Shown here: in pieces, positions 1-64,000 of the stretch | Layout of the letters: each line of letters begins with the position of its first letter | Position numbering within the stretch: the first letter of the stretch is position 1 | NCBI GenBank assembly: GCA_033297075.1 | Contig: MU858097.1 | Span: 1-64,000, forward strand | Reading direction: 5' to 3' | From: Rhypophila decipiens | Taxonomy: Eukaryota; Ascomycota; Sordariomycetes; Sordariales; Naviculisporaceae | DNA length: 64,000 nt | Position numbers and translations under genes: made by a program | Notes under the pieces: model-generated | Database searches by the model: none | Told to the model about the DNA's origin: nothing | The model's input: the letters and a program-made list of their open reading frames with translations, nothing else

Positions 1-459
1 GTCTGGGGCTGACGCCAACTGCAAATCAAAGCATCGTGATTGGTACGTGTCTTGCTGGTACGTTGTGAAGCATCTTTCCTAAATTGAGTAACAATTGTTA
101 CGAGGTAAGATGAGTAGGTGGAAAGATAGTATTGAAGATTAAGAAGAGAGTGAGAGAGAAAGAGACTCCCTGGGGGAGGGCTCTTGATATATATACATGG
201 ATGGCCTGTATTCCAGTGCCGTAGACCGTATAGTTCAGGGCGTATACCGTATTTCCTTCAACAACAATAACTACGGGAAATGCTTTGTGGGATATGAAAT
301 GAGGAAATTAAGACGAGAAAGAGGCCAACTGAGTTTGGTGGAAAGGGATCACAGGTACCTCCTAGAATTACCATGTAAAGAAATCATGTAAGCGTGTAAC
401 ACCCAGTACCCGACCCCTAGAAGAATGGCTGGCTGCTAGGTTGGTGGCAAATGTGGACC

Positions 460-550
460 ATGCAAGCTGAGTTCTGGGCAATGTAAGCTGAGTTCTGGGC
501 AATGTAAGCTGAGTTCTGGACCATGTAAGCTGAGCCAGTTCAGCTTACGT
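460..550. repeat. 21-bp tandem repeat ending in a hairpin
   Basis: About three and a half copies of a 21-bp unit (ATGTAAGCTGAGTTCTGGGCA with small changes) begin at 460, 481, 502 and 523. The last copy is interrupted and joined to its own reverse complement, so that 523-550 forms a hairpin with arms around GTAAGCTGA and TCAGCTTAC. Function unknown. Confidence 0.75.
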
Positions 551-1435
551 GAGCACAAGGCTGCATATGACAATTGATATATAGAAAGAGCTCTCTAGCA
601 AAATGAGAGAGCTCGGCAGGCTTCAATTGCAGTGGTGAGCGGACACCTAACTCCGCAAACACAACACTTTGTTCATCTGTGACCCTTGCCAAACGATAGC
701 GCACTCTGCGTTACAAAGCGCTGGTATTTGAATGTTTGTTCGACCTCCTTTTAATTAGTAATTCCCCGTTAGGTGTCCTACCTTATAGTCTGGAATCTAT
801 TTAGGTATTAAGTAGTAACATCTTAACTACTATTTAATTATAATATATACTTGTTGAACTGGATGCCTTCATACAGTGTGTGAGGAGCATAGAGTAGTCT
901 TTGTGGTGCACTGCACCAGCCACTCCAGGATGGAGTACTCAGGGGCTGTTGCTCCTAGCAACAGCCAGGTGTTACAACCTGATATCCAAGAGGATTACAG
1001 ACTGTAAGGCGGGACGCCTAACGGGGGTTGACAGAGTGAGAGGGAGGTTGTACGCGGTAAGTATGCTGGTTACTGTTGTCAGAATATTCCTTGTCATTCG
1101 GAAGGGATTGGTTATCAGAAGGAACTCTCTGGAAATGACTGAAAATATTGGTAATAATCTTTGTCACCGGTTTCGTCATATTTGCCACCAGTATTGCCAC
1201 TATGTATAGGTATAAGAGAACCTCTCTAGCGAAGCCAGAGAGGAGAAGCGAGAAAAAAAAAATTCAATCAGAATCAATTCAACAACCAAGTGCGATATTC
1301 TGACAACTGTCACTGATCAGGTTGCTCTGCTAAGAGCTTGTAGATTGAACAAGATAGTAGACAAGGGACTTGAGTTGCTGCGTGAGGAGTCCAAGAATAC
1401 TATATAGAACTATCCGTCACCAATGGCCGTAGCCC

Positions 1436-1526
1436 CATGGACCCGAAGCCTCCTCGTAGGGTCCCCGGGTCCTTGACCCATGCCCCCGTAGACCCGACCC
1501 CGGGTCCTCGTGTCCTCGGGTCCATG
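1436..1526. repeat. GC-rich inverted repeat
   Basis: A perfect 11-bp inverted repeat (CATGGACCCGA at 1436-1446, TCGGGTCCATG at 1516-1526) flanks a GC-rich insert full of GGGTCC/GGACCC words. The base composition contrasts sharply with the AT-rich DNA on both sides. Confidence 0.6.
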
Positions 1527-1794
1527 CTGATTGGTCAAACAGGACTTCCCAGGTAGGTACCTGAGGCACCAATGCGTCATGCACCGTGCCGGTCATGACA
1601 CGCAAGTTGATTGAGGGTGCGTAAAAAAAAGCGTACTTAATATAGTGGAATATTATCTTCTCGGACATCAAAGTCAGAATCATGATTACGGCCCGTCCCG
1701 ATAACACCTACGTATCAACACTTCACTGTTGACAATGCAGACATCTGTTAGAAAGAGAGGTGTCAAGCATAGCCTCAACCACCAGTGTTACCGA

Positions 1795-1876
1795 GTCAGC
1801 CTAGTTAACCTAGTTAACCTAGTCAGCCTAGGAATGGCTGCGCCCAAGGCTCAGCCATCAGCCTGACTAGGCTGAC
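1795..1876. repeat. Nested palindromes
   Basis: Arms GTCAGCCTAG (1795-1804, repeated directly at 1822-1831) and CTAGGCTGAC (1867-1876) enclose a CCTAGTTAA tandem and a smaller ATGGCTG/CAGCCAT palindrome. It is a strong potential hairpin with no coding content. Confidence 0.6.
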
Positions 1877-2203
1877 TGGCACTGCCGATAAGTTCAGCTG
1901 TTGAGTGGCCTGTACTACAGTTTTGTATAACTATAAGTAAGAGCTGTCTAGGCATATACAGAGAACAACAAGGAAAACACAATTCATCCCTCTTCAACTT
2001 ACTTACTGAACAATCCTAGAATCCGAGCGTATGCCGTGCTTCTGACACATCGCCCGAATTGCAGCCAACTGTTACTAACTTAATATCTGGTGGTGGCTTG
2101 TATTGCCGCCTATTCAGTTAATTTTTATGTTCTGCGAGTGTTGGGTTGTAGGGGTCCGACTAAATTCAGTATCGGAGTGTACCTAGTGGGGGAAGGTCTT
2201 GGC

Positions 2204-2282
2204 GGGAAATTTGACTCCAAAATCGGCGACATAGGCACCTAGATTTGGAGTCGCGACCTCCAGAAATGGAGGTGAATTTCCC
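2204..2282. repeat. Imperfect inverted repeat
   Basis: Outer arms GGGAAAT (2204-2210) and ATTTCCC (2276-2282) and inner arms GACTCCAAAATC (2213-2224) and GATTTGGAGTC (2242-2252) make an imperfect palindrome. It might be a piece of a small non-autonomous element, but no terminal duplication is visible. Confidence 0.5.
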
Positions 2283-3127
2283 AGAAACTCATACTTGAGA
2301 TGTAATAACCCGGTCGCTGGAGAGGCATCCGAAAGGGGAACGGTGGAAGGGACGAAACCTCGAATCGTGTCCTGGATATCATTTAGATACTATCTCTTGA
2401 CGCCTACCTTCTACATTGAAGTTGGTATTATTGGGGATATGTGTTTTCTATCTGGAATAACAAAGGTTTTTAAATGATTGTAGCTGTTTCTGACTTTGTG
2501 AATTGCTTTGGTAGCCAGGTAGTAGCAGTATGACGGCTAGGAGTACGAGAAGGCTCTATCTTGAACAAAAGTATCGCCGCCGATAGTAAAAATATGCCAA
2601 CACATCAGCGAAATGACTTGGTTGGGCGGTGGAGGAGTTGTAGGTTTGAAGCCATACTCATATCTATTGGCCAATCAGACAGTATGCCCTGGTAGTGTGC
2701 TCAAATCGGGAACCCAAGACAAGGGTCACGGTTTCGGCTAGCCATGGACCAGCGAGGGAGATGCAGCTAAACCGGCAAATCTCTCAGGAGCCAAAACGTG
2801 GTGTCCCGCAAGAGGACCGACTTTATCGCGTCGTCGTGGACATTGGCTGTATTTCGGGAACAGTCCTGTTTCATATCTCCCTTACGCTCTTCATGAACAA
2901 ATTGAGCATGGTAAAGACTTTGATGCGTAGGTCTGTAGCTTTGACAAATGAAGTCACAAATAATGTCCTCCAAGCGAGCTGGCCCATGGCCATGAGGGAC
3001 ATGCCCCTTGTGTTCCGGGTCCTTCTTCTCGTTGCTATTAAGATCATATAAGAATAAATTCCAAAGACCTTTATTTTGTGAAAGTTGCGGATTATGGCCG
3101 GCAACGTGACATAGTATTGATTGACCT

Positions 3128-3153
3128 TTGTTGTTGTTGTTGTTGTTGTTGTT
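3128..3153 (+). repeat. (TTG)n microsatellite
   Basis: Eight to nine TTG units in a row. It makes asparagine or valine runs in the spurious frames crossing it. Confidence 0.9.
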
Positions 3154-3823
3154 AGCAAGCTGGGTGGATTTGATAACCAGGGACATATTAAAGAGTATAG
3201 TCCGAATAGACGACGACGAGGGCTAGGATGCGTGCGGCTTTCTCCGTCATGGGTAGGTATAACCTATCACCTCGGTTCTCAGACGATCAAGGAGAACGGG
3301 GATAAACACTCGCACTATTTAGGTTATCATATTAGTCATAATTGTTCTCGTGTCGTGTCGACTGGTGACCAAAAGGAGGGTTATGCAATGCAGTGTTTAC
3401 TCACGAAGTCGTATCAGCCCCTCCTCGGGCAACCGGTCTTCCCCGCGGCCCTTCACTGCCGGTCGCCGAAGCGAATGGTCGTGAATAAGCACGAGGTTCG
3501 GATCGTGAGACAAGTGGAGGGATTACACAGAGGCAGTGTTACGTTGCTACTGAATTTGTGCCGACGCGAAACACGAGCGTAATAGCTTGCTATTTTCTTG
3601 TTCGCGATTTTATCAGAGCGAGGAACGGAAGAGCAGTGTTTTGTTGCTGCTGGAGTGGAAAGGGGCCTAGAAAGGCCGTCCCGGCGTCCGCTGGTTTATA
3701 GTTTAGAACAAGAACATACAAGACTCCTTCCATCGTTTCTCCTTTGCCATTCCGTCTTTCCATTCCTCCACCACGTACTTGTAGATCACATATCGATTCC
3801 AAACGTTGCCTCTGCAAACTATA

Positions 3824-4579
3824 ATGGCTACCATAACATCAGAAACCCCAACAGTCGAGATATCACCAGCCCTCAGAACTGCCCTTGGGACGGACGTCTC
3901 TCCCGATTCAAGCCGTATGGCACTTGACAAGGCCATTCTCGACCGGCATGCGTCGCGCTGGTTCACACCGACACCGGTGCCCGCCGTGGCACTTCGGGAG
4001 GCGCTCGCCCTTGCATCGCACGCGCCATCCAACTCCAACATTCAGCCGTGGCGTTTATTTGTCGTCACAGGCTCTGCCCTGGACCGACTCAAGGACGAGC
4101 TCGTCACGGCGTCCTCGGCGGGCGTCGCACCCGCCATCCCGCCGCTTCCGCCAGCCTTCCAGCACTTTCGATCCGAGCTCGGGCAGCAGGTCTACGGCGA
4201 GGGATGGGGCGTGGCGCGAGGGGACGCCGAGGGGAGGAGGGCGGCCGTGCTGCGCAACTTTGAGTTCTTTGGAGCCCCCGTTGGCGTGCTCGCGTGCATC
4301 GACCGATCCCTCACCAAAGCCGACGTCGTCTCGCTGGGCATGTACCTCCAGACGTTCCTGCTGGCGCTGACAGAGCGCGGGATCGGGTCGTGTGTCGAGG
4401 TGTCGGTCGCAGGGTATCCAGAGGTCATCAGTCGCAGCTTGGAGCCCTGGGTGCATATTCCGGCCGAGCTGGAGATTGTCGCTGGGATTGCCGTTGGATA
4501 TGAGGACAAATCGCTACACATCAACCACATCCGCGCGGGACGTGTTTCAATTGAAGACACGGTCACGTTTGTGCAGTAG
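3824..4579 (+). CDS. Nitroreductase-family FMN oxidoreductase
   Basis: A single exon gives 251 residues. The frame stays open upstream to a TTG codon, but the first ATG is at 3824 and is the natural start. The N-terminal half has the FMN-binding nitroreductase pattern: an RHASRWF segment followed by an alpha-helix and then APSNSNIQPWRLFVVTG (about residues 66-82), matching the family's APS-x-N-x-QPW signature. The C-terminal half has the conserved helix of an active dimer and a terminal Gly/Tyr strand. Family members use NAD(P)H and FMN to reduce nitro groups, quinones or enones; substrate unknown. It lies convergent to the first UstYa-like gene with 461 bp between, so it may be a tailoring enzyme of the peptide cluster, but position is the only argument. 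Confidence 0.85.
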   Translation: MATITSETPTVEISPALRTALGTDVSPDSSRMALDKAILDRHASRWFTPTPVPAVALREALALASHAPSNSNIQPWRLFVVTGSALDRLKDELVTASSAGVAPAIPPLPPAFQHFRSELGQQVYGEGWGVARGDAEGRRAAVLRNFEFFGAPVGVLACIDRSLTKADVVSLGMYLQTFLLALTERGIGSCVEVSVAGYPEVISRSLEPWVHIPAELEIVAGIAVGYEDKSLHINHIRAGRVSIEDTVTFVQ

Positions 4580-5040
4580 CCCACTCTACGGGTGTACTGG
4601 TGCAGGTCTTGTCTTGTTTTGAGTGCCGGATGGATGGAGGAAGGTCGAGCGGTGGTTTGGGGTTGGTTCATGGGCAATTTTCTTTTTTTGAAATTGAGAC
4701 GGGACAAGGTGTAGGTAGATTGAATGTTCGTGGAGAGATCCAGTCCTTATACGACGATATTATTACATTGTCTTGGAAGTACTAGTAAAGGGAGTTCTAT
4801 TATCCGGTAATAGTCACTGACATAGCGAGGCACAGAGTCGGAGGGGTATTAGTCGTGTTGTCAATATATACCCAGCATGTGGACAACTTTAGCCCACTTG
4901 ATATTTATTGCATCAAACCTCGGAATCCTTGTAGAAAACACTGTACTTTACTAGGTCTCCCATCTAGTCGACCCTAACCTGCCAACAGGTCCCCGCTAAA
5001 CAGACACTCGACATATTCAACCAAAAGACAGACATGACAT
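4580..5040. other. Convergent intergenic stretch
   Basis: This is the 3' space between the nitroreductase gene and the minus-strand UstYa-like gene. No conserved frame or clear structure is seen. Confidence 0.5.
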
Positions 5041-5827
5041 TCAATACCGGCGGCAACTGGTCCAGGTGGCCCGTACCCAGGTGGGACAGACCATTTCCGG
5101 GGTACAAGCAATGTCCTGATGCATGATGTCGTTGAGCATGACCATGCCGCAGTGGTTGGTGTGGTGCCACTCAGTTAGGTAGCTGTCAATAGGGCGGTGC
5201 TCCAGAATGGCCTTGTGCATCTTTTTCATCATGTACTAAGGCCTCCAAGTCAGCATTCCCTTTCTTCTTCACTTTGCTACTTGGGGCACTCACAAAACAA
5301 TGAACGGTATGATAGTCCTTCTGGGTAAACAGCTTGGGGAAGTCGCCACGGTAAATGATATCCATGTCCACCCGCGTCTCGGGCCGCAGCTTGGGCTCGG
5401 TGTGCCAGCTGAAGTTGGTCTGGGCCATGAACTCGGCGACGAGGTCCGGGTCATAGCACTCGGGCCGCACCCAGATCCAGCTCATGGGGTCGAAGAGGCA
5501 CCCGTGGGATCGCGCCTCGGCCACGGTCTCGCTCGTCCCGCAGTCGCCATAGTCGGCCGTTGCCGCGGCCGACAATTGATGCACACCGGCTGCTGTATAT
5601 GCCAGCGCGGCCAGGCTGGCCAGGACGATGAGGCTCGCTACGAGCTGAGTTAGGCGTCGCGAGAGGCGCGAGCGATGGGAGCGGGTGGTAGTGGTGCAGC
5701 AGTCGGATTTATGTCGGTCCTCGTGGAGAAGCGTCATGTTGGAGCTGTGGTCGTCATCGTCGTCACTCACCCGGAAGCGGGACGCTTCGAATGACGGCTT
5801 GCAGATCGAGTCGCGGTTGGAAGACAT
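5041..5827 (-). CDS. UstYa-like (DUF3328) protein, type 1, copy A
   Basis: Exons 5827-5294 and 5235-5041 join in phase 0 across a 58-nt GTGAGT...TTAG intron to give 242 residues. A charged cytosolic N-terminus is followed by one membrane segment (about 61-80), then the lumenal signature CG-x-S with EA-x4-C-x-FDP (95-114), and the two copper/iron-type motifs HTVHC (173-177) and HTNHC (203-207). The first motif is split from its following helix by the intron, which supports the splice. UstYa-like proteins oxidise and cyclise peptide precursors in ustiloxin-type pathways. It shares a promoter region with gene B (716 bp, divergent). The CG...CxFD subfamily is a distinct clade within the wider family, shared here only with copy D. 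Confidence 0.85.
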
Positions 5828-6543
5828 GGAGTTGTTAGTAGTCTTGGGCTAGGTGGTTGTTTTGCAGGGTAGTGGGATGGAGGGAGGTGCGAGAAGTGAA
5901 GACTGGTAGGTAGAAGGAAATGGGAGCAAGGCAGAGAGTCAAACGAGATGAGTGACCCTAACCCGTAAGCAAGCGAGGAGGTCCAGACGCTTGCTTGAAG
6001 TGTGTCCAAGGTTAAGGGAGCAGCAGTCATTTCATCAGCCATCCGGCTGGTCGCTCCAAGGAAATTCATGCTGCGGTAAACCGCGGTGAAGCAACTTGAA
6101 GCTCGACTGTGCCTTTCCATCGGTTCCATCTCGGTGAGTTTCGAAAAAGGTTACCTTGTTTTCGTGTTGTTCATCCAGCTTCCTCTTTCATCATCGAGCG
6201 CCAGGCATGATCCACGAGGCCGTTGGGGCGCATTCGGCCCAACTGAACATGAAGCATATCGCTCCGTTGGTCTATACGTGTAAAAAGGATCCGCATGACT
6301 TATATGGCCGGGGATGTGCTACGTGCCGCATGCGGCTCAGCACCGAATCTCACCCACCACCGTTTTCACCACCGTTTCAGTCACTATCCATATGCATGCC
6401 AGTAGAATCCTTGGCAGAGTAGCCCTGGAGGTAGAGAGAGAGGTTAGTAGAGCGTCCGTCCACTCCTCTGTTTCCCAGCGACAGACCCGCCTCTTACCAT
6501 TAAACCTCAACACTTATGTCTTGCTGATCGCGACGTGGTCACA
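5828..6543. promoter_or_regulatory. Divergent promoter region of UstYa-like genes A and B
   Basis: The 716 bp between two start codons that point away from each other must hold both promoters. No single operator stands out; a TATA-like TTATAT occurs near 6300 on the plus side. Coregulation of A and B is inferred from the arrangement. Confidence 0.55.
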
Positions 6544-7579
6544 ATGAAGCCTGAATATTCTCAACTTACCAGCCGAGACGACCAAGATACTTTGTCCGAG
6601 TGTTCTGGCGAGGTTCAAAGACGTCGCACGCGTCCAGCATGTTGGAAATTCTTCTTGTATCCCCTGGTGCCGTGGACGCTCTGTCTCATCCTCGCTGTCC
6701 TCTCGCTCTTCCTTGCCGTGGCGCTGGACCGAAATGTCCAGACCCACGCCCTAGGCACGTTTGCCAAGGGATATTCGACCGACTTTAGTAAGACATCATT
6801 GATAGAAAACTACAAATGAGCTAACTCGGATGCCAGTCACGGCAAGAAAACTGATACGGGTCGCCCAGACGTCCTTCACTGGCGGCCCGGCATTTGACGA
6901 CGACGGCAACATGTTTGTCCCGCACCCTTCGCCCAAGCGGTTTGTTGGCGATCCGGCTGTTTATCCCGACATTGACTACAACTGGAATAACCTGACCTGG
7001 GGTGAGCTTCCTTGGGATAAAAGAGAGATGGCTTTTCTAATGGAAAGGGAGTAGGTCGATATGTCTTGATCACCAAGGACGAAGCGGCCGCAACATGGGG
7101 TGACGAGAATTTTGCGCAGTACTGGGACAAGCAGAGGGGGGGATATGTTAGCGGGTATGTTGTTCTTACTCTGGATACATACCTACTGTCTGATGTACTG
7201 AACTATCCTGGGCAGATTCGACATGTTCCATACGCTCCACTGCCTAAACAACCTCCGAAAGGCGCTTAACCCGGCCTATTACGGCACTGTAGCCGAGATC
7301 GGTCACGGGGCATCGCCCAAGGGCCATGATGGCTCCCGCACTCGCGCAAGGTCTGAGGAAGAAGGGGGCTTCCTGCATCAGGACCACTGCATCGAGCAGA
7401 TCCGCCAGTACGTCATGTGCTCGGGTGACATGACGCCCATCCCGACCAAGTATTATCCCGGCCTGGGCCGCAACTACGTCGAGTCGGATGTGCCGCATAC
7501 CTGTCGAAACTTTGACCTTCTGCATGACTGGATGGTGGATCGCTATGACGGGGCGGGTGCGGTGAAGCCGGTGATGTAG
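6544..7579 (+). CDS. UstYa-like (DUF3328) protein, type 2, copy B
   Basis: Four exons (6544-6787, 6837-7001, 7055-7154, 7216-7579) join in consistent phase to 290 residues. The frame is open from a GTG at 6535 but the first ATG is 6544. A single membrane segment lies at about 36-60. The lumenal domain carries HTLHC (175-179), followed by the LNNLRKAL helix, and HQDHC (224-228), followed by IEQIRQYVMCSGDMTPIP, the classic UstYa layout. The first intron is in phase 1 about 20 residues after the membrane segment, as in copy C. Introns are 49, 53 and 61 nt, the first with a GCTAAC branch site. Predicted role: oxidative modification of the neighbouring precursor peptide in the secretory pathway. 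Confidence 0.9.
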
Positions 7580-7914
7580 CAGCTAAGACTGTTGAACCAG
7601 TCGGTGGAAGTTGGATTATAAGGATATGAGACGAAGGCTTACACGCCTCCAGACTGTACTGTCTTTCTGCTTTCTCTTCTCTCCTTTAAAATAGATTAAT
7701 CCAAGACAATTTATTACTCTCACCAAACAGATGCTAAATAAATGGTATTATCATGTTTCATTCTTCCGTGATTAGTCCTTAAAGATCGATCATCTCACAG
7801 ATTGTTTTTGTCCACCATCATATTTCATGCGGTTACAGTAGCAAAAGAGAACTCCCGTATTGTCTGACTACATGTACTAAAAAGAAGACACGGTGACACA
7901 TGGCCAACCAACCC
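7580..7914. other. Convergent 3' region, axis of symmetry
   Basis: The 335 bp between the stop codons of copies B and C are AT-rich and non-coding. This is the midpoint of the mirror-image arrangement of the four UstYa-like genes. No inverted repeat was seen at the axis. Confidence 0.5.
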
Positions 7915-8882
7915 TCACAAAGCGCCCTGTTGAAAGGCCTTGACACGCAGCATATACTCCTCCTGGGGAAAGTGGCGGTCCGGATGCAACATCCACTCGC
8001 TAAGCTTATCAAAGTCGCGGCACACGTGCGTGGTATGAGCATCCGGGAAGTTGCCCTGCACCCGCTCGTGAAACTTCCAGGGGATGGTGCTCACGTCGGC
8101 GTAGCACATGATGGTCTGCCGCAAGTTGTCGATGCAGTGCTCGAGATGGATCCAGTACTCCTTCTTTGCAGCCGGCGACATGCCGCCGTCGGCGCCGTAA
8201 CGGTCTGGGTACAGATGCTTGCGCACGAGGTCGAGGCAGTGCAGCTGGTGGTAGACCTCGAGCCCGGTGATGTAGAAGCCCTCGTCGCCGGGGATGGGCA
8301 GCGTGCTGTTGGGCAGCCGGTCCGCATCGGCGCTCGGGATCTTGATCACCCCGACGTCGACGTACAGGTCGTGCCAGGCCCGGTCAACGTCGTCGTCGGG
8401 TGGGCCTTGCCACTTGGTCCGGTCCGCGTGGAAGTTGTTGCGGAATACAACCTCTTTGTACTCGAGGGCCTCGAGTGCCGGCGAGAAAACCTCTGGGGTC
8501 CTGTCGTAGACTCATTTAATCTTGTCTAGTGCGTAGTCTGGTGGTAAACAAATCAGCTTCCCTTCCATGGTTGATTCGCGGTGAACTTGGTGTAATTACC
8601 ATGGACCTTGGCGGCGTCTGAAATATGCCAGAACACATATTCCCTGGAAATCCAGACGAGTGACACGACTACCAATAAGCTGGCTAATGCCGCCGTTGAT
8701 AGCTTGGACCGACGACGAGCCCGGAAAAGCTCGGCACGGATGGCATCCAGCTCGGAGCCGGCGAGGAATGTTTCCCGCGAGTCGGAAGAGTCGCGAAGAG
8801 ATTCGTACACGATATTCTTCTCTGCGTTGCTTGAGAGAGCCTTATTTTTAATGTGAGACAGGGCCTTCGTAAACCTCTCCAT
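7915..8882 (-). CDS. UstYa-like (DUF3328) protein, type 2, copy C
   Basis: Exons 8882-8600 and 8510-7915 join across an 89-nt intron (GTAATT donor, phase 1) to 292 residues. The membrane segment is at about 61-79. The lumenal part has the family landmarks in order: PALEALEY, a W-x8-aspartate-rich stretch, GFYITGLEVYHQLHC (motif at 182-186), and HLEHC (216-220) followed by IDNLRQTIMCYADVSTIPW. This is the closest to textbook UstYa of the four. The phase-1 intron after the membrane segment matches the first intron of copy B, which argues for common descent. It shares a divergent promoter region with copy D. Confidence 0.9.
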
Positions 8883-9641
8883 CGTGGTGGGTGTTAGTTG
8901 TGCGATTATGCTGACTCTGACCTTGGTAGAGTTTGTCCCTTGTTCAAGAGATAAAACAAAAAAGTCGGGATAAGATAGGGCATTCGAAGATCGAGGGATT
9001 CACTGAGCAGGGCAATCCGTGCAACCCGTGCAGTGACAGAAAGTTATGTGTCATTGAGCATTACAACAGTTTGAACTATGTGGTCAATGCACCGTTTTCC
9101 CTCCGTTTCCAGATCCAAGGCTGGCTGCAAGCCAACGCCCAACCTGCTCCCAAAACCGGCAGGAGACATGTCAAAGGGAGGTTTTCTCCTTCCTATTCAG
9201 GATTCTAAACAGCCTTTCTGATGGGTACTTTTGTATTCCCATCCAGGTAATTGTGACGAATCTGGAACCAACGCAACACATCATGCGCCAAAGACCTTAA
9301 AAAGGAAGCTAGATTCAATGGTGACGACCAGCATTGAACTGCGTGTCATATAGTGCTACGTGGCAGTGGCACTGCCATGACACCAGGGGTGTTCAAGACA
9401 AAAGTTCCTTGGTCCGATAAGTAGTGTGCTAGGGAGAATTGGAAGTTGGCTGATGTCCCATGACACCTCGGACACGGCCTTGACCAACCTTCAAATCCTA
9501 CTGTGAGGACGAAACGAACGGAACTGGGTAGAATAACTTGGGTCTTCACACTTTGTACTTTGTTACTATCCAGCACGAGAGTCCGCCGCGATCTGTTCTC
9601 ACTTGCACGAATAACCGGCCGACGCAAAACAAACTCTTCTC
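8883..9641. promoter_or_regulatory. Divergent promoter region of UstYa-like genes C and D
   Basis: The 759 bp between divergent starts hold both promoters. No TATA box or palindromic operator is convincing enough to place. Confidence 0.55.
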
Positions 9642-10385
9642 ATGGCGAATTTTGCGTACCGTAGCCTCCCCAACAAGCCGTGCCCTTCTCACCCCGGCAT
9701 ACAGGACCTTTGTCCGGAGGACGGTAAACTGCAACGACGCAGTGAGAAATTCTCAATCTCCTTGTCCTCCCGAGCCGCTTGGATGGGTTTCACTGCCATT
9801 ATATCATTCATTACAGCATCTCTCATCGTCTACGCCTTGACAACAGCCACCGCCAAGAACCCCTTGAGTCATGCCCGTTTGGGTCTAGAAGAATGTGGCC
9901 TATCCCCTGGTGAGGCACGCAAAAACAAGTGCATATTCGACCCCATCATCATGGGCTGGGTGCCGGGCAGATGCCACGACGCCGACCTGGCCCGAGACTT
10001 TATGAGCCGCAGGAACTGGACATTTCACCGGACGCCTGATGCCAACATGAACAGCAAAACAGACCATGTGATGGGAATACACGACCTTCTGGCGGGCGAC
10101 TGGGATTTTCTCTACGTAGAGCCCCAGTTCTACATCCACCAATGCCTGTATACGTGGAAGAAGACGTGGCGGGCCGCGGTAGACGCCGCCGTCGTGGTGG
10201 ATGGCTATCTCGCCGACGAGCATCACACGAATCACTGCCAGATGCTCATCAGCCAAGGGCCGGAGCGGGAGAAGAACTTGTATATGAAGTATGCAAGTTG
10301 TTCGTGGGGCAAGCATGGGAGTGCTGGCCGGTTTGGGTGGTATAGAGTTATCAAGGGGGAGCGCGTTTATAGGTTGGATGTGTGA
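9642..10385 (+). CDS. UstYa-like (DUF3328) protein, type 1, copy D
   Basis: One uninterrupted exon gives 247 residues starting at ATG 9642. Membrane segment at about 46-66, then CGLSPGEARKNKCIFDP (85-101), the same CG...EA...CxFD signature as copy A. The second metal motif HTNHC (195-199) is intact, but the first is changed: where copy A has HTVHC this protein has YIHQC (164-168), so both family histidines are replaced, with one histidine moved next to the cysteine. The following YTWKKTWRAAV helix still aligns with copy A. It could be a catalytically altered or partner subunit. It lacks the intron that splits the first motif in copy A. Confidence 0.85.
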   Translation: MANFAYRSLPNKPCPSHPGIQDLCPEDGKLQRRSEKFSISLSSRAAWMGFTAIISFITASLIVYALTTATAKNPLSHARLGLEECGLSPGEARKNKCIFDPIIMGWVPGRCHDADLARDFMSRRNWTFHRTPDANMNSKTDHVMGIHDLLAGDWDFLYVEPQFYIHQCLYTWKKTWRAAVDAAVVVDGYLADEHHTNHCQMLISQGPEREKNLYMKYASCSWGKHGSAGRFGWYRVIKGERVYRLDV

Positions 10386-10807
10386 ATGACCTGTTCAGGT
10401 ATATGAAACTCTATGTTTAGTTATGTTATTTTCGTAGTCAAATAGTCCTACTTCCTCTACCTGGCAGTAAATAGTGGTGTCACAGCTTGTGATAGATACG
10501 TAGGCTGGATATCTAGCGTAAGGTACAGTGATAAACCAGAAGCTGATCGCTATATGTTGTAAGTTTTGCTAAAACTTCACACCACATCATCATATACAAC
10601 AAGACCAACAGATGTAATATAGATTGTGGTTATTCTGTCTGCTTATATATAAACCCGTGATGCGACTAACCTCCCTGATTAAATAGCGTCCCGACCATAC
10701 CTCTGTGACTGGAGATGAAAAAGCGCAGAGCAAAGTATCAGGGAGACTATATATGTTAGTAAAGATTTGAAATGGGTACGAAAATGGATATATCCTACCA
10801 GTATTAA
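10386..10807. other. Convergent intergenic stretch
   Basis: This 3' space between copy D and the precursor gene is AT-rich and non-coding. Confidence 0.5.
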
Positions 10808-11107
10808 TCACTTGGAGACATCAGCCCAAGTAACGACGCCTGCGGCCGAGTTGTCGGTGCTCTCGGCCCGCTTAGACACATCAGCCCAAGTAACCACGCC
10901 AGCAGCGGAGTTGTCGGTGCTTTCGGACCGCTTGGACACGTCGGCCCAAGTCACGACACCGGCAGCAGAGCTGTCGGTATTTTCAGCCCGCTTGCTAACG
11001 TCGGCCCAAGTGACGACGCCAGCGGCCGAGTTGTCGGTAGCCTCGTGAGCCACAGGGGCGGCGAACACGCCGGTGCTGGAAACGAGGGCGATGATGGCGA
11101 ACTTCAT
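10808..11107 (-). CDS. Secreted RiPP precursor with four Kex2-bounded repeats
   Basis: One exon encodes 99 residues. Residues 1-16 are a signal peptide ending GVFA. The rest is four units: 17-40, 41-60, 61-80 and 81-99, the first three ending in the Kex2 site Lys-Arg and the last ending in Lys followed by the stop. Each unit has a variable acidic leader (for example AESTDN) and an invariant core SAAGVVTWADVSK. The only aromatic residue of the units is Trp; there is no Tyr, Phe, Cys or Met. Ten of the 13 core codons differ silently between copies, so the peptide is kept by selection and not merely by recent duplication. The layout matches precursors of ustiloxin-type RiPPs and the adjacent UstYa-like genes support that role. 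Alternatives are a linear repeated secreted peptide or pheromone; the Cys-containing alpha-pheromone pattern is absent. Confidence 0.85.
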   Translation of the reverse strand: MKFAIIALVSSTGVFAAPVAHEATDNSAAGVVTWADVSKRAENTDSSAAGVVTWADVSKRSESTDNSAAGVVTWADVSKRAESTDNSAAGVVTWADVSK

Positions 11108-12161
11108 GATGTGGATTGTTTGAATAGTTACTTAAAGAGGTAGGTATTGATGGAACTGCAAGTCGACGAGCTGAGAAGTAGTTCAAGGTGGCCCTTAGTA
11201 GAGATAAGATCCTATAACCTGGGGACGTTTGGAGGCTTTCGTCTGCTACTTAAGCCGAGGGAGGGCGGATGAAGGGGCTGCATACATGCTCACCTAGGTC
11301 TATAGGGGCGTCCTTTGTTTGGAAGGAACTGGCACCGAATATATCCTCCAACGGTAACGTTACACTTCAAGTTACACAACTCTGGATACTTATCTTGAGA
11401 ATCTAAACCGGGCGTGTTCATGCCTGCCTAATCCGGCCAGCGGCGAAGCGGCCTCGACTAAAGATTCAACACGGCTCTCTGCATGTAAATGTTGTTAGTG
11501 TCAGGCTGCTGTCACAATATTCGTGCCTCCGTTTTGTCGTCAAACCGGAGGAAATAAGGCTCGGCATTAAGCAGAGAGATTCGTCGCCGCAGCCCTACGC
11601 CTGGACTGCTGCCTCCTAGCTTACGTTATATTAGTTTCCTTGGCTGCATGGTAATATGTTGTCGTCGCTGACTGGGTACCATTGCCGAGGGCGTTCGGTA
11701 GGGATTCCAGACGCCGCGAGGTTGCGCACCAACACGCCCTTCACGTTAATCAAGTTCGTTTATATCCATGACCGCCGGGTTGCACACCAACACGCCCCTC
11801 ACTTTAACCAAGTTCATTTATATCCATGACCTTGCCTCATCGTGATTGGGCGACCGGCAAAGACACAATCACAAAAGTACCCCCGCCCCCCTCTCAAGCG
11901 CGGCATTATCCTCTTGATGGTGAATTGTTGCGTTGTCCATCCCAACGTCTTCAATGCAATTTTAGGCAACCAACAAGAATCAAGACTTTTTGAATGAGTT
12001 CCGTGGATAACACTGGTTTGGGACAATTTTGATCCTATGACCTTAGATGCTCTGGTGTCACCAACACTAGCTAGACACGCAAGCCCGCCTCATATCTCCC
12101 AGCTTCCACCTGGGCCTCTTTCCTCTTCGAATGCTAAATCAGGGATCCTCCACCAAAAGTC
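11108..12161. promoter_or_regulatory. Promoter region between precursor and GFA gene
   Basis: About 1.05 kb separates the divergent starts. On the minus strand a TATA-like TTATAGG sits near 11214, roughly 110 nt before the precursor ATG. The region also holds a tandem duplication at 11720-11831. The precursor itself is expected to need a strong promoter; nothing else specific is recognisable. Confidence 0.45.
11720..11831. repeat. Tandem duplication, 58-bp period
   Basis: Two 54-bp copies (11720-11773 and 11778-11831) starting GGTTGC and ending ATATCCATGACC differ at seven positions, mostly C/T or G/A changes. It lies in the region shared by the precursor and the GFA gene promoters. Confidence 0.8.
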
Positions 12162-13090
12162 ATGACGGAACCACTCCGCGGAAACTGCCACTGCGGCAAT
12201 TTCCGCTTCGAAATCACGTCCGACTCATCCAGCACCCCAGCCAATCTCGGCGTGTCCATCTGCGCCTGCAGCCTCTGCACGAAGCTGGGCTGTCTCTGGC
12301 TGCCCGTCGACCCCGACGACTTCGCCATAACACGCGACACTGGCACGGTGACGACCTACCGCGGCCTTGTGTTCTGCAAAGTCTGCGGTACAGCCGTGAC
12401 CGGCAAGCACGTCGGCGGTCCGCTTCAGGGCCAGTTCCTGGTCAATGCCCGGGCAGTGGCGGGATTCAATCCCTTCCAACTTGGAAATAACGACGACAGC
12501 CAACAGAGACAGAGACAAGCCCCTTCACCCATGCCCGTGACCGGGGCGGAGCAAGACCCTGTTAAGCACCGAGGATCCTGCCACTGCGGAAATGTCTCTG
12601 TGGAGCTGCTCGTCGGGCTCGATGAGCTCGAAATCAAGGAGGACAACTGCAGCTCCTGCGTGCGTGTACGTCCGCTATCCCCCCTCTTTCATTGACCCGG
12701 TGTCTTGCCACTCTTCTTTACCCACCAACATTTGCTAGAATCTACCTAACAAAAAGTTCACAGGATGCCTACATTGGCACATACCCCAGCAAAGAGCAGG
12801 TCCGTATCCACGGCAGGGTGCACACGTTTGAGTACCGCTACGGCAGCAAGTTCAACGGCATAGCGCACTGCCAGACCTGCGGTGTCGTTGTCTTCACCAC
12901 CGTGTACGGGCCGCCCATTAGCCTGTTCGATCGGCTCCCCGCTGAGAGAAAGGAGAGAGCGCTGGCGGTGTACTGGAAGAATATGGCGTTGCAGCCGGTC
13001 AATGTGCGCGTGTTGGACGGTGTCGATTTAAGTACTCTTACAATCCAAACGACAGATGAAGGGGCCGAGGGTTATGTGCTGCCGCCATAA
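12162..13090 (+). CDS. Two-domain GFA (glutathione-dependent formaldehyde-activating enzyme-like) protein
   Basis: Exons 12162-12665 and 12764-13090 (98-nt intron, branch CCTAAC) give 276 residues. Domain 1 has GNCHCGNFRF near the start, then C-A-C-S-L-C and CKVCGTAV; domain 2 has GSCHCGNVSVEL, NCSSC and, in exon 2, HCQTCGVVVF. These Cys sets are the zinc ligands of the GFA (Mss4-like) fold. GFA-family proteins were named for glutathione-formaldehyde adduct formation, but most fungal members have no proven reaction. Diverges from the precursor gene, so it might belong to the cluster border. Confidence 0.85.
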
Positions 13091-13611
13091 AATTCTTATT
13101 TTCATCCACCTTTTCCCTGAACGATCGCGCGCTGAATTGGCAAATATGCTTATAGTTAACCGCTTTAGTCTGTTTTTAATTTTCTCTCATTTCTCATTTT
13201 GTCTTATTCAGGTACATAATTTCATCCTGTTATGAGAGGGGGAATTCCGCAGATGCGGAGTTTGGCAAAGTCTCTCAAGACTCGGAGGTCGAATCATGGC
13301 GAGCCTTCAACTCTCTCCAAGTCCGCAACTCTCCGACGTACTCGGTTTGTCCTCCAGTCAAAATGTCGGACTTGACCATGAGACGTATCATTCACCCCGC
13401 AACTTTTCATGTCACTGGCGGACTTTCGGATGCTATGATATCATATCCGCACGGTGATGGTGTGTAAGACATTGTATACGAGGATAAACGACACAATAAT
13501 CTCTTGGTCCTGATCTTGATATCCGCCTCTGACCAAAAGACTTGACAGTGAAAGGCTTTCTCAAAATAATTGCTCCCTTGCTACGTGCGACCGACTTGAC
13601 CACAACCGACA

Positions 13612-14990
13612 ATGACTACCAATACCGCGCAAGTACTGAAGTCCCTTGGGCGCGACGGCCCTTTGGTGTCGAGGATAGGATTTGGTGCCATGGGTCTGGG
13701 TTACGGACGCAATGGCCTTCCAATCTCAGATGAAGAGCGCTTCGCCGTGCTCGACAAGGCCCACGCGCTGGGCTGCACTTTCTGGGATACCAGCAGCATC
13801 TATGTATGGCACGTCCCTTCCTAATCGACTTGTGAGTCCTCTCTCAACACGTACACCCGCAAGAGTCATATTTGTCATCGGCGAGAGTTGATCTAACATA
13901 AAGTCTACTGCATCTCACAGGGCGATGCAGAATCTCTCATCGGCAAGTGGTTTGCCAGAACAGGTAAACGCAATGTCATCTTCATCGCCACCAAGTTCGG
14001 CGGCATCATGTACCCCGACGGGTCTTTTACCTTTCGCGGCGACGCTGCCTATGTGCGTGAGGCATGTGAAGCAAGTCTCGAGAAACTCGGGGTCGACTCT
14101 ATTGATCTATTCTACCCCCATCGACTGGATGGATCAACTCCAGTGGAGGATATCATTGCTGAGATGGTCAAACTGAAAAAGCATGTTTTTTCCTCTCCCC
14201 CTGCCACCAGCTGGCAGTGTAAAAACGACATAACTAACAGATGGTTCCACAAAGAGAAGGAAAGATCAAGCACATCGGCCTCTGCGAAGTCTCTCCCACG
14301 ACCCTGCGCCGTGCCCACGCAGTCCATCCGCATATTGCCTGCGTCCAGATGGAATACAGCGCTTTCAGCACCGAGATTGAGCAACTGATCGAGCCTCCTG
14401 CCGGACAAGATGCTACCAAAAAGCAAGGAGAATCGTTTCTCGCAGCATGCCGCGAGCTGGGCGTTGCTTTAGTTGCATATAGCCCTCTCTCCCGCGGAAT
14501 GATGACAGGCACCATCACCAAGCCTGAAGAATTTGGAACCGGTGACTACAGAAAATAATATCCCCGGTTTGCGCCTGAGAATTTCTCCAAGAACCTCGAA
14601 TTGGTGGACGTCTTCAAGACGGTCGCTTCGAAGAAGGGACCAAACGTGACGGCTGGACAGGTTGCGTTGGCATGGTTGTTGGCTCAGGGTGATGATATCT
14701 TTCCCATCCCAGGGTATGTGCTCCTATTACTCCGCCTTTTCACCCAAGTTTCCCGTTCCTACAAATAACCAAGAGTATGGCGAGAACAGCGGCTGACATA
14801 TCTCAGGACGACCCGAATTAGCTTTCTTGAAGAGAACTGGGCTGCTCTCCGGGTTGAGCTGACTGCAGCAGAGGAAGCCCAGATCCGAGACATGGTCGAT
14901 AAGGCATCTGTGGCGGGTGACCGATACCCAGCTCATCATGCACTTGGGCTGTTCTCTGATACACCACTGCCTTGCAAGGCAAGTGAATAA
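13612..14990 (+). pseudogene. Aldo/keto reductase gene with an internal stop codon
   Basis: Four exons (13612-13803, 13921-14180, 14255-14713, 14807-14990) keep one frame of 364 codons, interrupted only by TAA at 14556-14558 (codon 252, after GDYRK and before YPRFAPENF). The AKR fold is otherwise complete: GFGAMGLG near the N-terminus, Asp and Tyr of the tetrad in WDTSSIY, Lys in ATKFGG, His in YPHRLD, SPLSRG, and the C-terminal cofactor region. The stop is one C-to-T step from CAA. Exon 2 ends at a GC donor (AA|GCATGT), uncommon but the only junction that restores KLKKEGKIKHIG. The truncated product would lose the NADPH-binding C-terminus. AKR13/YakC-like subfamily by general look. Confidence 0.8.
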
Positions 14991-15162
14991 GGCGCGTCCC
15001 CAAAAAGAGGGCCAATTGATAGTCGTTCTCGTATCCTTTCAAGACCTCAAAAGGAAGGACTTTTTGTATTTACGAGGCAATCATCAGCATCATGACGGAG
15101 TAGAATGTATCCAAGTCATACTGCGTGCTTCATATGTACAACGCCGTCAGTCTCGATCCCAA

Positions 15163-16815
15163 TCACCCCTTCTTCTCCCCGTCGCCCCAAAGATCCCTCC
15201 AAAACTCCTTCATGCCATACCTAGGCGCCGTACTCTCATACACAGGCACCTTCTGCCCACCAAACCGATCCAAGACCCCCGACGAACCACTCTTAACACC
15301 CGTAACATGCCCGCTCATAAATCCCCCAACAGGCTTACTCCCAAGCGCCCTCTGCCGAATCGTCTCAGCCAACAAAGGCGCCACATCCGCAAAACAAGCA
15401 TTCAGTTCCCTCTCGAGCGAGAAATACGGCTTCTTGGCTAATTCCGGCGCCATAAGGTTATACGACCTCGTAATGGCATTGATGTTCGTCACAGCGAGCT
15501 CCATGTACGACCTCTCATGAGCTTCCCAGGCTGGGTCGCGAAATGGTCTTGACGCCGGTACAATGCCATCATCTTTTGCCTCCTCCTCCTTTTCTTTCTG
15601 CTGTTCCTGCTCCTCCTGTCTCAGCCTCAGCATAACAACATCATCCGTAACGTTACTCGGCACCGCAATCCCCTCGACATTCTTCCTCCTCGGATTATGT
15701 ATCTCCTCAGCCTTGGCATATTCCCTCGCCCGCCTCATCTGCTCTTCCAAACTACCGCCCTTGGAGGCAATCATCCTCGCAGCATGTCGCCCCCAATCGG
15801 CCCTCAACCTCGAGCGAAACAGCTTCACCGCTTTGACCAATTCCTGCTGCTTCTCAATCCAAGGCGGCGCCATCTCCTGCCGTTTAATCATTTTATTAAG
15901 TATGTACTCAGTCGTGTCGATAAACGGGTTATCAGCTCTGGTATCTCTCTCCACGCCTTTTCCTCGTGGTATATTCTTGAATTGGCCTCTTGCAATGGCA
16001 TTTTCGATGCGCTCGTTTGCGAGTGCTGCGAGGCCGGAGATGGTGTTGGGCATTACGGCTCGCGCGTTGGGGTTAAAGCGCTCGCGGAATTCGCGACGAA
16101 GTTCTTCGCGCTCTTCGGGGGTTAGGCCTACTTCTTGGGAAGCATAGGCTTGTGCCTTTTCGCGGGCAGAAGATATTCGGTGGCCGGGTGATACCGTAGG
16201 GTTCTTTTTGAGGCGCATGTCGATTGGATTTGGGGTTGGGATTTTGGGCTTCGAGCGGAAGGATACGGGGAGGGGTTTGCGCGCGTCGTCGAGCATGCGG
16301 AGGACGGTGTCTTCGGGGTTCTCTTCGCCTGTCCAGGCTTGCGAGGAGGCGATGGAGCGTGTCCCGTGTCCTGCTGAGGATGGGACGCTTGACGAGGAGG
16401 AGGTAAGACCGGCTTCGGCAAAGGCGGGGGCGTTCTCGTCTTGGAATTTGGCGTCGGCTATTTTGCTTAGAAGTTTGGTCTTCAGCTCTTCGCTGAAGCC
16501 GGCGTCTTCGATGGCGCGCTGGCCGGCGCGGCCGCCTGTTAGGAGGGCATCTTCGGTCGCTTCTTGAAGACGCCGGGACATTGCGCCTTTAAGCCTTTCG
16601 GCCGAGGATTCGTCGTCGGGATCGGGTGGTTGCGGTTGAGAAGGTTGACTTGAGGACGCATTTTCGTCCTCTGGCGCATCAGGGGCCGATTTCGCTGCGG
16701 CGGCGGCATGTCGCGTTGTATGGAAAAGAAATCGGGATTGTCGGAGGGATATGGATTTAGGAGGTTTTTGCATCGACCGTATGCAACGGGCGCATATGTA
16801 GGGAGAGAACGCCAT
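15163..16815 (-). CDS. Mitochondrial DnaJC28-domain (DUF1992-like) protein
   Basis: Single exon. The frame is open to an ATG at 17073, but I choose 16815 (550 residues) since MAFSPYICARC and the Arg/Ser-rich, acid-poor stretch after it form a typical mitochondrial targeting sequence. Roughly residues 250-330 show the DnaJ homologue subfamily C member 28 conserved domain: LAALANERIENAIARGQF, then NPFIDTTEYILNKMIKRQEMAPPWIE and a basic RLRADWGRHAAR helix. No J domain is present. The rest is low-complexity and Ser/Glu rich. Function of this family is little known; mitochondrial trafficking or Golgi roles have been suggested for relatives. Confidence 0.75.
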   Translation of the reverse strand: MAFSPYICARCIRSMQKPPKSISLRQSRFLFHTTRHAAAAAKSAPDAPEDENASSSQPSQPQPPDPDDESSAERLKGAMSRRLQEATEDALLTGGRAGQRAIEDAGFSEELKTKLLSKIADAKFQDENAPAFAEAGLTSSSSSVPSSAGHGTRSIASSQAWTGEENPEDTVLRMLDDARKPLPVSFRSKPKIPTPNPIDMRLKKNPTVSPGHRISSAREKAQAYASQEVGLTPEEREELRREFRERFNPNARAVMPNTISGLAALANERIENAIARGQFKNIPRGKGVERDTRADNPFIDTTEYILNKMIKRQEMAPPWIEKQQELVKAVKLFRSRLRADWGRHAARMIASKGGSLEEQMRRAREYAKAEEIHNPRRKNVEGIAVPSNVTDDVVMLRLRQEEQEQQKEKEEEAKDDGIVPASRPFRDPAWEAHERSYMELAVTNINAITRSYNLMAPELAKKPYFSLERELNACFADVAPLLAETIRQRALGSKPVGGFMSGHVTGVKSGSSGVLDRFGGQKVPVYESTAPRYGMKEFWRDLWGDGEKKG

Positions 16816-17361
16816 ATCGACGGCGGGTGAGTGCGGTGATATTCTAGGAAGAAGATGCGACGAGGGGAAAAAATTGTTGATGAAACTCTGCGATGGCAAA
16901 AGCTCCCAGTACCCCCCGATCCCGAATTCCGATGATGACGTGAACCGAGGGTGCTGATAAGAACCCCGGTCACTGTTATCAGGACAGTGCCAAGACCGTG
17001 TGGACTGCCCCTGAACGTTTCCTGTCCAACGCAACAAAGAGTAAACATTTGAACGGTTCGATTTGTGTTCCACATGATTTGATTTGATTTAATTTGTTTG
17101 AATCACCAAGTATACCCTAACCCGACCAACTCGACTAATCTCGGAATTGGTAAGCGGAAGATTTCATAATTTCTAAGGCCAGACCCGAGAAATCTAGAGG
17201 CCGAACCCTATTAAAGTTCAAATCCAAATCATCCATAGAAAAGCCAGATTTTGGACTCTGAGCAAACTAAGTTGCGCCTCACCTACGTGATGATCATCTG
17301 ATCTTGCAGGTGAGCCCGAAGTTTCTAATCGATTGTTCAGTATCAGCATGTTAAACAAATC

Positions 17362-20300
17362 CTAAACTCGATCTCCACCGGTGAACAGAATTGCTTCAAG
17401 TGCGCATACCTTCCATCTTTCACCATCAACGTCTCTGGATTCATCCTCGTCGACTACGCTCATGGACTTGTTGATGAGCGCTAATTTGTCTCTCTGGACG
17501 CATTGGACGTACTGATATATGCATCGTGAGAATCAGTAAGGTAAGACTGGATCCACTGAACAGTAGGTAAAAGTAGTAGTGGTATACTTACCGTCTCGAT
17601 CGACCGGGAAATGATGTACCTGGTGACCGTCACGACCTTAGTCTGCCCTGTTCTGTGCACCCGATCGACCGCCTGAGCCTCTGCCATGGGACTCCAGTTT
17701 GGCTCCATGATGTGCACATTGCTGGCGGCCGTGAAGTCGACCCTAGGAATTGTGAGTCAGTGAAAGACCGTAGTGAGGCCAGTAAGGTAGGCATTGATCC
17801 GCATGAGTGGACTTTGCCATACCCTTCCCCGCAGCTGCCGATGCTCGCCAGCATAACTGAACACTCATCATCCTCATTAAAACGCCGCAAGGCCTCACCT
17901 CTGGCTTCGAGAGTAGATTGACCGTCGATTCTCCGGATGGTAAACTTGTGTCGTTGTAGCTCTACTTCAATCATGTCGAGCATCTTGGTCCAGTAGCTGA
18001 AGATCACGCTGTAAGAGATGGTCAGTCAAAGTACCCAGCGATATCGGTGAGTGACTCATCAACGGACCTCTTAGTAACTATCCTGCTAGTCTCCGTGTTC
18101 CGTTCATTTTGCAAATTTCGGACGAGATCCTGTACTTTCGCTGAGGGTCGCCAAGTCTCAAATTCAGGTTTCGAGCATTGATAGAGTGGTTCCTCGGTCT
18201 TGCTCTGCTTTGTTTCGGTGATCTGGGGCCCAAGTGTAGTATAACCCAGAGGCTCGCAAGACTCACAAGAGGCGTCCTGGTAGCTTGCGGATGATGGAGG
18301 CGTTGCCATCGGGCTTGATGCCGCGAGCTCTTCTAGCTCGGCCCCACACGTCTTGCAGGTCCTTCGGAAAGCTGCCATCGTCTGCCAGCTGAGCAGGGAG
18401 ATGTCTTTCTGGAGCCACGCCGCCGATGCTTTGGGCGGCAAAAGTGCTCTGCCATGGTTGCAGATGAGCCTCAAGATGTTCATAAGCGAAAGGATATTGT
18501 CTTCGTTCACCGCAGCATCGCGCTTCTTTCCCGCTCCTTTCTTGTGGTGGATACTGATGGCGGCATCGCTTGTCTTTTTGCGAAAGAATTCGTAGATTTC
18601 TTGATCTTCTTTGCTCAGATTGAGGTACTGCATCTTTTCGATCGGCTTCGCAAGATTTAGTTGGACTGTTGGCGATGCCTTTGCACGCCGCAAGCAGGTG
18701 GCTCTCACCAGCTCCTTTAACGTTTGTAAGCTTCTCGGCCGATTTTCTTGAATGGGTGATGCGATATAGGAATCAGACATGGATTTATCGTTGAAGGGCT
18801 GAACCTTGATGAACGTGAGCAGAGCACCATAGTCATCGAGGGAATTGTGAATCGGCGTCCCGGTTAGACACCACCGGTACCGCGCTTTAAGCCCAACGGA
18901 TGCCCTGAAGAGCTGGGATGATCGGTTCCGGATGTGGTGTGCTTCGTCTAACACGACCCGGAACCATTTCTCGGCAAATAGTGGCCCCTTTGCCCCCCAG
19001 TCTGACCTCAACGTTTCATAGGTTGTCAGAACGACATCAAATTGCCCAAAGTCCGAAGCCAACTTCTGCCGCTGAGGGCCGTGGTACAAGGCGGATTTGA
19101 TCTGGCCCGGCAGAATATGTCTTGAGATTTGAGTTTGCCATGCGTGTAAGGTCGACTTGGGGCAGACGATTAAGGTAGCGTTAAGACTGGCTATTCTTTC
19201 TCGTGCGGTGTACGAATGGAGCTCGTCAAGGGATGAGCATATGAGGGCCAGAGTGCTCAGGGATTTTCCGAGTCCCATATCATCAGCTAAAACTCCGCCG
19301 CGGATCGGAACTAACCTAGGTTGGCGATGGCCGGTGATGGTGTTTTGATAGTATCTGCGGCAAGCAGTGGTATGTTAGGCCCTGTGTCGAACTGTCGTTT
19401 CTCGCTTTCCACTCACTGATTTTCTGGCCCCGGAACCCACAAGGTTGGAAAACGTAGCCGGCCAGCAATACCGCATTCCCTTTCGACCATCACAGCAAGT
19501 GCGGTAAGTTGATGGCTATATACAGTATCAGTAAAAAGTACACAATGAAGTAGGAAGTGCGCGCTTACTCCATCAGCGTACACGATAAGCGAGTGCTTGG
19601 ATGTGCAGCTACGGAGACCTGGCCCGTCTCGATGTCCACGGAATCAAATATCTGGAGCATGCGAGACATACGAGCCTCATCTAATGGGTGCGACATGGAG
19701 GGACTCTGACTTCCACCCATGAGAGGCATCTCAAGATTTGGCATCTCAGAACCGGGACGCAAGAGGTAATGCGGATTGCAATACTCCGTATCCTCCTCGC
19801 ATTCGTAAGCAAAGGGGTGTTGCAAGTAGAGGCCGGCCTTTGACAACTCCTGTCCGACGGCCGTCTTATCATCTCTCATGCCGTATAGTACGATTCTGAC
19901 TGGGCATCTCTTGGGCGATGGTGTATCTTCTTTCTTTGGCTTCGTCTCTACCCGTGAATCGCAAGGCATGAACTGTGCCTTGAGCTGAACTTTGTACCGA
20001 TCCATAAGAAGGTAAATAACGGGTGAGTCCAAGCTCCCATAAAACGATACGTCGAGGGGAGTGATCTGACTAGCAGAGAAAGAAGACATCGCCGTTGTGT
20101 TGATCTTGGTTATGTTGTTAGCAATTGTTCTAATACCTATGAGAGTGACTGGTTGTAACTCACGACTCCAAAGCATCCATCGTACTCCAACACAATGATC
20201 TGATTAGTGACAGGGTCGGATGTAGGTAGTACTTGCTTGTCAATTTCAGGGGCTATCGCCAAAAGAGTTAGCGATCATATGATTCATATCCAGTTGTAGT

Positions 20301-20400
20301 TTGCATTTAGCACAAAATTACCGTATTCTGGGATGCTATTGACCGGAATCGGTGTCCTGGATATAGCGCATGAAGGTGGACTCGGATGTTGGGAAGCACC
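17362..20400 (-). CDS. SNF2-family ATPase/helicase (Rad5/HLTF-like)
   Basis: Minus-strand exons in order: from about 20400 to 20322, then 20252-20164, 20104-19569, 19515-19417, 19354-18068, 18008-17823, 17742-17592, 17511-17362; every junction keeps phase. An N-terminal EYDGCFG segment precedes the ATPase core: GGVLADDMGLGKS (Walker A), TYETLRSDW, DEAHH (Walker B), LTGTPIHNS, and in the helicase C half VIFSYWTKMLD, SIGSCGEG, VDRVHRTGQ. Between the halves only scattered CxxC pairs remain where Rad5-type proteins carry a RING finger (TCKTCGAEL, SCESC), so ubiquitin-ligase activity is doubtful. The 5' end is unresolved: the first placed exon has no ATG in frame, and a start near 20617 joined by an unusual donor is possible. 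Confidence 0.8.
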
Positions 20401-20710
20401 TGCAACGAATCCGATTCTAGGGCGTCCCAGGCTAGGCTTAGCTGAGCTTGGCCGAGCTGACAAGAAGTCCAGTCACTGCCGTGGAGTTCTTGGGTTCTGT
20501 TGTACTGCGGGGCCCAGTCGAGTTGACTGAAGCGCGACTCATTTGTCTCCAGTGTGAAAGATCAAATGCAGCTTTATCGGCTGCGCGTGGCGTCGCCTGG
20601 GCTTCAAAACTCGACATGAACGGGACTCGCACGAAAAATATCACGACCGCCCTTGGAAGTGCAGTCTTCCGACATGCGAGTATGCACAGGGGGGGTTCCT
20701 CTCTCGGAAG

Positions 20711-21664
20711 ATGCGCGACGAGCACCTGGATCGGTATCATCAAGAAGAGAGCTCAAATCAAAGCTCCCGATTACAGCAACCTGACCCGGACGAGATTCAA
20801 CCACTACTATTTGACCTGGTTCAAGCAGGTTATGTAGAGGCTGTTCGCTCGTTACTTCCACTTTGGAGCGACCGTTCGAAATCAGCGAATACAGCTCTAG
20901 GTGAGCTGGCCGCGTCTTCGGGATCAGTTGCTATGCTCCACTTACTCCTGACTCCAGACTTAATAAACGACCCGACCCGTTTCGCAAGGCTTGCTGCTCG
21001 TCACAGAAACGCGGAAGCGCTGGAGTATTTATTGAAATGCTGCTGTCTACAACGCCCTGGTTGTATATGCAGCATAGAGGCTGTCCTGGAGTCAGATTCA
21101 ATGGAGATATACCACATCTGGAAAAATTACATGGCCAGAGAATTGGAATCGGAGGAATGGCGTAACCACAACGCCGGATATTATTCCCTTGAATCCCTTT
21201 TTAAACTTGCGACCGGCCGTCCCGATAGGCAGCACGTCATTATCAACATGTTCGAAGACACGGGCCTCTTAAAAGCACTGCCAGAATATCATAGACACCG
21301 TACACTGCAATCTGTTGCAGATACAAACTTCTCGATTGGAATAGCGAAATATTTGCTCAAAGGCGGCGTCCTGGTGAATTATAAGCGAAGTGGCTCCCAT
21401 AATACAGCGCTTCGCTATGCCGCCAAAAGGGATACCGCCGATGCTGCCAAATTTATGAAGTTTCTCCTTCTTTGCGGTGCGAACTCGGGAAACACGGGTA
21501 AAAGGAAGATTGGAGACCAGAAGGGTGCGAAGAACATATCGAAGCATCTTGGAATGTCCTGGGACGAGCTAGTGGCCGAGACTGCGAAGCAGAGAGAACA
21601 AGTTCTAAGCCAGAAAGATCTCAGCCCGGACGAGGTTATAGAACAACTGGCCTCGTTGGTATGA
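20711..21664 (+). CDS. Ankyrin-repeat-like protein
   Basis: One exon of 317 residues from ATG 20711. Helical pairs such as DLVQAGYVEAVRSLLPLW, SGSVAMLHLLLTPDL, RHRNAEALEYLLKC and NTALRYAAKRDTADAAKFMKFLLLCGA have ankyrin spacing but few consensus TPLHxAA residues. No enzymatic domain is attached. It starts within a few hundred bases of the likely start of the divergent SNF2 gene. Confidence 0.65.
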   Translation: MRDEHLDRYHQEESSNQSSRLQQPDPDEIQPLLFDLVQAGYVEAVRSLLPLWSDRSKSANTALGELAASSGSVAMLHLLLTPDLINDPTRFARLAARHRNAEALEYLLKCCCLQRPGCICSIEAVLESDSMEIYHIWKNYMARELESEEWRNHNAGYYSLESLFKLATGRPDRQHVIINMFEDTGLLKALPEYHRHRTLQSVADTNFSIGIAKYLLKGGVLVNYKRSGSHNTALRYAAKRDTADAAKFMKFLLLCGANSGNTGKRKIGDQKGAKNISKHLGMSWDELVAETAKQREQVLSQKDLSPDEVIEQLASLV

Positions 21665-21914
21665 AGCTTCTTACACGGGGTTGCAAGGGTAATTTCATGT
21701 TAGTATATAGTTACTTAGCACTGCGCTCGCATTCCTCGATATGGAGGGACGACATTGCGATTTGACGGGGAAGACTGTTTCGGTGGATTAAACGTAGTTA
21801 CGGGGTCGACTTAGCTAAGGATTGCAGCATTGAGTTTCGGGATCTTTGCGGGGGCTAAAGTCAAAGGATGTTTTGCTTTTAAGAAGGAAAGCTGTGGTCA
21901 TTATAATCATCAAT
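21665..21914. other. Intergenic stretch before tRNA-Ala
   Basis: 250 bp without a coding frame or clear motif. Confidence 0.4.
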
Positions 21915-22005
21915 GGGTATGTGGTCTAGTGGTATGATTTTCGCTTCGCAAATTGTCCAACAGCTGCAATGTGAACGGTCCCCGGTTCAATCCCGGGCAT
22001 ATCCA
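21915..22005 (+). tRNA. tRNA-Ala (anticodon CGC), with intron
   Basis: Acceptor arms GGGTATG (21915-21921) and CATATCC (21998-22004) pair with a G3-U70 wobble, the alanine identity element. D arm GTCTAGTGGTATGAT, anticodon stem TTCGC/GTGAA, anticodon CGC at 21947-21949 and T arm CCCGG-TTCAATC-CCGGG are all present. A 19-nt intron (21951-21969) sits after position 37, the usual eukaryotic site. T runs follow from about 22008 as polymerase III terminator. The D arm is identical to that of tRNA-Pro at 59286. Confidence 0.9.
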
Positions 22006-22484
22006 GAGTTTTTGTCTTGTTTTTATTTTTCTTCCTTTTTCCTTTCTCGCTCCTGAGAATTTGGACTTTTCGTTTTCCGAGCCTGGATGGAAGCCGGTTT
22101 CATTACTTTCTTTACCTCTTCTTTCAGGTAATTCGGCTTTTGCTTTGATCTTCAGGCGTAGTAATATTTTTTTCGGTAGCCTGGCAATTATGGACACCGA
22201 ATCATCACCTGATATCGAATCGCAGGTCTCGTCTCTTAGGCAGAGCTGGTGAAGCGGATAGATAGCATCAGAAACAAAACATTCTAGTACGCTCATGTAA
22301 TATTAAGAGATGATAATGTCGTTTGTATTGCTGCTTCTCGGATTTGAACGCTAATGAAGATGCTTGCTAAGAAATGACTATACCCTATCATCTATGTTTC
22401 CTGTGCCGACTCTGCCGAGGCGGCCATGTATTCCTCCTCGGTCCTTGCCACTCGCTGCTCAGTAAACAGTGAAGGATCTGAATA

Positions 22485-23119
22485 TTACACCTTTGCTGGA
22501 GCAGTTTCTGGATCGAGAGATAAGTAAAACAGCTTTGAGCAGCTGTGGGTGACGGGTCCAGCCCCTGGACTTTCGTCGTCGTTGAAAGCCCTGTAGTCAC
22601 GCTTATCCTCATCCTCGCCTAATCTACACACCATAGAATCTTAGTTTTGTCCTAGAACAGCCGCGAGACGAGAGACATGGCCAAAATTGAACGCAAGGAA
22701 ATCGAAAAAGACGTGTCTTACCCAACCTCGGTCGTAGGCGGAAACAGCCGTGCCAGTCGGACGAGAACCCAGCTGAACGGTCCCCTCTCGGCAAACCGAC
22801 ACGTCTGCCACTCACTGTTCTCCCACCTCTGGTAGTCGCCTGACACATTACTAGCTTTCTTGACGCATATATCTCGCTCCGCAGGGACGTGATTGGGCTC
22901 GCTGCAATCAGTGTTGTTCTCGCAGTAAATGACGAGTGAGAGCCACTGTGTAGAAACCGGTCCCGTTTCGTAGATCCGGGGCGCGCAGTTGACTAGGTGC
23001 AGATCTCCCTTTGCGAAAGCGCGATCATTGCTCTGTCGGGTAACTGGGGGAGGAGCTGGAATAGCAACAACACCTTGCAATAATAGGAGCAGGACAGATA
23101 GAGATCGTGACAAGTTCAT
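22485..23119 (-). CDS. Small secreted protein
   Basis: Exons 23119-22722 and 22623-22485 (98-nt intron, GTAAGA donor) give 178 residues. Start chosen at 23119, where MNLSRSLSVLLLLLQGVVA forms a signal peptide; the frame is open further upstream. The mature part has paired cysteines (NCAPRIY, YCENNTDCSEP, DICVKK, QTCRF, HSCSKL) and an acidic tail, typical of secreted fungal proteins of unknown function. A run of 24 G lies about 100 bp upstream in its promoter. Confidence 0.65.
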
Positions 23120-23221
23120 GCTGTATCTAGATGATGTAAAACTGGTCGGTTCGGGAATGGGAGATGGAAAGGATTCTCGATGACGGAACAAATGTTATGT
23201 AGAAAGTACTGCGTGCTGGGC

Positions 23222-23245
23222 GGGGGGGGGGGGGGGGGGGGGGGG
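23222..23245 (+). repeat. Poly-G tract, 24 nt
   Basis: Uninterrupted run of 24 G (poly-C on the strand of the secreted-protein gene) within its promoter. Such tracts are length-unstable and error-prone in sequencing. Confidence 0.9.
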
Positions 23246-23581
23246 CAAAAACCAACACTGGCATTGCGGGGAAAATAATTATTAAGTAAATCTTTTGTGT
23301 TTTTTGTTTTCGCTGGCCCACGCAGCAATCCTCAGGAAAAGTCCACGGTCAGACATAAGGGGAAAAGAATACAATTAAATATCTCCCACTTTAGAGGCAG
23401 GTGTGATAACCTATAGTACCCAAGGTGGGTGTCGGACAGGAAAGGAAGGACGCTCAATGAGGAAGGTAAATCTTCTAAAGCTTATTCCCCACAAAGATTC
23501 TCACATTTGGGGCTTACATCAGCTCCCTCCCCGGCATCCAGAGTTACGTAGCCCGCTTGTTTTCAAAATTTCTTGTGCCAT

Positions 23582-25480
23582 TTATTCCCGCAGTTCATGA
23601 AACTGCAACCACAGCTGGTTACCCTTCGGCCCAGCAGAGAACCCTTCATCCTGCTCGAGGACCTTATCATTGCCATTCCTGTCCGCACCAACAAGCTCGA
23701 CAGAGTAGCGGAGATAGATCGCCGCAACCACGAGTTTGATAGCTGTCAAGTTCGATCCAAGTGTTAGCATAACTCTTCTCTTTTGCAATTCTTTTTGGGA
23801 TGATACCACGAGAAAAGCAACAGAGGCTAGGTAGACTCACAAACCAAAGCAAAGTTCTTGCCCAGACACATCCTCCCGCCGCTACCAAAAGCCCAGAACC
23901 ACCGTCTCATCTCAATCAATCGATCCTCATCGGCATCTATCCATCTGCGTGGAATCCATTCCTCCGGGCAGGGATAGACATTCTCATTGCGGTGTAAAGT
24001 ACAGGCATAAGACTGGACTCTCGTCCCTGGGGGGAGGGCATAGCCGTCTATGGTGCAACTAATTCCATTTCTTCCGTGTCCGCTGGTATTTGGGGCCGGG
24101 GGCGTGTATCGTGCCTGAGGTCCTCCCACGGGCGGGTATAACCGTAGTGTCTCGGTAATAACTGCCTCCAGGAGGGGCAAGGAGTCCAACTCTTTTAGCG
24201 AGACATTGGAAAAGATTTCCTTCAGCTCAGCAACACCGGTCACGGCCTGACTTGGGAGCAAGCTGGCCAGCTCAGCCCTCAACTGGGCTTGAATAGCCGG
24301 GTTCCTCGCAAGCTCGTAATGCAAAAAGGTCAACGCAATCCCGCTCGTCTCGATTGCTGCCACGGTCTCGTCGTACATGTCTGATGCGATCTGCAGGCGG
24401 TGGTCATACTTCTGCTCCTTCTCCGCCCTCCCGTCAGTACCTTCAAGTTGCCAGAAAGTCGGCCCCAGAGGGGGAGTAGGCGCATCAGTCATGAAACTTC
24501 TACTCCCAAACCGTCCATACTTCTCCTTGGCAATCGCAAAGATAGTAGGCCAGTTGAGGCCCATCAAAGAGGACGATGAGGAGATTACCTCAGCAGCACG
24601 ATCATACCTCTCTATGAAGTACTTCTCCAACGCTACCCGAGACCGTTCACACCACTCGGGCACAAGCCGTATTCCCATCCTCAATAAACCGTTCGTCAGC
24701 TTGGGTAACTCGACCTCCCAAAAGACGGTATACGGCCTCGGCGCAAAAAAGTGATACAAAAGCCAGTTTCTAGCTTCTGAATCGCCAACAAAATTCGTGC
24801 CGAGGTCTTCGCCCAGCTGATAGGCAGTAAATGAATCAAGCGAGTAGGCGTAATTCAGAGGGTGAATATCTACCGGTGTTTTTTGATCCGCACTATGTTG
24901 AAGTATCGGAAAGAGATTATTGAAGATTACGTTTGCTGTAGTCTGGGGGATTGCTTGGGCCGCGAGGATCGTGGATTTAGAATACGCTTGAGTCAAGAGT
25001 TTCTTGCGCTGGTAGTGTTCTCTCGAGGAGCGGGTTGTGAAGATGTTGTCTACCCTGTACGTTTTCCCATCGAGCCAGTCAGTCTGGGTTGGGTTTAAGG
25101 AGGGTGGTGGGAGAGCTAATGACATACCCGAAATTGGAGAAGCGGTTAAAGTACCACTCTGTCTTGGGGAAATCGCCATTGTATATAGTTTTCAGGCCGT
25201 CGCTGGAGTTGACGCTCACTTCGTTTGGTCCGAGAAGCACCAACGGGCCATGTTTGGCGTGCAGCTTTTGGACTGCTCTGTTTTCTGTGTTGGTGTACTT
25301 GATGTAGAAGCTGTAAAGGGGCAGGATCCGGGCATGCCATCTTGCAGCTGGGATCTTGGCAAATGGTGAGAGGATCAAAGGATAAATAAGAAAGTTGTAG
25401 AGTCCAAGAAATGTAGAAACTATGGCTGCCGCAAAGGCCACGGATATGACCAACAGACTGGGCTCGAATGACAACGCCAT
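23582..25480 (-). CDS. Cytochrome P450 monooxygenase
   Basis: Exons 25480-25128, 25054-23841 and 23742-23582 give 575 residues with consistent phase. An N-terminal hydrophobic anchor (about 9-30) targets it to the ER. Landmarks: IFTTRSSREH in the early helix region, ETSGIALTFLHYEL in helix I (the usual A/G-G-x-D/E-T core is changed), ETLRLYPP for ExxR, PEEWIPRRW, and the heme loop FGSGGRMCLGKNFA with the Cys ligand. The last splice is fixed by reading GKNFALVSIKLVVAAIYLRY. Its substrate is unknown; it resembles fungal secondary-metabolism P450s. It is about 12 kb from the peptide cluster, so a link is not supported. Confidence 0.9.
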
Positions 25481-26596
25481 GTTGAGTAACTTAATAAGGT
25501 TCGTGAAAGTTCCACAGCGTAATGACAAAGGTAGTGTGAAAGAAAGGCAAAGGCCATATTTCCAAGCCACGATCCCAGACCCCCAGGGGCCAGATTTATA
25601 TGTTGTAACACCCATCCTGTCTTATCTCCAACGCGGGGAAAGATACACGTTAGATGTATATGTATGCAACCATGCAGCAAGCATGGAATATTTACATCTC
25701 AGCCATCCTATCAGAGTGCCTGTACCGGTTCATCAATATGCCAAGGCTGCATGCAAGGTGCCTTTTCACAGGTGATACTTGGTTCGGCCAACGGGATGAA
25801 GAATAATCGTATATTTTAACTCGAAATGGTTTGAACTGCACTGGCAGTTGATGCACGTTATACGTATGTGCCTGGGGGGTGGGAGTTGAATGGTCGGAGC
25901 AGCGAACTCGATGAAGTCAACAGGTAGAATTAGCTGGAGCAAGGCTTACTGACCTGAGCAGAAGAGCGATATACCCTGGCTGTCCTAGAACTCGAATTTA
26001 CAGGATCCTATAGAAGCCGGATCAAGTAAATTTGACTCCCCTTTTGCAATGCGTACTTCAGTTAATGTGTTCTCCGTCTCCCATATGTTCCACCTCAGCT
26101 TCCCATGTGTATTCTTACGTACGAATGGGCGCACCGTACGGCATAATACCGTATCGCGGGTCTTCGTTCTGCCCCGTCAGACGCGCTAGCAGTTTCAGTG
26201 GTAACGAGGTCCTGCCCCGCCAGACGCGCTAGCTGTTTCAGTGGGCTGAACTTCCACCGCGTCGGTTGCCAAGACCCTCCGACGCCAGAAAATGGCTCAT
26301 TTTCACGTCTAATTCCGCCAACATGACCCATTTCTTGTATACTAGAAACCCTTGCATGCACATGTCAGCCACTAGCTACTGGGCGGGACAGAAGTTCAGA
26401 ACGCGTCAAGGAAAAAGCCAGGCGGTCAATTCTCATCTCCAACAACCGTTCAGCTCAATCGGCCCTCCCCTCACTGCGTCCTCGGTCTGTTAACCTCTTG
26501 GTCACGTCGAAAATATCGGGCTTCTACTGCAGCTCTCCCAGTCCTCCTCCATCTCTTTGCCCTCTCGTCCTTTAGTCGGGTTGTCGCGTCTTCAAG
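25481..26596. other. Intergenic region between divergent P450 and F-box/ankyrin genes
   Basis: About 1.1 kb that holds both promoters. Apart from one direct repeat (26169-26244) and a CT-rich leader just before the ankyrin gene start, nothing is recognised. Confidence 0.5.
26169..26244. repeat. 33-bp direct repeat
   Basis: Copies at 26169-26201 and 26212-26244, both starting CTGCCCCG and ending TTTCAGTGG, differ at two positions. Lies in the promoter of the F-box/ankyrin gene. Confidence 0.85.
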
Positions 26597-29500
26597 ATGC
26601 CGTCCATCATGTCAATGCCGGCTGAGCTGGCCATCATGATTGTGGAAAACGTCGTCAGCTTAGGAGACCTATCGGCTATTGGACGAACATGCCGCAGATA
26701 CCACGACATCGCTGACCCAGTCCTCTACCAACGAGCTCTCGCAGATTCGGACTGGGAGGTCGACCTCCTTCTCTGGGCTATCGAAAGAAAGTGCCCACAA
26801 ACCCTGGCCAAGGCCCTTTCCGCTGGATTCAACCCAGACATAGTTGTCGAAATACCTCTGAGCCATAGGGAGTGGAAAAGAGGCGAAACCAGGTTTTGGA
26901 GACAGTCTCGGCAAAGAATCGATGCAAGGTCTCATTCCGTCGTTCCTCGACTGGACCTAAATTTCACCAGCACTTACGACGCGGATATTGAGAATCATGA
27001 TCGATATCAGCCCGCCCCCGTGCGAGGAGTGCCAGAAATTACCCCCGAAGATCGTGCCGGCATGGAAGACCGCGCTTCCGATCAGTGGGCGAACGAGATA
27101 AATGACGCTCATCCGCGGCGAATCAACCGCAGTCAGCCAGATCCTATGAGACAGGTGGTCGTGAGCTCCATGCCCCTGCATGTCGCTGCCCAGGAGGGCC
27201 TGACCGAGATGATTGAGCTGCTGTTGGGCACACAGCCTTCCCGGGACCAAATTGATCAGCTTCCCATGGGCTGCTGTAGCTGCTATTCTCCAGCGTCTCT
27301 CACAGAGACTTTGGAGAATGTCGTTGAAAACTGCAACTTAATGGAAGGTGGAGAGCTCAACGTCGTTCCTACCGCACTCCATCTGGCCGTCTGCCATGGT
27401 CACTACGAGAGTGCCAAATGGCTGATCCTCCACGGGGCCAACGTTTTCGACGGGGGATTCTCGCCTTTTCATACGGCAGCCGCCTCTGGACAAGAAGATA
27501 TCCTGCGCCTAATAGTTGAGCGATTAAACAAGGCTTATGCTAGGCCCGACCAACCTCTCTCGGCCTTGGTGAACTGGAGGGACCAGAATGAACTCACTCC
27601 CCTGTATCATGCCGTAGCGAATGGCCACTGGGACACTGCAGTTCCGTATCTTATTGCTCAGGGAGCAGATCCAAACCCAGAGGTCTCATACAAACTATAC
27701 GATCTCGACTCAGGTCCCCCGCCCGATAACACCTCCAACGGGACACCGTCACGCGACGAGTATGGGGTCGTAATCTCTTTGTTTGCTGAACTCTGTCGAG
27801 TTGGTCGTTTCGAAGATGCCTCTAAGCTTTTCGACCGAATGGACGCATCGGCAATTAAGAACCTGACCGGACCTCGCGTTTCCAAAAATCCAGATCCCAG
27901 TGATGATCCGCCATCGTCGACGGACCCAGATTCCACGTCGTTTGTCATTCCTCTTCTGCATATCTGCTGCATGCAGCCTCTGCGAGACTCTCGGCGAATA
28001 TTTCTACCGATTGATGATATGCCCTTGGAAGACATGAGGGAGAGATGGCGGCCGGTGATCCTCAAGAAGCTGATCGCTACTGTTGGCTTAGACGTCAACT
28101 CGCCATGGGGTCTTGGCGAGGACCCGGAAAGCACCCCGCTGATGGTTGCCGCTCGCCATGGTTGCCTCACGGCCATCAAAGCGCTATTAGACTTGGGCGC
28201 CAATGTCCGGATCAGGAATCAGCAAGGCAGGAACCCTGCCATGCTTGCAATGATACAGCGAGCCCGCTACGACAGTTCCGTGTCCAGTGATCATGATGCG
28301 CGGCCCACCATGGACGTTTCAGACCCCGAGTTCACTGAGATGCCCTTTCTTACGTCCTCGATGACCCGTATCCCACTCTGTCAACTAATATCAGTCCTCG
28401 ACCTTCTTGTTGCTTCAGGAATTCCCGTCAACGAGGAAGACCGGGAAGGCATGACAGCCCTTCATTTCTTTTTCCACGGCCGTCCTCCACAACGATTCGT
28501 CCCTGTCTATAAGCACACGGTGCCAGAGAACCGGCGGTACCATCTGTTGGACAACCGGTACCGTCGTCTTTCCCCGGAAGAAGGGAGGCTCCTCAAGTAC
28601 GTACTTAATCGGGGAGCAGACCCGACTGTGAATGCCGGCGTTCGAGACAGATCAGTACTGTGGACAGTATTTGCTGGTCCGTGGTCCTCCGCTTGTGGAG
28701 TTCTCCTGAGTAGTCGATTCGGCCCAGACATCATCCGCTTCTTTGAGAACAACCCCGATCAGCTCCGTGATATGTTCTTGCATGTTGTGGAGCAGCATGC
28801 GGCTGCCAACCCTTGGCCGGCGGTTTTGATCGAGTCCTTCGTCGAGTCTCTCGAAAGGCTTTTGGATATGGATCACTCTGAGCGTCTGACTTACGACACA
28901 CGGCTGCTTTTCCAGCTTCTAGCGACAAAACGGAAAAACGCAAACGCGTCGCGGCGGGCAGCCAGATGTCTGGCTCAACGGATGGTTGATAGCGGCCGCC
29001 TCGAGTTTAAAACTCCCTCTCAAGCAACCACCCTTTTTCAGTTTGCAGTTTCGCGATCCGCCTGGCATTTGGCCAGCAAATTGATCAGCCATGTCGATCT
29101 CGCCTGTGAAGGACCAGCCACGATCGCTGTCATTTCCTCTTTGGCCAGTACAGTAGTCCCCGGGCCCTTTTCTGGACCCCCTCGGATGCAACGTGAGGTT
29201 GGTTTATGGGACTTTATCACCCGTGTTGTTGATGCCGGTTTTGACGTCCATTGGCGCCCACGCGCTGATGATAAGATTCACGTCGAGTATCTTGCCCTAC
29301 GTAAAGCTGGATACCAAACCAAGTCTATTTTATCTTGGGCCATCTTCAGGAGATGGGCTCCCTTGGTCGAGTTCATGCTCAACAGGCAGCCTATCCGCGA
29401 AAGTGCAACCGCCGCCAAGAGCACATACCTCCATGAAGTCTTCTCCGCGCACGTGATGTTCAAGCCTTGGTCGCAACCCGGCTTGACCGGTTACAACTAC

Positions 29501-29836
29501 CGTCCCACCTCCAATGATCCAAAAGGCCACAAACAAGACGTTCGAATCCTCAATCGCATAATTGGGACACTGCTCGCCTCCGGAGCAGACACCACGGCAA
29601 AGAACAGCGAAGGGCAGCTCCCGATTGATGTCCTCAAGGCTGGTATTTTGGAAAGCCAGCAAGAAGAACCAAATCCGTACAGCATCTGGTTCGAGCGGCT
29701 GACTCGTCACCTGAACGATTCGGACGAATCAATAGCCAACTTGAACGGTTCAAGTCAGGTGGCGGCGGAATATTACGACGAGACAAGCAGTGAGAGTGAG
29801 AGTGAGAGTGAGAGAAAGAGTGCACCAAAAGCCTAA
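26597..29836 (+). CDS. F-box/ankyrin-repeat protein
   Basis: One exon of 1079 residues. Residues about 6-45 (MPAELAIMIVENVVSLGDLSAIGRTCRRYHDIADPVLYQ in outline) form an F-box-like helix set; the rest holds scattered ankyrin repeats such as PLHVAAQEGLTEMIELLLG, ALHLAVCHGHYESAKWLILHGAN, TPLYHAVANGHWDTAVPYL, TPLMVAARHGCLTAIKALLDLGAN and ASGADTTAKNSEGQLPIDVL. F-box proteins recruit targets to SCF ubiquitin ligases; ankyrins would bind the target. The C-terminus ends in a Ser-Glu run made by a GTGAGA microsatellite. A frameshifted paralogue lies at 34623-37061. Confidence 0.85.
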   Translation: MPSIMSMPAELAIMIVENVVSLGDLSAIGRTCRRYHDIADPVLYQRALADSDWEVDLLLWAIERKCPQTLAKALSAGFNPDIVVEIPLSHREWKRGETRFWRQSRQRIDARSHSVVPRLDLNFTSTYDADIENHDRYQPAPVRGVPEITPEDRAGMEDRASDQWANEINDAHPRRINRSQPDPMRQVVVSSMPLHVAAQEGLTEMIELLLGTQPSRDQIDQLPMGCCSCYSPASLTETLENVVENCNLMEGGELNVVPTALHLAVCHGHYESAKWLILHGANVFDGGFSPFHTAAASGQEDILRLIVERLNKAYARPDQPLSALVNWRDQNELTPLYHAVANGHWDTAVPYLIAQGADPNPEVSYKLYDLDSGPPPDNTSNGTPSRDEYGVVISLFAELCRVGRFEDASKLFDRMDASAIKNLTGPRVSKNPDPSDDPPSSTDPDSTSFVIPLLHICCMQPLRDSRRIFLPIDDMPLEDMRERWRPVILKKLIATVGLDVNSPWGLGEDPESTPLMVAARHGCLTAIKALLDLGANVRIRNQQGRNPAMLAMIQRARYDSSVSSDHDARPTMDVSDPEFTEMPFLTSSMTRIPLCQLISVLDLLVASGIPVNEEDREGMTALHFFFHGRPPQRFVPVYKHTVPENRRYHLLDNRYRRLSPEEGRLLKYVLNRGADPTVNAGVRDRSVLWTVFAGPWSSACGVLLSSRFGPDIIRFFENNPDQLRDMFLHVVEQHAAANPWPAVLIESFVESLERLLDMDHSERLTYDTRLLFQLLATKRKNANASRRAARCLAQRMVDSGRLEFKTPSQATTLFQFAVSRSAWHLASKLISHVDLACEGPATIAVISSLASTVVPGPFSGPPRMQREVGLWDFITRVVDAGFDVHWRPRADDKIHVEYLALRKAGYQTKSILSWAIFRRWAPLVEFMLNRQPIRESATAAKSTYLHEVFSAHVMFKPWSQPGLTGYNYRPTSNDPKGHKQDVRILNRIIGTLLASGADTTAKNSEGQLPIDVLKAGILESQQEEPNPYSIWFERLTRHLNDSDESIANLNGSSQVAAEYYDETSSESESESERKSAPKA

Positions 29837-29839
29837 ACA

Positions 29840-31197
29840 CCTCGGTCTCGTGTGACGGTGTGCTCGGAAGGATCACGAAAATGTAGGTTTTCCAGCTCCA
29901 GATTCTAGTAACGGCAGCCTGACTCGCGAAGTGATGACCGCATTCTAGATATCCTGGATGCCGGTACACTTGGACACCTCTGTGTCGCAAAGTGTAGAGA
30001 CGAGCTGCAGAGTTTACGGTCCAAGATCAACTCGAACTGCAACAAGCAGACAGACCTCATTGTTTACGCAGACATCGCATATCCTGCCAGCTTCATCCTG
30101 GATCACTACATCTATCAGTACGATATATCGTGCTACAAAGACAGGTATTTGACGCGGATTGTCCCTTTATATACACAGTACCTGACAGATTCTGGTCTGA
30201 AATAGAAACACCGGCCAGCTCTGTGATCTGTACCTAGGGGGTCTACGCAATCAGTCCAAGCAGCCCGACCAGTGCTCTGATTGCATCTTGGGCGTTCTGA
30301 CAGTTCAGCTAGGTTCTCCTGTAGGATATGAAAAGGAAGCTGAGACACAATTCTCTTCACTCCGGTCAAAATGTGGAACCGCAGCCATGTCTTACACCTT
30401 TACGAAGACCACCTATGGCGCCACTACCGCGAGAACGATCACCACGTCAAAGCTGACGAGCAGTTCAACCACGACTCCCACATCTAAAGCTACCTCTTCG
30501 ACAAAAACAAAGGGGTCAGTTCTCCCGTCCGCAACCTGTTCACGATCCTACACGGTTGTACAAAACGATACATGTAGCAGTATCGGACTTGCGCAAAAGG
30601 CCTCAACTTATGACATTGTCACAGTAAACTCTCTCAAAATTTTCTGCAACGATCTCCCCAAACCGGGATCGAAGATTTGTCTTCCCCCAGTTTGCACTCC
30701 TTATCGTATCTTGGTGGGAGATTCTTGTACAGGGATTGCCACCAAGTGGAGTGTCACCGTCGACGAACTTATTTCCTGGAATCCCATCTTCAGCTTTAAC
30801 TACGCCAATATTGACAGGTGGTGGGACTTTTTCATATGTGTTGGGTACGTACAGGTCCCATTTGAACACATCCACTCTAAATGAGCACAGTTCGGGGCAA
30901 ATACTCGTTCCATACATGGACGCTAATGACCACTTGACGTGGAACAGCCGAGGTACTGGTGCACCTTCGACAATACGAACGATCACCTCGAGCCCCAGTA
31001 AAACCACCAGCGACCCGCCACAACAGTCAGTCACAGCAAGGCCACCACAGGCGGAGAAGCCCCCTGCCCCGGGTTCCATAAGCTCATGCAAGCGCTGGCG
31101 TGATGCAGAGGACGGCATAGACCCAGAGACTGGCCTTGACAATTCTTCACTCAAAAGCCTCGGGCCGTCCACAGACGACAATCGTATCCGCCCTTAA
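29840..31197 (+). CDS. LysM-domain secreted protein, 5' end not found
   Basis: Coding blocks at about 29840-29890, 29950-30144, 30255-30844 and 30891-31197. The second block has GTLGHLCVAKC and YPASFILDHYI, the third ECSDC-like QCSDCILGVLTVQLGSPVGY, a Thr/Ser linker, then LysM units (CSRSYTVVQNDTCSSIGLAQKAS and YRILVGDSCTGIATKWSVTVDELISWNP). This is the layout of fungal multi-LysM proteins that bind chitin. The first block runs straight into the stop codon of the ankyrin gene, so no signal peptide is visible, and the join between blocks two and three does not keep phase with any simple splice. The gene may be broken, or a five-G run at 30237-30241 may be miscounted. The final intron (46 nt) is clean. 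Confidence 0.6.
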
Positions 31198-32111
31198 CCA
31201 ACGAGCCGGTAGGTAATTAACAACTAGGCGTGATATACGGCAGTATTTAGTGATCTCTGTGACTATGCAGCTAACGTCGTCTATTTTAAATTGAACATTT
31301 CATGATCTCCTCAGCTCAGCAGGATAGCATCTCAATATCGACTGTCTGGATGTTGGCTTGTTGGTAACAGTTATTTGTGCTTCATGCGGTTGGTGAGAAT
31401 ACCCGGTTACCCCTGAGCTATACACGACGACATGCATCAGCTGATCTAGTGCTGTCCAAAGAAATAGGAAATACAACGAAATGAGGCAATGTTACTACGA
31501 ACTGGAAGGAGAGATGCGATCCGGATATGTGGGTATTTCTAGCCGATATTTTTGGGAGATTGATGGTGGGAACGAACGAGTCTTAAGAAAGCGTTTCCTG
31601 ATCTACCATATCGTGGAAAGCCTGAGAGCAACACTATCAAGAGTGTTGTTTCTCCATATTATTAACCACTCGTAGCTTCAGTTAATCAAGACTCTCAGCC
31701 ATTTACTGAAATTGAATCTGGAGTTCTAGACTTCGGTCACCAACACACACGAGGTGTTGTGAATTCAAAATAGCCGGTGTTTGTTGGTCAGCTGGCATCC
31801 AGCCTATGCTTCTACAGAGATCTCTAGGGACTTTGCTAAACATAGAACAAGCATGTGACGTTCTCCCTGTGGTACAGTCACGGCATTACATGACAATGAG
31901 AGCTTACACTCCACGTATATCTACGCCTTGTTCTCTTCAACACAGTCAAGGGGTCTCCGGTGTCCGCATATCATACCACACAGTTCCAGACACCGAGAGG
32001 AACCCATCCTAGCTACGTTCCCTTCATCCGCCCACAGAAAGGTTGATCTTCCAGAAGAAAACCCAAATTCCATCCTCCAAGTTCAACAATCTGAACCAAA
32101 AGCGAAGCTAA
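31198..32111. other. Intergenic region
   Basis: About 0.9 kb without a supported gene. The last 150 bp are the leader of the next gene. Confidence 0.4.
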
Positions 32112-32654
32112 ATGCCCACTGCCAAGAGCCTCCTAACCTTCCTCGCACTCTCCTCTCCTTCCATCTCATCCCTAATTCCCCGCCAATCCTGCGGCGAAGG
32201 AGCTCAAACAGTCTGCTACGGCTCCCCAAGCGGAACGCCCCAAAACATCGACCCGGAAGACCTCTCCTACCTAGCCGCCACCCTGCGCTACAACGCCCAA
32301 GCCCACCTCTCCACGACCAAAGAACCCCAGTTCTTCACCATGCCGCCCAACAACAACTTCCAGTGCGAAGAATGGACCATCGCGCAAGAAGGCACCGTCA
32401 TGCTGCTCGCTAAGCACACCTCTGCCCGGCTGAACACGACCGTGCTGACAGAGGACATTGCCAATACTCTTGACGGAGGCGCAAATCCCAGTGCTGCGCA
32501 AAAGAAAAGTTCGCCTTTGGGAGCGTGTGGAAAGAATGGTGGGCAGATGGGGGTCGTGTATAATCAGACGAGGGCGGAGTATAACACCCCGGCGTACAAG
32601 AATAGCAAGGCGACGCCTTCGGGGTTGGTTCTCAAGGTTTTGCACGCGCCGTAG
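32112..32654 (+). CDS. Small secreted protein of unknown function
   Basis: One exon, 180 residues. MPTAKSLLTFLALSSPSISS is a signal peptide, followed by a dibasic-like IPRQSCGEG. The mature part contains FQCEEWTI, an AKHTSARLNTTVLTEDIANTLDGG stretch and GACGKNGGQMGVVYNQT. Proteins with a similar ED-IA-TxDGG ... GGxLGV pattern occur widely in fungi as uncharacterised secreted proteins. Convergent with ArsH, 84 bp between the stops. Confidence 0.7.
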   Translation: MPTAKSLLTFLALSSPSISSLIPRQSCGEGAQTVCYGSPSGTPQNIDPEDLSYLAATLRYNAQAHLSTTKEPQFFTMPPNNNFQCEEWTIAQEGTVMLLAKHTSARLNTTVLTEDIANTLDGGANPSAAQKKSSPLGACGKNGGQMGVVYNQTRAEYNTPAYKNSKATPSGLVLKVLHAP

Positions 32655-32738
32655 GGGCCCGCCGTAGGGTACTACATTGGTTCTGGGGGAGGCATTCTCC
32701 AAGTAGACTTTTTTGAGCCACGAATATCATACAGGCCT

Positions 32739-33922
32739 TTACTCCTTGGCTTTCGCTTCCTTCTCCCGCCTCTCCACCCGCTCACTAAACCGATCCCCAA
32801 ACATGTCAAAATGAGGCCGCATAACAATGGTATACTTGACCAACTCCTCCATACAATCGACAAGCCGATCCCGGTTCGAGCTAGCCTTGAGCCGATTTCC
32901 GCCCTCAAGTTCATCAGCTTCATCGGTAAAATGCGTCCAAGCTTGTGGGATTGAGCTCTGGTTGGGTATCGTAAACATTCTCATCCAGCGGCCCAGGATG
33001 CGCAGCGAGTTGACGGCGTTGAAAGACTGGGATCCTCCGTTTACCTGGGCGATTGCCAGGGTTCGACCTTGGGTTGGGCGGACTGAGCCTGTTGATAGGG
33101 GGATCCAGTCTATCTGGTTTTTGAATACTGCTGTCTGTTTCGTGTAAGGATGTATGAGTAAAGGTCTTCATTTTCAATGGTGCTGGCACTGCCGGGGATG
33201 GTGGAAGAATTTGCTTACCAGATTCCCATGTTGTTCGGGACTGATCCAAACATGCCCATCACTCCACTTGCTCAGCTGCCGAAGCTCCTGCACCTTGGGA
33301 TGATCATGCTGCGTGTCATCCTTTACCGGCAAACCCAACGGGTCGTAAACCCTGACATCACAGCCTAGACGAAAAAGAATCCGCGAGGCTTCGTAAGACA
33401 GCAACTTCGAGAATGATCTGCTTCACTTATCAGCTCAGCTCCTTCTCGATCTCCAAGTTAAAAGAAAATAAAATAAAAATATAAAAAAAGAAGAGTAAAA
33501 CCAACATACCGTGCCCTCAAACTCCCATAAAGCACCAAAATCTTCAACCTATCCTTATCCCGCGACAAAACCTCAGTATCAACCATTTTGGCTACAGTCC
33601 CAAGTTCAAGCTTTGCTACCCAGTCTGAATCGGAAATCTTCTCGTCGAGCAGGAACGGGCGATACCGCTTGCGCACGTCCGGGTCGTCATCAGAAGCTGG
33701 GATGGCAAACGAACGAAATTGATATGTCGGATCGAGGTCTGGCTGCACGTGCTCCCGCATCGCCTTGGTATTGTTCAGGTCGCCCATGGTGATGGTGATT
33801 TGCCGGGTTTGGGTGTGGATAACGTGAACTGGTACTGGTCGTGGTGCCTTTTGGTGAGATACTACAGGTAGTATTGCACAGGGGCGGCGGGTAAGTGGAA
33901 TGAGTGCTCGGAGGGAGATCAT
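32739..33922 (-). CDS. ArsH-type NADPH-dependent FMN reductase
   Basis: Exons 33922-33510, 33417-33219 and 33134-32739 give 335 residues in consistent phase. The flavodoxin-like core shows [19 protein letters not shown] (FMN phosphate loop), [39 protein letters not shown] and [28 protein letters not shown], all hallmarks of ArsH. ArsH proteins reduce FMN and oxidise or detoxify organoarsenicals and quinones. The N-terminal 45 residues before MGDLNNT are Arg-rich and may be a targeting sequence or an untranslated leader; the start could be 33787. No arsenite transporter gene accompanies it here. Confidence 0.85.
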
Positions 33923-34622
33923 GGAGAATCAGTGGTCAAGGTATTGTTGGAGGAGAGGAAAGAAAGAAAAAGAGACGAGCTGTGATGGAGTACGTATGTA
34001 CCTAGCAATTCCTGACTAAGCAAACGAAATGGAGTGAGAGGGTTTTGTTCGTAGCCCCTGAGCGATAAAACAGCTTGGAACAACACGTGGGGCTTTTCTA
34101 GCGTCGGAGTTAAGCAGCCGGGGATTGGTGAATGTCACTCCCCAGCGATGATTGGTTTGTGACCTTTGAAGTGGACTTTTACAGGCCTTTGGTCCACTGT
34201 TTTGTTTTCGTATAAAAGGGGCTAACCTAGCAACCATTCTCAATGGGATATTAGGTAAGGCTCATACACAATTCAACGTAAAGAGGCGTAAAATACTGTC
34301 AATCCAGCTCAATCTAATATGAGATCTGACTTGGGCCTTCTTAAGATACTTGAACCAGTAGTGGCGCAATATATAACCCCAACCCTGACAGTCTGGAAAC
34401 TGGGAAAAGCTTCATTTCTACCACAAGTCTTTCTAACCATTCAAGCAGTCCAAGTAGTTCAACTCAGTCCCTCGTTAAATCCATCTGGTCTGGAACAAAT
34501 GCAATCCAAGTCTAGAAGGGGGCGAACCTGGCTTGACTTGGCTTCTTCAGAATCCTGTGTACCCAGCCCATGTTCTCAATCTTGGTCTCCCAGTCATCAA
34601 CATCGCATCGACCCACACTGAC
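33923..34622. other. Intergenic region
   Basis: 700 bp without a supported coding frame. Confidence 0.4.
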
Positions 34623-37061
34623 CTAATCGTCCATCTCCACGTCATCACCACTCGTATTAGCACTCAAACTGCTTGGGGCAGCCAAAGAGCCCAGCCATCT
34701 TAGGCGAGCAATCTTGCCTTGGAGTGCACCCCCAGTCTCGCGCCCTTGAGCCAAAGGGTCGAAAAAGCGATCAAAAACATGAACAAAGTTCGGTTGCTTC
34801 TCAAGGCCATCAAGGAACACGTCCAGGGCGTACCGACCGGATTGGTCACGCAGGGTTGGATCTGCCCCCGCGGCGAGAAGAGTCCTGGCCAGCTCGCCCG
34901 CAAGGGGATAATCCTGCAGCTCCACCGCCGTGCGAAAGAGCTCTTGTGCCAGATCGGGATCTTGGCGACCTCTAAAAGGGTTGGCTCCTTTGCGGATGAG
35001 AAACTGGACAAAGTCGGCCTCTTTGGAGTCAAGCCTCATAGCCGTGTGGTCGCGTGTTGGGAAGGGAGTTGGGTGGAAGAACATGTTAAGGGCAGTGAAG
35101 GACTTGGTGCCGTGCGTATACGACGCATTGATGTCAATCCCTGATTCGAGGAGCCGCTCTGTGATGTCCCAAAGGTCTTGGAGAGGGATTGGCCTCAGAG
35201 TCGAGACCAGACCGGGTATCTCTTTAAAATTCGTTGGCATCAGCTTTATCGATGGCGCCGCTTCGAGTCCGTTGCATCATGGCAGCCATCAAGGCATTAT
35301 GTCCCTTTTCGTTTATTGCTTGCACATCAGCCCCTGAATTCAACAGAGCGTTGATTGTGCCCAGGTTTCCATGGCGTGCCGCCACAATCAGCGGTGTGCT
35401 TCCAGGATCGTCGGGGAGGGCCCATCCAAAGTTCGGATTGAGACCAAGAGCGATCAACTTCTTGATGACCACTGGCCGCCACTTCTCCTGAAACGTTTCC
35501 ATGGTCAGGTCACTAACCTGTCTCTCGGCCCAGTCCGCACCAGCACCTCGCAAAGAGTTCATACAGCACAGGTGTAGGAATGGGACACGGGGGAAATCCG
35601 ATGGGGACACACTGATTTCCAATGCATTTATAGGCTCCTCCTCCAGCCCGAGCTCATAACGGTCGGAATATGACTCGTCTTGCTCTCGTAGCAATTTCAA
35701 ATCTCTCTGATCTAGGATTTTGGACGCCTCCTCGAAGCTGCCTAGGCGGCAGAACTCAGCAAGAAGGGAAGTGTGATACATATAGGGATCCTCGCCTGGA
35801 TCATTATACCAGTGGAACCAGATGAAGGAGAGGCGGTTGATAGAACGAGTTCCTTCTAGCTCAAGAAGGTACGGAACAGTGGTATCCCAATGACCATTTG
35901 CAATAGCATGGTACAGCGGGCTGAGTTCCCATACTAGTACGTCCCGAAGTCGATAGAAAGACTCTCCAGAGCTATAAGTAGAGAAAGAATTCTGGTCCGG
36001 GTTCGGCCCCGCTCGTGCAACCGGCGGTCAAACTTCTCAACCATAGCCTTTAGAACATCTAGTTGTCCCGAGGCTGCGGCAAAATGAAAGGACGAGAAAG
36101 GCATGTGATCATTAAATTCATCATGAAATTCATCATGATATGCGAACGGGTCATCATCGTCTCGGGTGATGAGAAGTTTGGCACGATATGCGAAATTGGC
36201 GCCTCGGGTGATGAGAAGTTTGGCGTTGTCCTTTTGACCAGCACAGAGCGCGAGGTGGAGGGGGGTGCAGTCGGTTTCGTCCAAATTACTTGCGTGCCCG
36301 TTTGGATCTCCCCATTCGCTATTTTCCCAAGCTTCGGCTGAATTCTCTTCCACCCAGTTTGACAAAGGCAACGGCCTGGCACAGCCACATGCCAGTTTTA
36401 CCCGTACGCCCATGTTGACAGGGGCTTGAATAGCCTCGAAATGGTCCAACAAGAAAGCCAGAAGCTCAGGAGATGCGTTCTGAGCAGCGACGTGGAGGGC
36501 GGTCATTTCTGCTTTTACAGGGCGCCCTTGATATGCAGCTTCCCCTGTCACCGTTGGCCTGTCCTCAAAGAATTCCTCCTGCTGCTGGGTATCTGTCAAC
36601 GACGAAAACCCAATCTGATAGGTGGGATAGGGACGGAAGGCGGGACGAAGGTGAGCCGAATCATCGCTGGGCTTGAGTCTGTTGCGTGCCTTGCGTCGAT
36701 TTTGGCGGACGGTTGACTTCCAGTCCTCAAGTGTGGGGTATACCTCAACGTGGACGCGAGTGAGGCAGTCCTTTGCTAGCAGTGCCTTTTGGATGGTCGT
36801 CTGCAGACCTTGCTGTGCTCCCCAAATCAAAGGCGGCAATTTGAAGGGGATGCTGTAATTCCTCTCGTCATTATCTAAACGCGGTTTGGTATCTTCCTCC
36901 TCGAGCCGAGCAACGGCCTTGTCGTAGAGAATTGGATCCGCCATTCGAAAGTGTTTTCGACACGTGAGTGCCAAATGTGCGATGTCGGGAACTTGGTCGA
37001 GGTACTTTAGGACCTCGAGACCGAGCTCGTCGGGGAGGTAACCCAATGAAGGCGACGACAT
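34623..37061 (-). pseudogene. F-box/ankyrin-repeat paralogue with two frameshifts
   Basis: Reads in three pieces: 37061 to about 36007 (F-box SLGYLPDELGLEVLKYLDQ, then TALHVAAQNASPELLAFLLDH and TPLHLALCAGQKDNAKLLI), 36010 to 35226 (SPLYHAIANGHWDTTVPYL, WRPVVIKKLIALGLN, TPLIVAARHGNLGTINALL) and 35229 to 34623 (LLESGIDINASYTHG, FLIRKGANP, LLAAGADPTLRDQSGRYALDV). Homology to the intact gene at 26597-29836 runs through both breaks, each explained by one base in a homopolymer (C4 at 36007-36010, A4 at 35226-35229 on the plus strand). An internal microduplication repeats KLLITR around 36170-36230. Either a decayed gene or two base-calling errors. Confidence 0.75.
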
Positions 37062-37500
37062 ATTGGGTGGATGGAGTGAGTGTGTGATTCGTGAGAGGTG
37101 AGAGGGGAGAGTTCAATTTGACTGGAAAACTGGAAGAAAATTTGAACAGGATGCAAGAGTACTTCCATTTCTTTTATGCCCTCTGACATTCTCGCAATCT
37201 TTAACTTTGATTCTTGCACACCGTTCAGGTTTAATGCCAATCGCCCCACAAGTGCGCTTTTTCCTGGAAGCCAATTTCCACTCGACACATGACAGTCAAT
37301 TCCTCGGCCCACCGAGAGCCGTCAGAGTCAGAAGTGGACCATTCGGCTTGATCTTGAACTGTGGCAAGTCCAAGCTGGGCAAAGAAATCCAATAGGGAAC
37401 GTTTCCATGTTCGCTGTTGCCGTACCACCTCGGTTTGTTGACTTGTACCGTATCTTAATATAATCACTTCTGGACACAGACTTGCCTAGTTGCTATTCAA
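37062..37500. other. Intergenic stretch
   Basis: About 440 bp with no supported gene. Confidence 0.4.
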
Positions 37501-38646
37501 CTATGCCATGTCGCGACTCATCCCATCGTCACTTTTCCCTGTCTCCGCCTCGCGTTTATAATAATCAACAAGGCTTGCACCGCCCAGCTTTCTCTTGTCC
37601 AATCCATCTCCCTTGCCAGATGCAAGATGACCATTACCCAACTCAGAATACATACCCACCCGAAGAGTATACAACCTCCCCATCTGACCAATGATTCGAT
37701 CTCTCTCTCTCCCTTTCAGTCCCGTTAAACCTCTAAAGTCCTTAATCATCTCTGATCGACAAGGTAGAACATACACCCCAAAATGGTATCCGTCTTGACG
37801 ACCTGCATTGGTTTCGAGGGCGCCTCGTTCGATTGCCACCGTCCAGAGAAAATGGTAAACAAATTAGTACTACTCGAATGGAGGAGAAAGGTAGCAAGAA
37901 TCACAAGCACCATGTACCCCAGCACCGCAACTGCTAGCCAGGTACAAGCTTCGTGTATCTTCCAGGTTACTGTATTCCGAAAGGGAATGTTGGAGAATAA
38001 AATTGGTGTAAATTTTGCAAGGAGGGCAGTGAATGCCACATTTATGGCAAAAATATCCCGGGACCGGAAGAATGTGTATAGGCCTGTGAAGATGTTTTGG
38101 GGCGGGGATAGCAAGATTGATGATTTGGACAGGCGGTTGTGGATGTGAGAGCATGATATTTCTGTTTCGTTTCGTTTTTGTTTCGTTGTTAGCTCGTGTG
38201 AGCTTGCTCATTAAAGCCTTTTGTAGAATTGTATGTATGTTGCTGGTACTTGTCTGGGTAATGTATGTGGGTTATGAAAGAGAAGAAAGATGGAACTCAC
38301 TAAAAAAGTACCAATCCCAGAACCCACTGACCGCTGTCCCAAAAGACGTAAATAATAACCGAATACCAAAGGACTGGCTGTCCATAAATCGCTCGAAAGG
38401 AGTGTCAAGGATGGTATTCTCGTAGTACAAAATGAGGATGAGAAGGCCGATGATAAACAAGAGGGCGATTGCGCGGATGTGGATCTCCAGATCGGCAGAG
38501 CGAGGCTGCCAGAACCTTCGTTTGGGTGTAGGGGCTGATATCACTGTCTCGACTGTGATCAGTCCCAGCTTGAGCTGACTGCCACGATGGAAAAAAACAC
38601 GGACTGTTTTATTGTGGTCTAGCCTCCGACAAGGTCGGGGACCGTC
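37501..38646 (-). pseudogene. DUF3433-type membrane protein, C-terminal remnant
   Basis: Only the end of this large membrane-protein family is present. Exon one (38646-38301) has no start codon: a stop precedes it and the frame opens at DGPRPCRRL; it carries LFIIGLLILILYY and FGIRLLFTSFGTAVSGFWDWYFF. After a 139-nt intron, exon two from 38161 has HNRLSKSSILLSPPQNIFTGL, SRDIFAINVAFTALLAKFTPIL and AVLGYMVLVILATFLL. Near 37755 a one-base slip moves the frame from TDTILGCMFYLVD to the family's ending MIKDFRGLTGLKGRERDR. The missing N-terminal part (usually several hundred residues) and the frameshift mark it as a relic. Confidence 0.7.
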
Positions 38647-40050
38647 TTAGTTTGCCAAAGATAATAACCAGAGATCCATCTTGTTGCCTTGAGCTTCAAA
38701 GACTAATCCTACACTCGAGTTCGGGGTTAGGTGGTGACCGAAATAGAATACGACAAGTCTGAAGACTTGGAGGAGAACGAGCAGCGGTCATGACTCTGGC
38801 TGAGCTCGTATGTAGTGATACATTCACTGGATGTTGCGTTTTCCCAAAGGCCCTCCTCCATTTTGGCCGCATTGCATTGGTACTATCTTGATGCCAACTC
38901 CTGTTTTATTTCTGTGCTCCTCGCTTTCCTTGAAAGCCACCAAAAAAACATCTGCGAGCCACACATCTACACAGAAAGTTAGGAAGACTAGGGGCCAAGA
39001 AGCGCGGATACAAAGGGCTGGCAAACGATCATGTCAAACGGCATTGTATCTGTCCTTAAACCTGGCCAGCCAAGGGAGAGTCTTCAGCCCAGGCGGAAAG
39101 CTTCTTTCTCTTGAATTTGCTGGTCAAACGGGTGGCAGAGAATTACAATCAATGGAAGGCTAAAACACCAAGAGTACAGGAAGCCATGGTCAATCACAGG
39201 CCCTGGACTGGATATTGCCGTCTTTAATGTTCCAACGCAATAGGGAACAAAACTAACCCAGACTATGCCCGAATTCTAGAGTCTGACGGTGGCTCCTTGC
39301 CCCCCCTGTGGGGACGACAGCATCAATTGGTGGCTGGTCTTAGGTAGGTGAGTGAGTACAGAAGATGGGGCAAACAGTGTCTTGGAACTTGCAAACACTG
39401 CAAACAAAAGCGATCGTTTACAGACTGCTGAGACTGGCAGACTAGTAGAGTAGAAAGGGATAGAATTATCAGTAAGAGGTGGGGATTGTATGTTTTACGG
39501 ACGGGGCTGAATTTTCTCTCAACCAAGATTGACTCGACGAATACTCGTCACATCGGGTGAAGGCCAGGTCGAGGAAGGTGCTATTTTCCACGGCGGCTGG
39601 GGGAACCTTTGAGACGGATGCGATGACAAGGGCCTGGTCAGGGACCCGCTCCCTCGCTGTCGTCGCGCACCGGCCAAGCCAGGGCAGTCTGCAGGCCGCA
39701 CAGCTTTTGGGCCCAGAGATAAATGTGCCTGCTCACAATTTTCTGGCCCTCGCCCCACCAACTTCTCTCTGTCCATCAAACGCGCACTCAAATTCTGCGG
39801 TAAGTACAAGAGCAACGAGAAACAATTAAAATGCGTTGCTGGAGTGATACTAATTGGTCTACTAGCAGCTCTATTATTGCGTTGATAGTCGTCTCTCCGG
39901 CCTCAGACCATCTACAGCATCTAAGCTCAACAACCTATACTCCCCAAGATTATCACCATTACAGTAAGTACCACACAATATCATCTATTCACAATACGTC
40001 CATCACAAACACCGCTAACAAAACTGACTGTTACCAAAGACCCACGCACC
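38647..40050. other. Intergenic region with a leader intron
   Basis: About 1.4 kb, no gene supported. Near its end a likely 5'-UTR intron of the next gene starts at a GTAAGT (39964) and ends shortly before 40040 after a GCTAAC branch site. Confidence 0.4.
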
Positions 40051-41155
40051 ATGTCAGGAACCGTCCGCCCCCCGGCCTCGGCACGCGAGCAAACCCTCTT
40101 GCAAACCCTCTCGGCCTACATGGCGCACATTTCGGCGCGAAACAAACGCTCCCTCACGGTGTACATAAGCCTAATCAGCGCCATGCGCCCGCCCCCGGGC
40201 GGCTCATTCTACGCCATCAACGTGGGCGAAGTCTACCGCGTCCTACGTCTCCGCTCCCTCTGGCGCCTCCTCGCCATCCCCACCAACCCGGCGTTTCCCA
40301 CGCTCGGCAGCCAAGACAACCTCATCGCCAGATATGTCCCGACTGCTGTGACGTCTACCGACGCGCAGCTCATTCTCTTCCGCGAGACGGTAGACGATAT
40401 CCTGCGGTACTATGATTTCCTTGCTGGGCTGGCGCCGTTGGGAGTCGACGGGGTGATTAGGGGTGCTTTCAGCGCGCGTATGCTCTATAATTCCACTGGT
40501 GAGGGGGGATATTCTGGGCAGAAAGGAGTGGGTTCGATTATACTTCTCGGCACTTGAGAAGACGCTCAAGGAGAATTGTGTGGTTGAGGTTAGGGAGCGT
40601 ATCTCGGCGCCTGAGGAGCTCAAGTTGCTTGCCGAGTGGTTGCTGGTTGACGGGCTTGACGGGCGTGGATTGCCGTTTTATAAAGCGCACAACCATGGAG
40701 GGGGATATAGGGTGTGGTATGGACTTGCGCAGTGTGTGCCTGAGAGCCAGGTGAGTAACCTCGATCAAGAGGCCAACTATGGCGTTATCATGGGCCAACT
40801 TGTCAAGGACGCAAGGAATGGGGACTTGGCGCGGTTTGCGCAAGTTGATGAGGAGAAGTGGACTGTTGGCGGCGGGTTCGAGATGGGCGGCGGTGATGGG
40901 GCTCGGATTTACGCCGTTTATGCCAAGTCGGATACTCTGTGGTGGGGTTGGCGATATTTTGTTGTCGTCAAGGATAACGAGGGCCAGTCACGTAAGTGGG
41001 AGTTTCGGAATGTGCCCGAGCTGTTGGGCTGGGCCAAGAGTTATAGGGAGGAGAAGTTCTTGGCGGGCGAGGCTGCGATTCGGGCCTCGGTTAGTGATAG
41101 GAATGTCTGGGAGGGAAAGTGGGAGGGTGACGAGGAGGAGGATGACGACGCCTAA
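40051..41155 (+). CDS. Uncharacterised protein, frame broken at a G6 run
   Basis: From ATG 40051 the frame reads MSGTVRPPASAREQTLLQTL through FSARMLYNST and then meets GGGGGG at 40503-40508; with one G fewer it would continue into the long second frame containing EWVRLYFSALEKTL, LLAEWLLVDGL, YRVWYGLAQCVPESQ, WGWRYFVVVKDNEGQS and an acidic end, about 367 residues in all. No GT-AG intron of workable length can bridge the two. No domain is recognised. Base use is the same across the break, which favours a sequencing slip or a very recent mutation. Confidence 0.6.
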
Positions 41156-42656
41156 GATCAAATACGGCGAGGCGAAAATGGCTGGTGGGGACGTGTAAGA
41201 TAGATATTGATGCGCGTACGAGAAGCTGGTGGAGCTCAACGGCTCTCGGAGGCGTGTAGGATAGAATGTCATAATATCCATAGTCCTTTTGAGCCGTGGA
41301 AGTCAATCTTTGTATCAGAGCTACTTTGATTAATCTGGTGTGGTCATATTTTCAGTCACAATCCCTTTCAAAAGCAACGCTTACCTATCCAGTTGTTTGT
41401 GAATATATATACGATTAAGGATAAAAAGAAAAGAGGTTAAAAGAGCACTGTACTAGGTAGAAGCGGATTTCCGAGACACAGAACACGATGATCTATTTTA
41501 CTCAGGTTTCGCCATAGGAAGCTGGTTAAGAGGAAATTCGGCCCGCATTTATCTTACGTCCATCTTTGCTTATATGGTTCTTCATAAAGAGACAGATTCT
41601 CAATAGGAACGGTCTGGGCGGCATAGACTCTGGCACTGCTGCCCAGGTATATTTTCAATTCTAGTTAAACTAAGAAGGGAGCATGGCAAAAATGGACAAG
41701 ATAAGGAAGGGCACCATCAGATCAGCAATGGCAACCAAATAGGTAGCGGCACTGGGAAAAGGAGAGACATTTGTACCGTTTCAGCATTCGCGTTTGACTT
41801 GTGCTGTATTTCAATGTGAGCAAGGGGCGAGGGATAGATATAGAAAGGTCGATATGTTACATATGAAGTTAGTCCATTGTTTAATAGCTGTTTACATAGT
41901 ACACCTCAGTGAAATAAACAATCTTCCAGACTCAGTAATCAAGGTGATATTCAAGCCTCGTACCAAGATCGGCGTCGATCTTCACGTCACGGCTTTCTGC
42001 TTGGCAGGGGTTGGACCCTCGTCCAGAGAGGCCAACCCCGCCCGCTGTTTCATCTATCCAACTTTAATTCGACCTCATCGTCGTAGGTATCCTAATACGC
42101 CCACGCATCAGCATCATGGATTCTTTCCACCGACCAGACCAAGTTTCTGTGAGGATGCTCTGGCCAAGAATGCAGGCACCTGCAGGTACATGTTCCGTAC
42201 CAGGCAGGGACTAGCTACATAAACGCGCACTGCATCCTGACGTGCATGACTGGATTCACCCCTCCCCCATTTTAAAAGAAATGCCAACCTGGAAGGAAAG
42301 TGCGGGATGGATACCACCCCAGCAGCCCGCTACTCTCCCCGTCAAAAGGCGGGATGAGCTTGCACACCGACTTTTACCAAGGAGGAAGGTACACAAGCAC
42401 TTGGAACTCCCCCACTCGGTCCGGTCTGATCTCGTGGGATAGCGTCAACGAGAGCTCGGATGTGTCGTGGCGTTGACGTCTGACATTACTGTTGTTTGTC
42501 CTTTTTTTGGGGGGTTTTTTTTTTCAGACCTCCAATCTCAGTCATATCCAGGGAAACTGGGAGACCACGACGTTCCCAAGGTGAGATCAGTAGTAACGGA
42601 AGAGTATCCATAGTGCTGCTCTCTTGCGCCGCTTCACTTCCTCGAGGAGTGTAGTT
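41156..42656. other. Intergenic region
   Basis: 1.5 kb, AT-rich in its first half, no supported gene. Confidence 0.4.
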
Positions 42657-44138
42657 CTAGGTCCTTTCCAAGAGACGGCATACTTCCCTTCGCCGCTTGT
42701 CTCTTAGCCAGCCAAACTCATCCACGAGTTTTGCCAACGCCGTCTTTGGAATCTTAGCATCCTGGAGTGTCTTGTGTGCTTGGATTCTGGGAAGCCTGCT
42801 CTCGATCCCCCCGATCTTCATGGGGGGCAAATCGAAGCGAAAAGTCGTGAATTTCCAGCACTGCTTTTGGAAGACCGCACCATTCCAATCCTCCTCCCAA
42901 TTGAGAAGTCGCCATATCCGCACGTTGTCCCAAAACACAATTCCCAGGTGTTCTTCCCTTGGACGTAGGTAGCGAACACTTATGCCCGCGAGGTCTGATG
43001 GACGGGTTTCCACAACGCACGTTTGGTGTTTCGGAGGAACTTCGCCGAGGTAGGTGGTATCGCGAGTACGTGTGCTAAGTACGTGTCGCCCCGGTTCAAC
43101 GTCTTGAATCAAGTGTCGTCGCGCTCTCCCTCTCTCCAAGTCTCCCAGTCTGCCAGCATCTAGGAGTTTCATCTGAAACTCAAGACCAATCAGTGCGAGG
43201 AAGTGGCTGATATTCACTCTTCGCGATGAGGCGAGGCATTCCAGCCCTATCCCCTTGGTTTCTCCATTGAACGTAACCATCGATTCTCTGTGCCCTTGTT
43301 TTCTTGCCTGTTTTTCTACATCACGACCCGAATGCACTTCCTCTTGGCGCTTCTTCTTTGAGGGAAGGAGCGCGCCTGGGCATGACAGGAATGCGTTGAC
43401 AAACTGGTCCTCCCATTCTTCCATGTATCCAGTCGCCAGGGAGGCAAAGTAAGTCTGCATACAGGAAAGCATCTCGACTTCCCGTGTGTCCAGCTGAAAA
43501 ATGAAGGGATGGAAGTGGTCGCGCCTTCTCTGGGTTGACAATTCTGCCATTCCTCGGTGGTGTGGTCCGTGTGGAAACAACCGACAGTATAGCTCATAGA
43601 GCAAGAACCCTCCCTGAATTTGAGCCCTCTCCATCTGGGAGAGTGGGTCCACGATCCCGGAGATGTAGTTCTTGGTGGTGGGAGACGCGCGTTTCAGAAA
43701 CTCTCGGCTGGTGTATTCGAAGTATAGTTCAGTGTGGCGGCGTACCAACCTGCGGATCTCCAAAACTCCTCTTAGACTGGCGGTGTCGGATGGACCACCA
43801 AATGATCCGCCCGAGAAGTAGTGATCCAAAAACGGCTGTAGGATGGTCTTGAGCTTGGGGCCGTCACCTGTCCCGGGCCCAGTGTCAGCATCCGTCTGGG
43901 TGCTGAATTTCACTTCGGGAACCACCTGGGGGACGTGAAGGATGGCGAGAAGCCGTCGGCAGTTGCCAACACCCAATTCTGCCTTCAGAACTGAGAGCGT
44001 TATCGACTTCTGATACTGCCGGAAGGCATTGTGAGTCGACCGACAAGATACGACCAGTGATTGGAGGTCTTTGATGGACTGTGAGAGAGAGAGCACGTCG
44101 ATGAGTATATCCTCTGGAAGCGATTGGAGAGTTGCCAT
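42657..44138 (-). CDS. F-box protein of unknown target
   Basis: One exon of 493 residues. MATLQSLPEDILIDVLSLSQ with SLVVSCRSTHNAF is a normal F-box N-terminus. The rest has no repeats I recognise; LFPHGPHHRGMAE and a long basic region are seen. Such fungal proteins are numerous and mostly uncharacterised; SCF adaptor function is inferred from the F-box. Confidence 0.7.
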   Translation of the reverse strand: MATLQSLPEDILIDVLSLSQSIKDLQSLVVSCRSTHNAFRQYQKSITLSVLKAELGVGNCRRLLAILHVPQVVPEVKFSTQTDADTGPGTGDGPKLKTILQPFLDHYFSGGSFGGPSDTASLRGVLEIRRLVRRHTELYFEYTSREFLKRASPTTKNYISGIVDPLSQMERAQIQGGFLLYELYCRLFPHGPHHRGMAELSTQRRRDHFHPFIFQLDTREVEMLSCMQTYFASLATGYMEEWEDQFVNAFLSCPGALLPSKKKRQEEVHSGRDVEKQARKQGHRESMVTFNGETKGIGLECLASSRRVNISHFLALIGLEFQMKLLDAGRLGDLERGRARRHLIQDVEPGRHVLSTRTRDTTYLGEVPPKHQTCVVETRPSDLAGISVRYLRPREEHLGIVFWDNVRIWRLLNWEEDWNGAVFQKQCWKFTTFRFDLPPMKIGGIESRLPRIQAHKTLQDAKIPKTALAKLVDEFGWLRDKRRREVCRLLERT

Positions 44139-44715
44139 GATGTGGGATTTTTGCTCGGAGTGGCCTTTTAAGTGGTGCTTCCTGTCGTTGTTGTTGAGCG
44201 AATAAAGGGCGTTGATGCTGCGTTGGTGGTTTTTGAAGAGGTTCGAGGCAGGGTGACGGGAAGAGGAAGAGAATCGGAACTCATCGTTTCGAGTGGGAAC
44301 TGGTGGTCTTTATCATGCGTAGAGGTGGGCCCGGAGAACGGTCTGGTCGGAGGGATCCCAAACTCTATTTTGATAATGCAGGGTTTGAAAGTGCATAGGA
44401 CAACATGTACGATACTTGAAAGACAATCATATGTCTAATCTATATCTGCCAAAAGTATGATCAAGGAAGAAATAATGCAAAAACATGCCTATGACTCCCC
44501 GAAATATCCAGATACATCTTCTTGAAGAGTTATAAACACAAAAGTATTTGACACCTCGTGCGCGATAGGCGGCCCAATGTACCTTATCCAAGCCACGGAA
44601 ATTCCATCTAACAAAATGTGCAAAACCCTAACCGGAGCACAACAATGAACCTTCCCAAACCTTGAATACTTATACATGTATGAACGATGAAATAACGCCG
44701 AATCGGAACCCGTCC
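44139..44715. other. Intergenic stretch
   Basis: About 580 bp between the F-box gene start and the acetyltransferase gene end; no gene seen. Confidence 0.4.
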
Positions 44716-45918
44716 TTATGAAAGAGTACTCACAACCCTCCGGACTTGAGAGCCCATCTCTCCATGAAACATGCCAGACGAGGTCCCTATCCTCAAAATA
44801 CCACGTTCCCTCGTCCCCAAACTCTGAACGTCCAAAGACCCAACTTCGCATCCGCTCTTCTCGGCCAATCCCCTCTCGTCCTTCCACTCCAACACCAGCG
44901 CCGGAATCTCGAGGTACTCGTCGTCTCCATCAACCTGAACTCTAAACCGCCCCACTTCCTCGAAGCCTAATTTCTTGTAAAGCTCCAAGCCCATCGGACT
45001 CGCGAAAACCGTGGTATCCAAACGATGCTTGGCTGCCTGGTCGATGCCCCATCGAGTAAGTGCAGATCCCGCTCCGCGTCGTTGATAGGCGGGATGGCAG
45101 AGGAGGATCTTCAAAAACATATGGCCAACGCCCCTGGACTTGTAAGGTTGGTCAAAAAATTGCTGTTTTGACGTTGCGCACTGGGTCCGGAAAGCTTGCA
45201 TCCGAGTCTTGTGGCCAATTGTTTGTGGCGACGAGGTCTGTCCATGGGGAAGAGGTTCTATCCAAAAAGAAAGTCAGTGGGATTGGATGATATGACATAT
45301 TTGTGGTACCGAGAAAGAGGTTCAGCTGGTCCGTTATGTGGGGAATGGAGGCAACACAATGATGTAAAATCCGGGATGGCAGCTGCTGCTAAAGTCGGGA
45401 CTGGGAGGGATGTTATGCACAATGAGATGAACATGCGGGGTAAGACAATTGACTCCAGAGATCAGATGGAACAAAATGATGAGATCAAATTGTTTGTGCT
45501 CCCTCAGCTGAGACGGAAATGGGGAACAGAGAAAACAAGGCGACAACATACCTCCCACAGGTTGTAACCTGGGAATGGGCGTATCCCAAGCACTGAACGC
45601 CACCACCTTGGTTCGGCGACCGCCAGGGGGTGGTGCCGCCCTCCTCCTCCGCGTGTTTGCTCGATTCCTTGCTGCAAGATCTAATAACGCATCTGCATAT
45701 GCAACGTCCTCTTGGTCGTCTTCCTCCATCTCGCATACGACCACTGTGCTGGTCGCGAGGTATTCGCGGCACTTTTGCCGGCAGAGCGTCGTAAACTCGT
45801 CTGGGTACAGGTGCCTGTCGGGAAAGCGGTATGGGTAGATGGGGTCCAGCGGCGATGCCCCGATGAGGACCCAAGTCATTGCGTCCAGGTCGGACACCGT
45901 CGCTAATCTGGTGAACAT
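44716..45918 (-). CDS. GNAT-family N-acetyltransferase
   Basis: Exons 45918-45552 and 45257-44716 join in phase 1 to 302 residues; the intron is long for this genome (294 nt) so a further small exon is possible. Start chosen at MFTRLATVSDLDA; the frame is open further up. The acetyl-CoA loop is in exon two: LKILLCHPAYQRRGAGSALTRWGIDQA (the Q/R-x-x-G-x-G/A pattern), then LDTTVFASPMGLELYKKLGFEEVGRF, the normal C-terminal GNAT strand pair. Exon one holds the N-terminal alpha/beta part and an Arg-rich insert. Substrate unknown. Confidence 0.8.
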
Positions 45919-47198
45919 TGTGTGTTGGTTGTCGAGAAATAGTCTGTCAATTCGATGTGATCGGTAACCGGGGTGGTAAGGGAAACCCAATCAGCAAGGG
46001 AGGGAATTTGTGGGATAACCATCAATGGGGAAATGGTTTTGTTAATGCTGGTGTTGTGGGTTGCATGTTATTGAGACATCATGGCAGTGTGTGATGGACT
46101 GATACGGATAGGCCGGTCGTTTTAAGAGCGCATGTGCGATAAGAAGAGGTGGAAAGCGAGGTTAAAAAAATAAATAACTTTTTCGTCGCACTCGTTTGCA
46201 GGTGGATATCATTAATTTGTTATTTTATTCTCTCCCTTTGGACATTGCTAGCCTATGCTGGCAGGGAGAGAATAAACAATGGCCAAACCACTGGGGATGC
46301 TTGCTGGGAGTGATTGGTGGTTTGTGGAGATGCGTCGGGAAAAAAGGGAAAGGGGATTGTTAAAAAGATGGGGGTGTTGGGGCTGGTTGTGGCCTTTTGA
46401 GAAATTAGTGCAAAAGGCATACACAAATGCCGTCATTGAGCTTGGCCGAGAACATCGACATCATCTTCCGCATGATGGGATTTTGGGGTGTGATTTAAGA
46501 TTGAGGAGGAGGGGGAAAAGACCCTTCTTTTTTTCCCTCTGTTTTTTGGCCTTTTGCTTGACAGTGCTTGCGTCCGCAATTCAGCAGGAGCAAGGGTCAC
46601 TGCCTTGGAATGGCCGCCCTTTCTGGCGGGGCATCGTGAGGGTTATGACGTCGATTCGGGCAAGGGTGATGATGGGCGGGCCCGGGCCTTTTTGCGTCTT
46701 CTACACTACAGCGGCTCGCTTCGGTTGGCTTTCACCGACAAGGTTGATTGGACAAGACGCCGATCTGTGGGTATCCCATTGTCAGCCCCAGAGTCACTGG
46801 TGGGTCAGGGGGTCAGGGGGACACATAGCCCCTGTCGAGTCTCGAGGGTCTGGACAAATCGACAGTTCGAGTCCATTTTGGGATCGACACAGCTGGTTCG
46901 GTGACTCGACGTTGCGTGCTCAAATTCCCGGTGTCGGGCAGGTCGCGTGTGTCTTTTGGAAGAACTGTTATCATTTACGGAATTGCTACGCACGTACCAA
47001 GGGTATATTCTCATGCTAGAAATTACAGTCTTCATACAATCAGCTTATCTTTTGGTTACCCACCACCCCAATTCACCTGATGCTGACATAAGCTCATATC
47101 GATATAATAGCGCCAACCTATGATGAGTAAGGCATGTGGCATTGGATTACTCCTAAACAATAACTAACTGCATGATATCCCTGTGGTCCAAGTCGCAA
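45919..47198. other. Intergenic region
   Basis: 1.3 kb. A 246-codon frame crosses 46279-47019 on the plus strand but has no family likeness or balanced composition; I do not accept it as a gene. Confidence 0.4.
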
Positions 47199-47738
47199 TT
47201 ATGGTTTTGTGCTTATGGAAGTCTCTTTGGATTCTGCACCTTTGCTCTGTGTGAAAACACTATTGACGTTGCACAGGCTGCTGGATCGGGATGGACGGTG
47301 GCGTTGGGTGGCAGTCTAATATGGTGGTGAGAGAACGACAAGGCAATGAGTAATATGAAATGAATAGACAAAGGTGTCGCAGAGAGGATTTGAAATTACT
47401 TACCAGTTCAACACGCTCTGGGGGTGATTTCTCCTTTGTCGGTTCATGTGTGAGTAGCGGGCTTGCTCCGGGCCATGAGAATTCTATCGCAACACTCGAG
47501 TTTAGGCCTAAGGGCGCTCTGGCTTCTTGTTTATTCTCATCCCACCAAGTCTTATCTTACCGTTGCATCTCATGAGTGAGGTGTAAAGTCCCTGTGCTGG
47601 GGAGGATCCAATGCTCTCAACAAGCAGTAAGATCTCTTGGACATAAAATGTCAAAGATTTGCTCGAGGCGCTGCTGGTGTCGCCACGGTTTCTTTCGCCC
47701 AACTCTAAAGAGTCTGTTGGTGTATTCATCTGCGCCAT
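47199..47738 (-). CDS. Small hypothetical protein, three exons
   Basis: Exons 47738-47561, 47507-47404 and 47315-47199 join in consistent phase to 132 residues, with introns of 53 and 88 nt having GTAAGA/GTAAGT donors and TTAG acceptors. Protein is MAQMNTPTDSLELGER at the start, a helical LTFYVQEILLLVESIG segment, and a Ser/Thr-rich polar end. Two clean introns in frame make chance unlikely. No domain recognised. Confidence 0.5.
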
Positions 47739-50647
47739 GACGTCTGCTGTGGTACGATGACGAACGGAAAGTAAAAATACAGGACACCTGTCAAGGATGG
47801 ATCACCTGTCAAGATGGATAAAGTATGATTTGCTTTCACAGAGTTCGAACATGTCTCATTTATGTATAACCGCGTCTAGAAGTCAAACATACCATAAACG
47901 GGACAAAGACTAACGTCCCCAAGAGTTGTTCTCGTGCCTTGCCATGCGGCATCGAATACGTGGTCCAGACATTAAGATCACCATTCTCCATGACCAAGAT
48001 AGGACACTATGGAGTCGTTTTCCAGAGCGGCAAAAAGGCCAACTTCAAGATTTCGGTGAGAAGTCCAGCAAGTTCAAACCGAAGGACATCATAAAAGATT
48101 TATCGGTTACTGTTCTCGGCTTATCATTGGTCTTGGGACCGGCGCCGAAGACGGCGGCCCGTCGAAATGCGGAGGAGAGTCGGTAGAGGCCGGGTCTTTC
48201 CCCGTGGGGGGCCAGAATCCTCCCATGATATTATCGTGAAGTTCCGGAAACGAAAAGCGTCGGAACTTTATCATGGTACGATAATGACGGCAGTAGGTCA
48301 GCAATGACGTATTTAACGGCAGTTGAACTTTCAGGCTGAGTGGTAACCATAACCATTAGTGGTCATTTGACCAAGCACTGCCTTGCGAGAGTTGGCGGCT
48401 CTGGAGCCTCTGGAGCAGTTGCGCAAGGCAGACTTGATGGCTGCCTGGCTCAGTAGTGAGTACGGAGGACTGACTGTTGATCAATTGGGATCTAGCCAGT
48501 AGAGTGGTTGAGTAGGCTTGGCGTTGAGACTGCCCTCAGAGTGGAGGCAAATGGACAGCAATCCCTCTTGCGGTTGACGAAGAGAAGTCAAAGGTTGATA
48601 TGGGGAGCTGACGCAGGTATGGGGTCGCGGCCTCTGTGGAGTTGAAGGCCGATGAGGGTCTGGCCGGTTACAAGCCATGACCCGGCGTGGATCTAGCGCA
48701 CGACAAGAGACCCTTAAATCTGGAAGCGACGTGATTGGTGAGATCGTATCCGATCTGGCGGAAGATCAGTAAGCTAAGTGTCCCTGACTCCCTTGTCTCG
48801 CTGCAACCACAGGGGAGGAAATGCCTGATGACTTGCTGATTTTCTATGCAGGTAGGGTATCCGTCAAGCAGGGAAAAGCCCATAGCAGCTGACGATCATG
48901 CTGATCCACCGGTTTGGAGTCATCGTGTGCGATTGGCCCCTCAAAGACCTCAAAGCTCCGTTAGTAAGAGTTGTGGGGTTAAGGTGTGCGATTACCAAGT
49001 GCTCGAGATGCCGTGCAGGGTCTTTTTTTGGTGCGGACAAAATGAACAGTGGGTTCCTTTGGTGTTGATCCCGTGCAAGAGTCGGTGATGCGGCTCCCGT
49101 CTGTGGTGCAGGCTGGGCTTGTCAGAAAAAGAGATGAGCATATCCGTACATGAGTTGGGACTCTGACATATGTAAAGGGTCTGGTCGCACTGTCCACAAT
49201 GCTAAAACAAGATCAACACCCAACTTCTTGTCGTATCTCATTGTGAATTTTTTGGGGAGTGGAGTTTTCAGTGCTTCCAGCTTGTGGCCCTGAGCCAGCC
49301 ACGCTCCGGCCTTCGGAGATCAAGCCTCCCCGAACCCCACCCCCGGGCCGTGGCCGCCGGTATGGAAACCTGAAGCCAGAGCAGGTTTTCAGGCCGCAGT
49401 TTCCTCTCCTCAACCCGCGTCAAGGGACTCAAGAATGGCAGGCGCTGGAATCCACCACAGAGTCACGAACGTCAAATGCAGCAGGTACTAATCACATCTT
49501 TTCCTTCCCTCTTGGCCGCAACCCGGGAAGCAGCCCAAACAGCCCTGGCCCACGTTCAACTATTTCCTTTTCCCACCAGAACAACGGCCAACAAACTTTC
49601 TTTTCGCTCTTTTCGCTCTTGATTCAAATTCTCACCAACAAGCCTTTCAAGATGACTTCCGATACATTGTCAACTCAAATTTCATTTTCGGTCCACTTCT
49701 TCCGAGCTGCCCAAGTCTCACGTGAGCATGGAGGGGAAGTCACATAATGATGTGGTCCAACTTGGGTGAGTTCACCATCTTGTTACCAAGTCATATTGCA
49801 TTCATTATTAACCGGCCTGACCACAGCCGGTCAGATATCGCTTATAGATAGCACGATGTCTTCTTCGCATTCCTGCCAATGCCAACGCCCAAGGACTCTT
49901 CGGTTTCCTCATCGGCCAGTCATGCAGCTCCTGCTCTGGTGCGCAGCTGGACTGGTGCTGCACCATCACACTCGGCCAAAAGTTCTGGGCTTCCTGCATA
50001 ATCTTCGATCAATCGATTCGATCGCTTGGCAGTCATCTGTTGCCGGCTCATCGATCAGACGCGTATACATCGACATCGGTCAAGCTGCGACAGTGGGTGA
50101 CCTCGGAACCGATGCCCATTTTCTGTTTTGCACCACTTACAAACTTGACAGTGGTGCAAACCAGCCAAAGGAAATATATCGTGGACGATGCAGCAGGCTC
50201 TTCACGGCTTCTCGTTTGGGCAGCACAGCCAGCACTGGGCCCTGTATCCGTAGGGGTCCTTTCTCAAAGGTCTCACTCCAATCGAACGGTTTCAGAGGGC
50301 TTGTGCCATTGGCTAGCTGTGCTTGGTCTCACTGCACCCTGCTGCACGTCCTGGGATCCTTCCGGCTGGCAGCAGTTTTGCTTGGCTGTGGCCGGTTACC
50401 AGGCCTGCTGTCGTTGGCTGGATTTTTTATCGGTTTGGACGGGGTGGCGTCTCTCTAGCACTGATTGGCCGCATCTAGACTTCGCCCGGACACCACACCC
50501 CGCGACATTTCCCTTGCAACTTTTGGCAAAAACGATGAACAAGCGTCCAGGAGCCGCATCAAAGATATCATCTCGCTCATACGCTGTTCTTCTCGCCAGG
50601 TGTCTACTTTATCTCAGTCCGCGGCCACCTCCCACTCGTCGTACAAG
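47739..50647. other. Long upstream region of the Zn2Cys6 regulator
   Basis: About 2.9 kb with no accepted gene. The last 800 bp contain a long plus-strand frame starting from a GTG codon, rich in Ser, Leu and Cys but without family likeness; it is probably promoter and leader sequence. Confidence 0.4.
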
Positions 50648-52928
50648 ATGAACTTCTCCAGCAAAGATTATGAAGATATACAGCGCGTCGCAGGTCTCTT
50701 GAACCTGACGGTGGATGAGCTGCTGCAGCAGAGGCGACGCCCTTCCCAACTCAACAGCCCTGGAGCACTGGATCGGAATTTCGGTTCTTTGGACGTTGGC
50801 TCGAGCAGTCCTTACATCGCACCGTCTGCTTATGACGACGATCAGCAAAGCCCACCCGTTGCTTGGCCACTCAACTCCCCGAGTACTGTGCAGAGTGGAA
50901 GCAGCGACCCGGGTCATTTCGATGTGATCAAGTCCCAGACTCGGACTGCTGGCATCGAGGAGGGAAGTGCGCTGGTGCACAGTGACAGTACTTCTCGTGA
51001 TCAAGGCAATGAGAAGGTCATTCTTCTGAACCCGCACACGACCTGGTACGATTGCGACGCGTCCCTGTGGGACTTTAACGACTCGACCCGTGATACCGTC
51101 CCCGTTGCAGACCAGGGCTCAGAAGTGGACGATGGTGATTCCTTTGTGCCCGTCGTCCCAATGCAGATCGACTCGGAGCTTGGAAGCGTTACCACGGCTC
51201 GAGACGACAGTGGAGGAGACAAGGATATGGATGACATCTCGACTGATTGGGCCATTGTACCTTCGTCTCCTGGATCCTTGTCACCGTTTCAGACGGCTGC
51301 ATCACCGAGCAACGGATCTCTCGACAGACGCTATCATCTGATAGCGCCAAAGAATAACAAGCCCAGCTCCTACGCTCATTCCATCTCAGAGTCATCGTCT
51401 CACAAGGTCCGAAAAAAGAGGAGCCCTTATCAAGGCACCAAAAAGACCGACACCCACCTCACTCGCCAGGTCCACGCATGTGTCAGGTGCCGAATGCAAC
51501 GCAACAGGGTAGGTCGTTTGATTTTCCTTTGATCGAGTGGCCCTGCTAACCGACCTCACAGTGTATTCCTGACCCTAGCAATCCACGCGGGCCGTGTGTC
51601 ACTTGCCAGCTCAAAACGGTTCGCATGAGCCGACTGCCTTGTCTGCGATACATGGTCACCGACAGCACGCTATTTCGGACCGGTTTAGATTATATGCCCT
51701 TTTACAAGGCGCATCCGATGGTAGGCCCAGAGTACGGCGACTTCCATCTCGATCGCTTCTGGACCGGCAGTCCACCCAAGACACTCCGTCTCGGTCAGCT
51801 TGGGGCCATGAGCTTCAAGGTCGAGCTGCAGGAGTTTGTTCCTCCCGTATCATCCGAGGTCGACCTCAAGGGTCGCCCAATGTACGCTGTGCCTTGGGCT
51901 ATTGCGGATCCAGATGCAGTAGTAGAATCCATCAACAACTACATCGACCGTGGAGTTACAGCATACATGTATGGACACTTGGATGATACAGATCCTCTTG
52001 TGTGGGATATTTTCCAGGCCGCCTACCGTGCCTCAGTCTTCCCAACACCGGTAAGTGCTGTCGAATCATCAATCTGGACAATGTGGCTGATGAGGGAATT
52101 AGAACCGAATGCTGCAGAAAACGCTCCGGCTTTGGGTGGCCTGTCGCTTCATCGAGTCCAAGTGGCGCTGTTGGGGTGATGATGGCTGGGCGGACGATTC
52201 CATCCGGGCCTCGAATCCCCGGGATCCTTTTTACGACTGGGACTCCCTTCCGCCGTACCTTGACTACCAGATCGCGTCAATCATTATCCACCGCATTCTC
52301 ACGCCGCTGCGCAAGGATGTACTTCGTGATTTGCAGAGTACCCTCAACACGCACAGCCCCAAGGATTGGTTCGTCACCTTTTTGACGTCTTTTATCCTGC
52401 TCCAGAACTACGAGATGCAGATGCGGTTCCAGCGAGAGTTCGCTGCAAGAAGGAAAGCCCAGGTAAGCCCCCGTCACCGCCCTGAGACATTCGGACGCGC
52501 CCCTCACATGCCGAACCTCGCAGGTCCAATACCTCGATATGCCTCTTGTCCGAGCTACCAATTCGGGGGCAAAGACGATCCTGGCGCATTTCCATTACTG
52601 CTACAAAGGCCAACAGCTATTCAAGGAGGGCTTTGACTGGACTGCCCCTCGGGTAAAAAGGATGGCGCGATTAGATGCTGAGCAGATCAACTTCATGGCT
52701 CAATGCCGGGATAATGTCGTGCGCAAAGGTACATGGTCCAACCACACACGCCCTGGATACATGACGAGCGAAATGGACTAACGAAAGACAGCATCCATGT
52801 TTGAGTCAATTAACCGCACCAACTCGTATCACCAACTGTACTGGTACACAAGCCAGCTCTTCGATTCCGACTGGGTGCCTCGCGACACGCTGGAACATGC
52901 TCCCCCAGCAGAAGAAAAGTGGGCTTGA
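50648..52928 (+). CDS. Zn2Cys6 fungal-type transcription regulator
   Basis: Five exons (50648-51508, 51562-52050, 52103-52462, 52524-52728, 52792-52928) give 683 residues, all in phase. A Ser/Asp-rich N-terminal third precedes a basic stretch (KVRKKRS) and the zinc cluster, split by intron one: CVRCRMQRNR joined to CIPDPSNPRGPCVTCQ and LPC, i.e. C-x2-C-x6-C-x10-C-x2-C-x11-C, the last spacing longer than usual. The C-terminal part (YLDYQIASIIIHRIL, LTSFILLQNYEMQMRFQREF, AHFHYCYKGQQLF) is an alpha-helical middle-homology-type region. The start at 50648 is the first ATG. It may regulate nearby genes, but the peptide cluster is 40 kb away. Confidence 0.8.
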
Positions 52929-53532
52929 AGGTGGCCTGATTTCAGTTCTCTAGGTCGCATCCTTTGCAGTCGGGATGGCACAGTTGGAGGCAGCTGAATG
53001 CGGAACCCCTCACTCTGGCGTCTGCGGTCTTGGGTCTAGTCGCTGGCCGAATTACCACACAGAATCGAGGCCCCACCAATGAGCTAGGGGCTGCTTATCA
53101 CAGTGCATTATATTCGGAGTAGGATGGGGGCAGGCCAGCATTCAACATGGCCTATTGGCGAGCTTGGGCCGTCCTGCAGATACCCCTCCTGTTGTTCTAC
53201 CCGACAAAAAGGACCCTTTTTTACGAGCTTTATTGGATTTGGAGGGCCACGGATGCAAAGAATTTGATATTTTGAGCCGCATATGAGATCGAGATGGGCT
53301 ATATGAAGTTCTGCCGATCCCTAGGTAATATGTGCACAGTCTGAGTTCTCGAACTTTTCCACGAGCACAAGAGCTGAACCAGTCTCGAGTCTGTTTTTTC
53401 AGCCCTTCGACGCTTGTCCGCCTTCAGAAGTTGAATAGCTTCCTTCCTAGGGTATATCGGACGCATACCCGTCCCGTCCCACCTATCCTATAACTCTTGA
53501 TTTCGTCAAAGCTCCTGAACCGTCTGGTCAAC
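52929..53532. other. Intergenic stretch
   Basis: 600 bp between the regulator and the dioxygenase gene; no structure recognised. Confidence 0.4.
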
Positions 53533-54874
53533 ATGGGCGTGGAGACGACTTTCCCACAAGTTGGCAAACAAGCCTGGATCGATCTCTCATTGAAGCCAAG
53601 GGCATCGGCCAATACCACCCAATTCTCAGAATGGCCGTCACAGATGACTGGAGACCTTTGCTGGGGGCCAACAACATTCAAATCCGAGGCGGACTTTACC
53701 CTGACGCTCAGTAGCAATGAGCTCGTTGAGGTCCGTACGGCGTTGCAGTATTTCAACGGTATGTGTGAATAGTTCACCGTTTCTGGATGACAAAGCTCAT
53801 TGAAGAAGATTTGGGACTGTTCGGAAGCGAAGTCTCCCAGGATACTTTTCCCCTGCCGACACTTGGACCGAAGCTTCTCCAAGCGGCAGTTGACGTCCAC
53901 CGGGGCAAGGGCTTCGCGATTATTCGTGGTCTAAAGCCTGATACGTTTACGCCCGAGGAGAATGCCCTCATTTTCCTTGGCCTCTCGAGCTATATTGGCC
54001 CAGAGAGGGGAAGGCAAGATGAGGAAGGAAACATGCTTGGTACGTTTTCGCCGTTTTCTTTTTTTCTTGTTTAGCAATTGGCATCTTGGAGACTTGGTCA
54101 CTGACTCGAACTATTAGTTCATATCCGGGACGCAAAGCTTTCCAGAGCCCCTCAGGGTGATCGGCCGACGCGCTACTCAACTCGAGCCTCTGTATGTTAC
54201 CTTCCTAAGTGATACCTCTGTGGCATGGACTGATTTAAGTTCACTAGACCTTTCACACCGACACATTCTGCGATATTCTGGCTTTACAGACCCGAGCCTG
54301 TGCTGCTGAGGGAGGACGGAACATTCTCAGTTCCTCCTGGACGGTCTACAACAAACTCATGTCTATCGAACCACGACTTCGCGACCTGCTTGCCCAACCG
54401 ATTTGGCCTTTCGATAGCCGCGGCAGGTTCTTCGAGTCTAGCACGCGACCTCTGCTCTACTATCATGGCGGCCGGATCCTCCTGAACTTTGCAAGAGAGC
54501 CCCTCCTTGGACTTTCGGGTGTCCGCCGTGCTCGGGGGCTGAGCACATTGTCAGACGAACAGCGCGAGGCCTTGGATTTGGTCGAAGAGATTGCCAGAGA
54601 CAATCAAGTCGTGGTTGAAGCGGAGCCAGGTGACATGATTTTCCTCAACAACCACGCCATTTTACATTCGCGGGAGGGATTTACAGACGCTCCAGGAGCT
54701 TCACGATATTTGGTACGCATGTGGCTCAAGAGCACGACAATGGCATGGAAGCTCCCTCGTGCGCTACAGGAGGGAAATTCAAGAATCTACGACTCAAATG
54801 AGCTGGGAGAGCGGTGGAACATTGTCGATGTGCCCAGGATCCAATTTCGGTTGAGTGAGCGGCTTACATCTTAG
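53533..54874 (+). CDS. TauD/TfdA-family Fe(II)/2-oxoglutarate dioxygenase-like protein
   Basis: Four exons (53533-53758, 53806-54039, 54118-54191, 54248-54874) give 386 residues. The 47-nt first intron restores YFNEDLGLFGSEVSQDTFPLPTLG (in two pieces), the usual lead-in of this fungal group. Iron ligands: His and Asp in FHTDTFCDILAL and the distal His in NNHAILHSREGF; the 2-oxoglutarate Arg is likely in RYLVRMWL. Such proteins oxidise small substrates such as taurine or are used in secondary metabolism; the substrate here is unknown. It follows the Zn2Cys6 regulator in the same direction. Confidence 0.85.
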
Positions 54875-56823
54875 GTGGGACAGGCTGCCAATGTGAATGG
54901 CCTGTCCCCTCTGTCTCTTTCTTGCTTTCTTCTTTCCTCTCCTCTCTCATTTTTCTTGGGCGTACAGGTTACGTTAGTTCGGCATTGGCAAAGGTTGCAT
55001 TTTGGACTTTTTGGTGGGAAAGACTAGCAAAAAGGTGGTGTGAAGCCAACCACCCCTCATTCACGGCAATGGATTGGTGCAAACCGAGCAAACCATGAGT
55101 TCCCAAAGCATGTGCTAGCTCGTAGCCACCTCCCACAAAATCGGGGACCCGGGGTTGGGAGACGACTTGTCGGGTTCCATGATCATCACATTACATTCCT
55201 ATTCGAGCAATCCGCCATGGAACTCCACATGGACAAATTTCATGGCAGTCCCTGGCGGCGCATATATTGCAGCATGTCATGCAGGCATTGTCCAGTGACA
55301 GGTTTGCAGCGAGTCCCTGGTTGCATCCCCCTCGTCATCCCGAGTCCTTCATAGGGCTAATCCCAAGTCCGTCATTCTGGGAATTGGCGTGGTTGGTGTC
55401 GGCTTTGACCTGATTTGGCAGTCTTGCTGGTGCAATAAAGACGATTCGTCTGATGTTGGAACTTGGCGGATAGCTTCAAGTTTGTCCCCGCAGAATCTAT
55501 GCAGGTAGTAATGCATATCCCACTGCGGGCTGTCAGAGCTGCTCCGGTCTGCTGCTGCATGGAAGCGCCGAAAGCACAGCACGTTGTGGCCAATTATGAC
55601 TGACTGTCTTTTTTTCTCTTTTGTCTCTTTTTCTTTTCCATGGAGAAACATGATAGATGGGCCATGATGTTGTTTCCTCATCAGGCCACTCTCTAACGGT
55701 AACAGATTCACGGACGAACGGACAGACGAAAAGAGCTGGCCCCCACCCCTCTTGAGTCTTGACTGGGAAGGAGGCAGGATACTATCTCAATATCACAGCA
55801 ATCATGCCCACATCAGACCAATCCCTAGGAGTCAGGACCCTCCACCCGAACATACCTTAGACATATATGCTGCACAAATTCTCGGCTGGGTTCGGCAATG
55901 TCACCATTTCGGTACAGCGAGGCATGTACCTGTACAAATTCACTTTATCACGGCCGATTAGCTGGGTTCAAGTGCACGTTCCTGGACAGACTGGCCCGTC
56001 TGGGAAGTTCCAGCACATAAAGAATGCGATGTGTCTCAAATTCGCATCAATAACTCGGAATGAAATGAGCTATCGACGTTCCTGGCCAGTTCTCGGCTTT
56101 GCACCAATCTGTTGTTGCCATCCTTGGTGCATTAGTAGCCCAGGTTTGTCCGGATATCGCGGCGTGCAAGAGCTCTCTTGCCGTGATTAACGCCAATATT
56201 CAGTTTTTCACGCAAGGGTCCGGATGGTGCTGCTCGACACATCTCGCCGAGTTTCCTCCTCTGAGCAGCCACGACTCGTGGACTCGTGTTCCCACACCAA
56301 TTCTGGATGAAGTTCGGATTCGCTATTCACGTCGCCCAGACCACCAAGGATCACCACTATCCACTTGCATGCTATTTTCGGGAACGGGTACACGGCTCGC
56401 CTGCTCCTCCTGATGTATGGTACTGCACCTAACCCACCAGGCTATTCCTTCTGCATGGTACTATCTCTACCAAGACTGCGCTCCCCTCCACACCACGCAG
56501 CCCCACTATATCAACGTGGCGGTCCGTACCAGAGCCAGAGGTAGATTGGTTGATATCTGCCAAGCACAAGCACCAAAACCCTTCGCCGTCCATCCAGCAG
56601 GGGAGATAGCTGACGGGAGCTGACATAATTCGCGCACGTCGACTAGCTCGGATGACAGAGACGCTCACGCACCCGGGACCCTTACTCCGTAAGCAAGCTT
56701 GTCCTTGATGGTGGCTCTATCAGTGGTGCAGACTATTGCTGCATCTTTAGTCCCATCAGGCCGTGCAGCAAGTCACCTTCAAAGCCGATAACAACAGCGC
56801 CGGACTACGAGCGATATCTGAAG
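54875..56823. other. Intergenic region
   Basis: 1.9 kb without a supported gene; short frames only. Confidence 0.4.
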
Positions 56824-59181
56824 ATGGAGTTATCCAGTGCCGTCTTTCGAGACATTCTCAGTCCCCTTTCGGCCTTCAAGAAGATCAGGCCAACGGGGGA
56901 TAACCTTCCCGATGGACGAAAAGTCGAGGTGGGACTGCAAGAGTCTGGCCAAGCCACTCATGCTCTGGACCCGGCCCCCTCACAGCTCGGGACATCAACA
57001 TCTCCGGAGAATACCGGGCCATCGTGTACACCCACACTTGGGTCGCTTTCGGTCGCACAACCAGCTTTGACGAGATACAAATGGACTATCCAAGGCGCCG
57101 ACCCAGACGCCCGGAGGTTCTTCGCCGTGCCCCTGTTCGCACTTGACGCGCCTCCACTGCGGATAGACGTTTATCTTCCTCCGCTCCAAGACTACGGCCC
57201 CCAGGTGAGAGCCATTCTCAGGCCGGAAGAGGCCATATATAGTCCTCGAGATGAGATTCCTGTTCTGGTGGTATCACGATGGCTGGCCGGCATCTTGGAG
57301 CAGTGGTGCACAGCATATGACTCTGGTCACGGGAACGATGGGAAATTCCAGAGAGAGTACGAATCCATGCCCTTTGGCTCAAGGATCCTCGTCGCCATTG
57401 GCGGTTTACCTCCCCCATGTTCCGACTCATCTGGGACGTCGCCCGGAAAGGTGATGGTTGATCATGAGATCTTTCTTGTGCCTGATTATGATGTCGAGCA
57501 AGGGATGTTGACTGTTGATGCGCTGCGACAGATGTGGGAAGACGTTGGGACTAGAGATTCTGGTTCAGTCGACAGCAGCGGGGAGACTCAACTTGTTTGG
57601 CCTGAAGTCATTGACTTGGAGCATCTCTGTCTGAAGAGACAGATCCACGAGGCTATTTCCATTGTCACCATCTCTCACGCCCACGCCAGATCCAAGACGA
57701 ATGAAGAAAATGAATACGTCTTCAAATCCTTGACCCGCGATCAGCGCCATCTCTACAACGAACTCAAGATGCTGCTTTCCATGAAGCCGCATGACAACAT
57801 CATGCCCAGGCCGCGATATATCGTCACCAAAAAAGGCAGATTCGGTGGTCGAAGGGGCGTCTGTGGGTTCGTGCTAGAGTATTTCTCAAAGGGGTCGCTG
57901 AAGAGCTTTTTGCTTGCTCCGAGTCATTCTCCTTTGCCTCCTCTTCCACCAGAGTCTGCTGTCTCGTCCATTTCTGTGCCCTCCTCCACCAATGGACACA
58001 TTCACAATGGAAGTGCTCGGCCTTGTACAGGTACAGGGAGCAGCATATCCTTGAGCCAAAAGGTCCATTGGGCCAAGCAGATCACTCGTGCTCTGATACA
58101 TATTAACACCAATGGCAACGACGACGAAACTAGTCCAACTTCCGGACTCGGGCGGTGGTGCGGGTTTTACCCCGACCTCAAACCAGATAACATTGTCCTG
58201 AGGCTCGTTCTTTCGTCCCAAGATGCCGCAGGTGAAAATGGAGACAAAGAAGCGCCAATGTACGATGCAGTCCTATTAGACCTGGAACAACGAGGCGGGT
58301 GGTTCTCTTGGTCGCCTCCCGAGATAAAATATCTGGAGTATCTCGAGATTTTGCTCAGCACTTCGGCCGACGACTTGAACGATGACGAGTTTGATATTGA
58401 CAAGCTTGAAGATTTGCAGGATGAGGTGGGGCCGTTGCTGAGTGAGTATTACTCGTATTGCTTTGCGTTGTCTTCATCTGAGACAATGGCACGACAGTTC
58501 AAGGAGAACTTGAGCGGAAATGTGTATTTCAACAGCGACGGGGGATTTAGTACGCCATGGCTGGCTTTTCTCGCCAAGCGTAGGAGATCTGATCAAGTCG
58601 AAGAAGCACTTGACCTGGAAAAGGCCCAGGTGTTTATGCTCGGCAAATTGCTGTGGTGTATCTTTGAGGAAGAAGCGCTTATGAGGTGCGGGATTGACCA
58701 TGAGATGTTGTCTGATCTGCCAGATATCAAGAGAAAGAGCAAGGTGTTTCCTCGATTTGAAAACACGCCTGTAGGGGTAAGGGGCATGATTCAGGCTTGT
58801 ACAGCTGGGGCTGAGGAATGGGATGATGATGCGGTGAAAGGCTGGCGTGTTGTGTTAAATGCTGAGGGGAGGTTAGTCCCTCTTTCAACTTCAACTTGTT
58901 CTGCTCTTGATGTCACTGCCGAAGACACGCAGCGGCAAGCGACGGAGTACTGGAAGGGTGAGGCAGAGAAGGCGAGGACTTTTGTTTCGGATGTGGGTGC
59001 GTATGAGAGGCGGAGAAGATCAGCTGGGAATAGTGGGAGTGAGCAAGCGGCGGCTCAGATGCATCATCCCGATAGTCATGATGGAGAGGCACGTGCAAGG
59101 CTCCCCAGGTTGCTGGCCAAGGCACGGTCTCGTCCTACATTGGCAGAGGTATTGGACGAGCTGGAACGGAAACTTGAATAG
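56824..59181 (+). CDS. Kinase-like protein
   Basis: One exon of 785 residues. The N-terminal half is unassigned. A kinase-like domain follows (about 310-540): KSLTRDQRHLYNELKMLLSM, VLEYFSKGSLKSF, the catalytic loop as FYPDLKPDNIVL (HRD replaced by YPD, with Asp, Lys and Asn kept) and LLDLEQRG in place of DFG. I did not find a clear Gly-rich ATP loop. The variants YxDLKxDN and D-x-EQRG recur in a group of fungal kinase-like proteins, so activity is possible but unproven. Confidence 0.7.
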   Translation: MELSSAVFRDILSPLSAFKKIRPTGDNLPDGRKVEVGLQESGQATHALDPAPSQLGTSTSPENTGPSCTPTLGSLSVAQPALTRYKWTIQGADPDARRFFAVPLFALDAPPLRIDVYLPPLQDYGPQVRAILRPEEAIYSPRDEIPVLVVSRWLAGILEQWCTAYDSGHGNDGKFQREYESMPFGSRILVAIGGLPPPCSDSSGTSPGKVMVDHEIFLVPDYDVEQGMLTVDALRQMWEDVGTRDSGSVDSSGETQLVWPEVIDLEHLCLKRQIHEAISIVTISHAHARSKTNEENEYVFKSLTRDQRHLYNELKMLLSMKPHDNIMPRPRYIVTKKGRFGGRRGVCGFVLEYFSKGSLKSFLLAPSHSPLPPLPPESAVSSISVPSSTNGHIHNGSARPCTGTGSSISLSQKVHWAKQITRALIHINTNGNDDETSPTSGLGRWCGFYPDLKPDNIVLRLVLSSQDAAGENGDKEAPMYDAVLLDLEQRGGWFSWSPPEIKYLEYLEILLSTSADDLNDDEFDIDKLEDLQDEVGPLLSEYYSYCFALSSSETMARQFKENLSGNVYFNSDGGFSTPWLAFLAKRRRSDQVEEALDLEKAQVFMLGKLLWCIFEEEALMRCGIDHEMLSDLPDIKRKSKVFPRFENTPVGVRGMIQACTAGAEEWDDDAVKGWRVVLNAEGRLVPLSTSTCSALDVTAEDTQRQATEYWKGEAEKARTFVSDVGAYERRRRSAGNSGSEQAAAQMHHPDSHDGEARARLPRLLAKARSRPTLAEVLDELERKLE

Positions 59182-59284
59182 TCTTTATATTGCCGTCATC
59201 CTTTTAAAAGACCAAGGCTCTGTCAACACTGTCTAGAAAATGTGAGAAATATTAATTAAAAAGGAGCAAAAAAGAAAGTTTTCA

Positions 59285-59390
59285 GGGGCCACCCGGGGAT
59301 TGAACCCGGGACCTCTCGCAAAGCTGTTAACAAGCTTTTGGAACTCGGGTGTGACCCTAAGCGAGAATCATACCACTAGACCAGCGGCCC
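59285..59390 (-). tRNA. tRNA-Pro (anticodon AGG), with intron
   Basis: On the minus strand the acceptor GGGCCGC pairs with GTGGCCC; D arm GTCTAGTGGTATGAT, anticodon stem CTCGC/GCGAG, anticodon AGG at 59358-59356, T arm with TTCAATC. A 34-nt intron (59354-59321) follows position 37. Discriminator base at 59285. Confidence 0.9.
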
Positions 59391-59748
59391 TTGTTGGGAT
59401 TTGTTGTTTTTTCGTGGCTGGAAAGAGTCATTATGCTTGTTGGTGGAACTGGATTATTAGTAAAAGTATATTCTTTGTATGGAGTTGTGGAGTTTATGTG
59501 CGGGCCGCTCGGATGATCGGACCCGAAATAATTTTCTCTCTTTTGAGCTTGGCATATAGGTGTAAAAATGGGGTATGGTAAATCCTATTGTCAGGATTCT
59601 GAATAAACGATAAGAAAGACTTACATTAAACGATCAAAACGAAAGTCATAAGCACATTCAAAGACTAGTAAACAGTAGCAAGTCTCTATATGCTAAAACC
59701 ACACCCTATTTTTACACCCGGGTACTTGGCACTCCCCGAATCTTGTCC
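59391..59748. other. Intergenic stretch
   Basis: About 360 bp between the tRNA gene 5' end and the pyrophosphatase stop; nothing recognised. Confidence 0.4.
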
Positions 59749-61094
59749 TCACTTTTCCACGTCAAGATTGATGCATAGCGAAGCCGGCTGACCCAACAAG
59801 CTCCCCCTAGAGTATCCAAGCTGTGAGCTATCCTTGTCAAGAAACACCCACCCATCAAACACTTCGGGCTCGATCGGTGCGGGCGAGAGGTCCTCCCCGG
59901 GAGGGAGGTCTATCTCGTCCGGGTCAAGCTTTCCGGGCGTGTCTTTGAGGGTTGTGTTTTCACTTTCCCGGTCAGTCAGTCGATCGATGGCATGCATGTT
60001 GTCTAAAGAGACCAGTGATGGCTTACATGGACACATCTCCCTTTTCCGCCCTTCCGGATACGAGTCTCTCCCAAGCATCTGAGCACTCTTTGATGATCTT
60101 GTTGGCGTAGCTGCATGAGCAATGCCAGGCATCAGCAGACCGATCTTGGCCCGAGCAGAGATGGTTCAAGAAAGTCTTTCAAAAGATGAAATCACTCAAC
60201 TTACTTTGCATCCAAAAATCGTCCCCCAAACGCAAACTCATTCGGCTCATTCCCGTCCGGGACTTTATACCACCGGAACCAATCCCTCGTTGCATCCAAC
60301 AAACCGGGAAAATGAAGCTCTACATCGTCGATATCGTCAAGCTTTTCAGCAAGGGGATTGTGAACGTCAATGACGACCACTTTCCAGTCCGTCTCGCCCG
60401 AGTCGACTAGACAGAGGATCCCCAGCGGCTTGACCGTCTTGACTGAGCCGGTTGGGATTATGCTCTTGGGCGAGATCTCGATTGCGTCTAGGGGGTCGTT
60501 GTCCCCTCTAGTGCGGCCTGTCGAACCCGCTGGGTCGTGCATGAAGTGGGAGGGGTCTTCCCATGTCTGCAGTGTTCAGTAATTTAACCTGTTAGTATGG
60601 GTACTCTGGGTCAGTGCGTAGGTAGGTAGGTAGTGCCGACTTACCTGAGGAAGAGCCCCATAGTTCCAGATATACCCCTTGTACGGGAAACAATTCTTGA
60701 CGAAACGCAGTTCCCCGTCTAGTTGGTCTTGAATGATGGGATTCAGGCTTTTGCTTCGTGATATCTGTCACCGGCAAAAAGTCAGTTCAGTTCACGTCCT
60801 GGGCAAAATACTCAAGATAGTCTGCCTGCTTACCTCGAATTTGGCTTGACTCCACCGGGGAATCTCAACCACCATGTTGAGGATCCCTTTCTCCATGTCA
60901 TGGTAGAGGGGTATATCGTGGAACGGGGAGATTGGGACTGAATTCTTGACGATTGGAGAGTCGGTGTCGTTTTTGGTCGTATTCTCCTGCTGCTCAAAGT
61001 AGATGCGGTACTCTGTTGTAAATGGGCGGTTGATCCTGCGGAGGGAGTAGCTCGGCTGGGATAGGCCATGAGAATCGAGTGATGAGGCTGCCAT
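59749..61094 (-). CDS. Inorganic pyrophosphatase
   Basis: Exons 61094-60834, 60764-60645, 60566-60205, 60110-60027 and 59962-59749 join in phase to 346 residues. Landmarks of the family I enzyme: [33 protein letters not shown], the metal signature [11 protein letters not shown] (D-x-D-P-x-D), and DGETDWK-like [12 protein letters not shown]. The longer C-terminal end with [16 protein letters not shown] matches eukaryotic enzymes. It hydrolyses pyrophosphate to phosphate with Mg2+. The start at [10 protein letters not shown] lacks a signal peptide, so cytosolic. It may be a second, diverged paralogue rather than the essential housekeeping copy, judging from the Asn/Thr-rich insert after [13 protein letters not shown]. 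Confidence 0.9.
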
Positions 61095-63781
61095 GATGAT
61101 TTAAGTCATGTGAAGTTGCCTTTGGTTTGACATTAGTTATCAAAGTTGAGGAGTGCGGTTATCGTTGGATCAAGGTCAAAGGGTATCTGTTGTTGCGAGC
61201 ATAATGCTGTTGTTCGTGTCACAGTGCTCATGTTGGGCCTGACGTCATGTTGGGCGTATCTCCCACCCTATTCGCTGGTCAAAAGATCAGACGAGAGTCA
61301 CGGCTGTGAGCACTGCATCACTCAAATTTGACTGATACCGAACTGCTTTGAACACAAGGCCGTAGATCATTTAAAGATCGGCCGTGAACAGGTGCAGACT
61401 GGTAGTCCACAGGAAATATCCGTAGGCCTTGTTCAGTCTCTGTTGCAATGGCAAGTGATGCCCCTTTCTCAGCGTGTACATCCGTAAGAGCTATGTCAGC
61501 TTGTCAGCTTGTCAAGCCATTTTACACTTGATAAACGCGAATAAAGGCACAAGCAGACCTCCTTATCCTGTGTTGTGGATGACTCCGTATTCTGAACTGT
61601 CGAATATAGAGCAAATGAATACCAGGAGCCTTTCTGTATTGGTGGTAATGTAATGAGATACGGATATGCTTTCCTTATTTCCGAGAATTGCGACCCAAAT
61701 ATCATCCGTATCCTTGTTTATTACCCAAGAAATATCTTGATGCTTTGTTTCCCTGAGGCAAAGATGAAATTCTCTCTTTCCAAGTCTGAGGCTTAGCTGC
61801 TTGGGAAAGGAGGGACCTCATTACGGTTATCCAAGGCGTGTTACGTACTTTATTACACGTCTTGGATGTGTTTCAAGCTTAAAGGGGATGCTGTTCGTTA
61901 GTGTCAATTCCAGTTCCTCATCTGAGGCTCGCATCGCATCGTACCACAAGGTCGGGAAGAACGGCCCTACACTAGGCGACTAGCGTAGTGTAGGGTTGAG
62001 AAGAAGAAAAAGTTCTTCCTGGGGCTGAAAAAGACACCGCGATCGAAACCAGAGTTTAGTAACAGCTGGAGGCGGACTCTCGATCAGGTGGTATGGCGGA
62101 TCTTGGCATCTCATAGGGCCCCTACCGAGCGGTGTACCGTAGCATCGATCAGTGATGCCACTGCCAAGTTTTGCGTGGCCGCACAGTCAGTGACTCCTCA
62201 ACAACAGGCCATCATTGCCATGAGATTTTTGGTTGAGCAAGATTACTTCGGTTGATTCTACACTATTGCTGTGGGCGTTGCAAGGTTTCTTGTTATCGAG
62301 GTTGGGGTTCTCTGGCTCGCTGCAGTGGCTCTTTGACTCCCCCTTTTAAGCCACTTCACCATCACACGGAGCACAGGCGTCGCTTCACGCATTCTCAAAC
62401 CGCATTTTCGTGAGCTCGTAAAAGAAGATGGCTGGCTTTTCATGGCCATTGGTCGAAGCAGTTCTGGAAAGCCGTTATCGGTCGATTTCTTCACCATTGT
62501 GACCGGTGAAAAAGTGAGAGACACGCGCTATCCGCCTATGGTGTTGAGGGGCTGAGGAGGTCTTGTTGTGCTCGGACGGTCAGACTTCGCTGTTGAAGGA
62601 CCCCCGGGCCGTGACCGCTGGAGATAACTGGAGATCCTGCTCGATATGGCCTAGTGCTGCCCCGGAGGATGGGACCTATTAAGCTTGCGGCATCTCTTGG
62701 CTATGCGGGGGCCAGGTCCGGGGGTGTTGAAGATCGGTAGTGTGCGTCCGAGCCACACACACATCAGCACATCCTGCCGCATCTTGGTATCTCCGCAGGT
62801 TCTCGACCAACCGATTTAGGGGTATGAGTTCGTGATCCTTCTCTGGTTTGGCCTGTGAGGTGCTGGGTTCTCCATGTGCTACAACTTCTTTGCATTCTCA
62901 TACAGAGAAGCGAGACGAACCACCCGCCCGCTAATGCATGTACGAATTCGCATAAATGTACGGCCTCCTCGACACGGTATTAGTGTCTGGCGAGGTCGCT
63001 AGCGGGTTCGCTTGGTGAATTGCAGAGTCCCAGTGTTCCAGAGATTCTCGAGTCTCGACCGCCTGTCCAACCCGTAGCGATACTGCCGATTAGATTAACC
63101 GGTTTGGCATAGTTGACAGTGTCACGGACACAGCTCGCTCATCTTTCGAGTCCTTCAAGTTCTCGACCTGCTGACGACCCGACATCCTCTTGTTCGGGTC
63201 GGTTACGGCGCAGGACCTCGACCACTGGTAACAGATATTGCTCAGCACCGTCCGTGCCAAACCATGTCAGGTAAGAGCTTGAAGAACGGGAGGCTCGTGC
63301 CCCAGCTCTCTTGCAGACTTGCAGTAAGGAGCTGGCGAATCAGTGGTTGCCCACTTTCCGTCCCGTCTCTTAGTGTGGTCTTGACCCCAGGTCCAAGCGA
63401 TCGTCAACCAGGTTTTCCTGTTGGGAGTCTTTTTCTTGACCTGCAGGGCTGTCCCCACATCCCCTGTTTCCTACCCCAGGTTGACAAGGAGGCAGGAACT
63501 AGAAAGAGGATGCTGTGCCCTCCCCAGTGCCACGGTTCAAGTGTGGTCCCTTTCTTTTCTTTTGTTTGTTTCTTGGACTGGTTTCGATAGGGGCCAGGAC
63601 GGCAACGACAACGACAACGACAACGACAAAAGACCCTTCACCGCTCCGTCACATCAATGCTCCCATGTTGGCTACTATGAGTAACTAACACAAACAAACC
63701 TTCTTCCCTACTCACCCGGAATCCGAACGACATCAACAAAGGAGACGACGAAAAGGAGGAGAAATCAGACAAGCATCCAAA
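61095..63781. other. Long intergenic region
   Basis: 2.7 kb without a supported gene; short frames in several phases and an AACGAC microsatellite near 63603-63627. Possibly transposon-derived in part, but no transposase likeness is seen. Confidence 0.4.
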
Positions 63782-64000
63782 ATGGACGGCCCCCCACCGC
63801 CCCTCACGCCCGAACAACTCGCCCTCCTCCCACACGACGACCGCGGCCCAGCCTTAGTAGCATCAGCATGGACAATGACCGTCTTCGCCTCGACCTTCCT
63901 CGCGCTCCGGGTATGGTGCAAAGTCTGGCTCGGCGGCCGCGGGTTATGGTGGGACGACTGGATCCTCATCGCCTCGTGGGTTGTCCTCGTCATTGACGCC
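63782..64000 (+). CDS. Rhodopsin-domain (PTH11/SAT4-like) membrane protein, partial
   Basis: From ATG 63782 the frame runs out of the window after 73 residues. LVASAWTMTVFASTFLALRVW is a first membrane segment, followed by GGRGLWWDDWILIASWVVLVIDA, the WDD...W pattern typical of fungal rhodopsin-domain (formerly PTH11-like) proteins. The remainder lies outside the window. Confidence 0.8.
   Translation, partial: MDGPPPPLTPEQLALLPHDDRGPALVASAWTMTVFASTFLALRVWCKVWLGGRGLWWDDWILIASWVVLVIDA

Follow-up and report, generated by a model that had tools for sequence, protein, structure and literature searches.

The analysed DNA of Rhypophila decipiens (64,000 nucleotides, referred to below as the window) carries what is, with considerable confidence, a dikaritin-type (KEP + DUF3328) RiPP cluster of five genes, comprising a repeat precursor gene and four UstYa-type genes (g2-g5), at positions ~5041-11107. 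The reading is built on features of the sequence, i.e. the architecture of the precursor, the silent divergence of its codons, the co-location of the genes, the copper motifs and the motif loss in the g5 clade. A dikaritin-type RiPP had already been proposed in the first-pass annotation, whose coordinates were correct, and this assignment is well supported, since a Kex2-repeat precursor lies beside UstYa genes and the pairing is repeated at other loci of the genome. The following features were distinguished:

3824..4579 (+), nitroreductase-family FMN oxidoreductase, 251 aa; PF00881, 80 bits
5041..5827 (-), g2, divergent DUF3328/UstYa-type protein, 242 aa; one intron (5293-5236); HTVHC...HTNHC intact
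6544..7579 (+), g3, canonical UstYa (PF11807), 290 aa; three introns; HTLHC...HQDHC
7915..8882 (-), g4, canonical UstYa (PF11807), 292 aa; one intron (8599-8511); HQLHC...HLEHC
9642..10385 (+), g5, divergent DUF3328/UstYa-type membrane protein, 247 aa; intronless; YIHQC, then HTNHC intact
10808..11107 (-), precursor gene, 99 aa; signal-like N-terminus MKFAIIALVSSTGVFAAP, then four 20-aa units

The introns are those of our own gene models, with the acceptor site of g4 picked from the reading frame only. All four UstYa-type genes are located within ~6 kb, and the one closest to the precursor gene is g5 (0.4 kb), followed by g4 (~1.9 kb) and g3 (~3.2 kb).

The precursor peptide and its repeat units

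The precursor had been described as a secreted 99-residue protein with four Kex2-type units, and our analysis confirmed this description, the signal peptide being judged by eye. The units are joined by three KR (Kex2-type) junctions; unit 1, placed directly behind the signal-like N-terminus, has no KR of its own, and the last unit closes with K and a stop codon. The gene contains a 60-bp tandem repeat (10811-11038), and a constant stretch of 13 aa, SAAGVVTWADVSK, is the same in all four units. The codons of this stretch differ among the copies at 10 of its 13 positions, with at least 16 nucleotide changes and zero residue differences, which gives p ~3e-10 for silent-only divergence if each change is assumed to be random and independent. 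Because the codons have diverged while the residues were kept, the repeat exceeds what is expected by chance. Trp is the sole aromatic residue of the units (there is no Tyr in the core), and Cys is absent. No relatives of the precursor were found in a search of the protein collection in which only proteins of ~54-173 aa were eligible, and there is no second copy in the R. decipiens genome itself. The stretch SAAGVVTWADVSK is a candidate excised core, and it could also include a recognition sequence.

We infer that the precursor would enter the secretory pathway and be cleaved by Kex2 after KR, and that Kex1-type trimming would strip the basic residues, leaving four near-identical peptides of ~18-19 residues around SAAGVVTWADVSK. 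Monoisotopic masses calculated for such peptides include 1906.8908 and 1922.8857 if the C-terminal K is retained, and 1778.7959 and 1794.7908 if it is removed. The UstYa-type enzymes, presumably membrane-anchored, copper-dependent and facing the lumen of the organelle with their catalytic side, would oxidise the peptide. Among the likely modifications, Val, Asp or Thr would be desaturated or hydroxylated, Trp would form a cross-link, or both. Copper-dependent macrocyclisation by DUF3328 proteins is reportedly the subject of a 2025 paper in JACS.

The UstYa-type proteins and the altered copper motif of g5

Two of the four proteins clearly belong to family PF11807, with scores of 114.9 bits (g3) and 181.7 bits (g4) against a Pfam cut-off of 25, while for g2 and g5 no Pfam match was found at E values up to 1. 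The first-pass annotation had listed four UstYa-like genes, which holds in full for g3 and g4; g2 and g5 are divergent, and g5 in addition lacks motif 1. Both HxxHC motifs are present in g2, g3 and g4 (three of the four proteins), and g5 has only the second. Each of g2-g5 has a hydrophobic stretch of 20 residues that begins between residues 41 and 63, and in g2 this N-terminal stretch and the motif spacing fit, at the level of sequence, the layout of a transmembrane helix followed by a helix pair. No promoter words of 8-12 bases common to the four cluster promoters were found beyond the level of 300 random-segment sets.

The proteins g2 and g5 are paralogues (33% identity over 150 aa), and homology searches suggest that they form a divergent UstYa-type branch, distantly related to the canonical family. 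Of 17 members of the g2/g5 family scanned, 4 match PF11807 weakly (best E 1.2e-4), and the g2/g5 profile aligns with PF11807 across the motif region with an E value of 6.5e-5 and a probability of 64% (12% with a five-sequence profile). Since neither g2 nor g5 has a Pfam match, surveys of Pfam DUF3328 neighbours would miss genes of this type.

In motif 1 of g5, YxxQC replaces HxxHC, so that both histidines are gone. The YxxQC form is shared by four relatives (P0003, P0006, P0008 and P0009), which constitute one clade with g5 (support 99/100); close relatives of g5 originate from Echria macrotheca (79%), Podospora aff. communis PSN243 and Canariomyces notabilis. The motif alignment indicates that g5 and its nearest relatives are without half of the usual copper-binding residues. 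An AlphaFold model of g5 generated from 24 sequences (mean pLDDT 70.5) contains a hydrophobic helix (41-68) and carries the two motifs on helices 161-182 and 193-205; modelling from the single sequence was poor (pLDDT 41). Comparison of the model with solved structures gave 52 matches at E <= 10 and none at E <= 0.001, and a sequence search found no solved UstYa structure.

The proteins g2, g3 and g4 would act as enzymes with a full copper motif. Because both motif-1 histidines are absent, g5 is more likely to be a structural or regulatory partner (e.g. in a heterodimer with g2), or to have an altered metal site. More tentatively, g5 might found a conserved class of UstYa-type pseudo-enzymes, which would form heterodimers with a paralogue that is catalytic, g2 for example; the altered copper centre of such a pair would cross-link or dehydrogenate the Trp-only core without a tyrosinase; we put this forward as a doubtful, although conceivable, extension. 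Of the four UstYa-type proteins at the locus, two are canonical, one is divergent and intact, and one has lost half of the ligands; the precursor next to them is simple, with four units and one kind of aromatic residue. Since the cluster is compact and the precursor simple, the share of each UstYa-type protein could be tested by single deletion.

The nitroreductase and the surroundings of the cluster

The identity and position of the nitroreductase gene given in the first-pass annotation stand; its assignment to the cluster, also made there, is disfavoured. The closest named relative of this protein, among 120 listed of 1276 found, comes from Cladorrhinum sp. PSN259 (79%), and none of the three species harbouring close relatives of g5 (E. 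macrotheca, P. aff. communis PSN243 and C. notabilis) is named among the same 120 of 1276. Reciprocally, the species names of the 42 g2/g5 relatives do not include Cladorrhinum; either absence could stem from missing gene calls. Xylaria telfairii appears in both lists, with distant relatives located on contigs that differ in length. A protein search (E <= 1e-3) detected no paralogue of the nitroreductase in the genome, and the one other PF00881 match, on C30, scored 32 bits (cut-off 23.5). Because the closest named relatives of the nitroreductase and of g5 come from different species, the sequence comparisons suggest that the nitroreductase is probably a neighbour outside the pathway. A function within it, e.g. 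as a flavin dehydrogenase making dehydro-Trp or as an electron supplier to the copper enzymes, is unlikely in our judgement. The gene is separated from g2 by only 0.46 kb, and nitroreductase-fold peptide dehydrogenases are known, with albonoursin synthase as an example. Moreover, an accessory protein delivering electrons or Cu(I) to the UstYa-family enzyme CctR has been proposed (PMC12435403, available part). Against this stands the lack of overlap between the named species, for which missing gene calls could account.

No tyrosinase, methyltransferase, P450, transporter or peptidase was recognised among the nine proteins encoded at 3.8-17.1 kb, and none of the 60 tyrosinase matches in the genome is located on contig C53, to which the window belongs. 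Ten short frames (0.9-3.6 and 11.4-12.1 kb) yielded no protein families. A P450 gene at 23.8-25.2 kb was rejected as a cluster member, as it lies ~13 kb past the precursor and is separated from it by DnaJ-like, SNF2-type and ankyrin genes. The window begins at base 1 of C53, and the nitroreductase gene is 3.8 kb from this contig start.

Repeat precursors beside UstYa genes and comparison with known systems

Kex2-repeat precursors were found in 7 of 13 UstYa stretches read in R. decipiens (6 of 12 without the window locus), which are part of the UstYa places of the genome, and none was detected by scan in a 62 kb control without UstYa; spliced precursors can escape the scan. The scan returned 13 rows, six of which were accepted (L024, L030, L034, frame 3420-3719 of L036, the plus frame of L039, and the window), and the precursor of L021 was traced by hand, since its repeat copies are spread over several frames. 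The rows dropped were a low-complexity reverse frame of L025, two two-copy rows of L032, a second frame of L036 and two reverse frames of L039. For C251, C282 and C156 the scan gave no precursor, and the three additional stretches, from C3 and C155, likewise gave none. Genes of the g2/g5 type occur at three places in the genome (the window, C21 and C326), each adjoining both a PF11807 gene and a precursor with Kex2 repeats. In two records from Xylariales, P0012 (X. telfairii) and P0013 (Annulohypoxylon stygium), a repeat precursor and a g2/g5-type protein are combined within one annotated protein, and their precursor parts are related to the C21 precursor (48% over 101 residues for the former record, 62% over 76 for the latter).

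These data bear on the possibility that the peptides of the precursor are secreted without modification, as those of a signalling or pheromone-like KEP, with the UstYa-type neighbours being coincidental, which we regard as improbable. The missing Tyr would suit such peptides, but four UstYa-type genes are packed into ~6 kb, with 0.4 kb between the precursor and the closest of them, and the pairing recurs at other loci and was not seen in the control. Alpha-pheromones of the Sordariales contain Cys, unlike the units described here; a fungal alpha-pheromone precursor was ruled out by the Cys-free units and the adjacent UstYa genes. In the catalogue of Umemura 2020, as far as its available part goes, KEPs without a DUF3328 neighbour are the majority (6120 of 7878), which favours the unmodified-peptide reading; that 98.6% of the 216 pheromone-type KEPs lack such a neighbour speaks against it (PMC7329392). 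It is highly improbable that the UstYa-type enzymes act on another scaffold encoded past the contig end, with the precursor being independent: the contig start is only 3.8 kb from the nitroreductase gene, and the non-ribosomal cyclochlorotine pathway also uses UstYa proteins (PMC12435403, available part), but the precursor sits at the far side of the cluster, beside g5, no synthetase was found among the proteins scanned rightward, and repeat precursors adjoin other g2/g5-type genes too.

The dikaritin-type cluster is very likely a further example of an already known type of fungal peptide pathway, Trp repeats beside UstYa genes having been catalogued before. The Trp-only core had been presented as a novelty, which cannot be upheld: a second Trp-only precursor in the genome, with GPPPPSWKR units, adjoins UstYa genes, and, according to the accessible part of PMC7329392, the W content rate of repeats is 20.5% in the 1758 DUF3328-neighbour KEPs vs. 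24.5% in the other 6120. The R. decipiens locus fits the former class, whose members have DUF3328 genes nearby, on average at 3.09 genes; of the full set of 7878 KEPs, 2560 were reported to be without a homologue (same source).

DUF3328 is quoted as the class-defining enzyme of dikaritin-type RiPPs (PMC12048977). At the locus, DUF3328 genes lie near the precursor (g3 and g4, both of which score over the PF11807 threshold), the secreted repeat precursor has Kex2 sites (four units, three KR), and two HxxHC motifs are found in three of the four proteins (not g5). The tyrosinase, methyltransferase and transporter/peptidase of the older five-gene sense of the term (Ding et al., as conveyed in PMC12048977) were not found, the tyrosinase on the whole contig and the others among the nine proteins scanned at 3.8-17.1 kb. 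A secreted Kex2-site repeat precursor with at least one DUF3328 (UstYa) protein nearby is shared with ustiloxin, phomopsin and asperipin-2a, and the asperipin-2a cluster, as described in the accessible part of PMC6514808, is likewise small (four genes) and tyrosinase-free. In contrast to dikaritins, the R. decipiens locus has a Tyr-free core, no tyrosinase match on its contig, and two divergent DUF3328-type proteins, of which g5 is without the first copper motif.

CctR was described in 2025 as a binuclear copper enzyme, and the same was proposed for the whole UstYa family (DUF3328); in CctR, two paired helices bear the HxxHC(x)nHxxHC motif, a single transmembrane helix lies at the N-terminus and the domain is lumenal, and all activity was lost when the motif residues were replaced with Ala (PMC12435403, available part). 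Compared with CctR as outlined there, the N-terminal hydrophobic stretch of g2-g5 resembles its single transmembrane helix, and the motifs of g5 are also placed on helices in the model, whereas the g5 clade carries YxxQC at the position of the first HxxHC.

A predicted cluster around a repeated core

The proposal in the first-pass annotation that this region makes a modified peptide holds up well: judged from the sequence, the cluster is real, and an oxidised peptide derived from a repeated core is its most likely product, with the precursor gene lying beside UstYa genes (UstYa = DUF3328 = PF11807), as is likewise seen at other loci. The gene models of this analysis are as follows.

Precursor and UstYa-type genes
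11107..10808, minus strand: precursor, 99 residues, signal-like start MKFAIIALVSSTGVFAAP (judged by eye), four 20-residue units
5827..5041, minus strand: g2, 242 aa
6544-7579, plus strand: g3, 290 aa; PF11807 at 114.9 bits (cut-off 25)
8882..7915, minus strand: g4, 292 aa; PF11807 at 181.7 bits (cut-off 25)
9642-10385, plus strand: g5, 247 aa

The frame bears out the secreted precursor with four Kex2-bounded units that had been described, KR being found at three unit junctions. The segment SAAGVVTWADVSK is invariant in all four units, and its copies differ at 10 of 13 codons by at least 16 nucleotide changes and zero residue differences; the chance of this many silent-only changes is about 3e-10 by a naive count that assumes independent changes and gives an order of magnitude only. 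Among the seven residues preceding the core, four positions are variable. These silent changes indicate that the constant part of the units is under selection or kept uniform, and repeats within one gene cannot separate core from recognition sequence in that part. No relative was found in a protein-collection search among proteins of about 54-173 residues, nor a second copy elsewhere in the R. decipiens genome. Upstream of the precursor gene lies a tandem repeat of a 58-base unit (about 1.9 copies, 90% matches; 11720-11831).

The g2/g5 branch and the altered motif of g5

Of the four genes earlier called UstYa-like, g3 and g4 are identified as such by Pfam, while g2 and g5 are divergent (zero Pfam matches; nothing better than E 0.05 in NCBIfam) and are connected to the family through their branch. 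The two are paralogues (33% identity over 150 residues), and apart from them the genome yielded just three members of the branch, two on contig C326 and one on contig C21. A five-member profile search of a large protein collection gave 42 proteins (P0001-P0042), whose organism-named members we take, from their genera, to be ascomycete fungi; P0001, a record named Rhypophila decipiens, is the C21 protein and matches its frame except at the annotated start. Weak PF11807 matches (4 of 17 members scanned), a profile comparison with UstYa (E 6.5e-5, probability 64%; 12% with a smaller alignment) and the two motifs tentatively tie the branch to UstYa at the sequence level. In P0042, a partial Scytalidium lignicola record, a single gene model combines one half of g2/g5 type with another matching PF11807; it is either a true fusion or neighbouring genes joined by annotation, and either would link both branches.

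In CctR, a DUF3328 copper enzyme, the His and Cys residues of HxxHC(x)nHxxHC are reported to hold two coppers, and mutating them abolished activity (PMC12435403). For g5, modelling with 24 sequences (mean pLDDT 70.5; poor when done without relatives) predicts a helix at 41-68 within a hydrophobic stretch and helices at 161-182 and 193-205 bearing motifs 1 and 2, respectively, a layout corresponding to the arrangement described for CctR in the same paper. Where CctR-type proteins bear the first HxxHC, g5 has YIHQC. At least two HxxHC and no YxxQC are present in 37 of the 42 relatives (the P0042 count takes in its UstYa half). The remaining five carry YxxQC: g5 itself (P0002), proteins of Echria macrotheca, Podospora aff. 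communis PSN243 and Canariomyces notabilis, and P0008, in which motif 2 too has lost its first histidine. They form a single clade (support 99/100) in a tree of 17 with long branches in its deeper part; the next relatives, P0004 and P0005, both have HxxHC. Decay of a dead gene is excluded, since the loss of motif 1 is common to proteins down to about 50% identity. We read g5 as a putative partner protein or one with an altered metal site, and this YxxQC protein outweighs Trp as the interest of the cluster.

Repeat precursors at other UstYa loci

The 45.7-Mb assembly contains 67 PF11807 matches, counted by exon. The reading covered about 195 kb, made up of nine UstYa loci besides the window plus the 10 kb that follow the window on its contig (C53), and then 17 kb from three additional UstYa places. 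At 7 of the 13 places (6 of 12 with the window left out), a Kex2-repeat precursor has UstYa genes next to it.

Precursors beside UstYa genes (repeat scan unless stated; L, stretch read)
C21: TNSYPKYGKAEDYEAVN units
C71: PLYSLTALVGP
C59:116738-117061 (L034:6738-7061): GPPPPSWKR units with EA/EP spacers, a UstYa match lying 1.3 kb away
C306: YNGDDEGADKK
C167:65524-66252 (L039:5524-6252): many EPAYVWASANHK units
C326:4001..2996 (L021), minus strand: EYNDNNAVEFKKRGELPTS units, found by hand

The same scan of 62 kb of control sequence without UstYa matches (792 frames) gave zero such precursors, and all three places with g2/g5-type genes hold one. Trp occurs in three of the seven precursors, in two of them without Tyr.

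Upstream of the C59 precursor, in the same frame with stops in between, is a signal-like start, MRFSFIAALLAGSALATPV. The C167 units are followed by KKR, KR or KAR, a classical Kex2 site being present at only part of the junctions. In C326 each unit is its own exon: a signal exon is followed by a longer first unit exon, five of exactly 57 bases and a last one, all joins being GT..AG and in frame, and exon gain or skipping would alter the core number with the frame intact. A limited literature search found no description of a unit-per-exon repeat precursor. The next stretch of C53 (L040) carries a 60-base tandem repeat (6.3 copies; C53:68798-69178).

In P0012 (Xylaria telfairii) and P0013 (Annulohypoxylon stygium) a secreted C21-type repeat precursor is followed by a g2/g5-type protein within a single annotated protein, most simply explained as adjacent genes merged in annotation, the other reading being a true fusion. 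Together with the R. decipiens loci, these records indicate that, at branch level, g2/g5-type genes sit next to repeat precursors in no fewer than three genera.

The nitroreductase and comparison with known systems

A further gene had been counted in the cluster:
3824-4579, plus strand: nitroreductase, on the other side of g2 from the precursor

Its family (FMN nitroreductase; best solved-structure matches 3gr3 and 2wzv) and position stand, and its pathway membership is unlikely. Identities among the best 120 of 1276 relatives run 90%, 79% (Cladorrhinum sp. PSN259) and 73%, then drop to 60%; E. macrotheca, P. aff. communis PSN243 and C. notabilis are not named among these 120, nor is Cladorrhinum among the 42 g2/g5 relatives. 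Xylaria telfairii is on both lists, with distant relatives on contigs of different length. Because the named species with close relatives differ from those of g5, the sequence comparison points to a neighbouring gene outside the pathway, although gene-calling gaps could blur it. The window also encodes a cytochrome P450 (PF00067; 23830-25191) and a LysM protein (PF01476; 30201-30881), with no evidence linking either to the cluster.

Umemura 2020 (PMC7329392) gives 7878 Kex2-processed repeat precursors (KEPs) from 1345 of 1461 strains, 1758 KEPs near DUF3328 genes and 2560 without a homologue; content rates near DUF3328 are 65.6% for Y and 20.5% for W, the latter being 24.5% in other KEPs. By these figures, a homologue-free, Trp-bearing KEP adjoining UstYa genes is already a known kind. 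The Trp-only core claimed as new is present, and Trp itself is not new; the C59 precursor is a second Trp-only one in the genome. As to the claimed dikaritin identity, the cluster departs from the older five-gene definition (zero tyrosinase matches on C53) and belongs to the class under the newer one, which takes DUF3328 as the class-defining enzyme (PMC12048977). The product chemistry may comprise cross-linking via W of the core and/or desaturation at its V, D or T, the latter named by analogy with phomopsin, for which gene inactivations point to three UstYa proteins making dehydro residues (PMC10880069).
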